DNA of 49,240 bases from Oscillospiraceae bacterium (GTDB lineage Bacteria; Bacillota; Clostridia; Oscillospirales; UBA929): contig JAIRWH010000023.1 in assembly GCA_031253545.1 (NCBI GenBank), forward strand, positions 1 to 49,240. Direction: 5' to 3'. Positions 1 through 49,240 of the stretch are shown here, piece after piece (within the stretch, counting starts at the first letter, position 1; each line of letters starts with the position of its first letter). Position numbers and translations under genes: made by a program. The notes under the pieces are model-generated. The model was not told the DNA's origin. It saw nothing but the letters and a program-made list of their open reading frames with translations, and made no database searches.

Positions 1-1048
1 GGGGGGGGGGGGTTGGGGGGATGGAGGCGGGTTTGGTGGCTGAGGCGGGGGCGGCTTGGGTTTTCGGGAAGTAGCTGTCTTCGATTTGCTTGTTTTCGTC
101 GAAGCCCGTGGCGATGACTATGACGCGCATTTCATCGCTGAGGGAATCGTCTATGGTGGCGCCGAAGATGATGTTGCAGTCGTGGTGCACGGCGGTTTTA
201 ATCATGTTGGCGGCGATTTCCACGTCTTCCATGGCCATGTCGTGGTCGCCGGTGATATTGATAATCACGCCCTTGGCGCCGTTGATGGTGGTCTCGAGCA
301 GGGGGCTTTGGATGGCCATTTTGGCGGCTTCCTCGGCTTTGTTTTTGCCCGCGGCGCGGCCGACGCCGATGTGGGCGTAGCCGGCATCGCGCATGACGGC
401 GGAGATGTCGGCAAAGTCGAGGTTGATGAGCTGGGCTGTGTTTATGAGGTCGGAGATGCTTTGCACGGCTTGTTTGAGCACTTCGTCGGCAATCTTGAAG
501 CCCGTGGTGAAGGATATTTTCTCGGCGGTGACGTATTTGAGGCGTTCGTTGGGGATGATGATGAGGGAATCAACGCGGCTGCGCAGCTCCTCTATGCCGG
601 CTTCGGCGTGTTTCATGCGGCGCGGGCCTTCGAACAGGAAGGGCTTGGTGACGATGCCCACGGTGAGTACCCCGGCTTCGCGGGCCAAGTCGGCGATAAT
701 CGGGGCCGCGCCTGTGCCTGTGCCGCCGCCCATGCCCGCGGAGATGAAGACCATGTCTGTGCCTTCGAGGAGCTTCGCCACCACGGGGCGGCTCTCTTCC
801 ATGGATTTTCTGCCCACTTCCGGGTCGCTCCCCGCGCCCTTGCCGCCCGTGAGCTTTTCGCCGATTTGGATTTTGTGGGTGGCCAAGGCTTTTTTGAGGG
901 CTTGCCTGTCTGTGTTGACGGCGACCAATTCGGCGCTTTTCACGCCGTCTTCGCTCATGCGATTGACGACGTTGTTGCCGCCGCCGCCGACGCCGATGAC
1001 TTTTATGTTTACTACGCTCTCGTTGCCGCTGTCCATTTCAAACGCCAT
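1..1048 (-). CDS. ftsZ: Cell division protein FtsZ, 3' end cut off by the window edge
   Basis: Tubulin-like GTPase that polymerises into the cytokinetic Z ring at midcell. The 349 readable codons start with MAFEMDSGNE, contain the glycine-rich GVGGGGNN nucleotide-binding segment near residue 20 and the tubulin signature GGGTGTG near residue 107, and run through the whole GTPase and C-terminal subdomains. They then enter an Ala/Pro-rich linker (KPASIPPTPPP) in which the window ends, so the conserved C-terminal peptide that binds partner proteins is not visible. The ATG at 1048 has a good GGGAGG ribosome binding site and its own promoter in the 101-bp gap after ftsQ. No ftsA lies between ftsQ and ftsZ. 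The first 12 bases of the window are a G homopolymer, encoding proline codons on this strand. Confidence 0.97.
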   Translation of the reverse strand, partial: MAFEMDSGNESVVNIKVIGVGGGGNNVVNRMSEDGVKSAELVAVNTDRQALKKALATHKIQIGEKLTGGKGAGSDPEVGRKSMEESRPVVAKLLEGTDMVFISAGMGGGTGTGAAPIIADLAREAGVLTVGIVTKPFLFEGPRRMKHAEAGIEELRSRVDSLIIIPNERLKYVTAEKISFTTGFKIADEVLKQAVQSISDLINTAQLINLDFADISAVMRDAGYAHIGVGRAAGKNKAEEAAKMAIQSPLLETTINGAKGVIINITGDHDMAMEDVEIAANMIKTAVHHDCNIIFGATIDDSLSDEMRVIVIATGFDENKQIEDSYFPKTQAAPASATKPASIPPTPPP

Positions 1049-1083
1049 TGTGAAACCTCCCACGAAAACAGTATGCTCCTTGT

Positions 1084-1112
1084 ATTCTAACTCTATTTCG
1101 CCGCGAGGTCAA
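1084..1112 (-). promoter_or_regulatory. SigA-type promoter of ftsZ
   Basis: On the minus strand a TTGACC -35 (1107-1112) and a TAGAAT -10 (1084-1089) are separated by exactly 17 bp, about 36 bp upstream of the ftsZ start codon. It lies in the only sizeable gap of the division cluster, so ftsZ can be transcribed independently of the upstream genes. Confidence 0.7.
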
Positions 1113-1149
1113 GATGTATTTGCAATTTCGTTTGCCTGCGGCGGAGCGG

Positions 1150-1914
1150 CTAATCCCTTGGTGAGAGCAGCACGTTTTCTTCGCGCGCCACCGACACGTC
1201 GAGCAGCCAAGACCCCTCCCGGCCGTTTTTCAGCGCGTGGGGTATGTAGGAGAGCTTGTAGGCGTAGTCGTCGGGCATGCCTAAGCGTACCTCAAGCCTG
1301 CCCTCGTAGTCTAAGTAAACGTCGTATACCTTCTCCATGTTTATGGACTTGACGCTGCGCAGCAGGCCGGCTTCATCCAAGGCGGTAAGCAGGCGGCTGA
1401 GGGCGAGCAGCTTTTCCTGTTCGCCTTGCGGGAAGACCGCCTGCCGACCCGCGACGGGCGCTAAGAGCGTGACACCTGAGACCTCGGCGTATTCGGGTTT
1501 TTGGATGGCGGGTGTGGCTCCGAGCACGCGGACATTTTCGTCTAACATCCAATAATAGCCCATGTGCTTGACGACGCAGGCCGCGCGAGCTTCGGTCAGC
1601 TCGATAATCACCGTGCCGGGCAACTCGCGGCGGATGCTGACGCTTTCGACATACGGGAACTTACGGGATATGGCATCGGACGCTTTGAGCTTATCTATGA
1701 GGAAGATGTTTTTGCCGACGGTGATTTCGGACGCTTCGCGCGCGGCGGCGGGATTGACGAGGGCCACTCCGCGTATTTCTATTTCATTGATTCTGAAAAA
1801 CAACCCCGCCGACATGAGCGCGAGAGCCATGAACAGGCACACGGACACCAACGCCGCGGCGAAACCCAGACGGCGGCGGCCGTAGCGCGGCTCGCGCTGT
1901 TTTTTGCGCCTCAT
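1150..1914 (-). CDS. ftsQ: Cell division protein FtsQ/DivIB
   Basis: Bitopic membrane protein of the divisome that links the Z ring to septal peptidoglycan synthesis. The 254-residue product has a basic cytoplasmic start (MRRKKQREPRYGRRR), one transmembrane helix at about residues 17-37, and then an extracytoplasmic POTRA-like domain beginning FFRINEIEIRG, followed by the conserved pattern FPYVESVSIRRELPGTVII. The ATG at 1914 overlaps the murG stop codon as ATGA, which indicates translational coupling and rules out the longer upstream reading frame. Position between murG and ftsZ is standard for this family. Sequence conservation of FtsQ is low, so the call rests on the POTRA pattern, topology and context together. 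Confidence 0.88.
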   Translation of the reverse strand: MRRKKQREPRYGRRRLGFAAALVSVCLFMALALMSAGLFFRINEIEIRGVALVNPAAAREASEITVGKNIFLIDKLKASDAISRKFPYVESVSIRRELPGTVIIELTEARAACVVKHMGYYWMLDENVRVLGATPAIQKPEYAEVSGVTLLAPVAGRQAVFPQGEQEKLLALSRLLTALDEAGLLRSVKSINMEKVYDVYLDYEGRLEVRLGMPDDYAYKLSYIPHALKNGREGSWLLDVSVAREENVLLSPRD

Positions 1915-3050
1915 GCCTTCCCTCCCCTTTTCTTTTCGCACATTTGCGCTATGATGCCGCAGACTCTGTCTGCGGCATCGGGAACGGCCGCGCTGCGCAG
2001 CGCGGCGCTCATGCGCGCGACGGTGTCGGTTGAAAACAACAGCGCGCGGATGTCGGCATGCAGCGCGGCGGCATCTATGCCGCTCTCGGTACGCACGAGC
2101 ACCCCGCCCGTCTTTTCCAATTCGCGGGCGTTGGTTTCTTGGTGCCCCCGTGTGACATTGGGGCTGGGCACGAGTATGGCGGGCAAGCCGCAGGCGGTGA
2201 GCTCGCCGAGGGTGGATGTGCCGGCGCGCGAGAGGAGGAGGTCGGACGCCGCCATTATCGCGGGCATATTGTGGAAATATTCGCTGATACGGATATGCGG
2301 GTGGGTTTCGGCGGTTATCCCCTTTTCGCGCAGCAGCCGCGGAAACCACTGGTAATACGCCTTGCCCGTGGCCATGAGCACCTGCGTGTCGCCGTCGCGG
2401 GCTATGAGCGTGATTACGTCCGCCATGACGCGGTTCATGTCGCGCGCGCCGAGCGAACCGAACGCCACGGCCAATACCGGCCTGTCGTCTAACCCCAGCG
2501 ACTTTTTTGCCGCTTGCTTGTCCGGGCGGTAAAACGCGCTCCGCACGGGAGTGCCCGTGAATATCACGTTACCCGGTCGGGGATAACGCTCCCGCGCGCC
2601 GTCAAAGCCCGTTAATACGCGGTCAACGCGCTTTGCGAGCAATTTTGTGGTGAGGCCGGGGAAGACGTTGCTCTCGTGCGTGAGCGTGGGCAGACCCATT
2701 GCGGCGGCTTTTCGCAAGACGGGGTAGCTGACGTAGGCACCCGTGCCCACAACCACATCCGGGGCAAAGGCCTTGATGATTCGCGCGGATTGCCGGAAAG
2801 CGCCCGCGAGCAAGGCCGCGCTTTTTATGTTTTTCACCGCGGCGGACGGTGTGAGCCTGTGGACGAGATTGCGTACCTTGATGTATTCCGCGTCAAAACC
2901 CTCTTTGGGTATGAGCTGCCGCTCCATGCCCCCGACCGCTCCGACGAAGAGCACGGCGCAGTCCGGGTGCAGCTCGCGCAGACGCTGCGCCACGGCTATG
3001 GCGGGGTTGATATGGCCGCCTGTGCCGCCGCAGGCAAAAAGCACCTTCAT
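1911..3050 (-). CDS. murG: MurG, lipid II-forming N-acetylglucosaminyltransferase
   Basis: Transfers GlcNAc from UDP-GlcNAc onto lipid I (undecaprenyl-pyrophosphoryl-MurNAc-pentapeptide) to make lipid II on the inner face of the membrane. The 379-residue protein has the GT-B fold signatures: GGTGGHINPA near residue 10 and the UDP-GlcNAc-binding segment LLSRAGTSTLGELTACGLP near residue 270. Length is normal for the family. The ATG at 3050 overlaps the ftsW stop (ATGA), and its own stop overlaps the ftsQ start, so ftsW-murG-ftsQ appear translationally coupled. Confidence 0.97.
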   Translation of the reverse strand: MKVLFACGGTGGHINPAIAVAQRLRELHPDCAVLFVGAVGGMERQLIPKEGFDAEYIKVRNLVHRLTPSAAVKNIKSAALLAGAFRQSARIIKAFAPDVVVGTGAYVSYPVLRKAAAMGLPTLTHESNVFPGLTTKLLAKRVDRVLTGFDGARERYPRPGNVIFTGTPVRSAFYRPDKQAAKKSLGLDDRPVLAVAFGSLGARDMNRVMADVITLIARDGDTQVLMATGKAYYQWFPRLLREKGITAETHPHIRISEYFHNMPAIMAASDLLLSRAGTSTLGELTACGLPAILVPSPNVTRGHQETNARELEKTGGVLVRTESGIDAAALHADIRALLFSTDTVARMSAALRSAAVPDAADRVCGIIAQMCEKKRGGKA

Positions 3051-4174
3051 ACGCCTGTTTCCCCCGTTTGTAACCTGATTTGCCGGGATACCGCGAGCAC
3101 GATACCGGTTTCCGCGAGCATCATGAGCAGGGCTGTGCCGCCGTAGGAAAAAAACGGCATGGATATGCCGGTGACGGGAATGAGGTTGGTAACCACCGCC
3201 ACGTTGAGGAAGGTTTGCAGGGCGATGTGGCTTGTGACACCGATGGCGAGCAGCGAACCGAAACGGTCGCGGGCGCGGGCGGCTATCCAGTAACCGCGCA
3301 GCACGAGGAAGAGGAAGAGTGTGAGTACCGCCATTGTGCCCACGAAGCCCAACTCTTCGCAAACGATGGCGAATACGAAATCATTGTGCTGCTCCGGCAG
3401 GTAGAGCAGCTTTTGCCTGCTTTTACCCAACCCGAGGCCGAACATGCCGCCCGAACCTACGGCGAGGAGCGACTGGATAATCTGGTAGCCCTTGCCTTGC
3501 GGGTCGAGCCACGGGTTCCTCCAAATGGCGATGCGCTGCTGCGCGTACGGCATGGTGGTGACGATGAAGATACCGCCGAGCGTTGCCACAAGCGCCCCGG
3601 CGGCAAAGTACCTCAGGCGTGTGCCGCCGCAAAAGAGCAATACCGCGCCGACACCCACCGTGAGGACCGCGCCGGAGAGGTGGGGTTGCAGCACTAAAAG
3701 CCCGGCGACGGCCGCCAAGATGCCGAAAAACGGCAGTACGCCGTGGCGAAAAGTGGACATCTTTTCCCCGTATGCGGTAATCATTGCCGAAAACAGCACG
3801 ATGACACCGATTTTTACTATTTCGGACGGCTGCACGGATATGCCGAACACGTTTATCCAGCGCCGGGCGTTGTTGCGGCTTTCGCCGATGAAGGGCACCA
3901 AGGCCATGAGTACCATTGCCACGCTCATCAACGGGATGGAGAGGGCGCGAAAGTATTGGTAATTGACGCGCGAAACCAAGAGCATGACCGCCCAGCCGAG
4001 CAGGAGGTACGGCCCTTGCCGTGTGAAGAAGTATGTGGGCGAGTTGAAGCGTTCGCTTGCCGTGGCGTAAGAGGCGGAAAACATCATAATCAGCCCGATG
4101 ACGGAGATGACGACAACAAGGATGAGATAGGGCAAATCCATTGGCAACAGGCGCGGCTTTACACGTTCAGACAA
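3047..4174 (-). CDS. ftsW: FtsW, SEDS-family septal peptidoglycan polymerase
   Basis: Multi-pass SEDS protein that polymerises lipid II at the septum together with a class B penicillin-binding protein. About ten hydrophobic segments are visible, with family patterns MMFSASYAT near the first helix, PHLSGAVLT mid-protein, NDFVFAIVCEELGFVG and the terminal PVTGISMPFFSYGG loop. I chose a TTG start at 4174 because it follows a GGGGGTAAGG stretch and gives a basic cytoplasmic leader (MSERVKPRLLP) before helix 1; the alternative ATG at 4141 has no clear ribosome binding site and would remove that leader. With the TTG start the gene overlaps the end of mraY by 16 bases. RodA and SpoVE are paralogues; the position in the cluster favours FtsW. 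Confidence 0.9.
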   Translation of the reverse strand: MSERVKPRLLPMDLPYLILVVVISVIGLIMMFSASYATASERFNSPTYFFTRQGPYLLLGWAVMLLVSRVNYQYFRALSIPLMSVAMVLMALVPFIGESRNNARRWINVFGISVQPSEIVKIGVIVLFSAMITAYGEKMSTFRHGVLPFFGILAAVAGLLVLQPHLSGAVLTVGVGAVLLFCGGTRLRYFAAGALVATLGGIFIVTTMPYAQQRIAIWRNPWLDPQGKGYQIIQSLLAVGSGGMFGLGLGKSRQKLLYLPEQHNDFVFAIVCEELGFVGTMAVLTLFLFLVLRGYWIAARARDRFGSLLAIGVTSHIALQTFLNVAVVTNLIPVTGISMPFFSYGGTALLMMLAETGIVLAVSRQIRLQTGETGV

Positions 4175-5112
4175 AACCTTACCCCCGGCCACGCGGCCGC
4201 GCACAAGAGCGCCGTGAGGGCGCTCGCGCACAGCACGATTTTTACCTCGCCCCAACCGCAAAGCTCAAAGTGGTGGTGCAGCGGCGCCATCTTGAATATG
4301 CGCTTGCCGCCCGTGAGCTTAAAGTAGGCTACTTGGAGCACGACCGAGGCTATTTCCAGCACGTATACCAAGCCGACCGCGAACAAAAGCGGCTCCAAGC
4401 CCGATATGAGGGCCATGCAGCACAATGCCCCGCCTATGAAGAGCGAGCCTGTGTCGCCCATGAAGACACGCGCCGGGTGAGAATTGAAGAACAAAAAACC
4501 TGTCAGCCCGCCCGCTAAGGCGGCGGCGAAGAGCGAAAGACCGCCTTTGCCCGCGAGGAAAGCCGCCGCGGCGAAGAAGCAGGCTATGGGGAGCGTGACA
4601 CCGGAGAGCAGGCCGTCTAAACCGTCTGTGAAGTTGACCGCGTTGACCGTGCCCACGATGAACGGCAGGGCGAGGGCGCAGTAGAGCCAAGTATTATTCG
4701 GGGTTACGAGGCCGAAAAAGAGCAAAGCCGCCAGGAGCAGCGCCGCCGCCCCGAATTGCAACAGCAGTTTGGGCAGGACTCTCAGGCCGAGGTTTCGCTT
4801 GCCCCTGATTTTGCGGTAATCGTCCGTAAAGCCTATGGCACCGAACGCGGCGGCGGACAGCAACGCGACGATGTGGGAATAATCGCCGCCCGTAAACAAC
4901 CGCCACCCCGCCGCCGCGCAGGCGAGCGCCGTGCCGGCGATGAACAGCGCGCCGCCGGCGGTGGGTGTGCCGGCTTTGGACATATGGCGGGCGGGGCCTT
5001 CCTCGCGGATGCTCTGGCCGATTTTCTTCTTCCGCATGTACGGGACAAAGAAAAGCGCGGTCAGCACCGTGACGGCAAGGGAGATTGCCGCGCCGAGGAG
5101 CGGGCTAAGCAT
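4159..5112 (-). CDS. mraY: MraY, phospho-MurNAc-pentapeptide translocase
   Basis: Polytopic membrane enzyme that transfers phospho-MurNAc-pentapeptide from the UDP precursor to undecaprenyl phosphate, giving lipid I. The 317-residue product shows the hallmark motifs in order: PTAGG near residue 50, DDYRK, the Mg-binding NFTDGLDGL near residue 160, FMGDTGSL near residue 215, and the HHHFE triplet near residue 280. About ten membrane helices are visible. The start overlaps the end of murE by 8 bases. In many Firmicutes murF precedes mraY and murD follows it; neither is present here. Confidence 0.97.
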   Translation of the reverse strand: MLSPLLGAAISLAVTVLTALFFVPYMRKKKIGQSIREEGPARHMSKAGTPTAGGALFIAGTALACAAAGWRLFTGGDYSHIVALLSAAAFGAIGFTDDYRKIRGKRNLGLRVLPKLLLQFGAAALLLAALLFFGLVTPNNTWLYCALALPFIVGTVNAVNFTDGLDGLLSGVTLPIACFFAAAAFLAGKGGLSLFAAALAGGLTGFLFFNSHPARVFMGDTGSLFIGGALCCMALISGLEPLLFAVGLVYVLEIASVVLQVAYFKLTGGKRIFKMAPLHHHFELCGWGEVKIVLCASALTALLCAAAWPGVRFCLNV

Positions 5113-6541
5113 CTTCGTTTCTCCAGTACGCCGCCACTATTTCCCTCTCGTCCATTGGGTAGCGCGCGCCGTGGATTTCCTGGTACATCTCGTGGCCTTT
5201 GCCGCACAACGCCACCATGTCTCCCGGCTTTGCCATGCCAAGCGCCGTGAAGATGGCTTCGCGGCGGTCCGGGACGGTGATGTGGCCGCCGCCGGGCATG
5301 CCCGCCGTGATGTCGGCTATGATTTTTACCGGGTCTTCCGCGCGCGGGTTGTCTGACGTGACTATGACTGTGTCGGAGAGGTTTTCGGCGATTGCGCCCA
5401 TCTTCGGGCGTTTTTCCCTGTCGCGGTCTCCCCCGCAGCCGAATACCGTGATGAGGCGGCCGACGGCGAGCGGACGCAGCGCGGAGAGGACTTTTTCCAG
5501 CGCGTCCGGCTTGTGGGCGTAATCTATGATGATGTCTATTCCCGCGGGGTTGGCCACCTTCTCCATGCGCCCGCACACGGGCGGTATGCCCTCTATGATT
5601 GTTGCCGCTTCTTCCGGCGGTATGCCCAATCCCGACGCGGCGCGTGTTGCCGCCAATATGTTGTATACCGTGAACAAACCGGGTGTGCCCCAACGCATGT
5701 GGGTTTTTTGACCCTCGAAACAGACGGTGAAGTCCACGCCGCCGGGCGCGCTGACCACGTTTTCGGCTTTCATTTGGGCGGCGGAGTCCACGGCGTAATC
5801 TCCGAGAGAGTATGTATCTTTAAGCCTTTTCCCGTATAAATCATCTGAATTGACATATCCATGTGTGCATTGCTCAAACAGTAACGCCTTGGACCGGAAG
5901 TAATTTTCCATGTTTTTGTGGTAATCGAGGTGCTCGTGGGAGAGGTTGGTAAACACTGCCGTGTGGAAATGGATGCCCGCCACGCGCTTTTGCTCCAAGG
6001 AGTGCGACGACACTTCCATAACACAGTGCGTGCAGCCTTCGTCGGCCATTTCGCGTAACAGGGAGTGGAGTTGCACGGCATCGGGCGTGGTGTGGTGTGA
6101 CGGCGTTTCCCTGCCCGCGAAGAGTATGTGGTTGGTGCCGATGAGCGCGGGCACGGCACCGGGCATTTTGGCGAGCAGGGCATATAACAGGTGCGTGACT
6201 GTGGTCTTTCCGCTTGTGCCCGTGACACCGACCATTGTCATTTCTCTTGACGGATGGCTAAAAAAGGCTGAATTGAGCCTGCCGAGCGCTTCTTTTGTGT
6301 CCGGCACCACAACGTATGGCACGGCGTGGGTGAGCGGCTTTTCCGTGACTACAACGGCGGCGCCCTGTTGCAAAGCCTTGGGGATATATATGTGCCCGTC
6401 GTGCTCGCTGCCGGAAACGGCCACAAAAAGCCCTCCCGGCTCCACGAGGCGCGAGTCGTTGTATACGCCGGTAATGTCCGTGTCGAGGTCCGCGTTTGTT
6501 TCCATGGACTCCAATTCCATAATCAATTCCAACAGGCGCAT
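5105..6541 (-). CDS. murE: MurE, UDP-MurNAc-tripeptide ligase, meso-DAP type
   Basis: Cytoplasmic Mur ligase that adds the third stem amino acid to UDP-MurNAc-L-Ala-D-Glu using ATP. The ATP-binding loop VTGTSGKTT lies at residues 106-114. The C-terminal domain contains TSDNPRAEDP near residue 396; DNPR at this position is the known specificity motif for meso-diaminopimelate, whereas lysine-adding enzymes differ here. This predicts a meso-DAP cell wall. Other conserved segments are EVSSHSL and DYAHKPDALE. At 478 residues the length is normal. It starts 2 bases after the end of the penicillin-binding protein gene. Confidence 0.96.
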   Translation of the reverse strand: MRLLELIMELESMETNADLDTDITGVYNDSRLVEPGGLFVAVSGSEHDGHIYIPKALQQGAAVVVTEKPLTHAVPYVVVPDTKEALGRLNSAFFSHPSREMTMVGVTGTSGKTTVTHLLYALLAKMPGAVPALIGTNHILFAGRETPSHHTTPDAVQLHSLLREMADEGCTHCVMEVSSHSLEQKRVAGIHFHTAVFTNLSHEHLDYHKNMENYFRSKALLFEQCTHGYVNSDDLYGKRLKDTYSLGDYAVDSAAQMKAENVVSAPGGVDFTVCFEGQKTHMRWGTPGLFTVYNILAATRAASGLGIPPEEAATIIEGIPPVCGRMEKVANPAGIDIIIDYAHKPDALEKVLSALRPLAVGRLITVFGCGGDRDREKRPKMGAIAENLSDTVIVTSDNPRAEDPVKIIADITAGMPGGGHITVPDRREAIFTALGMAKPGDMVALCGKGHEMYQEIHGARYPMDEREIVAAYWRNEDA

Positions 6542-6543
6542 GG

Positions 6544-8910
6544 TTATCCCCTTCTCCTGCCGCTCACGCTGCCCGCGTCGTCTACGGAGTTATCGCGGAA
6601 CTCCACCTCGATAATCGAGCCGAACGGGGTGCTCTCACCCGGAGAGACCGCTTGGAACGCCGCTTTCAGCGCCGCGTCGTCGGTGCCGAAGGCGCCGGTC
6701 GGCCGCATGAAAAGGCCTAAGTCGGCAAGTATGGCGTTGGCTTGCGAAAAGGTCTTGCCGGTGAGGTCCGGCATGAGTACCGGCTCCATATCGTCTAAAC
6801 CCGCTTCGGTAAAAAGCATGACCTTCGAGGCGGCGGTCAGCGCAATGCCGCTTACCGGGATTTGGCTCACGACCACGCTGCCCTCGCCGTAGATTTTGTA
6901 ATCGAGGCCGATGTTTGTGAGCGAGACTATGGCTTGCGAGAGGGCTTTGCCCGTGACGCCCGGGGTCTTTATGTCGCGGGCCGACAACTCTTCGTCCGAA
7001 TAACGGGGCGCGACGCCCAAATACGGCAACACGTCGGCGAATATGCGCCCCGCCACCGGCGCGGCCATATACCCGCCGCTGCGCAGAGACGCGGGCCCGC
7101 CCGGTTCGTCGAGCACGATGAGCACGGCAACCTGCGGGTCGTCGGCGGGCGCGAAGCCCACAAAAGACACCACATATTTGCCTTCGGAGATGTCGTTGCC
7201 GTTTTTATCCCAAAGGTCACGCTTTTGCGATGTGCCCGTCTTGCCGGCCACACGGTAGCCTTTCACATAGGCGTTTTTTCCCGTGCCTTCCGACACCACG
7301 CCCTCCAAGAGCGCGCACATAAGTTTTGAGGTTTCCGCGGATATTACCTGCCGCACCACCGTGGGTGTGTTTACCGCGCTGCGCGCGCCGTTGCCGCCGA
7401 TGGCTTCGCCGACGATGTACGGCTGCATGAGGTAGCCGCCGTTGGCCACGGCGGCTACGGCCGTGATGAGCTGTATGGGCGTAATCTTGAATGTTTGGCC
7501 GAAGGCGTAGGTGGCTTGGGTGGAGACTTGGGTGGAGAACGCTTCCCATGTGTGGAACAGGCCGAGGTTGGACGCTTCGCCCATAACGTCTATGCCGGTG
7601 CGCTCCATGAACCCGAACGCCCGCATGTAGTGGTAGAACTTCGCCGCGCCGACTTTCGCGCCGATGGCTATGTAGGCGGGATTGCAGGAATTGCAGATTG
7701 TTTCGGCGAAAGTGAGCGAACCGTGGCCGTTGCGCTTATGGCAGCGGATGTCGAAACCGCCCACATCGTGGACTATGCCCGTGCAGACGAATATGTCTTT
7801 TTCGATGTCCACGGCTTTTTCCTCCACGGCTATTGCCGCCGTGAATATCTTGAATGTGGAGCCGGGTTCATAGGGGTCGCTGACCGCCTTGTTGCGCCAT
7901 TGGGCTCTTTGGGCGGCGGCGAGGTAGGCGCGGTATTCTTCGCCGGAGAGGGCGGCAAGCTCCGCCAGCGCGGTTTTGTCGGAAACGGCTTGATAATTGT
8001 TGAGGTCGTAGTCGCCTTTTGTGGCCATGCCGAGTATGGCGCCGGTTTTTACGTCCATGACGATGCCGCAGCCGCGGTTTTGCACGGAGTTTTCCCGCAT
8101 GGCCATTTCCAAGTGCCTCTCCAACGAACGCTGCACCGTTTCGTCTAACGTGAGCACAAGGCTCTTGCCGTTGGATACGTCGTAGACCATTTCGTATTGC
8201 AGGGGCGCGACCTGACCGCTGCGGTCGTTGACCGCGACTATGTGGCCCGATGTGCCCGTGAGCAGAGCGTCGTATTTGGATTCGAGACCGTCTAATCCCC
8301 TGTTGTCGCTGCCCACAAAGCCTATGACTTGCGCCGCGAGGTTGGAGTATACATAGTAGCGTTTTGAGTCCGGTTCCGTCTTTATCATGCGGGAAAAGCC
8401 GTTTTTGACAATGAACGCGCGCACCTCGTCGGCCTTCTCTTTGTCAATTTTACGGGCCACGGTCACGTTTTTTGTGCCCTGCTTCTTTGTGGCCTCATAG
8501 ATAACGGCGTGGTCTATGTCCAATATCTCCGAAAGACCCTTGGCTATGAGCGAGGCCTGCGCGTCGTTTTCTATGTTGGACGGGTCTATGCCCACCGTCT
8601 CGGCGTTTTGGCTGGAGGCGAGCAAGTTCATGTTCCTGTCGTATATGCTGCCCCTGACGGCATCTATTCCCGTGGAGTCGGTATGCTGCGCGTTGGCTTT
8701 GCCTTGCAGTTCCCCGCGAAGGTTTACCTGTATTTCGTACAGCCTCACGCCCAACACGGCGAAGATGCCCACACCCAAAAGCGCGACAAGGAGCATGACG
8801 CGCCATGTGACCCTGTTGGCGGATTTGCGGGAGGGCGCGTCCGGCGTTTCCGCCATATCCGGCATATTTTCCCCGGCAAGCGCGCCGGGTTTGCCTTGCC
8901 CGTCTTCCAT
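6544..8910 (-). CDS. Class B penicillin-binding protein with PASTA domains (FtsI/SpoVD-like)
   Basis: Membrane-anchored peptidoglycan transpeptidase that cross-links septal wall. The 788-residue protein has a cytoplasmic N-terminus, one transmembrane helix at about residues 37-57, a dimerisation domain starting AVRGSIYDRN, and the transpeptidase domain. Its three catalytic motifs are visible: SxxK in PGSTFK (nucleophile Ser351), SxN as SCN in NSCNPAY, and KTG in VAGKTGTSQ. Two PASTA-like repeats follow near the C-terminus (PGVTGKALSQA and PDLTGKTFSQA). Two PASTA repeats resemble vegetative PbpB/FtsI, while SpoVD is the sporulation paralogue; this is the only such gene in the cluster, so it probably serves vegetative division. 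Confidence 0.93.
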   Translation of the reverse strand: MEDGQGKPGALAGENMPDMAETPDAPSRKSANRVTWRVMLLVALLGVGIFAVLGVRLYEIQVNLRGELQGKANAQHTDSTGIDAVRGSIYDRNMNLLASSQNAETVGIDPSNIENDAQASLIAKGLSEILDIDHAVIYEATKKQGTKNVTVARKIDKEKADEVRAFIVKNGFSRMIKTEPDSKRYYVYSNLAAQVIGFVGSDNRGLDGLESKYDALLTGTSGHIVAVNDRSGQVAPLQYEMVYDVSNGKSLVLTLDETVQRSLERHLEMAMRENSVQNRGCGIVMDVKTGAILGMATKGDYDLNNYQAVSDKTALAELAALSGEEYRAYLAAAQRAQWRNKAVSDPYEPGSTFKIFTAAIAVEEKAVDIEKDIFVCTGIVHDVGGFDIRCHKRNGHGSLTFAETICNSCNPAYIAIGAKVGAAKFYHYMRAFGFMERTGIDVMGEASNLGLFHTWEAFSTQVSTQATYAFGQTFKITPIQLITAVAAVANGGYLMQPYIVGEAIGGNGARSAVNTPTVVRQVISAETSKLMCALLEGVVSEGTGKNAYVKGYRVAGKTGTSQKRDLWDKNGNDISEGKYVVSFVGFAPADDPQVAVLIVLDEPGGPASLRSGGYMAAPVAGRIFADVLPYLGVAPRYSDEELSARDIKTPGVTGKALSQAIVSLTNIGLDYKIYGEGSVVVSQIPVSGIALTAASKVMLFTEAGLDDMEPVLMPDLTGKTFSQANAILADLGLFMRPTGAFGTDDAALKAAFQAVSPGESTPFGSIIEVEFRDNSVDDAGSVSGRRRG

Positions 8911-8917
8911 TCGCCGG

Positions 8918-9397
8918 CTACCTCAAAAACTCAACAAGCCTGCCATACGCGTCTTTCGCGGAGTCTTTGACGGTTTCCCAAAAGCCGGGGTCTTCGTAGG
9001 AAATCGCCGCGTCGGCGCGGGTTAAGTCCACATACTGTATATCTTCGGCGCTCGGCTTTACCATGCCGTATTCCTCAACGGCCTTTCTTTCGAGCGCGTG
9101 CAAGTCAACGCGTTCCTCCGCTTTTTTCTTCAGCTGCGCGTTTTCCTTTTTCAGGGCGTACAGTTCCGCCTGCTGCTTGCCCGTGTATACGGTGAGCTCC
9201 GACAGGCGCATATAGTTGTATACGATGTAGAGGGTGGTGCAGGCGATAACGGCGAAGAAGAATACGGCGGGCAACGACAGCGCGGCGCGGCGCGTATGCG
9301 CGCGGCGCTCCGCTTTGTGCTCCTCCCTCCGCAGCCCGCGTTCGCGCGTGTGCCGGGGCAGAGCGCCGGTATTCGGAAATGTGCGGACAGCGTCCAT
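8918..9397 (-). CDS. ftsL: FtsL-like septum protein (DivIC superfamily)
   Basis: Small bitopic divisome protein, 159 residues. It has a basic cytoplasmic region (about residues 1-40, rich in Arg), one transmembrane helix (LPAVFFFAVIACTTLYIVY), then a coiled coil with heptad spacing (ELYALKKENAQLKKKAEERV), and a short tail. That topology, and the position between rsmH and the penicillin-binding protein gene, are characteristic of FtsL; the sequence itself is poorly conserved across bacteria. The ATG at 9397 is preceded by GGGGAG at a suitable distance, 11 bases after the rsmH stop. Confidence 0.85.
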   Translation of the reverse strand: MDAVRTFPNTGALPRHTRERGLRREEHKAERRAHTRRAALSLPAVFFFAVIACTTLYIVYNYMRLSELTVYTGKQQAELYALKKENAQLKKKAEERVDLHALERKAVEEYGMVKPSAEDIQYVDLTRADAAISYEDPGFWETVKDSAKDAYGRLVEFLR

Positions 9398-9408
9398 GCC
9401 AAACTCCC

Positions 9409-10332
9409 CTATCTCAATTTTTCGGCGTATCTCAATGTGGCGCTGCGAACGCGCGGGTTGCGCAGGATTTCGGCCTCGCCCGGTGTTTGCCGCGTTTGCT
9501 TGGTGAGCGCGGGTTTCCCGCCGCATACGCACGCGGGGAACGAGGGCGGGCACACGCAAGGGGCGGAGAGGGCGGTGAAGATGTTCTTTACCAAACGGTC
9601 TTCCAGCGAATGGAAGGTGACGACCGCGACGCGGGAAGAGGGGGAAAGCAAAGCGACGATGTCGCCCAGCGCGCGCTCTAACGCGGTCAGTTCGTCGTTT
9701 ACTGCGATACGCAACGCTTGGAAGGTTTTTTTGGCAGGATGCCCGTCTTGTCTCCTTGCCTTGGCGGGCAGCGCGGAGAGGATGATGTCCGCAAGCTGCG
9801 CGGTGGTGTCAATGGGGCGGTGTTTCACGATGGCCTTTGCCAACAGGCGCGCGTGGCGTTCTTGGCCGTAACGGAGGATAATGTCCGCGATGTCTTCTTC
9901 GGACCGGCCATTCACAATGGCGCGCGCGTTGTTTTCCGCGTCCGTATCCATGCGCATGTCCAACGGTCCGTTGTGCCGGTAAGAGAATCCGCGCGAGGGT
10001 TCATCGAATTGGAGCGAGGAAACGCCTATGTCTAAGACGCAGCCATCGAGGCTTGTGACGGACAGGCGCTCTAACTCCGATTTGATATGGCGGAAGTCGC
10101 ACCGAAGGAATGTGATTGCCGAGCCGAAGCGCGAGAGCCGCTTTTCGGATAAACGCAAGGCTTGTCCGTCTTTGTCCACGCAGATTAGCCTTCCGCCTTT
10201 CAGCCTTTTGGCAATCGCTTCGCTGTGACCCCCTAAGCCGACCGTGGCATCTAAGTATGTGCCTTCGCCGTTTATGCGCAGGGCCGCGATAACTTCCGCG
10301 CACATGGCCGGTATGTGGACATAAGGCTCCAC
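9409..10332 (-). CDS. rsmH: RsmH, 16S rRNA (cytosine(1402)-N4)-methyltransferase
   Basis: S-adenosylmethionine-dependent enzyme (older name MraW) that N4-methylates C1402 in the decoding centre of 16S rRNA. The 307-residue product begins with the conserved HIPAMCAEVI and carries the SAM-binding loop DATVGLGGHSEAI near residue 28, VLDIGVSSLQFD near residue 98, and the C-terminal TFHSLEDRLVK and RNPRVRSATLR segments. Second gene of the cluster, 3 bases after mraZ. Confidence 0.97.
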   Translation of the reverse strand: MEPYVHIPAMCAEVIAALRINGEGTYLDATVGLGGHSEAIAKRLKGGRLICVDKDGQALRLSEKRLSRFGSAITFLRCDFRHIKSELERLSVTSLDGCVLDIGVSSLQFDEPSRGFSYRHNGPLDMRMDTDAENNARAIVNGRSEEDIADIILRYGQERHARLLAKAIVKHRPIDTTAQLADIILSALPAKARRQDGHPAKKTFQALRIAVNDELTALERALGDIVALLSPSSRVAVVTFHSLEDRLVKNIFTALSAPCVCPPSFPACVCGGKPALTKQTRQTPGEAEILRNPRVRSATLRYAEKLR

Positions 10333-10335
10333 GGC

Positions 10336-10737
10336 TCAGAAACCGAGCGAGTTAAAAATCTCCGCGAGTTCTTCGGCGGGCTCTTGCTGTTTTTCCTCCC
10401 ATTTCCGGCTGCACCATATCTCCGCGTGGTTGCCCATGCCCACAATGGTGACGGATTTTACCAAAGACGCGTGGTCGCGCAGTTTCTGCGTGAGCAGTAT
10501 GCGCCCTTGGGAGTCCGATTCGCATTTGTATGCCGTGGGGAACAAAACGCGCCGGGCGGATATGGGCATTTGGCTGACTTTTTGCACCAGCCTTTCCCAG
10601 TTTTCCGGCGAGTAGACGAAGAGACAGCCGTCTAAACCCTTGCAGACGTAGAAAGATTCGCCGAGCTCCTCCCTGAGCTTGACCGGCATGAAGAGCCGCC
10701 CCTTCGCGTCTACGTTGTGGTTGTACTCGCCTGTCAT
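10336..10737 (-). CDS. mraZ: MraZ, transcriptional regulator of the dcw cluster
   Basis: AbrB-like ring-forming DNA-binding protein that in other bacteria controls the division and cell wall cluster it heads. The 133 residues contain two copies of the swapped-hairpin module, around DAKGRLFMPVKLRE (residues 10-23) and DSQGRILLTQKLRD (near residue 75), with the basic residues that contact DNA. The start codon lies 46 bases from a consensus promoter, with three 10-bp repeats resembling MraZ boxes in between. Confidence 0.95.
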   Translation of the reverse strand: MTGEYNHNVDAKGRLFMPVKLREELGESFYVCKGLDGCLFVYSPENWERLVQKVSQMPISARRVLFPTAYKCESDSQGRILLTQKLRDHASLVKSVTIVGMGNHAEIWCSRKWEEKQQEPAEELAEIFNSLGF

Positions 10738-10740
10738 CTC

Positions 10741-10770
10741 TTTCCTCTACTTTCCTCCACTATTCCCCAC
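10741..10770 (-). promoter_or_regulatory. Candidate MraZ box array in the mraZ leader
   Basis: On the minus strand the mraZ leader holds three pentamers at 10-bp spacing: TGGGG, TGGAG and TAGAG, each followed by a 5-base A-rich spacer. Known MraZ operators are direct TGGGN repeats with 5-base spacers. The array lies downstream of the -10 element and the second and third copies contain the purine-rich ribosome binding region, so MraZ binding could block elongation or initiation. Two of the three copies deviate from consensus. Confidence 0.5.
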
Positions 10771-10782
10771 TTCTATGTACCG

Positions 10783-10811
10783 AGTATACACCGACGCTTA
10801 AAATAATGCAA
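10783..10811 (-). promoter_or_regulatory. SigA-type promoter of the mraZ-ftsQ operon
   Basis: Minus-strand TTGCAT (10806-10811) and TATACT (10783-10788) are separated by 17 bp. A/T-rich sequence continues upstream of the -35 (about 10812-10850), as expected for an UP element. The next eight genes follow with gaps of a few bases or with overlaps. Confidence 0.75.
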
Positions 10812-10918
10812 TACTTTTTCTCAAAAATTTTTTATATTTTTCGCAATAACCCCGCACTATTGTTCGATTATCGGCAATATTTACATAATAGATACATATG
10901 TTCGAGCAACAAAAACAA

Positions 10919-10954
10919 ATATAGTGGGTACCTTTAATAAAGTACCCACTATAT
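10919..10954 (-). terminator. Rho-independent terminator after the ptsH-uvrC-rsmD-coaD operon
   Basis: A perfect inverted repeat with 13-base arms (ATATAGTGGGTAC and GTACCCACTATAT) encloses a 10-base loop. On the minus strand it is followed by a T-rich tail (TTGTTTTTGTTG), and it lies about 60 bases past the last gene of the operon at 11013. The stem is A/T-rich at its base, so strength is uncertain. The rest of the 275-base gap to mraZ holds only the mraZ promoter and A/T-rich sequence. Confidence 0.6.
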
Positions 10955-11012
10955 ATATGTTATTAACCGCGTTGACACCGAACGGCGAACAACAGTACGT
11001 GTTTTTTGCGCG

Positions 11013-11495
11013 CTATTCCCCGCTGACCGCTTTGTGCCTTGCGGCGTTGCGAAACTCGGAGCGCGTGTGGATTACCTCGTTGCGCGCGGTATTGATGGAT
11101 TCTTCCGTGCGGCGGAGGAGGTCGTCTACATAGGAATTGGTGCTCTTCTTGATGGCTTTGTCTTTTTGCTCGGCTTCGCTGAGCAAGTCGTGGGCTTTCT
11201 TCTTCGCCGCCATGAGTATATCGTGTTCGCTTGTGAGGCGTTTGGCAAGCTCCTCCGCGTTATGGCGGATAACCTCGGCATCGCGCTTTGCCTTGGCGAG
11301 TATCTGCGCCTCGTCTTGCGCTATGCGCTTGGCATCTTTGAGATAGCCCGGCATGGAGGCGATGATTTCGTCGAGCAGGGCGAGCGCTTTGTCTTTGTCT
11401 ATGAAGCACCTGTCGCTTGAAAGCGGCAGGGTAAACGCGTCGTTTACCATGTTGTACAGCTTCGCGAGGAGCTCGTCCACGTCGTGATGGTTCAT
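11013..11495 (-). CDS. Coiled-coil protein of unknown function downstream of coaD
   Basis: A 160-residue, soluble, highly charged protein with no signal peptide or membrane segment. From about residue 50 on it is almost entirely helical with heptad-like spacing (DAKRIAQDEAQILAKAKRD, HNAEELAKRLTSEHD), resembling DivIVA-type or V-ATPase subunit E/stalk-type coiled coils. Clostridial genomes often carry a comparable uncharacterised gene next to coaD, sometimes labelled ATPase, but no nucleotide-binding motif is visible here. The ATG at 11495 overlaps the coaD stop as ATGA, so the two are probably co-translated. Last gene of its operon. Function unknown. Confidence 0.8.
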   Translation of the reverse strand: MNHHDVDELLAKLYNMVNDAFTLPLSSDRCFIDKDKALALLDEIIASMPGYLKDAKRIAQDEAQILAKAKRDAEVIRHNAEELAKRLTSEHDILMAAKKKAHDLLSEAEQKDKAIKKSTNSYVDDLLRRTEESINTARNEVIHTRSEFRNAARHKAVSGE

Positions 11496-11986
11496 AGGGC
11501 ACCACCGGTATTGCACAGTTTTCGGAGCACCCGCTCCTCCACGCAGACGGGCACAAGACCCGTGATGCAGCCGCCGAGCCTCGCGACTTCCTTGACGACG
11601 CTGGAGCTGAGGTATTGGTGCTGCTCCGCCGCCGTGAGGAAAACCGTGTCCATTTGGCGGTTGAGGCGGCGGTTGATGAGAGCCATTTGGAACTCCTGCT
11701 CGAAGTCGCTCATGGCGCGAAGGCCTTTGACGGCGACATCGGCGTTGACCTCGCGGATAAAGTCCGCGAGCAGCTTGTCGGAGTACATAACGACGGTGTT
11801 GGGGATATGGGCTAAGCTGAGGAGCAGCATTTCCACGCGTTCCGTGGTGGAGAAGAGCGACATTTTTTTGGAATTGTGCATGACCGCCACAATCAGCTTG
11901 TCGAACAACGCGGCCGCCCTTTCGATGATGTCTATATGACCCATGGTCACGGGGTCGAAACTGCCGGGGCAAATCGCGGTCTTCAT
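11492..11986 (-). CDS. coaD: CoaD, phosphopantetheine adenylyltransferase
   Basis: Transfers the AMP moiety of ATP to 4'-phosphopantetheine to give dephospho-CoA, the penultimate step of coenzyme A synthesis. The 164-residue protein starts with the nucleotidyltransferase signature PGSFDPVTMGHIDII, containing the TxGH form of the HxGH motif, and has the second motif YLSSSVVKEVARLGG near residue 127. Length and both motifs match the bacterial PPAT family. It overlaps rsmD upstream and the coiled-coil gene downstream by 4 bases each. Confidence 0.97.
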   Translation of the reverse strand: MKTAICPGSFDPVTMGHIDIIERAAALFDKLIVAVMHNSKKMSLFSTTERVEMLLLSLAHIPNTVVMYSDKLLADFIREVNADVAVKGLRAMSDFEQEFQMALINRRLNRQMDTVFLTAAEQHQYLSSSVVKEVARLGGCITGLVPVCVEERVLRKLCNTGGAL

Positions 11987-12537
11987 TCGGCATTACCACC
12001 TTCGTGCGTGAGAATCGAGATTCTCTTTATTCCGTGGCGCTTGGAAACCGAGAGCCGCCAGCCTTCGGCAAGCGGAAGGGGTTCGCCCGCGCCGTGTTCA
12101 CAGACTATTATACCATCCGGCGCGAGAATGTCAAACAGCGCGAGCGCGCGGAGCGTTTGCGGGAGCAGCGTGGAGGCGTAGGGCGGGTCCGCGAACACCA
12201 CGCCGAAGCTCTCGCGCGAAACCCGTATGTAGCGCAGCGCGTCGGTTTTTTCGACGAGAAAGCCGCTTGTCACGCCTAAGGATGCTAAGTTACGGCGGAC
12301 GGTGGCGACGGCGCGGGGGCAACTGTCTACAAACACGGCGCGCGCCGCTCCCCCGCTGAGCGCCTCGATGCCGAGCTGGCCGCTGCCGCAGAAAAGGTCG
12401 AGCACGTTTTGCCCTTGCAACGAAAACCGGATGATGTTGAACATGCTTTCTTTGACTATGGAAGCGGTCGGCCTTGTGCGCAGACCCTTCGGGGCGGCGA
12501 GCGAACCGCCTTTGTATAAGCCCGTGATGACCCTCAT
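11983..12537 (-). CDS. rsmD: RsmD, 16S rRNA (guanine(966)-N2)-methyltransferase
   Basis: SAM-dependent methyltransferase acting on G966 of 16S rRNA during small-subunit assembly. The 184-residue product starts MRVITGLYKGGSLAAPKG, followed by RTRPTASIVKESMFNII, the SAM-binding VLDLFCGSGQLGIEALS near residue 45, and the catalytic DPPY motif in VFADPPYAS near residue 115. The ATG at 12537 overlaps the uvrC stop (ATGA). The rsmD-coaD pairing is common in Firmicutes. Confidence 0.95.
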   Translation of the reverse strand: MRVITGLYKGGSLAAPKGLRTRPTASIVKESMFNIIRFSLQGQNVLDLFCGSGQLGIEALSGGAARAVFVDSCPRAVATVRRNLASLGVTSGFLVEKTDALRYIRVSRESFGVVFADPPYASTLLPQTLRALALFDILAPDGIIVCEHGAGEPLPLAEGWRLSVSKRHGIKRISILTHEGGNAE

Positions 12538-14339
12538 GGCGACGCGCGGAAGTGGGAGCGGATTGCCGCCGCCACCGCCGCCGGCACGACGGCGGACAGT
12601 TCCTCCTCCGAGGCGCGGCTGATTTGCCCGATGCCGGAAAAATGCTCCAGCAGGGCGCGCTTCCTCGCGCCGCCTACGCCCGGTATGCCGTCTAATTCGC
12701 CCGTGAAACGGCTGCGGCGCTTGTGGTGGAACTCGGAGGCGCTGCGGTGGGTCTCTTCCTGGATTTTCGCGATGAGGGCAAAACCCGCCGGGAAGGCGGA
12801 GAGGTCTATTTCCTCGTTTTGCGGCGTGACGAGCGCCCTTGTGCGGTGCTTTTCGTTTTTTACCATGCCGAACACGGGGCAGGCGGCGTATGCGGCGGCC
12901 ACGCGGGCCGCCATTGCCGCGTGAGCCGCGCCGCCGTCCACGAGCAAAAGGTCCGGCAATTCGTCGAAGCCCGCGCTCTTTTCGGCGTAACGCCTGAAGC
13001 GTCGGGTGAGCATTTCCTCCATGGCGTGGTAATCGTCGCGACATTCCCCGTCGCGGATAATGAAGAAACGGTAAGACTTTTTCGCGGGTTTACCGTCTTG
13101 GAAGCAGGCTATGGCACCCACGCGCTCGCTCTCGCCCGTGTTGGAGATGTCCGCCGCTTCTATGCGGCGCGGCGGGCGCGCGAGACCGAGGCGCTTTTGC
13201 AGCTCCGCGAGGAGGCGGGCGGTTTTCTCTTCTTTCGCGGCGACACGTTCGGTTTCCTCGCGGGCGTTTTCTTCCGCGAGGGCGACGAGGGCCTTTTTGG
13301 TTCCCCTCGCTGGCACGGTAACGCGCGGCTTTACGCCGGTTTTCCCGTGTATGAGCAACGCGATGTCTTCCGTGTTTTCCACGGGGGCGGAGAGGAGGAT
13401 TTCTTTCGGGGCTCTGCTTCGCGCGGGGTAATATTGCGTGAGGAACGAGCCGAGCAACTCGGCGCAATCTTCCGCGTTATCGGTGAACACCATGTCGCGG
13501 GAGATGAGGTCGCCGCCTTTGTAGTGCAATACGGCGATGCCCGCCTTCGCGGAGCCTATGTGGCAGCCTATGGCATCGGTGTCGGCCATGCCGCCGCCCA
13601 CGACTATCTGGCGGCGCATGAGCGCGCCGAGGGCGCGGTGTTTGTCGCGCAGAGCCGCGGCTTTTTCGTAGAGCATGCTGTCCGACGCGGCCAGCATATC
13701 GTTTTCAATGCCCTTTATCAGCTTTTCCGCCTTGCCTTCCAGCATGGCCACGGCTTGCTTGATGACGGCGCGGTATTCTTCGCGCGACACGCCGCCCGAA
13801 CACACCGCTATGCATCGGTGTAAATGCGCTTGCAGGCAGGGCCTGCCCTTGCCGATGTCGCGCGGGAAACGGCGCGCGCACACGGGCAGGCGCAAAGCCT
13901 GCGAAAGGGCGGTTACGACGCTTTTGCTGAGCGAATAGCTGCCGTATGGCCCGAAACACACGGAACCCTCGCCCGCGTCGGCCGAGTAGGTGACGGTGAG
14001 ACTCGGGTAGGGCGAAGCCATATCCACGCGCACAAACGGGTAACCTCCGCCGTATTTGAGCAGGATATTATATCTCGGCTGATGGCGGCGGATGAGGCTG
14101 CATTCCAAAACGAGCGCCTCAAACTCGCTGCCCGCGATGATGCAGTCGAAATCCGCCACATGGGCGAGCATACGCTTGGTTTTGCCCGAATGGGCGGCGG
14201 CGGAGTGAAAATATGAGCTGACGCGGTGTTTGAGCGATTTGGCTTTTCCGACGTAGATGACCGCGCCGGAACGGGCGAGCATGAGATACACGCCGGGTTT
14301 ATTCGGGAGCGAGAGCGCTTTTTCGCGCATTTCGTCCAT
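12534..14339 (-). CDS. uvrC: UvrC, excinuclease ABC subunit C
   Basis: Nuclease of nucleotide excision repair that makes both incisions around a UvrB-marked lesion. Domains in order across 601 residues: an N-terminal GIY-YIG nuclease (KPGVYLMLARSGAVIYVGKAK), a cysteine-containing segment, a UVR motif for UvrB binding near residue 205, the RNase H-like nuclease domain (ADISNTGESERVGA and DLLLVDGGAAH), and C-terminal helix-hairpin-helix DNA-binding repeats (GIPGVGGARKRALLEHF). The start has GAGGT upstream. Position after an HPr gene and before rsmD suggests a general housekeeping operon. Confidence 0.97.
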   Translation of the reverse strand: MDEMREKALSLPNKPGVYLMLARSGAVIYVGKAKSLKHRVSSYFHSAAAHSGKTKRMLAHVADFDCIIAGSEFEALVLECSLIRRHQPRYNILLKYGGGYPFVRVDMASPYPSLTVTYSADAGEGSVCFGPYGSYSLSKSVVTALSQALRLPVCARRFPRDIGKGRPCLQAHLHRCIAVCSGGVSREEYRAVIKQAVAMLEGKAEKLIKGIENDMLAASDSMLYEKAAALRDKHRALGALMRRQIVVGGGMADTDAIGCHIGSAKAGIAVLHYKGGDLISRDMVFTDNAEDCAELLGSFLTQYYPARSRAPKEILLSAPVENTEDIALLIHGKTGVKPRVTVPARGTKKALVALAEENAREETERVAAKEEKTARLLAELQKRLGLARPPRRIEAADISNTGESERVGAIACFQDGKPAKKSYRFFIIRDGECRDDYHAMEEMLTRRFRRYAEKSAGFDELPDLLLVDGGAAHAAMAARVAAAYAACPVFGMVKNEKHRTRALVTPQNEEIDLSAFPAGFALIAKIQEETHRSASEFHHKRRSRFTGELDGIPGVGGARKRALLEHFSGIGQISRASEEELSAVVPAAVAAAIRSHFRASP

Positions 14340-14398
14340 GGCGAAACCTCAAGGAGGCGCGGAGCGGAGCCGACGGATGCCGGCCGACGCGGCGCGCG

Positions 14399-14662
14399 TC
14401 ACTCCGAAAAATTGGAAACGATGAGGTCGCACAGCGCCTTGACGGCTTCCGCCTCGTCGGCGCCGTCGGCGATGATGGTGATGGAAGTGCCTTTGATGAT
14501 GCCGAGCGAGAGCACGCCGAGCAGGCTTTTGGCGTTGATGCGGCGGTCTTCTTTTTCCACCCATACGGAGCACTTAAACTCGTTCGCTTTCTGTATGAAG
14601 AAAGTGGCGGGGCGGGCGTGGAGTCCGACTTGGTTGTTTACCAGAACTTCTTGCGACAGCAT
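14399..14662 (-). CDS. ptsH: HPr phosphocarrier protein of the PTS
   Basis: Small phosphocarrier of 87 residues. It has both regulatory sites of Gram-positive HPr: the phosphoenolpyruvate-dependent histidine His15 in VGLHARPATF, and Ser46 in NAKSLLGVLSLGI, the HPr kinase site used in catabolite repression. The presence of His15 argues against Crh, which lacks it. No enzyme I or sugar-specific PTS genes are nearby, so the role may be mainly regulatory. The ATG at 14662 has AGGGGTG upstream and a strong promoter precedes it. Confidence 0.93.
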   Translation of the reverse strand: MLSQEVLVNNQVGLHARPATFFIQKANEFKCSVWVEKEDRRINAKSLLGVLSLGIIKGTSITIIADGADEAEAVKALCDLIVSNFSE

Positions 14663-14697
14663 ATGTATGCACCCCTTTGCTAAGACTGTATTGCTAT

Positions 14698-14726
14698 ATG
14701 ATACAGCAAAGGCGGCAAAGCGTCAA
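14698..14726 (-). promoter_or_regulatory. SigA-type promoter of the ptsH-uvrC-rsmD-coaD operon
   Basis: Minus-strand TTGACG (14721-14726) and TATCAT (14698-14703) are spaced 17 bp apart, about 35 bases upstream of the ptsH start codon. Confidence 0.75.
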
Positions 14727-14844
14727 CTGTTTTTTTGCCAAAGCGCGTAACCGACGCTGCCGACGGTGTGCCGCAGAGGCGCCGCACGGGCGACAGACAG
14801 CCGCAATCCGAACGGAAAGACATCCGCCTCTTTTTGCGCGGGCG

Positions 14845-14873
14845 TTGTGTTTTGTTCCCGCGTGTGGTACTCT
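14845..14873 (+). promoter_or_regulatory. Putative promoter of the SWIM/MoxR/VWA cassette
   Basis: Plus-strand TTGTGT (14845-14850) and TACTCT (14868-14873) with a 17-bp spacer, 22 bases before the SWIM gene start. Both elements deviate from consensus. It is the only plausible promoter in the 233-base divergent gap with ptsH. Confidence 0.5.
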
Positions 14874-14895
14874 ACACTTATGGGGGGTGTGCTTT

Positions 14896-16170
14896 ATGAC
14901 CTTGAGCGAGGCGTGGGTTTTGTCCGCCGCGCCGAGCGCGGAAACGGCGAAAAAGGCGCGCGCGCTTGTGGGGGGAGTACACGACGCGCATATATCCCGC
15001 GACGGCAATCTGCTTTTTGCCGAGTGCCGCGGCAGCGACACGAAAGAGTATGCCGTGTCGGCGGATTTTTTGCCCCCCTCCCCCGTGTATCGCTGCTCCT
15101 GCCCGTCAAGGCAAAGCCCGTGCAAGCACGCCGTGGCGCTTATGCTTTCTTACGCCGCGGACGCGGGGGGTTTTACCCTCGCGGACGAACCCGCGTATGC
15201 GACAAATCGGAGAGAAAAACTCCGGGGGCATGAAACCCCCAAGCCGCGAAAGACCAATATGGCGCGCGCGGCCAAAAAGGCGGCGCTGCAGGCTATGGGG
15301 CTTAAAACCGCCATGGATATTGCCGAGGCGTTGATTGGCGGCGGTTTGGGCGCGGTGACGCAGAAGAGGGTGTATGAATTGCGGGAAAGGTGCCGATACC
15401 TTGCCGGTTGCTATTTGCCGGGTATATGCGCCGAACTGTTGGCGATATTGCAAAACCACGCCGCCGCCTATGACACGCTGCCGGAGTTTTATGCCCAATG
15501 CACGAAAGCGCGGGCGTATTTCTTGGAAAAGGCCGAAAATCCCCTCGTTATCAATGCCGAATTGGAAACATATTGCGGCTTTGCGTGGAGACTGTCTGAA
15601 TTGAAACAGCTTGGTTTTTATTCGGAAAACGCGAGGCTCATGCAGTATTACTTCGAGGTGCGCGACAACGAGGCTTCGCGGGAGATAGAGGAGACGGGCT
15701 ACTGGTTTGAGCTCAACACCGGGGAAATGTTTATAACGCAGAACAAACGCCCTTACCGCGCGCTGCGGTATACGCGCGAGGAAAGCCCTTGCCACGGCGT
15801 GGTGTCTGTGCCGTGCCTGTACCGCTACCCCCTGCGCTCCCGTGTGCGTTGGGAGAGCTACACGCTCTCGCAGCCCGCCGCCGCCGACTACGCCTTGCTG
15901 CTTTCCCGCGCGGGCGACACCGTGGATACAAGCGGCGATGTGGCGTATTTGCGTATCGGGGCGCTTTCCGAGAGCGAGGACGGCAATGTGTGGCTCACGT
16001 GCGGCGACGGGAGGCTTATCCGGCTCGCGTCCGCCGCCTTCGCGCGAAAGGAGCACACGGCGCTGTTTGCCAAACTTATACCCGACGCAGAAAACAGGAT
16101 AATGGCTCTGCCGCTGGCTTATGTGTGCGAGAGCGGCATAACCCGCGCCGCGACGACCCGCAAGGCGTGA
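14896..16170 (+). CDS. SWIM zinc-finger domain protein
   Basis: A 424-residue cytoplasmic protein with a SWIM-type zinc finger at about residues 62-78: CSCPSRQSPCKH fits the CxCxnCxH pattern. SWIM fingers bind DNA or proteins. After the finger come a basic stretch, helical segments, and a C-terminal half rich in beta-like segments without a recognisable domain. The ATG at 14896 follows GGGGGG at 8 bases. It heads a four-gene plus-strand cassette in which each gene overlaps the next, flanked by two minus-strand operons. SWIM proteins next to MoxR ATPase, VWA and DUF5682-type genes occur in other bacteria; I know of no established biochemical role for the set. The stop overlaps the next start as GTGA. 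Confidence 0.85.
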   Translation: MTLSEAWVLSAAPSAETAKKARALVGGVHDAHISRDGNLLFAECRGSDTKEYAVSADFLPPSPVYRCSCPSRQSPCKHAVALMLSYAADAGGFTLADEPAYATNRREKLRGHETPKPRKTNMARAAKKAALQAMGLKTAMDIAEALIGGGLGAVTQKRVYELRERCRYLAGCYLPGICAELLAILQNHAAAYDTLPEFYAQCTKARAYFLEKAENPLVINAELETYCGFAWRLSELKQLGFYSENARLMQYYFEVRDNEASREIEETGYWFELNTGEMFITQNKRPYRALRYTREESPCHGVVSVPCLYRYPLRSRVRWESYTLSQPAAADYALLLSRAGDTVDTSGDVAYLRIGALSESEDGNVWLTCGDGRLIRLASAAFARKEHTALFAKLIPDAENRIMALPLAYVCESGITRAATTRKA

Positions 16171-16865
16171 AAGAGACCCTTGCCGGAAAACTGGACGGCG
16201 AACTGCGCCGTATAGCCGCTGCGGGCGCGGGGAAGGCCTTGGGCAATTACCGCCTCGAAAGGCTTGCCGAGAGCGCGAAGGGCACCGAGTTTGAGGACTT
16301 GCTGCGCTTGTTGCTTGAAAGCGGCGACGCGGGGGACTTTTTGCGCCTGGCGCGTCTTGTGGGCGAGCGCTTGCGCCTTTCGGCGACAACCGAGCCGGAA
16401 CGCGCGCCCAAACTTGCGCCGCTGAGATATGCCGACATCGGCGAATATGTGAGCGCCGAGGGTGTGCGGGCGCGCGCCGACGATTTTGAGTATCTCGCGG
16501 GGCTTTTTGCGCGGCTGTATGACGCGAACCTGCAACGCGAGGATATACTGTATGCCGAGTGCCTGCTTATTCCCGCCATAGCCGCCCACGGCACAAGGCG
16601 GGCGCTTGAAGCGCTCGACGGGCTGCTTGACAGGTGCCTGCAACCGGGTCTGACGGCCGCGCTTGCTTTGGAACTGGAAACGGCGGATGTGTTTTACGAG
16701 AAATACAAAGACCGCGACATACGCGAGGTTTTGCACCGCAAGCTGCTGTGCGGGGAAACGGCGCCCGACAGCCTGGACGGGCGTTGGCGCGCCCTCTACG
16801 CCGAGAGGGGCGACGAGCTGATGGTTTTGCTCACTTCGGGAAAAGGAGTTGTGGCCGTTGAGTGA
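16167..16865 (+). CDS. Helical protein of unknown function in the MoxR/VWA cassette
   Basis: A 232-residue protein of predicted all-helical character without signal peptide, membrane segment or recognised motif. Alternating charged and Ala/Leu-rich stretches (DFLRLARLVGERLRLS, GTRRALEALDGLLDRC) suggest HEAT-like helical hairpins. The start is GTG at 16167, overlapping the SWIM gene stop (GTGA). In related gene neighbourhoods this slot is often held by a longer DUF5691-type protein, and this could be a short counterpart; that is a guess from position. It may act as an adaptor for the ATPase encoded next. The end overlaps the next gene by 8 bases. Confidence 0.75.
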   Translation: MKETLAGKLDGELRRIAAAGAGKALGNYRLERLAESAKGTEFEDLLRLLLESGDAGDFLRLARLVGERLRLSATTEPERAPKLAPLRYADIGEYVSAEGVRARADDFEYLAGLFARLYDANLQREDILYAECLLIPAIAAHGTRRALEALDGLLDRCLQPGLTAALALELETADVFYEKYKDRDIREVLHRKLLCGETAPDSLDGRWRALYAERGDELMVLLTSGKGVVAVE

Positions 16866-17940
16866 TATATTGCGCCTGCCGGCGGAACGGCAGTACGAAT
16901 CGGAGCTTGAAGCGCTGAAAGCCGCCGAGCGCGGAGCGGTGCCCGACGGCTGGAAGATGTCGCCTTCGTCTGTGTACGCCTATATTGTCGGCGGCGAGGT
17001 GAACGGCACGAAAATAACGCCGAAATATATCGGCAACAGCCGCCTTGTGCAGGTGGCAATCGCCACGCTTATGACCGACAGGGGGCTTTTGCTCACGGGC
17101 GAGCCGGGCACGGCAAAATCCCGCCTTTCGGAGCACCTCGCCGCCGCCGTCAGCGGCTGCTCTTCGCTGGTGGTGCAGGGCAGTATGGGCACCACGGAGG
17201 AGCAGGTCAGGTATTCGTGGAACTACGCGACGCTGATAGCTTCCGGGCCTTCGGAGGGCGCGTTGGTCAAGACACCGATATACAAGGCGATGGAAGAGGG
17301 GCTTTGCGCCCGCTTTGAGGAGCTTTCGCGCTGCGCCCCCGAAACGCAGGACGCGCTTATATCAATGCTCTCCGAGAAGTGCATAGCCGTGCCGGAGCTG
17401 CGTTCGGAACTGCGGGCAAGGCGCGGGTTTTCGCTCATTGCCACGTCGAACACGCGCGACAGGGGCACTAACGATATGTCCGCAGCCTTGGCGCGGCGGT
17501 TTAATACCGTGGTACTCCCCTCCCCCGCTACTTTTGAGCTGGAAATGGAAATCGTGACCGGGCGCGTGGCGGAACTGTGCGGGCAATTGCGACTGCCCGC
17601 GCCGCAACCGGGCGACCGCGCCGTGGCCAAGGCGGTGACTGTGCTGCGCGAACTGCGGACAGGCGCTACTTTGGACGGCAGAGAGAAACTGCGTTCGCCT
17701 TTGTCTTCCTGCTCCGCCGCCGAAACCATATCGCTGCTGACGGGCGCTCTGGCGTTTGCCTGCGGTTTCGGCGACGGCGAGATTCGCGACGAGCATTTGG
17801 CCTCTTATCTCCGCGGCTCTGCGGTGAAGGACGAGGAGAAAGACGGCGCGGCTTGGAAAGAGTATTTGGAAAACATAATGCGCAAGCGCGGCGGCGAGTG
17901 GCAAGAGCTGTATAAACGCGCTTCGGAGCAGGAAAACTGA
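16858..17940 (+). CDS. MoxR-type AAA+ ATPase
   Basis: A 360-residue single AAA+ module of the MoxR group, chaperone-like ATPases that work with VWA-domain partners to remodel or activate targets. Walker A is GEPGTAKS at residues 81-88. The Walker B region reads CARFEELSRCAPETQDAL, keeping the catalytic glutamate but with Phe where aspartate is usual. Sensor 1 is in LIATSNTRD, and the arginine finger in ALARRFN. I chose the TTG at 16858 because AAAAGGAG ends 9 bases before it; the in-frame TTG at 16849 is too close to that site. The last base of its stop codon is the first base of the next ATG (TGATG). Pairing with a VWA protein strongly supports the MoxR call. Confidence 0.88.
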   Translation: MSDILRLPAERQYESELEALKAAERGAVPDGWKMSPSSVYAYIVGGEVNGTKITPKYIGNSRLVQVAIATLMTDRGLLLTGEPGTAKSRLSEHLAAAVSGCSSLVVQGSMGTTEEQVRYSWNYATLIASGPSEGALVKTPIYKAMEEGLCARFEELSRCAPETQDALISMLSEKCIAVPELRSELRARRGFSLIATSNTRDRGTNDMSAALARRFNTVVLPSPATFELEMEIVTGRVAELCGQLRLPAPQPGDRAVAKAVTVLRELRTGATLDGREKLRSPLSSCSAAETISLLTGALAFACGFGDGEIRDEHLASYLRGSAVKDEEKDGAAWKEYLENIMRKRGGEWQELYKRASEQEN

Positions 17941-20900
17941 TGCGGCGAATTGTGCCAATCCGCCATCTCTCGCCGGCATCTTGCGCGCAGGTGCTGCGCG
18001 AATATGAAAACGAACGGCCCGACGCGCTCCTTGTGGAAATGCCGCAGGATGTGTCGGCTGTGGCGCGCTATTTGACAAACGGCGGCACAAAGCCGCCCGT
18101 GGCCGTTATGGCGTACGCCGAAGACGCGCCCGCGTGCAACTTCACGCTGCCGCTTACCGTGTGCAGCCCCGAATATGTCGCGATTACCCGGGGGGCGGCC
18201 GACGGGGTGGACGTGAGGTTTATGGACCTACCGTCGGAAGTGTTTCTCGCCCTGCCGCCGGGCGGCGGTTCGGACGCGTATGCGCAAGTGGCGCGCGAGG
18301 GCGGGGACGGGGATTTTGAGTCGTATTGGGAACGCTGCTTCGAGCACGCGGACGGCGGCGGATACGCGGCCGCCGCGTTTGCCCTCGGTGAGCGCCTGCG
18401 GCAAGCGGAGCCCGTGCCGGACAACGCGCTGCTGCGCGAATCTTTTATGCGCGGGCAGATTGCGCGGGCGGAGGCGGACGGCTACGGCAATATCCTCGTG
18501 ATATGCGGCGCGTATCACGCCCCGGCGCTGCGCGAGCGCTTGCCTGTTATGACGGACGATGAATTGCGCTCATTGCCGAGAATTGCCTGCCGTTTGACGC
18601 TGATACCTTATTCGTACAGCCGCCTTTCCCTGATGGCGGGATATGGGGCGGGCAACGCCGCGCCCTGCTATTATGAAATGCTTTGGCACGGCCGCGCCGA
18701 ACCGCGCGAGGCGGCCGTGAGGTTTATGGTGAGCTTGGCGCGGCAGATGAGACCCGAGGGCGCGGGGCGCTCTTGCGCCGACGCGATAGAGGCGTATAGG
18801 CTTGCGGATTGTATGGCGCGGCTGCAGGGCAACCCCGCGCCGCTACTGCGCGACCTTACGGCGGCGGCGACGGCGGTGTTCGGCGGCGGCGACGGGGAGG
18901 CTGTGGCCGAGGCGGTAAGGCGCGCGGAAAACGCCGCGCCGCTTGGCTCTGTGCCGCCGGAGTGCGTTGACACGGCGCTGCGCGGCGATTTTTACGCGCA
19001 GGCCAAACTGTTGAAAATGGATATAACGGGCGGCACGGCCGAACTTGCGCTTGATTTGAGGAAGGAGACCGCGCGCAGCGTGTTTCTGCACAGATTGGCG
19101 GCGTTGGGCATATCCTTCGCCCGGCTCAAAACCGACGGCCGCCGTTACTACGCGCAACCGAAAGAGATATGGCTCTGCCGCCACGGCCCGGACACGGAAC
19201 GCGAGCTTACGGACTGCGCCGTGTTCGGCGATACCGTGGAAAGCGCGGCTATCCACGCGCTCATGGCGGCGCTTTGCGACGGGAAAGACGCGGGCGAAGC
19301 GGCGGAGATTGCGCGAGAGGCCGTATTGTGCCGCTTGGACGGCGTGTTGGCTCACGCGCGGCGGCACCTTCTGACCGCGGCGAAAAACGCCGTTTTCACG
19401 GAGCTTGCCGAAGCGTTTTCGCGTTTGGCCGCGCTGACGGCACCCGGCTTTCACCCTGCAGCGCGGACGGAGGCGCTGCGCGAGACCGCGGAGCAGCTAT
19501 TCCTCGGCGCTTGCCTTGAACTGCCGAAAGCCTGCCGCGACGGAGGCGCGGCTCCCGTGACGGTGGCGGAGCGCGTGAAGGACTTGCTTCACGGTACGGC
19601 CGAGGCGGGTTGGCGTGAATGCCGCGCGCACTTATCCGACGCTTTGCGAGAGGTTTGCCGTTTGGACGGGTGCGACCCTTTCTTATCCGGCACGGCCTTT
19701 GCCGCTTTATGCGATATGGGCGAGGCGGACGGGTTGCGCGCGCGCGCGGAAATAATCCGCCGCCTTTCTTTCGCCGCCTTTCCCGAATATGCCGCAGGGT
19801 GGCTTGACGGCTTCGCGGCGTATAACCGCGCCGGAATGCTTGCAAATCTTGACGTGTGGATGGCCTTGGACGAATATATCTCGCTGTGCGATTACGAAGA
19901 TTTCCTGCGCGTCGCCGTGATACTGCGTCGCGCGTTTGCCGGTTTTTCGCCCGACGAGATGCGGATGGTAAACGAAAACTTGGAAGAGGCGCGGCGCGGC
20001 GAAATGACGGAAGAATGGCTGCGCCGCCGCCGTTTGGCGTTCGGCGCGGCCGCCGGGCGCGAGCCGGAAGGCGAGGACGCGACCGCCGACAGGTTGATTG
20101 CCGCCCTGTATGACACGGGGCAAGACGGGCTGTTGCCGCCGTTTTGCCCCGCGCAATGGCTGACGGACACGCGCGAGGTGTTTCCCGAAGGCGTGTTGCG
20201 GCTAATGCACGGCGACGCTATGGAGCGCCGAGGCTTGAAGGAAACGCTTTTTGAGCCGGACGTGCGCTCGCGCGTCGCGCCGGGTATCGGCATGGCGACC
20301 GCGCTGCTGGAAGCGAGAAGGAAAATCCCCAAAAAACACAAATCGGCGGTGGCGCGTGTTGTGGCGGACACGACGGACGGTATACGCAGAGATTTGGAGA
20401 AACGGCTGCAAAACGAGCTGCGCGGCGTTGTCCGCCGCGCGCGCGGCTCTCCCCTGCCGCCGACGCGGACGCTTGACTGGCACGCCACCATAATGAGGAA
20501 CCTGCGGTATTATGACAGCCGGCGCAAGGTTGTGGTGCCGGAGCGCTTCTATTACCGCGCGCGGCGCGGCATATCGGCGCGAACGCACATAATTATGGCC
20601 ATTGACCGCAGCTATTCCATGACGGATTCGCTCGTGCACGGCGTTGTGGCCGCGGGGGTGCTGTGCGGCATACCCTCGCTCTCGGCGCGTGTGGCGGTGT
20701 TTGATTCGGAAGTGTATGACATGTCCGAGCTTTGCCGCCGCGACAGCGCGCAGGTGCTGTTTGACCTGCCGGCGGGCGGCGGCACGGATATTGGCAACGC
20801 GCTGGCTTACTGCGCCTCGTTGATTACCGAGCCGCGCCGCACGCTTTTTGTGTTGCTCTCCGACCTGTACGACGGCGGCAGCCGCGCGGGACTGATTGAG

Positions 20901-21089
20901 GGCGCGCGAAAAATAACGGGCACGGGCGCGAGAGCTTTGTGCCTGCTTGCCCTGACCGACCGCCGCCACCCGCTGTATGACGCTCGGAGCGCGCGGGAGC
21001 TTTCCGCCGCGGGCATGGAGTGCGTGTGCGCGGCACCCGAAAGGTTGGCCGAGGTCTTGGGCAAGGCGCTGATGTCAATGCCGCAGTAG
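17940..21089 (+). CDS. TraB/ChaN-like (DUF5682-type) domain fused to a VWA domain
   Basis: A 1049-residue cytoplasmic fusion. The N-terminal ~250 residues (PIRHLSPASC, ALLVEMPQD, VRFMDLPSE, VICGAYHAPAL) carry spaced His/Glu motifs resembling the TraB/ChaN/EreA superfamily and DUF5682 proteins, which are suspected hydrolases. A long helical middle follows. The C-terminal ~175 residues form a von Willebrand A domain with a complete MIDAS metal site: DxSxS as DRSYS from Asp889, Thr in GGGTDIGNAL, and Asp in LLSDLYDGG. MoxR ATPases typically act on VWA partners, so this is probably the substrate or effector of the ATPase encoded just upstream. Elsewhere the two halves are, as far as I know, commonly separate genes. 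The first domain is called from short motifs only. It ends convergently, overlapping the AAC(3)-like gene by 15 bases. Confidence 0.82.
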   Translation: MRRIVPIRHLSPASCAQVLREYENERPDALLVEMPQDVSAVARYLTNGGTKPPVAVMAYAEDAPACNFTLPLTVCSPEYVAITRGAADGVDVRFMDLPSEVFLALPPGGGSDAYAQVAREGGDGDFESYWERCFEHADGGGYAAAAFALGERLRQAEPVPDNALLRESFMRGQIARAEADGYGNILVICGAYHAPALRERLPVMTDDELRSLPRIACRLTLIPYSYSRLSLMAGYGAGNAAPCYYEMLWHGRAEPREAAVRFMVSLARQMRPEGAGRSCADAIEAYRLADCMARLQGNPAPLLRDLTAAATAVFGGGDGEAVAEAVRRAENAAPLGSVPPECVDTALRGDFYAQAKLLKMDITGGTAELALDLRKETARSVFLHRLAALGISFARLKTDGRRYYAQPKEIWLCRHGPDTERELTDCAVFGDTVESAAIHALMAALCDGKDAGEAAEIAREAVLCRLDGVLAHARRHLLTAAKNAVFTELAEAFSRLAALTAPGFHPAARTEALRETAEQLFLGACLELPKACRDGGAAPVTVAERVKDLLHGTAEAGWRECRAHLSDALREVCRLDGCDPFLSGTAFAALCDMGEADGLRARAEIIRRLSFAAFPEYAAGWLDGFAAYNRAGMLANLDVWMALDEYISLCDYEDFLRVAVILRRAFAGFSPDEMRMVNENLEEARRGEMTEEWLRRRRLAFGAAAGREPEGEDATADRLIAALYDTGQDGLLPPFCPAQWLTDTREVFPEGVLRLMHGDAMERRGLKETLFEPDVRSRVAPGIGMATALLEARRKIPKKHKSAVARVVADTTDGIRRDLEKRLQNELRGVVRRARGSPLPPTRTLDWHATIMRNLRYYDSRRKVVVPERFYYRARRGISARTHIIMAIDRSYSMTDSLVHGVVAAGVLCGIPSLSARVAVFDSEVYDMSELCRRDSAQVLFDLPAGGGTDIGNALAYCASLITEPRRTLFVLLSDLYDGGSRAGLIEGARKITGTGARALCLLALTDRRHPLYDARSARELSAAGMECVCAAPERLAEVLGKALMSMPQ

Positions 21090-21824
21090 GTATTCCGGGT
21101 CCGAGCGTATAAAGGCGGCGGTCATTTCCTCGAGCGCGGCGGCATCTATCAGGCGCGCGCCCGCGTTTCCGAAACGCTTTATGAGCATGACGCTTTGCCG
21201 CAGCGCTTCCGGCTCCAATTTACCGAACGTTTCCGAGCCTAAGCGGGCGCAATGCCTGTATTGCGGCGTGTGCAGCCTTAGGCCGTTATAGCCGACAACG
21301 AAATAGTCGCTCGGCTTATGTGAGATTGAGCCGACCGCGCCGTGCCATTCCTCGATACCGTGGATAAACGTGCAGCGCGTGAGGTTTACGCCGATGAGCA
21401 ATATTTGCGCGCGGCGCTCGGAAAGTTTATGGTATACGCCGTGTTTGCCGCAGGGCGTGCGGATGTGTTCTTCGCCCCGCAAGAACTCCGCCGCGTCGAT
21501 ACCCGCGGCGGCAAGCGAATGGGTGGGGTGCAGCGAACGCACCACGCCTTGCCTTTTTCGGAAGAGCTCGGTGAGCGCGCCGACGCAGGAGGGCGTGTAT
21601 AAGACATCCATCACGGGGTTCTTGGGGTTGACGTTTTCCCATGTGTGGCACGGCAACACGAGCAAGCCTTGCCGCATGTATTCCGTGAGCGCGTCTAACA
21701 CGGCATCGCCGCGCCCGTCAACCTCGCCTACGGCTTTGTATGACAGGTGAACCATGAGCGTGCCTTTCGGGTTGACCCCCAACGCGCCAAGGTGACCTAT
21801 GAGGTCGTTTTTCGTGTATGTCAT
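21075..21824 (-). CDS. AAC(3)-family N-acetyltransferase
   Basis: A 249-residue protein of the Antibiotic_NAT fold, which uses acetyl-CoA to acetylate amino groups of aminoglycosides or, in YokD/FrbF-like members, other small amines. Family patterns visible are LMVHLSYKAVG near residue 24, LVLPCHTWE near residue 55, SLHPTHSLAAAG near residue 96 and a distal EEWHG. Sequence context is housekeeping (4-base overlap with the upstream radA), with no resistance or mobility gene nearby, so antibiotic resistance should not be assumed. Its end overlaps the VWA fusion gene on the opposite strand. Confidence 0.88.
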   Translation of the reverse strand: MTYTKNDLIGHLGALGVNPKGTLMVHLSYKAVGEVDGRGDAVLDALTEYMRQGLLVLPCHTWENVNPKNPVMDVLYTPSCVGALTELFRKRQGVVRSLHPTHSLAAAGIDAAEFLRGEEHIRTPCGKHGVYHKLSERRAQILLIGVNLTRCTFIHGIEEWHGAVGSISHKPSDYFVVGYNGLRLHTPQYRHCARLGSETFGKLEPEALRQSVMLIKRFGNAGARLIDAAALEEMTAAFIRSDPEYLLRH

Positions 21825-23176
21825 GGCGCGAACCCCGCTTCGATGGCATCGCGGATTGTCTTTGCCCTCACCACCTCAAGCCCGGAGGGTATATCCAAGC
21901 CCTTCGCGCCGTGGTGGGGAATGATGGCGCGGGCAAAACCTAAGCGCGCGATTTCGGAAAGCCTCACGCCGATGTCGCGCGCGGCGCGGAGCTCTCCGGT
22001 AAGCCCGACCTCGCCGAAGGCCGCCGTGCCGCGCGCGAGCGGTTTGTCTTTGGAACTTGACGCGAGCGCCAATATGGCCGGCAAGTCCGCAGACGGCTCG
22101 GAAAGGCGCAAGCCGCCCACAACATTGATATAAGCGTCTTGGTTGCCCATAAATACACCGCCGCGTTTTTCCAGCACGGCAAGGAGCAGCATGGCGCGGT
22201 TATAGTCGAATCCGCTTGCCATGCGGCGCGGCACACCGAAAGCCGTGAGCGTGAGGAGGGCTTGAATCTCGGAGAGTATGGGCCGGGAGCCCTCCATGAC
22301 GCAGGCCACGCAACTGCCGGGCGCGTGGAGCGGCCTGCCCGACAGGAGCGACCGTGAGGGGTTTTGCACCTGCGCGAGACCTTCGCGGCTCATCTCAAAC
22401 ACGCCGATTTCCCGCGTGGAGCCGAAACGGTTCTTTTCCGCGCGGAGGATGCGGTAGGAGCTGCGTCTGTCCCCCTCGAAGAGCAGCACACAGTCTACCA
22501 TGTGTTCGAGCACTTTCGGCCCCGCTATGGAGCCTTCTTTGTTCACATGGCCTACGATGACGACGGTAATGCCCTTGTGCTTGGCAAGCTGCGTGAGCGC
22601 GAGCGCGCAACCTTTCACCTGCCCGATACTCCCGGGCGCTCCGGCGAAATCGGCGGCGTGGAGCGTTTGTATGGAGTCTATGAGCAATATGTCGGGCGAT
22701 TCGCGCTCCGCGGCAAACAGCACGCCCTCCAATTCCGTGTGAGCCAAGACCCGCAACGCGGACACGCCGAGCCTTTCGGCCCTGAGCCTGAGCTGGCGCG
22801 GCGATTCTTCGCCGGAAACATATAGGGTTTCGGAAGCCCCGGAAAGGGAGCGGCATATTTGCATGAGCAGGGTGGACTTGCCTATGCCCGGTTCCCCGCC
22901 GAGAAGTACGACCGAGCCCGCCACCACGCCGCCGCCCAGCACCCTGTCGAACTCCTCGAAACCCGTGACAAACCTGCTCTCATCGGACAGGGATATGTCG
23001 GCGATGGAAACGGGTTCGGGGCGGTTTGCGGCGACGTCGGACAAAGACGGGGGTTTGTATGCCTTCTGCTCGGAGAAAGTGTTCCACGAGGAACAGTCGG
23101 GGCATTTGCCGAGCCATTTCGGGGCTTCGTGCCCACATTCCGAACAGACAAAACTACCGGCGGAGCGTTTCATCAT
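21821..23176 (-). CDS. radA: RadA/Sms DNA repair ATPase
   Basis: RecA-like branch-migration factor in recombinational repair. In the 451 residues: an N-terminal four-cysteine zinc finger (CSECGHEAPKWLGKCPDC), a RecA-type core with Walker A GGEPGIGKSTL near residue 95, the RadA-specific KNRFG motif in EKNRFGSTREIG near residue 253, and a C-terminal Lon-protease-like domain (DLPAILALASSSKDKPL). The gene starts with two consecutive ATG codons (23176 and 23173); AAGGGAA upstream does not decide clearly between them. It overlaps the AAC(3)-like gene by 4 bases. Confidence 0.97.
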   Translation of the reverse strand: MMKRSAGSFVCSECGHEAPKWLGKCPDCSSWNTFSEQKAYKPPSLSDVAANRPEPVSIADISLSDESRFVTGFEEFDRVLGGGVVAGSVVLLGGEPGIGKSTLLMQICRSLSGASETLYVSGEESPRQLRLRAERLGVSALRVLAHTELEGVLFAAERESPDILLIDSIQTLHAADFAGAPGSIGQVKGCALALTQLAKHKGITVVIVGHVNKEGSIAGPKVLEHMVDCVLLFEGDRRSSYRILRAEKNRFGSTREIGVFEMSREGLAQVQNPSRSLLSGRPLHAPGSCVACVMEGSRPILSEIQALLTLTAFGVPRRMASGFDYNRAMLLLAVLEKRGGVFMGNQDAYINVVGGLRLSEPSADLPAILALASSSKDKPLARGTAAFGEVGLTGELRAARDIGVRLSEIARLGFARAIIPHHGAKGLDIPSGLEVVRAKTIRDAIEAGFAP

Positions 23177-23187
23177 CGGCGTTCCCT

Positions 23188-23754
23188 TTACCTAATCCGT
23201 TTGTCTTTCGCCCTTTTGCGCTCGCTTTGGGCGTGGGGGTCAACGTACATGAGTTTTTGCCTGATGCTTATATATTTATAGCCAAAGCAGTAACCCCAAT
23301 GGGCGCACAACGGAACGGCGGGCAGCACGAGAAAATAGAGGTACACGCGCCGCCCCGTGAGGGCAAAAAACCAATAATATATAAAATGCGTCAGCTCATA
23401 GGCGCGCGAGACGGGGAAAACGAGTGCCGCGAGGATAAAGGCGGCGGAGACGAGCGAGACCCACAGGCCGCAACGCAACCCCGCGAGGGGGCGCGGGGTG
23501 ATGTGGCCGTATTTCACAAGGTTTATGTCCTTGGCTCCGAAGCGCCACGCCGAGCCGTAAATATAGCACATATACAACACCGAGGGCAACACGGAACTTG
23601 CCGCCATGACCGCCTCGAGAGAAGAGTCCGTGTCTTCGCCTTCGGGGTTAATGAACACGGACGCGCACACCAATGTGATGGCAAGACCCATTAGCGAAAA
23701 GGTGATAATGCCGAGCAGCATGGCTCTGAGCAGGGCGGAGGGTTTGTTGGTCAC
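23188..23754 (-). CDS. Integral membrane protein of unknown function
   Basis: A 188-residue protein with about four hydrophobic segments: near residues 10-33, 54-66, 94-113 and 136-152. The C-terminus is short and basic (SERKRAKDKRIR), consistent with a cytoplasmic tail. No family recognised. The start overlaps the DUF624-like gene by 4 bases and the stop is 11 bases before radA, so it sits inside the proC-AAC(3) operon. The overlap suggests it functions with the DUF624-like protein. Confidence 0.75.
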   Translation of the reverse strand: MTNKPSALLRAMLLGIITFSLMGLAITLVCASVFINPEGEDTDSSLEAVMAASSVLPSVLYMCYIYGSAWRFGAKDINLVKYGHITPRPLAGLRCGLWVSLVSAAFILAALVFPVSRAYELTHFIYYWFFALTGRRVYLYFLVLPAVPLCAHWGYCFGYKYISIRQKLMYVDPHAQSERKRAKDKRIR

Positions 23755-24698
23755 GCCGAAACCCCCTCCGGCGGCGCTTCCCCCGGAGGCTCATCCGGCG
23801 GAGACCCGTCCGGCGGCTCGTCTTTGAGCATGTATTTTCTGATGACGGGGTAACAGAGGGAAACGCAGGCAAAACCGCCTAACGATAAGAGGAAAAACGC
23901 GGACAGCACCAATTCGATAATGCCGCCGAAGAGCCCCGCTGTGGCAAGCAGGGCAAGGCAGATGAGCAGCTCGACGACCACGCACAGCACATTTTTCGGC
24001 AGGCCTATGAAGGCGAAGAAGAAGGCGTTTTTGATGATATGGCTCACTTTGAGGTCGAAGGTGACGACCATGAGGTAGAGGTAGTGGCGCATGAAGAGGA
24101 AGATGACGAACAGGGCGACGGAGAGCACCCGGGAAACGAGGAGAAGCCAATCCATTACCCCGCCGGGCGAACCTGCGCCGGAGAGGGTGATGTTCATGAC
24201 GAAGACGTAAAACGCGGCTATTTCCAGCAGGCCGATGGCGAGCCCCTGACGGAAGTTGCTTTTCGCGCGGCTCCAAAAGTCTGAGAGCCATGCGTGTTCT
24301 TCACGGGAGTAATTACGCAGTATGTACGTGAATCCGCAGGTGGCCGGACCGTAAAGTATTGCCGAGGCGAGCAACAGGACGAGGAAAACGGGGCTGCCGT
24401 ATATGCCGGACAAGATGGCGATGACGAGCATGCCGGGTATGCCGACCACGCCGCTTTCCGTGTCCGCGGATATTTCCGGCAGCAACTCGAAGAAGCCGAG
24501 TAATTCGTTGAAAGTGAGGTATATGATGAAAATGATGGGCAGCAACAGCACGAAATAGATGAAGTTGATGAGCACAAGGCGGCTGAACTTGCGCCAGTAG
24601 AGCGCCCAGAACAAGAAAAACGGGTGGAGGCGGGGAGCGTCTTTGTCCACGCCTTTGCCGGGTTTTGTGAAGTCAAACAGCCCGAAGAAACCGGCCAA
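23751..24698 (-). CDS. DUF624 (YesL-like) membrane protein
   Basis: A 315-residue polytopic protein beginning MAGFFGLFDFTKPGKGV, with the N-terminal pattern FFLFWALYWRKFSRLVLINF and about six membrane helices. These fit the DUF624/YesL family, whose molecular role is unknown; in Bacillus it sits with carbohydrate-use genes. The C-terminal ~25 residues are a Pro/Glu/Asp-rich hydrophilic tail (DEPPDGSPPDEPPGEAPPE), an unusual low-complexity extension. It starts 26 bases after xerD and overlaps the next gene by 4 bases. Confidence 0.8.
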   Translation of the reverse strand: MAGFFGLFDFTKPGKGVDKDAPRLHPFFLFWALYWRKFSRLVLINFIYFVLLLPIIFIIYLTFNELLGFFELLPEISADTESGVVGIPGMLVIAILSGIYGSPVFLVLLLASAILYGPATCGFTYILRNYSREEHAWLSDFWSRAKSNFRQGLAIGLLEIAAFYVFVMNITLSGAGSPGGVMDWLLLVSRVLSVALFVIFLFMRHYLYLMVVTFDLKVSHIIKNAFFFAFIGLPKNVLCVVVELLICLALLATAGLFGGIIELVLSAFFLLSLGGFACVSLCYPVIRKYMLKDEPPDGSPPDEPPGEAPPEGVSA

Positions 24699-24724
24699 AG
24701 ACAGCCCTCCTCAACCGCGCGGCG

Positions 24725-25597
24725 CTATGCCCTGGGGTGGGTGCGCTTGTATACGTCGTGGAGACGCGAACGGACAAGCGAGGCGTAAACTTGTGTGGAG
24801 GATATGTCCGCGTGGCCGAGCATTTCCTTGATGGAGCGAAGGTCGGCGCCGTTTTCCAAGAGGTGGGCGGCAAAGGAGTGGCGAAGGGTGTGGGGGGTGA
24901 TGTCTTTTTGTATGCCCGCCATTTCCTGGTAATGCTTGACGATTTTCCAGAAGCCTTGCCGCGTGATGCGCTCGCCGTTCATGTTGACAAAGAGCGCCTT
25001 TTCGTTGATGTCTTCCACCATTCTGTCACGCGCGTTTTTGATGTATTCGCCCAACGCCTTTATGGCGGCGGCATAGACGGGGATAATGCGTTCGCGCGAA
25101 GTGCCCGCGCACTTGACGAAACCGGCGGAGAGACTGACATCGTTTATGTTGAGGGCGATGAGCTCCGAAACGCGCAGACCCGTGGCGTAAAGCAGCTCCA
25201 ACATGGCTCTGTCGCGGTAGCCTTTGATGTCGGCGCACTTGGGCTGTTCCAAGAGCAATTCCACCTCTTTGCCCGTGAGCACCTTGGGGAGTTTGCGCTC
25301 CACTTTCGGCAACGTGACGCTCTTGGCGGGGTTGACGGCGACAATGCCGAGGGAGAGCAAAAACGAATAGAAGCACTTGAGGGAGGCGAGGGTGCGCACG
25401 ACCGTGGCGCCGGATTTGCCCCGGCGCGAGAGATGGGCGGTGTATTCGCGGATGGTGTCGCCATCCGCGCTCTCTAACGGGGCGCGGAGATAGTCCTCAA
25501 ACTGCTGCACGTCGCTCAGGTAGGATGAGATGGTGCTGCCTGAGACGTGTTTTTCCCTCTTGAGGTACTCCATGAAACCGCAAACTATTTCCGTCAA
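24725..25597 (-). CDS. xerD: XerC/XerD-family tyrosine recombinase
   Basis: Site-specific recombinase that resolves chromosome dimers at dif in this family. The 290-residue protein has an N-terminal SAM-like core-binding domain (MEYLKREKHVSGSTISSYLSD) and a C-terminal catalytic domain with ARATGLRVSEL-type Arg motif (LLYATGLRVSELIALNIND), HTLRHSFAAHLLENG (His and second Arg), LGHADISST and the tyrosine in TQVYASL. I chose TTG at 25597, which has GGAG 8 bases upstream and gives a normal XerD start (MTEIVCGF); the ATG at 25573 is the alternative. Chromosomal context next to proC and radA favours a housekeeping Xer over a phage integrase. XerC versus XerD cannot be settled by eye. Confidence 0.88.
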   Translation of the reverse strand: MTEIVCGFMEYLKREKHVSGSTISSYLSDVQQFEDYLRAPLESADGDTIREYTAHLSRRGKSGATVVRTLASLKCFYSFLLSLGIVAVNPAKSVTLPKVERKLPKVLTGKEVELLLEQPKCADIKGYRDRAMLELLYATGLRVSELIALNINDVSLSAGFVKCAGTSRERIIPVYAAAIKALGEYIKNARDRMVEDINEKALFVNMNGERITRQGFWKIVKHYQEMAGIQKDITPHTLRHSFAAHLLENGADLRSIKEMLGHADISSTQVYASLVRSRLHDVYKRTHPRA

Positions 25598-25635
25598 GGC
25601 ACATTCTCCATTCAGACCGAATATGTGGGGTTTGG

Positions 25636-26436
25636 TTACTGCCCGAGTTCCGCCGCGCGCGCGGCGCATTGGCGCATACCTTCCGCGATGGCGGTGTCGA
25701 GTGAGTGTTTGTCGAAAGCCGCGAAAGCCGCCTCGGTGGTGCCGCCGACAACGGCCACTTCCCGCGCTAAGTCCGAAGGGTTTGCCGCGCTTTGCGCGAG
25801 CATTCGCGCCGCGCCGAGCATGGTCTGCGACAAGATGGCCTGCGCCGTGGCGCGGTCTATGCCCATTTCCTCGGCCTGCCCGCACATGACGGAGGCTATG
25901 CGGAAGAAGTAGCCCGGGCCCGAACCGCTCAGCGCCGTGACGGCGTTAATGCGCTCTTCCGGCAGTTCGTACAGTTCGCCGCTGCAACGTAACAACGCCC
26001 GTATGTCGTCTAAGTGAGCGGCGGGCGCGGACGCGGGAAGAGCCAGGGCGCACGCGCCGCAACCAACGAGCATGGGTAGGTTTGGCATGAGCCTGACTAC
26101 CGAGGCGGAAGGAGGCAGCAGGGAGCGGAGAAAAGCGGAGGATATGCCGGCGGCAATGGAGACGAGGGTCTTGCCGCGCATTTCTTCCGATATGCCGGCA
26201 AGCGCGTCGCTTACTTGGCGGGGCCTGACCCCCAACATGATGAGGTCGGCGGCGCGAGCCGCTTCGCGGTTGTCGGCGGCGATGATATAGCCTTGCGAGG
26301 AGAGGTGCGCGAGCCTTTGGGTATCGCAGTCGGCAAAGCAGATTTCGCCTTTGGCGATGTGGCCGCATTGCGCCGCGCGGGAGAAGATTGCGTAAGCCAT
26401 TTTGCCCGTGCCGATTGAAGCCCAACGGATACCCAT
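25636..26436 (-). CDS. proC: ProC, pyrroline-5-carboxylate reductase
   Basis: Reduces 1-pyrroline-5-carboxylate to proline with NAD(P)H, the last step of proline synthesis. The 266-residue protein begins with the Rossmann motif SIGTGKMAYAI and has VSIAAGIS, VRLMPNLPMLVGCG near residue 113, and the C-terminal signature ALSGSGPGYFF near residue 168 leading to AREVAVVGGTTEAAFAAF. GGAGG lies at a suitable distance before the ATG at 26436. It is the first gene of a six-gene minus-strand operon. Confidence 0.96.
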   Translation of the reverse strand: MGIRWASIGTGKMAYAIFSRAAQCGHIAKGEICFADCDTQRLAHLSSQGYIIAADNREAARAADLIMLGVRPRQVSDALAGISEEMRGKTLVSIAAGISSAFLRSLLPPSASVVRLMPNLPMLVGCGACALALPASAPAAHLDDIRALLRCSGELYELPEERINAVTALSGSGPGYFFRIASVMCGQAEEMGIDRATAQAILSQTMLGAARMLAQSAANPSDLAREVAVVGGTTEAAFAAFDKHSLDTAIAEGMRQCAARAAELGQ

Positions 26437-26457
26437 AACGCCTGACCTCCGTATCTA

Positions 26458-26486
26458 ACTATACGCCTTTTGTGGAAGATAATCAA
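26458..26486 (-). promoter_or_regulatory. SigA-type promoter of the proC operon
   Basis: Minus-strand TTGATT (26481-26486) and TATAGT (26458-26463) are 17 bp apart, with the -10 about 21 bases before the proC start codon. Confidence 0.75.
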
Positions 26487-26508
26487 TAACGGGCGGAAAA
26501 AACGGGTT

Positions 26509-26533
26509 ACATTTGTGCATTATGCACAAATGT
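26509..26533. promoter_or_regulatory. Perfect 25-bp palindrome upstream of the proC promoter
   Basis: Arms ACATTTGTGCA and TGCACAAATGT are exact reverse complements around a 3-base TTA centre. The element lies about 22 bp upstream of the -35 of the proC promoter, where a dimeric activator or repressor could bind. It is followed on the plus strand by two direct TTATGTAAAC copies (about 26534-26560). It has no T tail, so a terminator is unlikely. The binding protein is unknown. Confidence 0.55.
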
Positions 26534-26574
26534 TATGTAAACGATATTATGTAAACCACGTAACTGAAAATAAC

Positions 26575-26604
26575 AGCGCCCCTCCGAATTACGGGAGGGG
26601 CGCT
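26575..26604 (-). terminator. Hairpin terminator after scfB
   Basis: Inverted repeat with 11-base arms (AGCGCCCCTCC and GGAGGGGCGCT) and an 8-base loop, 78 bases past the end of scfB. On the minus strand it is followed by TGTTATTTTC, a modest T-rich tail. It also insulates the proC promoter from read-through. Confidence 0.7.
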
Positions 26605-26682
26605 ACATTTTGTGCCGGGCGAAACCGGGGGCGCGATATTTGGCATGTCGGCCGCAGCGCCCGTATTTTACGCGTTACGGCG

Positions 26683-27978
26683 TTATTCGGTGGCGTTTAG
26701 CAATATTGCACATTCCAACCTTTTCTTCTCCATTTCACATCCGAGCGTGTAGCTTTTGGCAAGGTCGCCCTCGGCGATGAGATTTGACGCGTGACAGCCG
26801 CCGGAGCAAAAGTATTTTGCCCAGCAACCGGAGCAGGAGGGTTTACGTTCCGCGGTGAGCAGGCGAAACACATCGGAAACGCCTTTGTCAAACGTGCCGT
26901 CGAGCACGTTGCCGAGGAGGTAATTATTGTTGCCGACAAATTGATGGCACGGATAGACGTTGCCGGAGGGGGTGACGGCGGCGTATTCGTAACCCGCGCC
27001 GCAGCCTTTCGCGCGCTTATGGGCGCACGGACCTTGCTCGAAGTCCACTTGGAAGTGGAAGAATGAAAAATCGGGGTCTTGTATAAGCCTTGCCGCCAAG
27101 CGTTCATATTCGTCGAGTATTCCCGGAAGGTGCCCGGGCGTGAGCGCGAGAGGGTGCCCGGGCGGCAGCACCGCAGGCTCGACGGAAATATGGGTGAAAC
27201 CTTCTTGACGGAGATGCTCGCAGGAGTCCGCGAAACGCGGATGGGCGGCGGTGAATGTGCCCCGCACAAAGCAGTCTCCCTTGCGGTCTTTGAGCAGGCG
27301 CTTGAAGTTGGGCAACGCGAGGTCGTAGCTCCCCTCCCCTTCCGGGGTGCGGCGCAGGGCATCGTTTACCTCGCGGTTGCCGTCTAACGAGAGCACCACA
27401 TTATCCATTGTGGCGTTGATGAAGGCGATGGCATCTTCATCGAGCAACAGGCCGTTGGTTGTAATAGTGAAGCGAAATGTTTGCGCGCTGTGCTTATTGC
27501 AGTAATTGACAACTGATTTGACAGTATCTATGGCCAATAATGGCTCACCGCCGAAGAAGTCTATCTCCAAATGACGGCGTGAGGCGCAACGCGAGAGCAG
27601 GTAGTCCACCGCTTTTATGCCGACCTCCGGGGGCATTATGCCCCTTTCTGCGCCGAACGAACCGCCTTCGGCAAAGCAATAGGCGCAACGTAGGTTGCAG
27701 TCGTGGGCAACGTGCAGGCAAATGGCTTTGAGGGGCGTGTCGGGCGGAGGCGGTGGCATGACTGTGTCTTCGGTGAAGAGAAGACCGGCGCGCCGCAACG
27801 CGAATAACTCCGCCCATGCTTCCCGCTCATCGCGGGAGAGCCCGGGCGGAGGTGTGGGGCCGGGGGGTGAGCCGAGACCGCGAACGACTTTGTAGGCTGC
27901 GGCATCGAGCGAGTGGACGCTGCCGCCGGGGACATCGAGCGCGAAGTATTTCCCCAGCAGCTCGAAGGCGTGTATCAC
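26683..27978 (-). CDS. scfB: SCIFF-peptide maturase, radical SAM/SPASM protein (ScfB/CteB type)
   Basis: Radical-SAM enzyme that installs a thioether cross-link in the SCIFF peptide encoded immediately upstream. The 431-residue product starts MIHAFELLGKYFALDVPGG (the peptide-recognition region), then has the CxxxCxxC cluster motif CNLRCAYC near residue 93, FFGGEPLL, and a C-terminal SPASM domain with many cysteines (GCGAGYEYAAVTPSGNVYPC, CSGCWAKYFCSGGC) for auxiliary iron-sulfur clusters. I chose the GTG at 27978: it overlaps the scfA stop as GTGA and gives the family's typical N-terminus, whereas longer frames run through scfA itself. No separate ribosome binding site is visible, so translation is probably coupled to scfA. 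Confidence 0.93.
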   Translation of the reverse strand: MIHAFELLGKYFALDVPGGSVHSLDAAAYKVVRGLGSPPGPTPPPGLSRDEREAWAELFALRRAGLLFTEDTVMPPPPPDTPLKAICLHVAHDCNLRCAYCFAEGGSFGAERGIMPPEVGIKAVDYLLSRCASRRHLEIDFFGGEPLLAIDTVKSVVNYCNKHSAQTFRFTITTNGLLLDEDAIAFINATMDNVVLSLDGNREVNDALRRTPEGEGSYDLALPNFKRLLKDRKGDCFVRGTFTAAHPRFADSCEHLRQEGFTHISVEPAVLPPGHPLALTPGHLPGILDEYERLAARLIQDPDFSFFHFQVDFEQGPCAHKRAKGCGAGYEYAAVTPSGNVYPCHQFVGNNNYLLGNVLDGTFDKGVSDVFRLLTAERKPSCSGCWAKYFCSGGCHASNLIAEGDLAKSYTLGCEMEKKRLECAILLNATE

Positions 27979-28154
27979 GGAAGCGGGGGGTTGCGGAGGG
28001 TTGTTTTGCGTCTGCGCAGCCGGTTTTCGCATTTTTGGTTTGCCACCGTGCAGGAGGTCTTGCAGGCGGACTGGCAGGAAACGCGGCATTCGCCGCAGCC
28101 CGCGCCCTTGGTTTGGCGCAGGGGGGCGGCGTGGATGACGGTGATGTGTTTCAT
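27975..28154 (-). CDS. scfA: SCIFF precursor peptide (six cysteines in forty-five residues), ScfA
   Basis: A 59-codon ribosomal peptide and substrate of the radical-SAM maturase next to it. It begins MKHITVIHAAPL and contains six cysteines at positions 20, 23, 27, 31, 35 and 42, with the family-defining core SCQSACKTSCTVANQKCE at residues 26-43. AAGGAG lies 10-11 bases before the ATG at 28154. Homologues usually end soon after the last cysteine; here 16 further residues follow, Arg-rich and ending in NPPLP, reading into the maturase start region. It lies 20 bases after yajC, the neighbourhood in which this family is usually found in Clostridia. The biological role of SCIFF is still unclear. 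Confidence 0.95.
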   Translation of the reverse strand: MKHITVIHAAPLRQTKGAGCGECRVSCQSACKTSCTVANQKCENRLRRRKTTLRNPPLP

Positions 28155-28174
28155 TGTGCGTTCACTCCTTAATG

Positions 28175-28519
28175 CTATGAGGAGACGGTTTCGGTCTTGG
28201 ATGAGACCGCGCCCTTGAGGAAACGTATGCGGGTTTTGTCGCCGCCGGTTTCGATGACCACGGTGTCGTCTTTAATCTGGACGATTTTGCCCACGATGCC
28301 GGCGGTGGTGGTCACTTCGTCGCCCACGATGAGCTCTTCGCGCATCTTCGCCGCCGCCTTCTTGCGTTTGGATTCGGGGCGTATCATGAAGAAATACATC
28401 GCGCCGAAGAGGAGCGCCATCATGAGGATGGTGGGCGCCAAGGAACCGATTGGGTTGGCGACTTCTTCTTCCGCGCCTTCGGCAAGGAAAAGGAAGAAGC
28501 CGAATAATCCGTTTTGCAA
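28175..28519 (-). CDS. yajC: YajC, accessory subunit of the Sec translocase
   Basis: Single-pass membrane protein associated with SecDF. The 114 residues contain one transmembrane helix (LAPTILMMALLFGAMYFFMI) followed by the conserved RPESKRKKAAAKMREEL and GDEVTTTAGIVGKIVQIKDD. I chose the TTG at 28519 because GGAGGTGA precedes it at a suitable distance; the upstream ATG at 28555 overlaps the promoter region and has no such site. The protein has a short Phe/Leu-rich segment before the anchor. secD and secF are not in the window. Confidence 0.92.
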   Translation of the reverse strand: MQNGLFGFFLFLAEGAEEEVANPIGSLAPTILMMALLFGAMYFFMIRPESKRKKAAAKMREELIVGDEVTTTAGIVGKIVQIKDDTVVIETGGDKTRIRFLKGAVSSKTETVSS

Positions 28520-28543
28520 GTTGTCACCTCCGTTTTTACGGTT

Positions 28544-28572
28544 ATTATACGCCATTTACGGCGCGGGCGCAA
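28544..28572 (-). promoter_or_regulatory. SigA-type promoter of yajC-scfA-scfB
   Basis: Minus-strand TTGCGC (28567-28572) and a consensus TATAAT (28544-28549) with a 17-bp spacer, 25 bases before the chosen yajC TTG start. Confidence 0.75.
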
Positions 28573-28833
28573 GTGTTTTTTTCTTTGGCGCGCGTGGGCG
28601 CGCGGCAACGGCTTTGCCGAAGCGGCTTGGTGGGGTTGGCTTGGCTTTCTCAAAACCGCCGAAAACCGTTGCGACACAACACACAGGTGACGCTCACACG
28701 AAGCGGTTCCGCGGCAAGTCGCGTATGTACGGCCCTCACGACCCGGCGACAACGGCGGGATATGCTTGTCGGGGAAGACTCCGTCTGTGATTGGGGGTTT
28801 ACGCGCCGCAAAACAAACCGGCAACAATAAACC
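28573..28833. other. Divergent intergenic region without a recognised gene
   Basis: About 260 GC-rich bases between the yajC and mreB promoters. Open frames here lack ribosome binding sites and family motifs. Several small inverted repeats occur, for example CGGCAA-CGGCT-TTGCCG near 28602-28618. I compared it by eye with tmRNA, RNase P RNA and SRP RNA core motifs and saw none. A structured RNA cannot be excluded. Confidence 0.4.
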
Positions 28834-28862
28834 TTGATTATGCTTGCCGCTTCGTGTATAAT
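28834..28862 (+). promoter_or_regulatory. SigA-type promoter of mreB
   Basis: TTGATT (28834-28839) and a consensus TATAAT (28857-28862) are spaced 17 bp apart on the plus strand. The leader to the mreB start is about 145 bases long and GC-rich. Confidence 0.75.
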
Positions 28863-29014
28863 GGGGCGGTATCGTCATATCCCCGGCCGCAAACGGCGGG
28901 AAGGGCGTGCCTGCCGGGAAGGGCGCGCCTGCGATATTCCGCCTCCCCGGACGCGGAAGAGGGCGAAGAGTTCCCCGTTTTTAATCTCCAAAGTAATATT
29001 AGCTGAGGTGCGAG

Positions 29015-30046
29015 ATGGCGTTTTTCAACAGGGATATAGGTTTAGACCTCGGCACCGCCTCCATATTGGTCTTTGTCAAGGGGCGGGGCGTGGTATTACG
29101 CGAACCGTCGGTGGTGGCCATTGACAGAACCACGGGCAAACTCCTCAAGGTCGGCACGGATGCCCAAAAGATGCTCGGTCGCACGCCCGGCAACATCGTG
29201 GCCATGCGCCCGCTGCGCGAGGGCGTGATTTCCGACTACGAAATGACCGAACGCATGATTAAGGAGTTTTTACGCAAAACATCGGGGTTTCGCCTGTTCA
29301 AGCCCCGCGTGGTTATCTGTGTGCCGTCGGGTATCACGGAGGTGGAGGAGCGGGCCGTGATAGACGCGGGCATGCAGGCGGGCGCGCGGCGCGTTTATCT
29401 CATTGAAGAGCCTGTGGCGGCGGCCATCGGCGCGGGCATAGACATCGCCAAGCCGTGCGGCCATATGGTGGTGGACATCGGCGGCGGCACCAGCGACATT
29501 GCCGTCATCTCCCTGTCGGGCATCGTGGAATCCACCTCCATAAAAGTGGCGGGAGACCAGTTTGACGAGGCTATCGTGAAGTACATCAGGCGCAAGCATA
29601 ATGTATTGGTCGGCGAACGCACGGCGGAGGAGCTGAAAATCAACATCGGCTGCGTGTACCCGCGCCCGGAAGAAAAGACCATCGAAGCCAAGGGCCGCTG
29701 CCTTATGACGGGCTTGCCGCGAGTCTTTATGCTCACGTCAAGCGAGATGATTGAGGCTTTTGAGGAGGTGTCCACCCGTATTGTGGAAGCCATCCACAGC
29801 GTGCTGGAACGCACCCCGCCGGAGCTTGTGGCGGATATTTCCACCAACGGTATCGTTATGACGGGCGGCGGTAGCCTTGTTTGGGGCTTTGACAAACTCA
29901 TCGAGCAAAAAACCGGCATCGCCACCCATGTGGCGGACGAGGCGGTGTCATGCGTGGCTTACGGCACGGGCAAGAGCCTTGACATGGTAAACGATATGCA
30001 AGACGGCACCATCAACCTTTCCCGCAGGAAGCAGATGATGCAATAG
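29015..30046 (+). CDS. mreB: MreB/Mbl-family rod-shape actin homologue
   Basis: Actin-like ATPase that forms membrane-associated filaments and directs elongation-phase wall synthesis. The 343-residue protein has the family start RDIGLDLGTASILVFVKG, the phosphate-1 and connector motifs, VVDIGGGTSDIAVISLSG (phosphate 2) near residue 152, the adenosine motif IVMTGGGSLVWG near residue 285, and the membrane-binding MAFFNRD N-terminus. The ATG at 29015 has GAGGTG upstream. mreC and mreD do not follow; it is monocistronic and converges on murC with a 35-base overlap. MreB, Mbl and MreBH cannot be told apart by eye. Confidence 0.94.
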   Translation: MAFFNRDIGLDLGTASILVFVKGRGVVLREPSVVAIDRTTGKLLKVGTDAQKMLGRTPGNIVAMRPLREGVISDYEMTERMIKEFLRKTSGFRLFKPRVVICVPSGITEVEERAVIDAGMQAGARRVYLIEEPVAAAIGAGIDIAKPCGHMVVDIGGGTSDIAVISLSGIVESTSIKVAGDQFDEAIVKYIRRKHNVLVGERTAEELKINIGCVYPRPEEKTIEAKGRCLMTGLPRVFMLTSSEMIEAFEEVSTRIVEAIHSVLERTPPELVADISTNGIVMTGGGSLVWGFDKLIEQKTGIATHVADEAVSCVAYGTGKSLDMVNDMQDGTINLSRRKQMMQ

Positions 30047-31310
30047 CGCCGGAGACCGCCGCCTCCCCCACAACCCGCACGTCGCCCGCGCCCATTATCA
30101 CCGTTGCGTCGCCCGCCCGCGCGTATTGCCGCACGGCCTCGGCGGCCGCGGCAAAGTTTTCGCAGTATATACTGCCGGGTATCAGCGCGCATATATCCCT
30201 TGAAGACACTCCGTGCGGGTTGTCTTCGCGCGCGGCGTAGATTTCCGTGAGGATTACCGTGTCGGCTACGGAAAGCGCCTTTGCAAATCCGGGCAGCAGA
30301 CTGCGCGTGCGGCTGTATGTGTGCGGCTGAAACACAGCCGTCACGCGCTTTGCCCCCGTCTCGCGCGCGGCGGCAAGCGCGGCGGTTATCTCCGTGGGGT
30401 GGTGCGCGTAGTCGTCGTATATGCGGCAACCGTTGTATTCGCCCAGCAGCTCCATCCGCCGCTCAACGCCGCGGAAAGAGCTTAGCCCTTCCTTTATCCG
30501 CCCGTCGGGTATGCCCAAACGCCGAGCCGCCGCAAACGCCGCGAGGGCGTTGCGGGCATTGTGACCGCCGCAAACGGTGAGTTTCACGCCCGAGGCGCGC
30601 AGGTCGTCCGGCGTAATGTCGCCGTTTGCGCCGTACCACACCACTTCGCGCGTGAGCCCGGGCGCAATCGCGCGGCAGCCGGGGTCGTCGCCGTTTAGCA
30701 GCACCGCGCCGCCCGGTGCCGTCTTTTCGCAAAAAACCGTGAACGAGCGCAGAATATCGTCGTAATCGGCAAAAAAGTCCAAATGGTCTTCCTCGATGTT
30801 TGTCACCACGGCTAACGTGGGCGAGAAGTAATGGTACGAATTGCGGTATTCGCAGGCTTCGAGTATTATCGCGTCTCCCCCGCCCCGGCGGTAGTAGCCG
30901 CCGATACTCGGCAGATTGCCGCCCACCATGACGCACGGGTCCATGCCGGCAAGCAGGGCCGTGTGGGCGAGCATACCCGTGGTGGTGGTCTTTCCGTGGG
31001 TGCCCGCCACACACACTATGTCTTTGTAGCCGTCGGCTATCGCGCCCCACGCCTGCGCCCGTTCATATAGAGGTATATCCCTCGCCCGCACAGCCGCCAC
31101 CATCACATTGTCTTCCCGCGCCGCCGCGGTTCTCACGGCAAAGTCAAAGCCTTCGAGCAACGCGGGGTCTTCGTTGCCAAGCGCCCTGTCCGAGCCGGCC
31201 ACGGTAAGCCCTTTATGGCGCAGCGCCTGTTCAAGCCCCGCCATTGATACGCCGGCAATGCCGATGAGAAAGGCCTTCTTACCCGGCGTCAGATACTCCG
31301 AAATATGCAC
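30012..31310 (-). CDS. murC: MurC, UDP-N-acetylmuramate-L-alanine ligase
   Basis: Adds L-alanine to UDP-MurNAc with ATP, the first amino-acid step of the peptidoglycan stem. The 432-residue product has the N-terminal UDP-binding loop FLIGIAGVSMAGLEQ (the usual GIGGxGM is GIAGVSM here), the P-loop VAGTHGKTTTTGML near residue 105, EACEYRNSYHYFSP and DDYAHHPTEITAAL near residue 310. The GTG at 31310 has GGAGGTG 7 bases upstream, which decides the start. It is separated from the rest of the mur genes by 20 kb. Confidence 0.95.
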   Translation of the reverse strand: MHISEYLTPGKKAFLIGIAGVSMAGLEQALRHKGLTVAGSDRALGNEDPALLEGFDFAVRTAAAREDNVMVAAVRARDIPLYERAQAWGAIADGYKDIVCVAGTHGKTTTTGMLAHTALLAGMDPCVMVGGNLPSIGGYYRRGGGDAIILEACEYRNSYHYFSPTLAVVTNIEEDHLDFFADYDDILRSFTVFCEKTAPGGAVLLNGDDPGCRAIAPGLTREVVWYGANGDITPDDLRASGVKLTVCGGHNARNALAAFAAARRLGIPDGRIKEGLSSFRGVERRMELLGEYNGCRIYDDYAHHPTEITAALAAARETGAKRVTAVFQPHTYSRTRSLLPGFAKALSVADTVILTEIYAAREDNPHGVSSRDICALIPGSIYCENFAAAAEAVRQYARAGDATVIMGAGDVRVVGEAAVSGAIASSASCGKG

Positions 31311-31338
31311 GGCACAGCACCTCCGATTACCTTGTCTC

Positions 31339-31368
31339 AGCATACAGCACGCGTGACGGATATGTCAA
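31339..31368 (-). promoter_or_regulatory. SigA-type promoter of murC
   Basis: Minus-strand consensus TTGACA (31363-31368) and TATGCT (31339-31344) with an 18-bp spacer, 28 bases before the murC GTG start. It lies in the short divergent gap with metA, whose own promoter I could not identify. Confidence 0.65.
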
Positions 31369-31391
31369 CACGGCGTAAAGGAGCGGTTTAT

Positions 31392-32324
31392 TTGCCCATA
31401 AAAGTACCGGACAACCTTCCCGCCCTCAGGGTATTGGAAAGCGAGAATATCTTTGTGATGACGCGCAGCAGGGCGGACACGCAGGATATACGCCCGCTGA
31501 AGCTGCTTATACTCAACCTCATGCCCACGAAAATCGCCACCGAGACCCAGCTGCTGCGGGCTTTGTCCAACACGCCGCTGCAAGTGGAAATCGAGCTGAT
31601 GTGCATGACCTCGCATGTGCCGCGCCACACCCCGCAAGAGCATCTGTTGGAGTTTTACACCACATTCGACGATGTTTGCCGCAAACGCTACGACGGCATG
31701 ATTATTACGGGCGCGCCCGTGGAGAAAATGGACTTTGAGGAGGTGGACTATTGGCGTGAGCTTTGCGACGTGATGGACTGGTCCCGAACCCATGTGTTTT
31801 CCAGTTTCCACATCTGCTGGGGCGCGCAGGCGGCGCTCTACCGCCACTACGGCATACGCAAATACCCGCTTGCCGAAAAAGTGTTCGGCGTTTTTACCCA
31901 TCGCCTGCTCCACACCTCCTCGCCGCTCACGCGCGGCTTCGACGATTACTTCCTCGCGCCCCATTCGCGCCACACCGAAGTGCGCGAGAGCGACGTGCGC
32001 AACGTGCCGGCGTTGCGGGTGCTCGCCGTGTCCGACGCGGCGGGGCTATACCTCGCGGAAAGCAAAGACGCGCGACAGGTGTTTGCCACGGGCCACTCGG
32101 AATACGACGCGGACACGCTTTCGCAGGAGTATTTCAGAGACAGGGACAGCGGGTTGGGCACGGCGCTGCCGGTGGATTATTTCCCCGAAGACGACACGAC
32201 CAAGAAACCCATGAAGACATGGCGCTCCCACGCGTTTCTGCTGTATACGAACTGGCTCAACTACTATGTATACCAGGCGACGCCCTACAACATTGACAGC
32301 ATAGGGGAAGGCAAATCGGGGTAA
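31392..32324 (+). CDS. metA: MetA-type homoserine O-acyltransferase, predicted acetyl-CoA-specific
   Basis: Activates homoserine for methionine synthesis. The 310-residue protein starts at a TTG with AAAGGAG 8 bases upstream (MPIKVPDNLP). With this start the numbering matches characterised enzymes exactly: catalytic cysteine Cys142 in FHICWGAQAA, and Glu111 in TGAPVEKM. Residue 111 is known to set acyl donor choice in MetA proteins, Gly giving succinyl-CoA and Glu giving acetyl-CoA, so the product should be O-acetylhomoserine. The His and Glu of the catalytic set are in APHSRH and GHSEYD. It is divergent from murC; no SAM riboswitch or T-box is seen in the 81-base gap. Confidence 0.95.
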   Translation: MPIKVPDNLPALRVLESENIFVMTRSRADTQDIRPLKLLILNLMPTKIATETQLLRALSNTPLQVEIELMCMTSHVPRHTPQEHLLEFYTTFDDVCRKRYDGMIITGAPVEKMDFEEVDYWRELCDVMDWSRTHVFSSFHICWGAQAALYRHYGIRKYPLAEKVFGVFTHRLLHTSSPLTRGFDDYFLAPHSRHTEVRESDVRNVPALRVLAVSDAAGLYLAESKDARQVFATGHSEYDADTLSQEYFRDRDSGLGTALPVDYFPEDDTTKKPMKTWRSHAFLLYTNWLNYYVYQATPYNIDSIGEGKSG

Positions 32325-32423
32325 ACATGCGAAACGCCTCTCTCCGGCGCGTTATCGGCCCTGCGCCATCCGAAAAGACAAACCCGCGCCATGTGGCCAT
32401 AAATTGAGGTTTGGTGAAAATCT

Positions 32424-32888
32424 ATGGACACGGTATTCATGCGCCGCGCTTTGGAGCTTGCCGCGAGGGCGGCGGCTCTGGGCGAAGTGCCGGTGGGGTG
32501 CGTAATTGTGAAAGGCGGCGTTATTGCCGGCGAAGGCTTCAATTGCCGCGAGAGCGGCAAAAACGCCCTGCTCCACGCCGAGCTTACGGCCATTGCCGCC
32601 GCCTGCGCCGCGTTGGAAGGCTGGCGGCTGTGCGGCTGCGATATGTATGTGACGCTTGAGCCGTGCGCCATGTGCGCCGGGGCGGCCGTGAACGCGAGGA
32701 TAGACGGGATTGTATTCGCCGCCTCCGACCCCAAGGCCGGGGCGCTCGGCGGCAGGTTTGACCTGCTTGCCCACGGGCTGAACCACACACCGCGCGTGAC
32801 AGGCGGCGTACTCGCCGCCGAGGCTTCCGCGCTTCTCACGGGGTTTTTCCGCTCCCTGCGCGGCGAAAAAGAGTCAGTTTCTGAATGA
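32424..32888 (+). CDS. tadA: TadA, tRNA-specific adenosine deaminase
   Basis: Zinc-dependent deaminase that converts A34 to inosine in tRNA-Arg(ACG). The 154-residue protein has the cytidine-deaminase-fold active site: HAE in [11 protein letters not shown] near residue 53, and PCxxC as EPCAMCAGA near residue 80, with the preceding [10 protein letters not shown]. The C-terminus [13 protein letters not shown] is the usual TadA tail helix. It ends convergently, overlapping the UPF0210 gene by 15 bases. Confidence 0.93.
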
Positions 32889-34232
32889 GTGTATGGGCGC
32901 GGGGATTCTGCCCCCGCGCGCGATGAAACGTTCGCAGGAACAGGCGGAGACGGGCATGACGTATGCGCTGCCGAGCAGCCCGCCGAAGGTTGCCGTGTGA
33001 CCCGCCGCCTTGCCGTATACGGGTATCACGCGCGCGGCGGTGGTTTTGTTGTTGAACATGCCGATGGCCATTTCGTCGGCGATAATGCCGGATATGGTGC
33101 TCGCGGGCGTGTCGCCCGGTATGGCGACCATGTCTATGCCCACGGAACAGACGGCGGTCATGGCTTCCAGTTTCTCTAAGGTGAGCGCCCCGGCTTGCGC
33201 GGCGGCGTTCATGGCGGTGTCTTCGCTCACGGGTATAAACGCCCCGCTCAGGCCGCCCACATAGGACGAGGCCATAACGCCGCCTTTCTTCACGCTGTCG
33301 TTGAGTATGGCCACGGCGGCTGTGGAGCCGGGGGCACCCGGCATCTCCAAACCCATTTCGCAAAGGATTTCCGCCACGCTGTCGCCCACGGCGGGGGTGG
33401 GAGCGAGCGAGAGGTCTATGATGCCGAACGGCACCCCAAGCCGCGCGGACGCTTCGCGCGCCACGAGCTGCCCCACGCGTGTTATCTTGAACGCCGTACG
33501 TTTCACGGTCTCGCATAGGGTCTCGAAGTCGCAGCCTTTTACCTGCTCCAAGGCGCGCTTCACCACCCCGGGGCCGCTGACACCCACGTTGATAACCGCG
33601 TCGCCCTCGCCCACGCCGTGAAACGCGCCCGCCATAAACGGGTTGTCCTCCGCCGCGTTGCAAAACACCACGAACTTGGCGCAGGCCACGGAGTCTTCTT
33701 CGCGCGAGAGGTAGGCCATGTCTTTGACGATATGCCCGAGCGCGGCCACCGCGTCCATGTTTATGCCGCTCCTGGTGCTAGCGGCGCACACGCACGCGCA
33801 AACCCTCCGCGTCTGCGCGAGGGCTTGCGGCAGGCTTGCCATGAGCGCGCGGTCGGCTTCGGTGACACCTTTCTGCACGAGCGCGGAGTATCCGCCGATG
33901 AAGTTGACCCCCACGGCTTCGGCCGCTTTGTCTAAGGCGAAGGCCGCGTCCGCGAAGGCGGCCGTTTCGCAGCCGGCGGCCGCGATGGCTATGGGGGTCA
34001 CGGAGATACGGGTGTTTACGATGGGCACGCCGTATCGGCGGGAAATGTCTTCACCCGCGCGCACAAGGCGTTCGGCGTATTTGGTGATTTTGTCGTAGGC
34101 CTTGCGGCAAAATGCCTCCATGCGCCCGTCGGCGCAGTCGAGCAGGCTGATACCCATAGTGATGGTGCGCACGTCGAGGTTTGCTTCGCCAAGCATGGAG
34201 GCGGTTTCCTCAATTTCATAGCGTGAGAGCAT
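32874..34232 (-). CDS. UPF0210 (PFL/DUF711) family protein
   Basis: A 452-residue cytoplasmic protein of the conserved UPF0210 family, structurally related to pyruvate formate-lyase-like folds but without an established reaction. Recognisable segments are [16 protein letters not shown] near the start, [15 protein letters not shown] near residue 135, [28 protein letters not shown] and the terminal [13 protein letters not shown]. The ATG at 34232 has GGGAGG upstream. The usual partner, an ACT-domain protein, is encoded just upstream, 46 bases away. Confidence 0.9.
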
Positions 34233-34278
34233 ACGACCTCCCGTCGCGCCCCGTCCCCGCAATCCGAGTGGGGGGGCG

Positions 34279-34548
34279 CTATACTGTGTGCATGGCGTTG
34301 AATACCCCCTCGTGGCGCAAGGTAATCTCCACGCCCATATCGCCGCCGAGCGCTTCCAAGTCTTTTATGGCATCCTCAAACAAAACGGCGGAGAGGGAAA
34401 AGTCCGCTATCATAATCATGTTGAAGTAGCCGTGCACGATGGTCTGGGAAATGTCCAATATGTTGATGCCGCGCTCGGAGAGGTAGATGCACACCTTCGC
34501 GATGATGCCCACCCGGTCTTTGCCGAGCACCGTGATAATGCCGTTCAT
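34279..34548 (-). CDS. ACT domain protein (UPF0237 type)
   Basis: An 89-residue stand-alone ACT domain, beginning [20 protein letters not shown] with the Gly-Ile loop typical of amino-acid-binding ACT domains, then [15 protein letters not shown]. Such proteins are commonly encoded beside UPF0210 genes, as here, and are presumed to sense a small ligand for them. No clear ribosome binding site is seen before the ATG at 34548, which lies 15 bases after the cheW stop codon, so coupling to cheW is possible. Confidence 0.9.
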
Positions 34549-34563
34549 GCGGGGCGCGAACGG

Positions 34564-35073
34564 CTACTGCGGTATGTCGGTGTCACGGAACAGGAGTTTT
34601 AGGTCAATCATCACCGATGTGCCGGAATCGAGTTTTGCCACGCCGCTGACATAGGGGGAGGCGTGTATGCCCGTGGAGGGGGGCGGGGCGATGTCTTCCG
34701 GCTCGATGGTGAGCGTTTCCTTGATGGCGTCCACTATGAGGCCGGTTTTATGGTCGCCCGATTGGGTCACGATGATGCAGGTGCGGTCGGTGTACTCAAT
34801 CTCCTGTTTCATAAAGCGAATACGCATGGAGATGACGGGAATAATCTCGCCGCGCAGATTGATGAAGCCCTTCATATACGGAGGCATTTCGGGCATCTCG
34901 TTAATCTCCTGCATACCCACGATTTGCTGCACATAGCGGATTTCGATGCTGTATGTGCTTTCGTCTAAGCAGAAATTGAGATACATGTTTTCCATTTCGT
35001 CGGTGACGACATCCGGCTGCGATTCGTCGTATTCGTCGTCGGCGCTTTCCGCGGCGCGAAGCTCTTCGGCCAT
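34564..35073 (-). CDS. cheW: CheW-type chemotaxis adaptor
   Basis: A 169-residue protein consisting of an acidic N-terminal extension of about 30 residues followed by a single CheW domain: YLNFCLDESTYSIEIRYVQQI, the receptor- and kinase-contacting MKGFINLRGEIIPVISM, and LIVDAIKETLTIEP. It would couple chemoreceptors to the kinase CheA. No cheA, receptor or flagellar gene is in the window. I chose the ATG at 35073, preceded by AGGGGG at 8 bases, over the ATG 18 bases upstream. A strong promoter precedes it. Confidence 0.92.
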   Translation of the reverse strand: MAEELRAAESADDEYDESQPDVVTDEMENMYLNFCLDESTYSIEIRYVQQIVGMQEINEMPEMPPYMKGFINLRGEIIPVISMRIRFMKQEIEYTDRTCIIVTQSGDHKTGLIVDAIKETLTIEPEDIAPPPSTGIHASPYVSGVAKLDSGTSVMIDLKLLFRDTDIPQ

Positions 35074-35105
35074 TGCTGCAACCCCCTTCATGCGTTCTTA
35101 TCCTT

Positions 35106-35134
35106 ATGATAGCAAACGCGGGAGCGATTGTCAA
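35106..35134 (-). promoter_or_regulatory. SigA-type promoter of cheW-ACT-UPF0210
   Basis: Minus-strand consensus TTGACA (35129-35134) and TATCAT (35106-35111) with a 17-bp spacer, about 33 bases before the chosen cheW start. Confidence 0.8.
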
Positions 35135-35330
35135 GCGGTGAAAGGAGAGTTGTCGGCGATTGGCGAGGGGAATGAGACAGATTAACCCCCGCGCTAAAAC
35201 AGTCGCTTATCGCGAGAATCAAGTATACCGCGGCTCGCGCGTAAGCACAAGCCGCGTTTTGCTTTGCCGCGATGTTTGAGCCGCTTCGCGGTTTAGGTCG
35301 CGTGAATGAGTTTGACGCGCGCGGCGATGA
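35135..35330. other. Divergent intergenic region without a recognised gene
   Basis: About 195 bases between the cheW and MazG-like promoters. A 7-bp stem (CGCGGCT at 35229-35235, AGCCGCG at 35250-35256) is followed on the plus strand by TTTTGCTTT, like a weak terminator, but no plus-strand gene lies upstream of it. Nothing else is recognised. Confidence 0.4.
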
Positions 35331-35359
35331 TTGAAAAACGCGCGCGGGAGTGTTATTAT
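35331..35359 (+). promoter_or_regulatory. SigA-type promoter of the MazG-like gene
   Basis: TTGAAA (35331-35336) and TATTAT (35354-35359) with a 17-bp spacer, 34 bases before the start codon. Confidence 0.65.
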
Positions 35360-35393
35360 ACTTGTGAAAAACATTGCATACGGAGGCGGGCAG

Positions 35394-35705
35394 ATGACCG
35401 TGCGGTTTACCGAGCGCGAGACCGCGCTCATGCGGGAGGCGCTTGCGCGGTGGGGCTTGGCGGCGCAGGCGGGGCAAACGGTGGAAGAATGCGCGGAACT
35501 GATTGTCGCGTTGCAAAAACACACGAACCGCGCGCCTTCGGCGCACACGGCCGCCCTTGTGGCCGACGAGCTTGCCGATGTGGAGATAATGCTCGCGCAA
35601 ATGCGCATGGCGCTCGGCATTGACGACGAATCATTCCGCGCCCGCATGGCCGCCAAGTTTGAGAAGTTGGCCGATTATTTGCGGCGCGATACCGAAAACG
35701 CCTAA
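35394..35705 (+). CDS. MazG-like NTP pyrophosphohydrolase
   Basis: A 103-residue all-alpha protein resembling the MazG/dUTPase-alpha superfamily. The magnesium-binding pattern is present as VEECAELIVAL (ExxE-type) near residue 27 and DELADVEIMLAQM (ExxxD-type) near residue 60. Such enzymes hydrolyse nucleoside triphosphates to monophosphates, often for pool cleaning. The ATG at 35394 has GGAGG 7-8 bases upstream. It is monocistronic and converges on the response regulator gene; the 123-base gap between them contains only a GC-rich imperfect hairpin. Confidence 0.8.
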   Translation: MTVRFTERETALMREALARWGLAAQAGQTVEECAELIVALQKHTNRAPSAHTAALVADELADVEIMLAQMRMALGIDDESFRARMAAKFEKLADYLRRDTENA

Positions 35706-35828
35706 CCGGAGACCGCCGCGCTTGCCGGAGCGGGCTTGCGGCGGCAATATAACCGTTGTACCCCCTAACGAAGGCACCGCGCCCGCCGCCGCCGAGGTAC
35801 CGCGCGAGGCGTTTGGCTGACAAATTTC

Positions 35829-36518
35829 TCACACCCTCAGGCGGTAGCCCGCGCCCCACACGGTCTCGATATACTGCGGCTCCCTTGGGTCTTCCTCGGT
35901 TTTCTCGCGGATTTTCTTTATGTGCACCACCACCGTGGCGGCATCGCCAAGCGCGTCAAGCCCCCACACGCGCTCAAACAGCGCGTCTTTGCTGAACACG
36001 CTGTTGGGGTTCTGCGCTAAAAAGGCAAGCAGGTCAAACTCCTTGCCCGTTAAGGCAATCTCGCTCTCGCGCATGAATACCTGCCGCGTGTCTAAGTTCA
36101 CGCGCATTGCGCGTATGGATATTACCCTGTGCCTCGGCGCGCTCTTTTCGCTCATCCGCTTATAACGCGCGAGATGCGCGCCCACCCGCGCCACGAGCTC
36201 GCCCGGCGAAAACGGCTTTTGCACAAAGTCGTCCGCCCCCAGCCCCAAGGCGCGTATCTTGTCCACTTCGTCGCTCTTGGCGGAAAGTATGAGCACGGGT
36301 ATGTCGCATTGCCTCTCGCGCAGTTCGCGCAACACCTCGTAGCCGCTCATGCCCGGCAGCATAATGTCTAATACGCACAGGTCAAAGCCGCCGCCCGCGG
36401 CAAGAGCCAAGCCGCCAGGCCCGTCGCTTGCCAGCGCCGTGTCGTAACCGTGGATTTTCAGGTAATCGCCCACAAGCGCGGCAATCTCCGCGTCGTCTTC
36501 CACAATCAATATTCTCAT
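35829..36518 (-). CDS. OmpR-family DNA-binding response regulator
   Basis: A 229-residue two-component output protein. The receiver domain has the acidic pocket in MRILIVEDDAEIA, the phospho-acceptor Asp in LCVLDIMLPGMSG near residue 50, and the Lys in FVQKPFSPGEL near residue 101. The C-terminal winged helix-turn-helix shows EIALTGKEFDLLAFLAQNP and the wing VWGAGYRLRV. It is the last gene of a six-gene operon and overlaps the histidine kinase by 4 bases. OmpR-type regulators bind tandem half-sites about 10-11 bp apart, and the operon's promoter has four repeats at exactly 11-bp spacing, which suggests autoregulation. Confidence 0.94.
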   Translation of the reverse strand: MRILIVEDDAEIAALVGDYLKIHGYDTALASDGPGGLALAAGGGFDLCVLDIMLPGMSGYEVLRELRERQCDIPVLILSAKSDEVDKIRALGLGADDFVQKPFSPGELVARVGAHLARYKRMSEKSAPRHRVISIRAMRVNLDTRQVFMRESEIALTGKEFDLLAFLAQNPNSVFSKDALFERVWGLDALGDAATVVVHIKKIREKTEEDPREPQYIETVWGAGYRLRV

Positions 36519-37612
36519 GGCTTTACGTCGCCGCCTTCCCGCCGCGCAGGAAGCGACACGCTTGCCAAAAGCCCGCCGTCTTCCGCGTTGCGCAGCCATA
36601 TTTTGCCGCCGTGCAGCGCCATAATCTGCCGCGCTATGGAAAGCCCCAACCCGCTGCCGCCGCGCCCGGAACGCGCCGGGTCGGAGCGGTAAAATCGCTC
36701 GAATACTTTCCGCGTCTCGGCGCTCGGCAGGCCGGAGCCGCCGTCTTGCATGGTGAGCATAATGTCTCCGCCGTGGCGGCGGGCGGTAAATCGCAGACGG
36801 AGGGAGCCGTCGGCGCAGCGCCCGTATTTGTGCGCGTTGTCGGCGAGGTTGCCAAACACCCGTTCCAATTTTTGCCTGTCCGCGCGGCAAAAGAGCCCCG
36901 GCTCAATATCCGCGCGCACCTCGGCGTTTTCGCCCGCCTCGCGCGCAAACGCCTCCAACCATTCGGAAAGGTTTATTTGCTCCAAGTTCACGGGCGGCGC
37001 GTTCTCCAACACGGAAAGATAGTTCAGGTCCTCGGCGAGAGCCGATATTTTGCGCGCTTTCACGGCGATAATCCCCGCGTAAGAGGCCACCTTCTCCGGC
37101 GTGTCCGCCACGCCGTCCGCTATCCCCTCGGCGTAACCGATTATGGATGTCACGGGCGTTTTCAGGTCGTGGCATATGCTGTTCATTATGGAAAGCCGCT
37201 CGTCCTCCGCCTCTTTTGTCTGCCGCAGGCTGTCTTGCAGCCGCGCGCGCATTTGCTCAAAAGCCGAGGCGAGTGAGGAAAACAGACCCATGCCCGCAAG
37301 CGGGAGCGGATAGTCGAGCTGCCCGTCGCGCATGGCGCGAGCCGCCGCTTCCAAACGCTTCATGGGTCCATACACGCGCTTTTGCTCGGCGCGGGCGACC
37401 CACACCACCCAAAGCGGCGTGAGCAACAGCAGCATAACGCCCGCGGCGGGGAAGTACGCCGCCGCCACGGCGAGCATATTGTCGTTTAGCCGTTCGCCGC
37501 AATACGGCGCGGCAAACGCCCAAAAAAGAAAAAAAGCGCCCAGAAGGCAAAACGCCATGAAGAGCAGCGGCGCGGCGAGTTGCACACCCCAAGGGCGGCC
37601 GCTTTCCATCAT
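36515..37612 (-). CDS. Membrane sensor histidine kinase with HAMP domain
   Basis: A 365-residue sensor kinase. Two membrane helices (about residues 12-34 and 45-68) flank a very short external loop of about ten residues, typical of intramembrane-sensing kinases linked to ABC transporters. A HAMP-like segment follows (EAAARAMRDGQLDYPLPLAG), then the H box SICHDLKTPVTSIIGYAEG near residue 151, the N box in LADNAHKYG, and G boxes in MQDGGSGLP and GGSGLGLSIA. It overlaps the ABC permease gene upstream by 4 bases. Two ATG codons begin the gene (37612, 37609). Confidence 0.93.
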   Translation of the reverse strand: MMESGRPWGVQLAAPLLFMAFCLLGAFFLFWAFAAPYCGERLNDNMLAVAAAYFPAAGVMLLLLTPLWVVWVARAEQKRVYGPMKRLEAAARAMRDGQLDYPLPLAGMGLFSSLASAFEQMRARLQDSLRQTKEAEDERLSIMNSICHDLKTPVTSIIGYAEGIADGVADTPEKVASYAGIIAVKARKISALAEDLNYLSVLENAPPVNLEQINLSEWLEAFAREAGENAEVRADIEPGLFCRADRQKLERVFGNLADNAHKYGRCADGSLRLRFTARRHGGDIMLTMQDGGSGLPSAETRKVFERFYRSDPARSGRGGSGLGLSIARQIMALHGGKIWLRNAEDGGLLASVSLPARREGGDVKP

Positions 37613-38364
37613 ACATCCCTTCTCTCAAACACAATCATGCCGCCCAGCGTAAACGCCGCGCCGTAGCCTATGAGAATGAGCGTCACGTTGACCATCTTGC
37701 CCGGCGGCGGCACCGCGCCAATCCAGAGGCGATACCATGTGAGGTAGTCCGTAAAGAGCAGGCCGTTGAGAAACGGCAGCAATATGGGTAGCGCGGCGAA
37801 TACGAGCAACGAGAGTATGAGCAAAAACATGACCAACGTGCCGCTGCCCAGCACGAGCGACACCAGCGCGGCGAACGCCGTCATCACGGCAAGCGGCGCG
37901 AGCGTCAGCGCGTAGGAGCCGATGGCGGCGAAAAACTTGCCCGGGGTGTTTACCGCACCGGAGATAAGCCCCGTAATCTCGCCCACCGCGAGTATAACGG
38001 CAAGGTAGGCGGCGATGTAGGCGAGCACGGCCAAAGCCTTGGCGGCATAGAGCTTCACCCTGTGGCAGGGGCGGATGAGGCAGGCGCGTATGGTGTGGTC
38101 GGCAAACTCCGCCGTGAAGAGGTCGGCGCAGCCCATGAAGATGAGCAGCGGCAGCAGCACACAGGCAAAGAGCGGCAACGACGATGTGGGCGTAAAGCCC
38201 AACTCCATGAACAGCGACGCGCCGCCCAGAAGCGCCAAGCCCTTCACAATCATGTTGCCCAAAAACGACCAAAACACGGAAAACAACACGCCGAGAGCCA
38301 TAAACACGATGTATTTTTTGTGGTTGAGGAGTTTGCTTATCTCGTTTGCCAATGCCGCCCTCAC
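37609..38364 (-). CDS. ABC-2-type transporter permease
   Basis: A 251-residue integral membrane protein with about six hydrophobic segments and a cytoplasmic basic start (NEISKLLNHKKYI), as in ABC-2 permeases of the bacitracin/lantibiotic-resistance type. Overlaps of 4 bases with the ATPase gene upstream and the kinase gene downstream indicate one transporter-sensor unit. Its substrate is unknown; export or removal of an envelope-active compound is the usual role of such pairs. Confidence 0.85.
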   Translation of the reverse strand: MRAALANEISKLLNHKKYIVFMALGVLFSVFWSFLGNMIVKGLALLGGASLFMELGFTPTSSLPLFACVLLPLLIFMGCADLFTAEFADHTIRACLIRPCHRVKLYAAKALAVLAYIAAYLAVILAVGEITGLISGAVNTPGKFFAAIGSYALTLAPLAVMTAFAALVSLVLGSGTLVMFLLILSLLVFAALPILLPFLNGLLFTDYLTWYRLWIGAVPPPGKMVNVTLILIGYGAAFTLGGMIVFERRDV

Positions 38365-39086
38365 GCCGAAAGCCTCCCTTTGCGGTAATTCTGCACCTCG
38401 GCAAGGTAATAATCCTCCAGCGAGGGCGAAACGGTAAGCACTTCCGCCATCGTCGCCGTTTTCAGTAGCATACCGTCGTGCATTACGCCCACCTTCGTGG
38501 CGCTCAACTCAATCTCATGGGCGAGGTGGCTGGATATGAGCACGGCCGCGCCCGAAGCGGCGGCGTTTTTCACAATTTCGCGTATGGCCACCATACCCTC
38601 GATGTCAAGCCCGTTGGCGGGCTCGTCTAATATCAGCACGGAAGGACGGCTCAGCAGCGCCAAAGCCACCCCCAGGCGTTGCCGCATACCGAGCGAAAAG
38701 CTCAGCACTTTGTCTTTGGGGTAGCGCTCCAACTCCACAATCGCCAACACTTCGTCCACACGGCCACCCGGCAGTTCCGGGTAGTAGGCCGCCGCCATCT
38801 CCAAATTGCGCCGCGCGGTAAGCCTGTCAAACAGGGCGGGCGATTCGATGAGCGCGCCGACCCCGGCGAGCGCCGCTTCCCTCCGCGTGACCACATCGTG
38901 GCCGCCGATGGCGGCGCGCCCCGCCGTGGGCAGCACAAGCCCCACGCAGGCCTTCATCACGGTGGTTTTGCCGGAGCCGTTAGGCCCCAGCAAACCCATA
39001 ACCTCGCCGCCTTCCACACAAAAGGTCACTTCGCGTGCGCCGCGCCCGTTTTTATAGAGCTTTGTCAGCCCGTCGGCTGTCAGCAT
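38361..39086 (-). CDS. ABC transporter ATP-binding protein (BcrA-like)
   Basis: A 241-residue nucleotide-binding subunit. Walker A is GPNGSGKTT near residue 35, the Q-loop region contains VGALIESPALFDR, the signature is [16 protein letters not shown] near residue 130, Walker B is LILDEPANGLD, and the switch His lies in ISSHLAHEIE. The ESPALFDRLTARRNLEM pattern is typical of the BcrA/LanF immunity and bacitracin export subgroup. It pairs with the ABC-2 permease it overlaps and begins 2 bases after the exported protein gene. Confidence 0.93.
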   Translation of the reverse strand: MLTADGLTKLYKNGRGAREVTFCVEGGEVMGLLGPNGSGKTTVMKACVGLVLPTAGRAAIGGHDVVTRREAALAGVGALIESPALFDRLTARRNLEMAAAYYPELPGGRVDEVLAIVELERYPKDKVLSFSLGMRQRLGVALALLSRPSVLILDEPANGLDIEGMVAIREIVKNAAASGAAVLISSHLAHEIELSATKVGVMHDGMLLKTATMAEVLTVSPSLEDYYLAEVQNYRKGRLSA

Positions 39087-39088
39087 AA

Positions 39089-40576
39089 CTAAAAGTCCGC
39101 CGCCGTGGGCGCGGGTTTAGCTTCGGCGCGCCCCATCGGGCTGCGGCCGCTTAAAGCGCCTTTGGTAGTTTTGGTATCGTAGATGATGTCGGTTTTGGTA
39201 TCGTAGATGATGTCGTCGTATACCCCGCCTTTGTATTCCGGGCTTATGCTGCTCTCGTCAACCGTGCCGTCTTCATTGAGCGCGAAGTAGAGCGCGTAGT
39301 AATAGCCGTATACGGGGGAGGAAAAGTCGTAGTCATACATGCCGTAGTATTCCTTGAAGTAAAGTTCGCTGTCTTTGAGCACCATATCGTAATACTCGTC
39401 GAAGTATTCCCCGTCCGGCTTGTAGTCTTCAAGCAGCGCCAAGCGCTGCCGCTCCGCCGTTTCGCGCATTTGCTCCCTATAGCTCTCGAAATGCGCCGTC
39501 ATGTATTCCTCGGTGAAGAGCTCTTCAAGCCCCGGTATGGGCGAAGTGACCACGGTGGAGTTTACGCGCTCAAACGCCGCGTCCGCGATAACCTCAACCT
39601 CCGCCGTCTCCCCGAAGATTGTCACGAGTTTCAGGCGCAGCGTGCCCGTCAGGGACGCGATATAGCCGTCTTCCCCGATAACGGCCGTGCCGCTCACAAA
39701 ATCAATTTTCGCGGATTCCATGGGGTGGTCGGTCTTAACATCGCCGTAATCGGCGGGAACGGCCTCGCCCTTTCGCTCGGAAAGCAGGTTTTTACTATGG
39801 TCGCTGAAAATCTCCTCCGTGCCGTCCGGGTGCGTGTAGACGCGCTCGGTCCATTTTTCTTCCCATACGCGCACGGTCTTGACCTTGCCATCGAGGATTG
39901 TCTCTTCCCATACATAGCTGTCGCCGACGCGGTAATCGAAATCGTTGACGTAGCGGCTGTAGCCGCTTTGCGAGGCGAGCAGCAGGCTCAGCCCCGCGTT
40001 ATACAGCTCCGGGATTTGCGCGGCCGTGAGTGTGCCGCTTACCGTTTTTGTGCCGCCGCCGCTGATGACAAGGTTGTGCTTTAAGTCGCCCACCGCGGCG
40101 TCTAAGGCGAGGTCCGCGAAGCGAAACGCCAAGCCGTCGCGCTCGAAGGGCGGCGCGGAAAAGGGCCCATACACATTCTGCGGGTAAAAACTATTAAGGT
40201 AAAAACTATTATGCCGGCTCACCAAATACCACTGTCTGCCGTCTTCGCTTTTGCCGGCGGGCACGGCGGTGTCGAGACTGATGCCGGACATGCCCTCCTC
40301 ACCGTATTTGCGGTAGTTCACCCAGCCGTCATTTATTTCCACAAAGCCCGTGGCGCCGTATTGCTTATACTGTTCGCCGCTGTCTTGAAAAAGTTCCCCG
40401 TCCGCGTAGAGCCTGACGCGCGTGGTCATGGTGTATGTCTCCGCGAATAATGTGTCTATGGCGGCCTTTTTCAATGTGTCATACGGCGAGCCGGTAAACG
40501 CCGCCGCCGCGACCGCGCCCGCGAGCACCACGAGCGACACAAGCAGGCACATAGGGCGCGTGAGGTATTTCTTCAT
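39089..40576 (-). CDS. Exported protein of unknown function, paralogue B
   Basis: A 495-residue protein with an N-terminal signal or anchor segment (RPMCLLVSLVVLAGAVAAAAF, roughly residues 8-27) and no lipobox. The mature part is Tyr/Asp/Glu-rich with no recognised domain. It shares the signal region and several blocks with the upstream paralogue: FRFADLALDAAVGDLKHNL, the segment around TAAQIPELYNAGLSLLLAS, and GLEELFTEEYM. The C-terminus is a Tyr/Asp-rich stretch with an exact 8-residue tandem repeat DIIYDTKT. It directly precedes the ABC ATPase gene. It might bind a ligand or a wall component sensed by the linked kinase; that is inference from position only. Confidence 0.8.
   Translation of the reverse strand: MKKYLTRPMCLLVSLVVLAGAVAAAAFTGSPYDTLKKAAIDTLFAETYTMTTRVRLYADGELFQDSGEQYKQYGATGFVEINDGWVNYRKYGEEGMSGISLDTAVPAGKSEDGRQWYLVSRHNSFYLNSFYPQNVYGPFSAPPFERDGLAFRFADLALDAAVGDLKHNLVISGGGTKTVSGTLTAAQIPELYNAGLSLLLASQSGYSRYVNDFDYRVGDSYVWEETILDGKVKTVRVWEEKWTERVYTHPDGTEEIFSDHSKNLLSERKGEAVPADYGDVKTDHPMESAKIDFVSGTAVIGEDGYIASLTGTLRLKLVTIFGETAEVEVIADAAFERVNSTVVTSPIPGLEELFTEEYMTAHFESYREQMRETAERQRLALLEDYKPDGEYFDEYYDMVLKDSELYFKEYYGMYDYDFSSPVYGYYYALYFALNEDGTVDESSISPEYKGGVYDDIIYDTKTDIIYDTKTTKGALSGRSPMGRAEAKPAPTAADF
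39168..39215 (-). repeat. Exact 24-bp tandem duplication inside exported paralogue B
   Basis: Two identical 24-base copies (39168-39191 and 39192-39215) lie head to tail and keep the frame, giving DIIYDTKT twice near the C-terminus. Identity at nucleotide level suggests a recent slippage event. Confidence 0.9.
40184..40213 (-). repeat. 15-bp tandem duplication inside exported paralogue B
   Basis: Two adjacent 15-base copies (40184-40198, 40199-40213) differ at one position and encode the pentapeptide pair NSFYL and NSFYP. The frame is preserved. Confidence 0.85.
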
Positions 40577-40654
40577 AGCCGTAATCTCCTTCGTTTTTAT
40601 TGTGGCGGCGCGGCCTCCGGGGGTCGGTATACCGTTGGGTCGCCAATGGGGTCG

Positions 40655-41923
40655 TCAATCAATGTAATCAATGAGAACGAGGGATTCGTCGTCATAAAAC
40701 GACGTGGTCACGCTGCTTTTATCCACAGTGCCGTCCGGCAGCAACTTGAAATAGAGCGTGAAGTAATACCAGCCGCCGCCCGGAAGAAGCGCTGAGCTTG
40801 ACCACGGGTTAAAGAGCGCGGCTTTGTCGCTGTCCCAGTAGCCGGGGTAGAAACTGAGCACATACTCTTCCGTAAAGAGCTCTTCCAAACCCTCGACAGG
40901 GCAACGCGGCTCGGTGGAGTTCACGTTCTCAAAAGTGGCGCTCACGCGCAGTTCTATCTCTTTGGATTCGCCGAAGATGGTTGTGGTGCCAATGCGCGCC
41001 ACGCCTTCCGCCGAGGCGATATAGCCGTCGGAGTCAATGGCGGCCGTGCCGGACACAAAGGTAATCTTGCCAGATTCGAAGGGCTGGTTCATCCACGCGC
41101 CGTAATCGTCGGGCGTGGCCTCTTCGCGGCGTTCCGAGAGCAGTTTGACATCGTAATTCAAGTAGGTGTATGTCGAACCGTCGTACGCGGTGTCGGTAAC
41201 CTCGGTAACGGTCTCCTCCCAAACCCGCACGGTCTTCGCTTTGCCCTCAAGGGTCGTTTCCCCGTAGGTGTACACGCCGGGGGCATCATGCCGACCGCCG
41301 TCGTATTTATCGGTAACCGTGCGCGTGTAGAGGCTTGAAGAGGCGAGCGCGAGGTTCAGCGCGGCGTTATACAGCTCCGGGATTTGCGCGGCGGTAAATG
41401 TGCCGCTGACTGTCTTCACGCCGCCGCTCTCGCTGACGGCAAGGTTGTGCCTCAGGTCGCCCACGGCCGCGTCGAGCGCCAGCTCCAAGAAGCGGTAGGT
41501 CATGTCGCCGCGCTCAATGCTGCCCGTAAGGCCGGAGGAGTAAGGACCGGCGGAATAATCCGGGTTATGGAAACTGAGCGAATACCACTTCTCCCCCGCG
41601 CCGTCCGGAGTGCCCGCGTCCATGTTATACAGCGAATAGGCAGGCGTGGCGAAGGTAAAGTTCCCGGGGGCCGCCGAACGGTATGAGGCTCCCTCGGCGT
41701 ATTGCAGGTATTGATAAAGGTCCGGTTCTCCTTCGTAAGGCACGCCGTCCACATAGAGCGCGCCGCGCAGGGTAATTGTGACGCTCTTGGCAAACAGCGT
41801 GTCCGCGGCGGCTTTTTTCAGCGTCTCATACGGCGAGCCGGTAAACGCCGCCGCCGTGACCGCGCCCGCGAGCACCACGAGCGACACAAGCAGGCACATA
41901 GGGCGCGTGAGGTATTTCTTCAT
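40655..41923 (-). CDS. Exported protein of unknown function, paralogue A
   Basis: A 422-residue paralogue of the downstream protein, with the same N-terminal signal segment (MKKYLTRPMCLLVSL onward) followed by TGSPYETLKKAAADTLFAK. Shared blocks include FLELALDAAVGDLRHNLAV, TFTAAQIPELYNAALNLAL, TLEGKAKTVRVWEE and GLEELFTEEYVLSFY. It lacks the long Tyr/Asp-rich C-terminal extension of paralogue B. No catalytic motif or anchoring signal is seen beyond the N-terminus. It is the first gene of the six-gene operon, with GAGGAG before its ATG and a promoter carrying 11-bp repeats. A 78-base gap separates it from paralogue B. Confidence 0.8.
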   Translation of the reverse strand: MKKYLTRPMCLLVSLVVLAGAVTAAAFTGSPYETLKKAAADTLFAKSVTITLRGALYVDGVPYEGEPDLYQYLQYAEGASYRSAAPGNFTFATPAYSLYNMDAGTPDGAGEKWYSLSFHNPDYSAGPYSSGLTGSIERGDMTYRFLELALDAAVGDLRHNLAVSESGGVKTVSGTFTAAQIPELYNAALNLALASSSLYTRTVTDKYDGGRHDAPGVYTYGETTLEGKAKTVRVWEETVTEVTDTAYDGSTYTYLNYDVKLLSERREEATPDDYGAWMNQPFESGKITFVSGTAAIDSDGYIASAEGVARIGTTTIFGESKEIELRVSATFENVNSTEPRCPVEGLEELFTEEYVLSFYPGYWDSDKAALFNPWSSSALLPGGGWYYFTLYFKLLPDGTVDKSSVTTSFYDDESLVLIDYID

Positions 41924-41955
41924 GGGTTATCCACTCCTCTTTCGGTATTTGCCCC

Positions 41956-42009
41956 ATTATACACCGCAATAATAAAACGCCGATAAAGAAACAATAAAGT
42001 TTTTATAAA
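41956..42009 (-). promoter_or_regulatory. Promoter of the six-gene operon with four direct repeats at 11-bp spacing
   Basis: On the minus strand the -10 is a consensus TATAAT (41956-41961), while no acceptable -35 exists at 16-18 bp. In its place and upstream lie four TTTAT pentamers at exactly 11-bp intervals (plus-strand ATAAA at 41972, 41983, 41994 and 42005). A weak -35 replaced by phased half-sites is the usual architecture of a promoter activated by an OmpR/PhoB-type regulator, and such a regulator is encoded in this operon. A/T-rich bending or an UP element is an alternative reading. Confidence 0.6.
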
Positions 42010-42130
42010 CTTTTCCCACCAACCCCGCGCTGCCCCCGTCCGCCGCCTATCGGCAGCTGCCGGCTATTATTCCCGCTCGCGTGGCGTGCCGTTATGCTTC
42101 GCGTAAATAGGTTTACCCACCGACAGCCAA

Positions 42131-43105
42131 TCACGGCGTTTGCGTGGCGATGGTGCCGTCGGGGGCGATGTCAAGCTCCATATGCTTGACGCAGCGCTTG
42201 TGCGATACGCCCCCGGAAAGCTCGCTGTCGTGGTAGAAGAGATACCATTTGCCCTCAAACTCCACTATTGAGTGGTGCGAAGTCCAACCGAGCACAGGCT
42301 CCAATATCCTGCCTTTGTAGGTAAACGGCCCCAACGGGCTGTCGCCCTCGGCATACACAAGGTAATGCGTGGTGCCCGTGGAATACGATAAATAGTATTT
42401 GCCGTTGTGCTTGTGCATCCACGGCCCCTCGAAGTAGCGCCTGTCTTCGTCCGCGCAGGTGAGCGGACGCCCATGTTCGTCGAGTATATCCGCCTGTCTC
42501 GGCGACGACTTAAAACCGAGCATATCGTCGCTCATCTCGGCGACCATTGGCGTAATGGCGGGCGCGTCGCCCAAAGAGCCTTGCTGGTGCGGCGCGGCGG
42601 GGTCATACACGCCGCTCTGCCAGCGTTCCAACTGGCCGCCCCATATACCCCCGAAATACATATACGAGCGCCCGTCGCCGTCGGTAAACACGGCGGGGTC
42701 TATGCTGAAGCTGCCGGGTATATACCCCGGCTCCGGGCGAAACGGCCCGGCGGGGTTCTCGCTCACCGCCACGCCTATGCGAAACACGCCTTCTTTGTCC
42801 TTTGCGGGGAAATATAGGTAGTACAGCCCGTTTTTACAGGCCGCGTCCGGCGCCCACATCTGGCGGCTTGCCCACGGCACGTCTTTCACATGGAGCGCCT
42901 CGCCGCAGTCCACGCACTCGGCCCCCGGCCTTTCCATGGACAGGACATGGTAATCGGTCATTTGGTATTGGTCGCCGTCGTCGTCGTCCGGCACATCCAA
43001 GTCCACATCATGCGAGGGGTAGATGTATATTTTGCCCGCGAATACGTGCGCCGACGGGTCGGCGGTGAAGATATGCCGCACTAACGGCTTCCTGAAACCT
43101 GACAT
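42131..43105 (-). CDS. Glycoside hydrolase family 43 protein
   Basis: A 324-residue five-bladed beta-propeller glycosidase of the GH43 type, a family acting on arabinosyl, xylosyl and related linkages. The three acidic residues fit TADPSAHVF (base, near residue 15), SIDPAVFTDGDGRSYMYFGG (middle Asp, near residue 135) and FEGPWMHKHNGKYYLSYS (acid, near residue 226), with the blade motif QMWAPDAACKNGLYYLYF. There is no signal peptide, so it should be cytoplasmic and act on imported oligosaccharides. It is divergent from the GH95 gene. The exact substrate cannot be read from the sequence. Confidence 0.92.
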   Translation of the reverse strand: MSGFRKPLVRHIFTADPSAHVFAGKIYIYPSHDVDLDVPDDDDGDQYQMTDYHVLSMERPGAECVDCGEALHVKDVPWASRQMWAPDAACKNGLYYLYFPAKDKEGVFRIGVAVSENPAGPFRPEPGYIPGSFSIDPAVFTDGDGRSYMYFGGIWGGQLERWQSGVYDPAAPHQQGSLGDAPAITPMVAEMSDDMLGFKSSPRQADILDEHGRPLTCADEDRRYFEGPWMHKHNGKYYLSYSTGTTHYLVYAEGDSPLGPFTYKGRILEPVLGWTSHHSIVEFEGKWYLFYHDSELSGGVSHKRCVKHMELDIAPDGTIATQTP

Positions 43106-43184
43106 TGACGCGCGACCTCCCGTTTTGTTTTATTCAAGCAACCGCCAAACCCCCGCGGCACCCGGCGCGCTCGCTTGTATTACC

Positions 43185-43213
43185 ATTGTGCGCCATAAAA
43201 GGCCGCTTGTCAA
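43185..43213 (-). promoter_or_regulatory. Promoter of the GH43 gene
   Basis: Minus-strand consensus TTGACA (43208-43213) and CACAAT (43185-43190) with a 17-bp spacer, about 80 bases before the GH43 start. Confidence 0.6.
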
Positions 43214-43235
43214 GCGCCCGCTCCCGCGCCTGTGC

Positions 43236-43264
43236 TTTATATCGCGGGCGAAATGGTGTATAAT
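43236..43264 (+). promoter_or_regulatory. Promoter of the GH95 gene
   Basis: Plus-strand consensus TATAAT (43259-43264), with only a weak TTTATA (43236-43241) at 17 bp upstream, 45 bases before the chosen TTG start. The poor -35 suggests dependence on an activator. The GH43 and GH95 promoters are back to back within 80 bp, so a single regulator could control both. Confidence 0.55.
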
Positions 43265-43309
43265 CATTTCACGCCGTATCCACACACAAAAAAGAAGGGA
43301 GTGCCGCGT

Positions 43310-45820
43310 TTGTCGGTCACACACGGCAAAGCGCCCGCAGCGCCGGGCGGCAACGGCTTGGCGTTGCTCTATGAGCGGCCCGCAGAAGTTTGGGAGAGCG
43401 AGGCGCTGCCGCTCGGTAACGGATTCATGGGCGCCATGGTGTTCGGCGGCGTGACCGAGGAGCGGGTGCAGCTCAACGAACATTCCCTGTGGTCGGGAGG
43501 GCCCGGTGCCTGCGCGGAATACAACGGCGGCCACAAAGGCGACCCGGAGCAAAACAGGGCCGCCCTGCGGCGGTTGCGCCGCAGGCTGCAGGAGCGCGCG
43601 GGCGCGGACGGCGGGTATACGCCCGCGAATACCGGCGGTTACGCCCCCATAGAGGAAGACCCGCGTACCGAGGCGCTCATAAGGCAACTCATGGGCGATA
43701 AAACGCACTTCGGAAGCTACCAATCGCTGTGCGACCTCTATATAGCCGACCGCCGCCCGGCAACGCCGTATGAAGATTACTCGCGCTCGCTCGATATATC
43801 CCGCGCCGTCATGAGCGTGCGCTACTCGCAAGGCGGCGTGAGCCATAGGCGCGAATACTTTATCTCGCACAAGCCCAATGTCTTGGCGATACGCCTGACG
43901 GCAAGCGCGCCGGGCGCCGTTTCGCGCCTTGTGCGCGTAACCTCGCCCCACGCGCGAAGCGCCGTTACCGCCGAAGGCTGCGCCGTCACGCTCACGGGTC
44001 GCCCCGACGGCCACGGCGAGGGCGGCCTGCGTTTCGCCCTGCGGTGCGTTGTGAGCGCCGAGGGCGGCGTTGTCGCGTCTTCGGACGGCGTTATCACGGT
44101 GGAGGGCGCGGACAGCGTGGTGCTGCTGCTCTCCGCCGCCACCAATTACGTTATGTGCATGGACGATTCTTTCAATTACTTCTCCCCCGATGACCCGCTT
44201 GACACAGTAAACGCCAACCTCGCCCTCGCCGGGCAAAGCGCCTTTGACGCGCTGCTCGATGGGCACATATCAGACCACAAAGCCATGTTCGGCAGGGTGA
44301 GCCTTACTCTCGGCGCGGCGGCAAATTGCCCGCGCAAACCCACCGACGGGCTGCTGCGCGGCTACGGCGGCGGCAACACCGCCGAGGAAGACCGCTATAT
44401 CGAAACGCTCCTCTACCAATACGGGCGCTATTTGCTCATATCCTCCTCGCGCCCGGGCGGCCTGCCCGCCAATCTGCAAGGCATATGGGCGGACGGGCTC
44501 AACCCGCCCTGGGATTCGGACTACCACACCAACATCAACCTGCAAATGAACTATTGGCTCGCCCTGCCATCCAACCTGCCGGAATGCCACCTGCCGCTTA
44601 TCGAATACACCAAAAGCCTCGCGCCGCGCGGCATGCTCACGGCAAATCGGTATTACTGCCGCCCCGACGGCGGCCCCGCGCGCGGCTGGGTGACAGGCCA
44701 CGAAAACAATATCTGGGGTCACACGGCTCCCGGCGAATGGTATTGGGGTTTCTTCGCCCCGGAAGCCGCCGCGTGGCTCTGCGCGGATATATGGCGGCAC
44801 TACGCCTATACGCGGGACAAGGTCTTTTTGGCGGAAAACTACGACACGCTGCTGCAAGCCGCCCTGTTTTGGACGGACACGCTCTGTGTGGACGAGCGCG
44901 ACGGCACCTACGCGGCCAACCCCTCATATTCCCCGGAACACGGCCCGTACACCGTTGGAGCCACATTCACGCAGGGGGTTATATGGGAGCTGTTCCACGC
45001 CGTAATCGCCGCCTCGGAAGCGTTGGGTCGCTCCGCAAGCGAAGAAATCGCCCAAATAAAAGAGCGCATGGCAAACCTTTCCATGCCGTCTATCGGCAAA
45101 GGCGGGCAATTCATGGAATGGAAAGACGAAATACCCTTGGACTTCCTCGGCACAGACAGCCCCGTTTCGCCCGTAAAGCACCGCCATTGCAACCACCTCT
45201 TTTGGTTGCACCCGGGCAGCTTCGTCATACCCAAACGCGAGGGCGCGCCTTACGGTTACGGCGAATACGCCCTCGCCATAAGGCAAACGCTCGATACGCG
45301 CGGCGACGAAGGGCCCGGCTGGAGCAGGGCGTGGAAGCTCAACCTTTGGGCAAGGCTGCGCGACGGCAACAGGGCGCACTCCCTGTTGCGCGGCTTTATA
45401 AAAGACACACTCCTGCCCAATCTCTTTTCCACCCACCCGCCCTTCCAAATAGACGGCAACTTCGGCGCGGCCGCCGGCATTGCGGAAATGCTGCTCCAAA
45501 GCCACGACGCGGGCATAGACCTGTTGCCCGCGCTACCGGAGGCGTGGCGCGAGGGCAGCGTGAGCGGGCTGCGCGCCGAAGGCGGCTTCGAGGTGAACTT
45601 AGTTTGGAGCGGCGGCGCGCTCAGACATGCCACCCTGCGCTCTTGCGCGCCCCGCGCCGCGCGGCTCACCCTCCGTTACCCCGGCATATCCGCCATGCCC
45701 GTGACCGACGGCGGCGGCGGCACGGTGGATACGGATATACTCAGCCCCGGCACGCTTTGCCTCACGACCGAGCCGGGAGAAACATATCACGCGGGCGCTC
45801 GCCCGCCGAAAGGAGAGTAA
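43310..45820 (+). CDS. Glycoside hydrolase family 95 protein, probable alpha-L-fucosidase or galactosidase
   Basis: An 836-residue GH95 enzyme. The N-terminal domain has the family motif [17 protein letters not shown] near residue 38. The (alpha/alpha)6 barrel contains [19 protein letters not shown] and NLQMNYW, which hold the two catalytic Asn of characterised 1,2-alpha-L-fucosidases, then NPSYSPEHG with the acidic residue, and [16 protein letters not shown] with the conserved Asp. GH95 members remove alpha-1,2-fucose or alpha-L-galactose from plant or host glycans by inversion. I chose the TTG at 43310 because AAGGGAG lies 7 bases upstream. There is no signal peptide, so it is presumably cytoplasmic. 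Confidence 0.93.
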
Positions 45821-45823
45821 CCC

Positions 45824-46006
45824 ATGAGCAATCTTGCTTTGTTTGCCGCGCGCCTTTCCGCCGACCTACCCGCGCCCGCCGACCCGCCCGCCTCCGCCGC
45901 CCCTGAAGGCATGTGGCTCTGGTTTGCGATTAGCACGGGCATCATCGTCTGCTTTCTGCTCATTCGCCGCCTTGTGGCCAAATATAAGGGCAAGCCGCGC
46001 GAATAA
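45824..46006 (+). CDS. Small single-pass membrane protein
   Basis: A 60-residue protein with an Ala/Pro-rich N-terminus, one hydrophobic helix (MWLWFAISTGIIVCFLLI) and a short basic C-terminus (RRLVAKYKGKPRE), suggesting an N-out, C-in anchor. AAGGAG lies 9-10 bases before the ATG, and the gene begins 3 bases after the GH95 stop, so it is translated as part of that operon. No family recognised. It may be a small transport or regulatory subunit, though nothing in the sequence shows this. Confidence 0.7.
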   Translation: MSNLALFAARLSADLPAPADPPASAAPEGMWLWFAISTGIIVCFLLIRRLVAKYKGKPRE

Positions 46007-46050
46007 TTGTGAACACGCTGTAAACATTGTGTACGCATTGTAAACTTTTC
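46007..46050 (+). promoter_or_regulatory. Tandem TTGTrwAC repeats upstream of the fused ABC transporter gene
   Basis: Four related octamers, TTGTGAAC (46007), CTGTAAAC (46018), TTGTGTAC (46027) and TTGTAAAC (46038), recur at 9-11 bp intervals, just upstream of the promoter. Near-helical spacing suggests a tandem regulator site on one face of the DNA, comparable with the arrays at 41972-42009 and 48744-48776. Confidence 0.5.
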
Positions 46051-46051
46051 C

Positions 46052-46089
46052 CCCCGCCGCTTTTCAGCGCGGCGGGGCTGTGCTATACT
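46052..46089 (+). promoter_or_regulatory. Promoter of the fused ABC transporter gene, overlapping a GC hairpin
   Basis: TTTTCA (46061-46066) and TATACT (46084-46089) with a 17-bp spacer. The -35 lies in the loop of an inverted repeat with 9-base arms (CCCCGCCGC at 46052-46060, GCGGCGGGG at 46069-46077). The hairpin has no T tail; it could end transcription from the GH95 operon weakly or be an operator. Confidence 0.55.
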
Positions 46090-46124
46090 CAGCCTTACGG
46101 TTTTGAGAGAAAGGGGTCAAGGCT

Positions 46125-48725
46125 ATGCTGCTGCTGAAAAACATTACCAAAGACTACATCGTGGGGCCCGCGAAGGTGGAAGCTCTGCGCGGGCTGAGCC
46201 TCGCGTTCCGCACATCGGAATTCGTATCCGTGCTCGGCCCGTCCGGCTGCGGGAAAACCACCCTGCTCAACCTGCTCGGCGGATTGGACCGCTACACCGC
46301 AGGCGACATCATCATCGGAGGCAAATCCACCAAAGACTTCACCGAACGCGACTGGGACACCTACCGCAACAGGCGTATCGGCTTCGTGTTCCAAAACTAC
46401 AACCTCATACCCCACCAAAGCGTGCTCTCCAATGTGGAACTGGCGCTCACGCTCTCCGGCGTGTCGCGCTCGGAGCGCCGTTCCCGCGCCGTGTCGGTGC
46501 TTGAACGCGTGGGCTTGGGCGACCAACTTTCCAAAAAGCCCACCCAAATGTCCGGCGGGCAAATGCAGCGCGTGGCAATCGCGCGCGCCTTGGTCAACAA
46601 CCCCGATATACTCATGGCCGACGAACCCACCGGGGCGCTTGATTCCGAAAACAGCGTACAGGTCATGGAAATCTTGAAAGAGATTGCCAAAGACCGCCTT
46701 GTGATATTGGTCACGCATAACTCCGACCTTGCCGAACGCTACTCCACGCGCACCATAAAACTCTTAGACGGCAAAATCACCGACGACAGCGACCCCTACG
46801 ACCCCGGCGACGCAAAGACCGCGAAGGCCGCAAAAAGCGAACGCCGCGCCAAGACCTCCATGTCCTTCCTCACGGCGCTCTCGCTTTCCACCAATAACCT
46901 CCTCACCAAGAAAACACGCACGTTTATGACGGCGTTCGCGGGCAGCATAGGCATTATAGGCATCGCGCTCATACTCGCGCTCTCAAGCGGCTTTCAGCGG
47001 TACATAGACCGCATGCAGGAGGACACGCTCTCCACATATCCGCTCACCATCGAGCAGACCACCACCGACCTCACGAGTATGCTCAACGCCATGAGCGCCG
47101 TGCGGCAGCGCGAGGAACACCCGCTTGACAAAGTATATTCCGGCAACATCATGACGAAAATGGTGGAAACCATGCTCAAACAGATTGACACCAACGACCT
47201 CGCCTCGTTTAAGGTATACTTAGACGACCACGAAACCGCCCTGCGCCCCTGGGTAAACGACATCAAATACTCCTACAACCTCCACCTCAATATATTCGCC
47301 GCCGATTACGAAGACGAAATCACTCGCGTGAACCCCTTCCGCCTCTTTGAGTCCTCCGGCATGGGAAACGGCGTGGATTATTCCTCCATGTCCGGCATGG
47401 GCATGACGGGCGGCGGCGTGGAAATCTGGTCGGAAATGCTCGACAACGAGCAGCTGCTCACCGCCCAGTTTGAGCTACTCGCGGGAGAGTGGCCGGACGA
47501 GTGGAACGAGGTGGTGCTTGTGGTGGACGAACACAACGAGATTACCGACTTTTCCATGTACGCGCTCGGCCTCAAAGACGCCTCGGAGATAGACGAAATG
47601 TTTAAGGCGTTCGTGACCCCCGGCACCGAATACACCGCGCCGGGGGTGACTGTGCTCACCTACGACGAGGTGCTGGCCATCACCTACCTGTATGTGCCGG
47701 AAACCTCGCTCTATAAGCGCGCGGGCGAAGGCTGGCTCGATATGCGCGACGACGACGCGTATATGAGGGAGCTGCTCGCCTCCGAAGCCGAGGTTATCCG
47801 CGTGACGGGCATACTGCGCCCCGCCGAAGACGTGGAGATGACCTCCATCGGCAGCACGGTGGGCTACCTGAAGCTGCTCACCGAGCACCTTGTGGAGGTG
47901 GCGGCGGAAGCGGACATAGTGCGTGCCCAGCTTGCCGCGCCGGACACGGACGTGTTCACGGGCAAGCCATTCGCCGCAGAGGGGGAGGCGGAGCCGCCCT
48001 TCGACATCTCAAGCCTTCCCCCGGAGCAGCAGGCGTGGCTTGCCACACTGAGCGAGGAGGAACGCGCGGAGCTTATCAGGAGCTTCTCCCCCACCTCCTC
48101 GGCCACATACGAGGGCAACATGGCCAAGTTCGGCGCGCTCTCGCTCGACGACCCCTCCTCCATAGCCATATACCCCGTGGACTTTGCCTCGAAGGAAAGC
48201 ATTACGGAGTTTATATCCGACTACAATAAATCCGTCACAGACAGCGGCCACGAGGAGCTTGTCATCCACTACACCGACTTCATAGGCCTGCTCCTGAGCT
48301 CCGTCAGCTCGATTATCAACGCCATCAGCTATGTGCTCATCGCCTTTGTGGGTATCTCCCTTGTGGTCTCCTCCATCATGATTGGCATTATCACCTATGT
48401 GTCCGTGCTTGAGCGCACCAAGGAAATCGGCATACTCAAAGCCATCGGCGCGAGCGCGAAGGACATCTCCCGCGTGTTTAACGCCGAAACGCTCATCGTG
48501 GGCTTCACGGCCGGCGCGCTCGGCATATTGGTCACCCTGTTGCTTTGCATACCCGCCAACGCCATCATCAAAAACCTCACCGACGTGGGAGGTATCGCCG
48601 CCCTGCCGCTCCTCGGCGGCGTGGTGCTCGTGGCTCTGAGCATGGGTCTCACGTTGCTCGCCGGGCTTATCCCCTCGCGTATCGCCGCCCGCAAAGACCC
48701 TGTGGAGGCGCTCAGAAGCGAGTAG
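46125..48725 (+). CDS. Fused ABC transporter, ATPase plus FtsX/MacB-like permease
   Basis: An 866-residue fusion. The N-terminal ~225 residues form a LolD/MacB-type ATPase: Walker A GPSGCGKTT near residue 39, Q loop FVFQNYNLIPHQ, signature QMSGGQMQRVAIARAL, Walker B ILMADEPTGALDSE and switch VTHNSDLAERY. After a charged linker comes a membrane helix (near residues 260-285), then about 430 residues of extracytoplasmic sequence, and three C-terminal helices of an FtsX-like domain (VLIAFVGISLVVSSIMIGII, ERTKEIGILKAIGAS). Such exporters act mechanically on envelope substrates or peptides rather than importing sugars. The order of domains within one chain is common in Gram-positive genomes. A promoter and repeat array precede it. 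Confidence 0.92.
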   Translation: MLLLKNITKDYIVGPAKVEALRGLSLAFRTSEFVSVLGPSGCGKTTLLNLLGGLDRYTAGDIIIGGKSTKDFTERDWDTYRNRRIGFVFQNYNLIPHQSVLSNVELALTLSGVSRSERRSRAVSVLERVGLGDQLSKKPTQMSGGQMQRVAIARALVNNPDILMADEPTGALDSENSVQVMEILKEIAKDRLVILVTHNSDLAERYSTRTIKLLDGKITDDSDPYDPGDAKTAKAAKSERRAKTSMSFLTALSLSTNNLLTKKTRTFMTAFAGSIGIIGIALILALSSGFQRYIDRMQEDTLSTYPLTIEQTTTDLTSMLNAMSAVRQREEHPLDKVYSGNIMTKMVETMLKQIDTNDLASFKVYLDDHETALRPWVNDIKYSYNLHLNIFAADYEDEITRVNPFRLFESSGMGNGVDYSSMSGMGMTGGGVEIWSEMLDNEQLLTAQFELLAGEWPDEWNEVVLVVDEHNEITDFSMYALGLKDASEIDEMFKAFVTPGTEYTAPGVTVLTYDEVLAITYLYVPETSLYKRAGEGWLDMRDDDAYMRELLASEAEVIRVTGILRPAEDVEMTSIGSTVGYLKLLTEHLVEVAAEADIVRAQLAAPDTDVFTGKPFAAEGEAEPPFDISSLPPEQQAWLATLSEEERAELIRSFSPTSSATYEGNMAKFGALSLDDPSSIAIYPVDFASKESITEFISDYNKSVTDSGHEELVIHYTDFIGLLLSSVSSIINAISYVLIAFVGISLVVSSIMIGIITYVSVLERTKEIGILKAIGASAKDISRVFNAETLIVGFTAGALGILVTLLLCIPANAIIKNLTDVGGIAALPLLGGVVLVALSMGLTLLAGLIPSRIAARKDPVEALRSE

Positions 48726-48743
48726 GCGCAAGGCGTTTGTTCA

Positions 48744-48776
48744 TTTGGTAAAGAGTTTGTAAATATTTTGTAAAAA
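48744..48776 (+). promoter_or_regulatory. Three direct 11-bp repeats upstream of the solute-binding protein gene
   Basis: Consecutive 11-mers TTTGGTAAAGA (48744), GTTTGTAAATA (48755) and TTTTGTAAAAA (48766) share the core TTTGnnAAA/TTTGTAAA at one helical turn spacing and end 5 bp before the -35 of the next promoter. This could be a tandem regulator site or a phased UP element. Confidence 0.5.
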
Positions 48777-48781
48777 AGGGC

Positions 48782-48810
48782 TTGCAAAGCGCGGCGCGGT
48801 GTGCTACAAT
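48782..48810 (+). promoter_or_regulatory. SigA-type promoter of the solute-binding protein gene
   Basis: TTGCAA (48782-48787) and TACAAT (48805-48810) with a 17-bp spacer, about 80 bases before the start codon. Confidence 0.7.
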
Positions 48811-48892
48811 AGCTTTGGGTCAAGGCTGCCCGCGTTTTGCGACCGCGTTGACGCGGCGCGGCCGACACAATCTATTTTGGAGGGTAAAAGGT

Positions 48893-49240
48893 ATGAAAAA
48901 ACGCACAATCCGTATCGCCTCGCTGCTCCTCGCGCTCACGTTCTGCCTCGGCCTCATGGCCGGCTGCAAAAACAACAGCGATTCCCCGGGCGGCACCACG
49001 GCGGAGAAGACCATCAACGTCTGGTCCTTTACCGATGAAGTCCCCAACATGATCAACAAGTACAAAGAGCTCAACCCCAGCTTCCCCTATAACTTCAACA
49101 TCACCATCATCGCCACCACCCACGGGGCCTACCAGCCCGCCCTCGACCAAGCCCTCGGCGGCTCCGGCGGCCAGTCGCCCGACATCTACACGGCGGAAGC
49201 CGCGTTCGTGCTCAAGTATTCCCAAGGCGACGCGAAGGAC
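48893..49240 (+). CDS. Extracellular solute-binding lipoprotein (family 1), cut off by the window end
   Basis: The first 116 codons of a sugar-type ABC transporter binding protein. The lipoprotein signal peptide (MKKRTIRIASLLLALTFC) ends in the lipobox LMAGC, with Cys25 as the predicted lipidation site, and is followed by a Ser/Gly/Thr linker. The mature start INVWSFTDEVPNMINKYKELNP is typical of family 1 carbohydrate-binding proteins. GGAGG lies about 11 bases before the ATG at 48893. Partner permeases would lie beyond the window. It could supply oligosaccharides for the nearby cytoplasmic glycosidases, which is inference from proximity. Confidence 0.9.
   Translation, partial: MKKRTIRIASLLLALTFCLGLMAGCKNNSDSPGGTTAEKTINVWSFTDEVPNMINKYKELNPSFPYNFNITIIATTHGAYQPALDQALGGSGGQSPDIYTAEAAFVLKYSQGDAKD

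Follow-up and report, generated by a model that had tools for sequence, protein, structure and literature searches.

What is the role of an operon that joins two exported paralogues to an ABC exporter and a two-component system, and how is it switched on? The question is raised by six co-oriented minus-strand genes (35829–41923) lying downstream of one promoter in the window, by which is meant the whole stretch of 49,240 nucleotides analysed from an Oscillospiraceae bacterium (contig JAIRWH010000023.1); the source genome is 1.8 Mb in size and 97% complete. In order of transcription the genes encode P1, a secreted protein of 422 residues (40655–41923); P2, its secreted paralogue of 495 residues (39089–40576); an ABC ATPase of 241 residues (38361–39086); an ABC-2 permease of 251 residues (37609–38364); a sensor histidine kinase of 365 residues (36515–37612); and an OmpR/PhoB-type response regulator of 229 residues (35829–36518), the best matches of which are VanR-like. 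P1 and P2 are separated by 78 bp and P2 and the ATPase gene by 2 bp, and the ATPase–permease, permease–kinase and kinase–regulator junctions each overlap by 4 bp. Both coordinates and counts agree with the initial annotation, which had described six minus-strand genes after one promoter, the last five being 2 bp apart or overlapping by 4. No strong internal promoter or terminator, either of which the same annotation took to speak against a single operon, was found between the genes, and the P1–P2 gap contains no unusual RNA fold, convincing internal promoter or structured leader.

On its promoter side the operon is flanked by divergent GH43 and GH95 glycoside hydrolase genes (42131–45820). In genome G005, too, a protein with a start resembling that of the GH43 in the window is encoded close to the operon (locus L010, 2551–3528). 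A second exporter, an 866-residue fusion of an ABC ATPase and an FtsX-like permease, is encoded 4 kb from the operon on the plus strand (46125–48725). Nothing in the genes neighbouring the operon points to a cluster for resistance or peptide biosynthesis.

The promoter (41956..42009, minus strand) carries four TTTAT(N6) half-sites, starting at 42009, 41998, 41987 and 41976 and thus exactly 11 bp apart, followed by a perfect -10 TATAAT at 41961–41956. No sigma-70-type -35/-10 pair was found at the operon promoter, so that the repeats, the perfect -10 and the missing -35 are all as originally claimed. The range first assigned to the locus, 35829–42009, is correct for the genes and the array; the -10 hexamer and the start codon fall inside it, and the array plus -10 itself spans 42009–41956. 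When the promoter was shuffled 2000 times under a first-order Markov model, four repeats of the same word at one spacing never arose, and the window has one instance of the full array pattern, against none in 100 shuffles. In a pattern search of the whole 1.8-Mb genome, a relaxed form of the pattern with up to two mismatches allowed has a single site, with 0 for a control pattern. A wider regulon in this genome was considered and rejected, since the same search gave no second site.

A degenerate 11-bp array is present in nearly every system of a conserved gene cassette to which the operon belongs, and which is headed by relatives of P1 and P2 (collectively termed P). Across 17 non-redundant loci, the best four-repeat array upstream of P averages a score of 23.8 at a spacing of 11 bp, against 13–14 at 7–10 and 12–16 bp. 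The motif trained on these 17 loci was applied unchanged to 18 held-out loci, where it scored 22.3 at 11 bp against 7–9 at 8–10 and 12–15 bp. Seventeen of the 18 held-out loci lie above their shuffles (p ≤ 0.03); the exception, L091, had a misassigned start codon, and with this put right a good array appears. A TANNNT hexamer is found exactly at +48 from the first repeat in 33 of the 35 loci; no other offset examined has one in more than 9 of them. Among loci, the array stands 83 to 219 bp from the start codon, which indicates that the phasing is not just a product of overall sequence conservation.

The architecture of the array is of a known kind. The half-sites bound by the OmpR/PhoB-family regulator KdpE, TTTATA and TTTACA, have 5 bp between them (PMC3264566) and match the present array in both word and register; PHO boxes consist of direct repeats of 11 nt (PMC4415409). 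The present promoter shares 11-bp direct repeats with KdpE- and PhoB-type promoters but differs from them in having four repeats, a -10 fixed at +48 and the regulator's own operon as its target. It is this strict four-fold, -10-phased form, tied to the P cassette, that is new. The resulting rule, TTTAT four times at 11 bp with a -10 at +48, is sharp and can be used to find targets of such regulators. Over 391 genomes of the class, the strict pattern gave scattered matches, many of them in AT-rich genomes; some ten of these matches, outside the window, immediately precede a P gene, as judged by comparison of positions. Arrays of four TTTA words at 11 bp with TANNNT at +48 also occur far from P genes (G419:C15:97185, G569:C9:51885, G613:C8:453563 and others). 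Some of these P-distant arrays in other Clostridia may be sites of further OmpR-type regulators and others may be due to chance.

The regulator contains a PF00072 receiver and a PF00486 Trans_reg_C winged helix, both above cut-off, which bears out its assignment to the OmpR type. In 35 loci the direct repeats of the target promoter recur every 11 bp exactly, which fits the 10–11 bp expected for OmpR/PhoB proteins. The occurrence of the conserved, -10-phased array in loci carrying this regulator, together with the unique site in the genome, supports dedicated autoregulation. The operon promoter is thus very probably autoregulatory, as had been proposed from the window by itself, and the operon's own regulator would be expected to bind the array.

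For the exported proteins at the head of the operon, Pfam, NCBIfam and PHROGs contain no family and the PDB no sequence relative, whether searched as single sequences or as profiles. P1 and P2 are paralogues with 46% identity. When the aligned P proteins were read by eye, all were found to have an N-terminal signal sequence, mostly with AxA-type end sites, and none was found to have a lipobox cysteine; an identity as lipoproteins, including LanI immunity lipoproteins, was rejected on this ground. AlphaFold2 models were built from family alignments and are of middling confidence (pLDDT 70–74: 73.6 for the 280-residue P of Anaerovorax and 70.3 for P1). The Anaerovorax model matches LppX (Z 9.9), LprG (9.7), LprF (9.6), LolA (8.4), RseB (8.2) and MucB (7.1), and the best match of the P1 model is LprF (Z 8.6), with RseB at 6.3. 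Foldseek agrees with the LolA superfamily for the compact Anaerovorax P (LprG, E 4e-6), although the ranking for P1 disagrees and TM-scores are low. On the basis of these models, the P proteins probably adopt a LolA/LppX/LprG/RseB-like fold.

LolA works with an ABC transporter, LolCDE. Proteins of the LolA superfamily share pockets for hydrophobic ligands, and its members include both carriers and the sensor RseB (PMC6363788). P resembles LolA, LppX, LprG, LprF, RseB and MucB in being exported and in its predicted curved half-barrel with helices. It differs in having no detectable sequence relationship to them and no lipobox, and in its clostridial setting beside a two-component system and an ABC-2 pump.

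P is part of a recurrent unit. A profile search with the exported proteins, a check advised by the initial annotation, found relatives across Clostridia and no named family: P is present in 49 of 391 sampled genomes of the class and in 12 of 394 genomes of the window's own order, with P1 matches in the same genus (G001), the same family (G005) and, more weakly, the order. Named carriers include Oscillospiraceae and Peptococcaceae bins, Anaerovorax sp. IOR16 and Candidatus Avimonoglobus, among others. The cassette comprises P, the ABC ATPase, one ABC-2 permease, the kinase and the OmpR-type regulator. In all four opened loci of P1 relatives, P heads the order P-(P)-ATPase-permease-kinase-regulator or most of it. 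Among the class-wide matches, 20 loci were opened; every one has P together with ATPase, permease and kinase, and at least 18 have the regulator alongside; at one of the loci (L087) another ORF follows the kinase gene. The constant company of ATPase, permease and kinase makes the exported protein a core member of the cassette. The initial annotation had placed the two exported proteins outside the standard part of the module; P is instead its first gene, usually in one copy. One Clostridium P protein was compared with PLSDB for signs of plasmid carriage and had no match. Topic searches of the open-access literature, which lacks most subscription papers, found no description of the cassette.

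A conserved and apparently unnamed cassette is therefore carried by about one in eight sampled Clostridia genomes. The two-component system with an ABC-2 resistance-type operon is known; the apparently unnamed secreted family at its head adds to such operons a previously unrecognised component with a predicted lipid-carrier fold. The closest known counterparts of the cassette are the CprABC/LanFEG-type peptide-resistance operons and LnrJK-LnrLMN. CprABC-type operons, such as Clostridioides difficile CprABC-CprK-CprR and Streptococcus mutans LcrSR-LctFEG (PMC5786555), likewise combine a LanF-like ATPase, six-TM ABC-2 permeases of about 250 residues, a kinase and an OmpR-type regulator; they stand alone without biosynthesis genes, and in C. 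difficile a lipoprotein gene adjoins cprABC (PMC5786555). In contrast to these operons, the window and the relatives opened have one permease gene and not two six-TM ABC-2 permeases, the regulator gene lies inside the operon, cprR being distant, and the first gene encodes a secreted protein of predicted LolA fold. The kinase loop is 15 residues in the window against 112–117 in CprABC-type systems. The ATPase, which has TIGR03740 (lantibiotic protection ATPase) as its best NCBIfam model, falls below the cut-off of that LanF model (192.6 bits against 309.75). Bacillus subtilis LnrJK-LnrLMN (PMC7472640) similarly sets a two-component system beside an ABC transporter and answers membrane-active amphiphiles (linearmycin, amphotericin), but there the two-component genes come first, the transporter has three genes and the locus as described contains no LolA-fold protein.

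Six genomes of genus g184 carry a similar four-repeat array before a LanFEG/CprABC-like two-permease transporter with no adjoining two-component system (L131 7241–7188, L132 1848–1901, L136, L137, L138 and L139). This transporter has a LanF-like ATPase (276.7 bits) and MutG/MutE-like permeases, the best NCBIfam matches being lantibiotic-immunity families. The P system is also present in five of the six genomes, and the arrangement is suggestive of control of the two-permease transporter by the same regulator. In the sixth genome, G443, the array is present while the P system is missing, as are its permease and a close regulator; arrays of this type may therefore be recognised by other regulators too.

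The pump and the kinase bear on how the module might work. The permease is an ABC-2 protein (PF12730/PF12679) with about six TM peaks; it gave no match to the FtsX domain (PF02687) and has no large loop. The kinase has two TM segments followed by HAMP, HisKA and HATPase domains. Its extracytoplasmic loop is 15 residues in the window and 13–15 within the window's clade, which includes two relatives, but 26–49 or 73–137 residues in most other relatives. It had been labelled an intramembrane-type kinase: the loop of the window protein is indeed within the limit of about 25 residues for intramembrane sensing, yet the protein carries a HAMP domain, and the longer loops of its relatives mean that the label does not define the family. 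The differing lengths suggest that the sensor part has been exchanged within the family, and kinase signals may differ between lineages.

We give an even chance to the operon being, as a whole picture, an inducible and self-contained envelope-protection module. What the sequences show directly is how the genes are laid out, that the cassette is conserved and the array phased, and which domains and export signals the proteins carry; the direction of export, the class of cargo and a hand-over from pump to P are inferred. The kinase would sense a membrane-active amphiphile (a peptide antibiotic, a polyene-like compound or a stray lipid), or the damage it causes, and would phosphorylate the OmpR-type regulator. 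Monomers of the regulator would then sit head-to-tail on the four 11-bp half-sites, replacing a -35 beside the fixed -10, and activate the operon that encodes them. The single ABC-2 permease, presumably a homodimer, would work with the ATPase to move the amphiphile out of the membrane, where the secreted, LolA-fold P would bind it in its hydrophobic half-barrel and prevent its re-entry. The cassette also provides an entry point for studying how gut Clostridia respond to membrane-active compounds. More tentatively, it might constitute a LolA-like relay in Clostridia, in which a lipid, or a peptide resembling one, passes from the ABC-2 pump to the secreted LolA-fold acceptor and the filling of the acceptor reports to the kinase; transport, protection and sensing would then form one circuit under the four-site phased promoter, and P would found a new family.

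The main rival built from the same parts is that P acts mainly as a sensor resembling RseB or MucB. Unliganded P would hold the kinase off, a lipid or peptide in the half-barrel would release it, and the pump would clear the ligand and reset the system. RseB and MucB both appear among the structural matches, lipid signals antagonise MucA–MucB binding (PMC7400510), P shares its cassette with the kinase in all loci opened, and the kinase of the window's clade is almost devoid of a sensor loop, as if in need of a partner. We nevertheless consider this reading unlikely: many members keep P though their kinase has an extracytoplasmic loop of its own of 91–137 residues, and the P gene adjoins the ATPase and permease genes, not that of the kinase. 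Doubtful to a similar degree is a strict CprABC/LanFEG-type lantibiotic resistance operon, in which P would intercept lantibiotics in the manner of LanI. It would account for TIGR03740 being the closest ATPase model, for protein sizes that fit Table 1 of PMC5786555 (NBD of 225–255 residues, six-TM permeases mostly of 214–252 and response regulators of 219–229), and for the array before the LanFEG-like transporter in g184. The sub-threshold ATPase score, the weak MutE match of the permease (E 0.0074), the single permease gene and a P that is no lipoprotein all argue against it.

Housekeeping extrusion of lipids or lipoproteins in answer to the state of the envelope, and not to foreign compounds, is improbable. 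The fold matches to LprG, LppX, LprF and LolA would suit a pathway such as LolCDE-LolA or LprG with its exporter, but carriage of P by only about one in eight sampled Clostridia and 12 of 394 genomes of the order argues against a housekeeping role, and the dedicated two-component system and single-operon site suggest inducible use. The Bce-like detoxification module first proposed can practically be dismissed: it shares with BceRS-BceAB an ABC pair, an OmpR-type regulator and a short-loop kinase, but that loop is not kept in relatives, and membership is ruled out by permease family and size, a Bce permease being defined as of FtsX type with a large extracytoplasmic domain (PMC5786555, PMC3023708) and BceB having ten TM helices and a hallmark extracellular domain of 200–250 residues (PMC5786555), for which a 251-residue ABC-2 protein has no room. 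With the protection module as the preferred reading, some variation among its members may be added. An extra 248-residue ORF lies between the ATPase and permease genes at L081 6306–7052 (equal to L034 9313–10059), and a tandem repeat stretch, read as MDNGQWT repeats, lies between the permease and kinase genes of a Peptococcaceae bin (L031 11867–12412). A C-terminal GGADGPT (or GGADSAT or NGADGPT) is found at or near the end of P in L011, L012, L033, L043 and L044; the motif is absent from the window's P1 and P2.

A tree of the mature parts places the two members of each P pair (window, G001 and L031) next to each other; the pairs have therefore been duplicated separately or kept alike. The first 33 codons of P1 (41923–41825) and P2 (40576–40478) are 98% identical in DNA, with the same codon used at 31 of 31 shared amino acids; after codon 60, DNA identity is 55% and same-codon use 57%. 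This points to recent gene conversion or exchange of the signal-sequence region between P1 and P2. A weaker identity of the signal region is also seen in the P pairs of G001 and L031.
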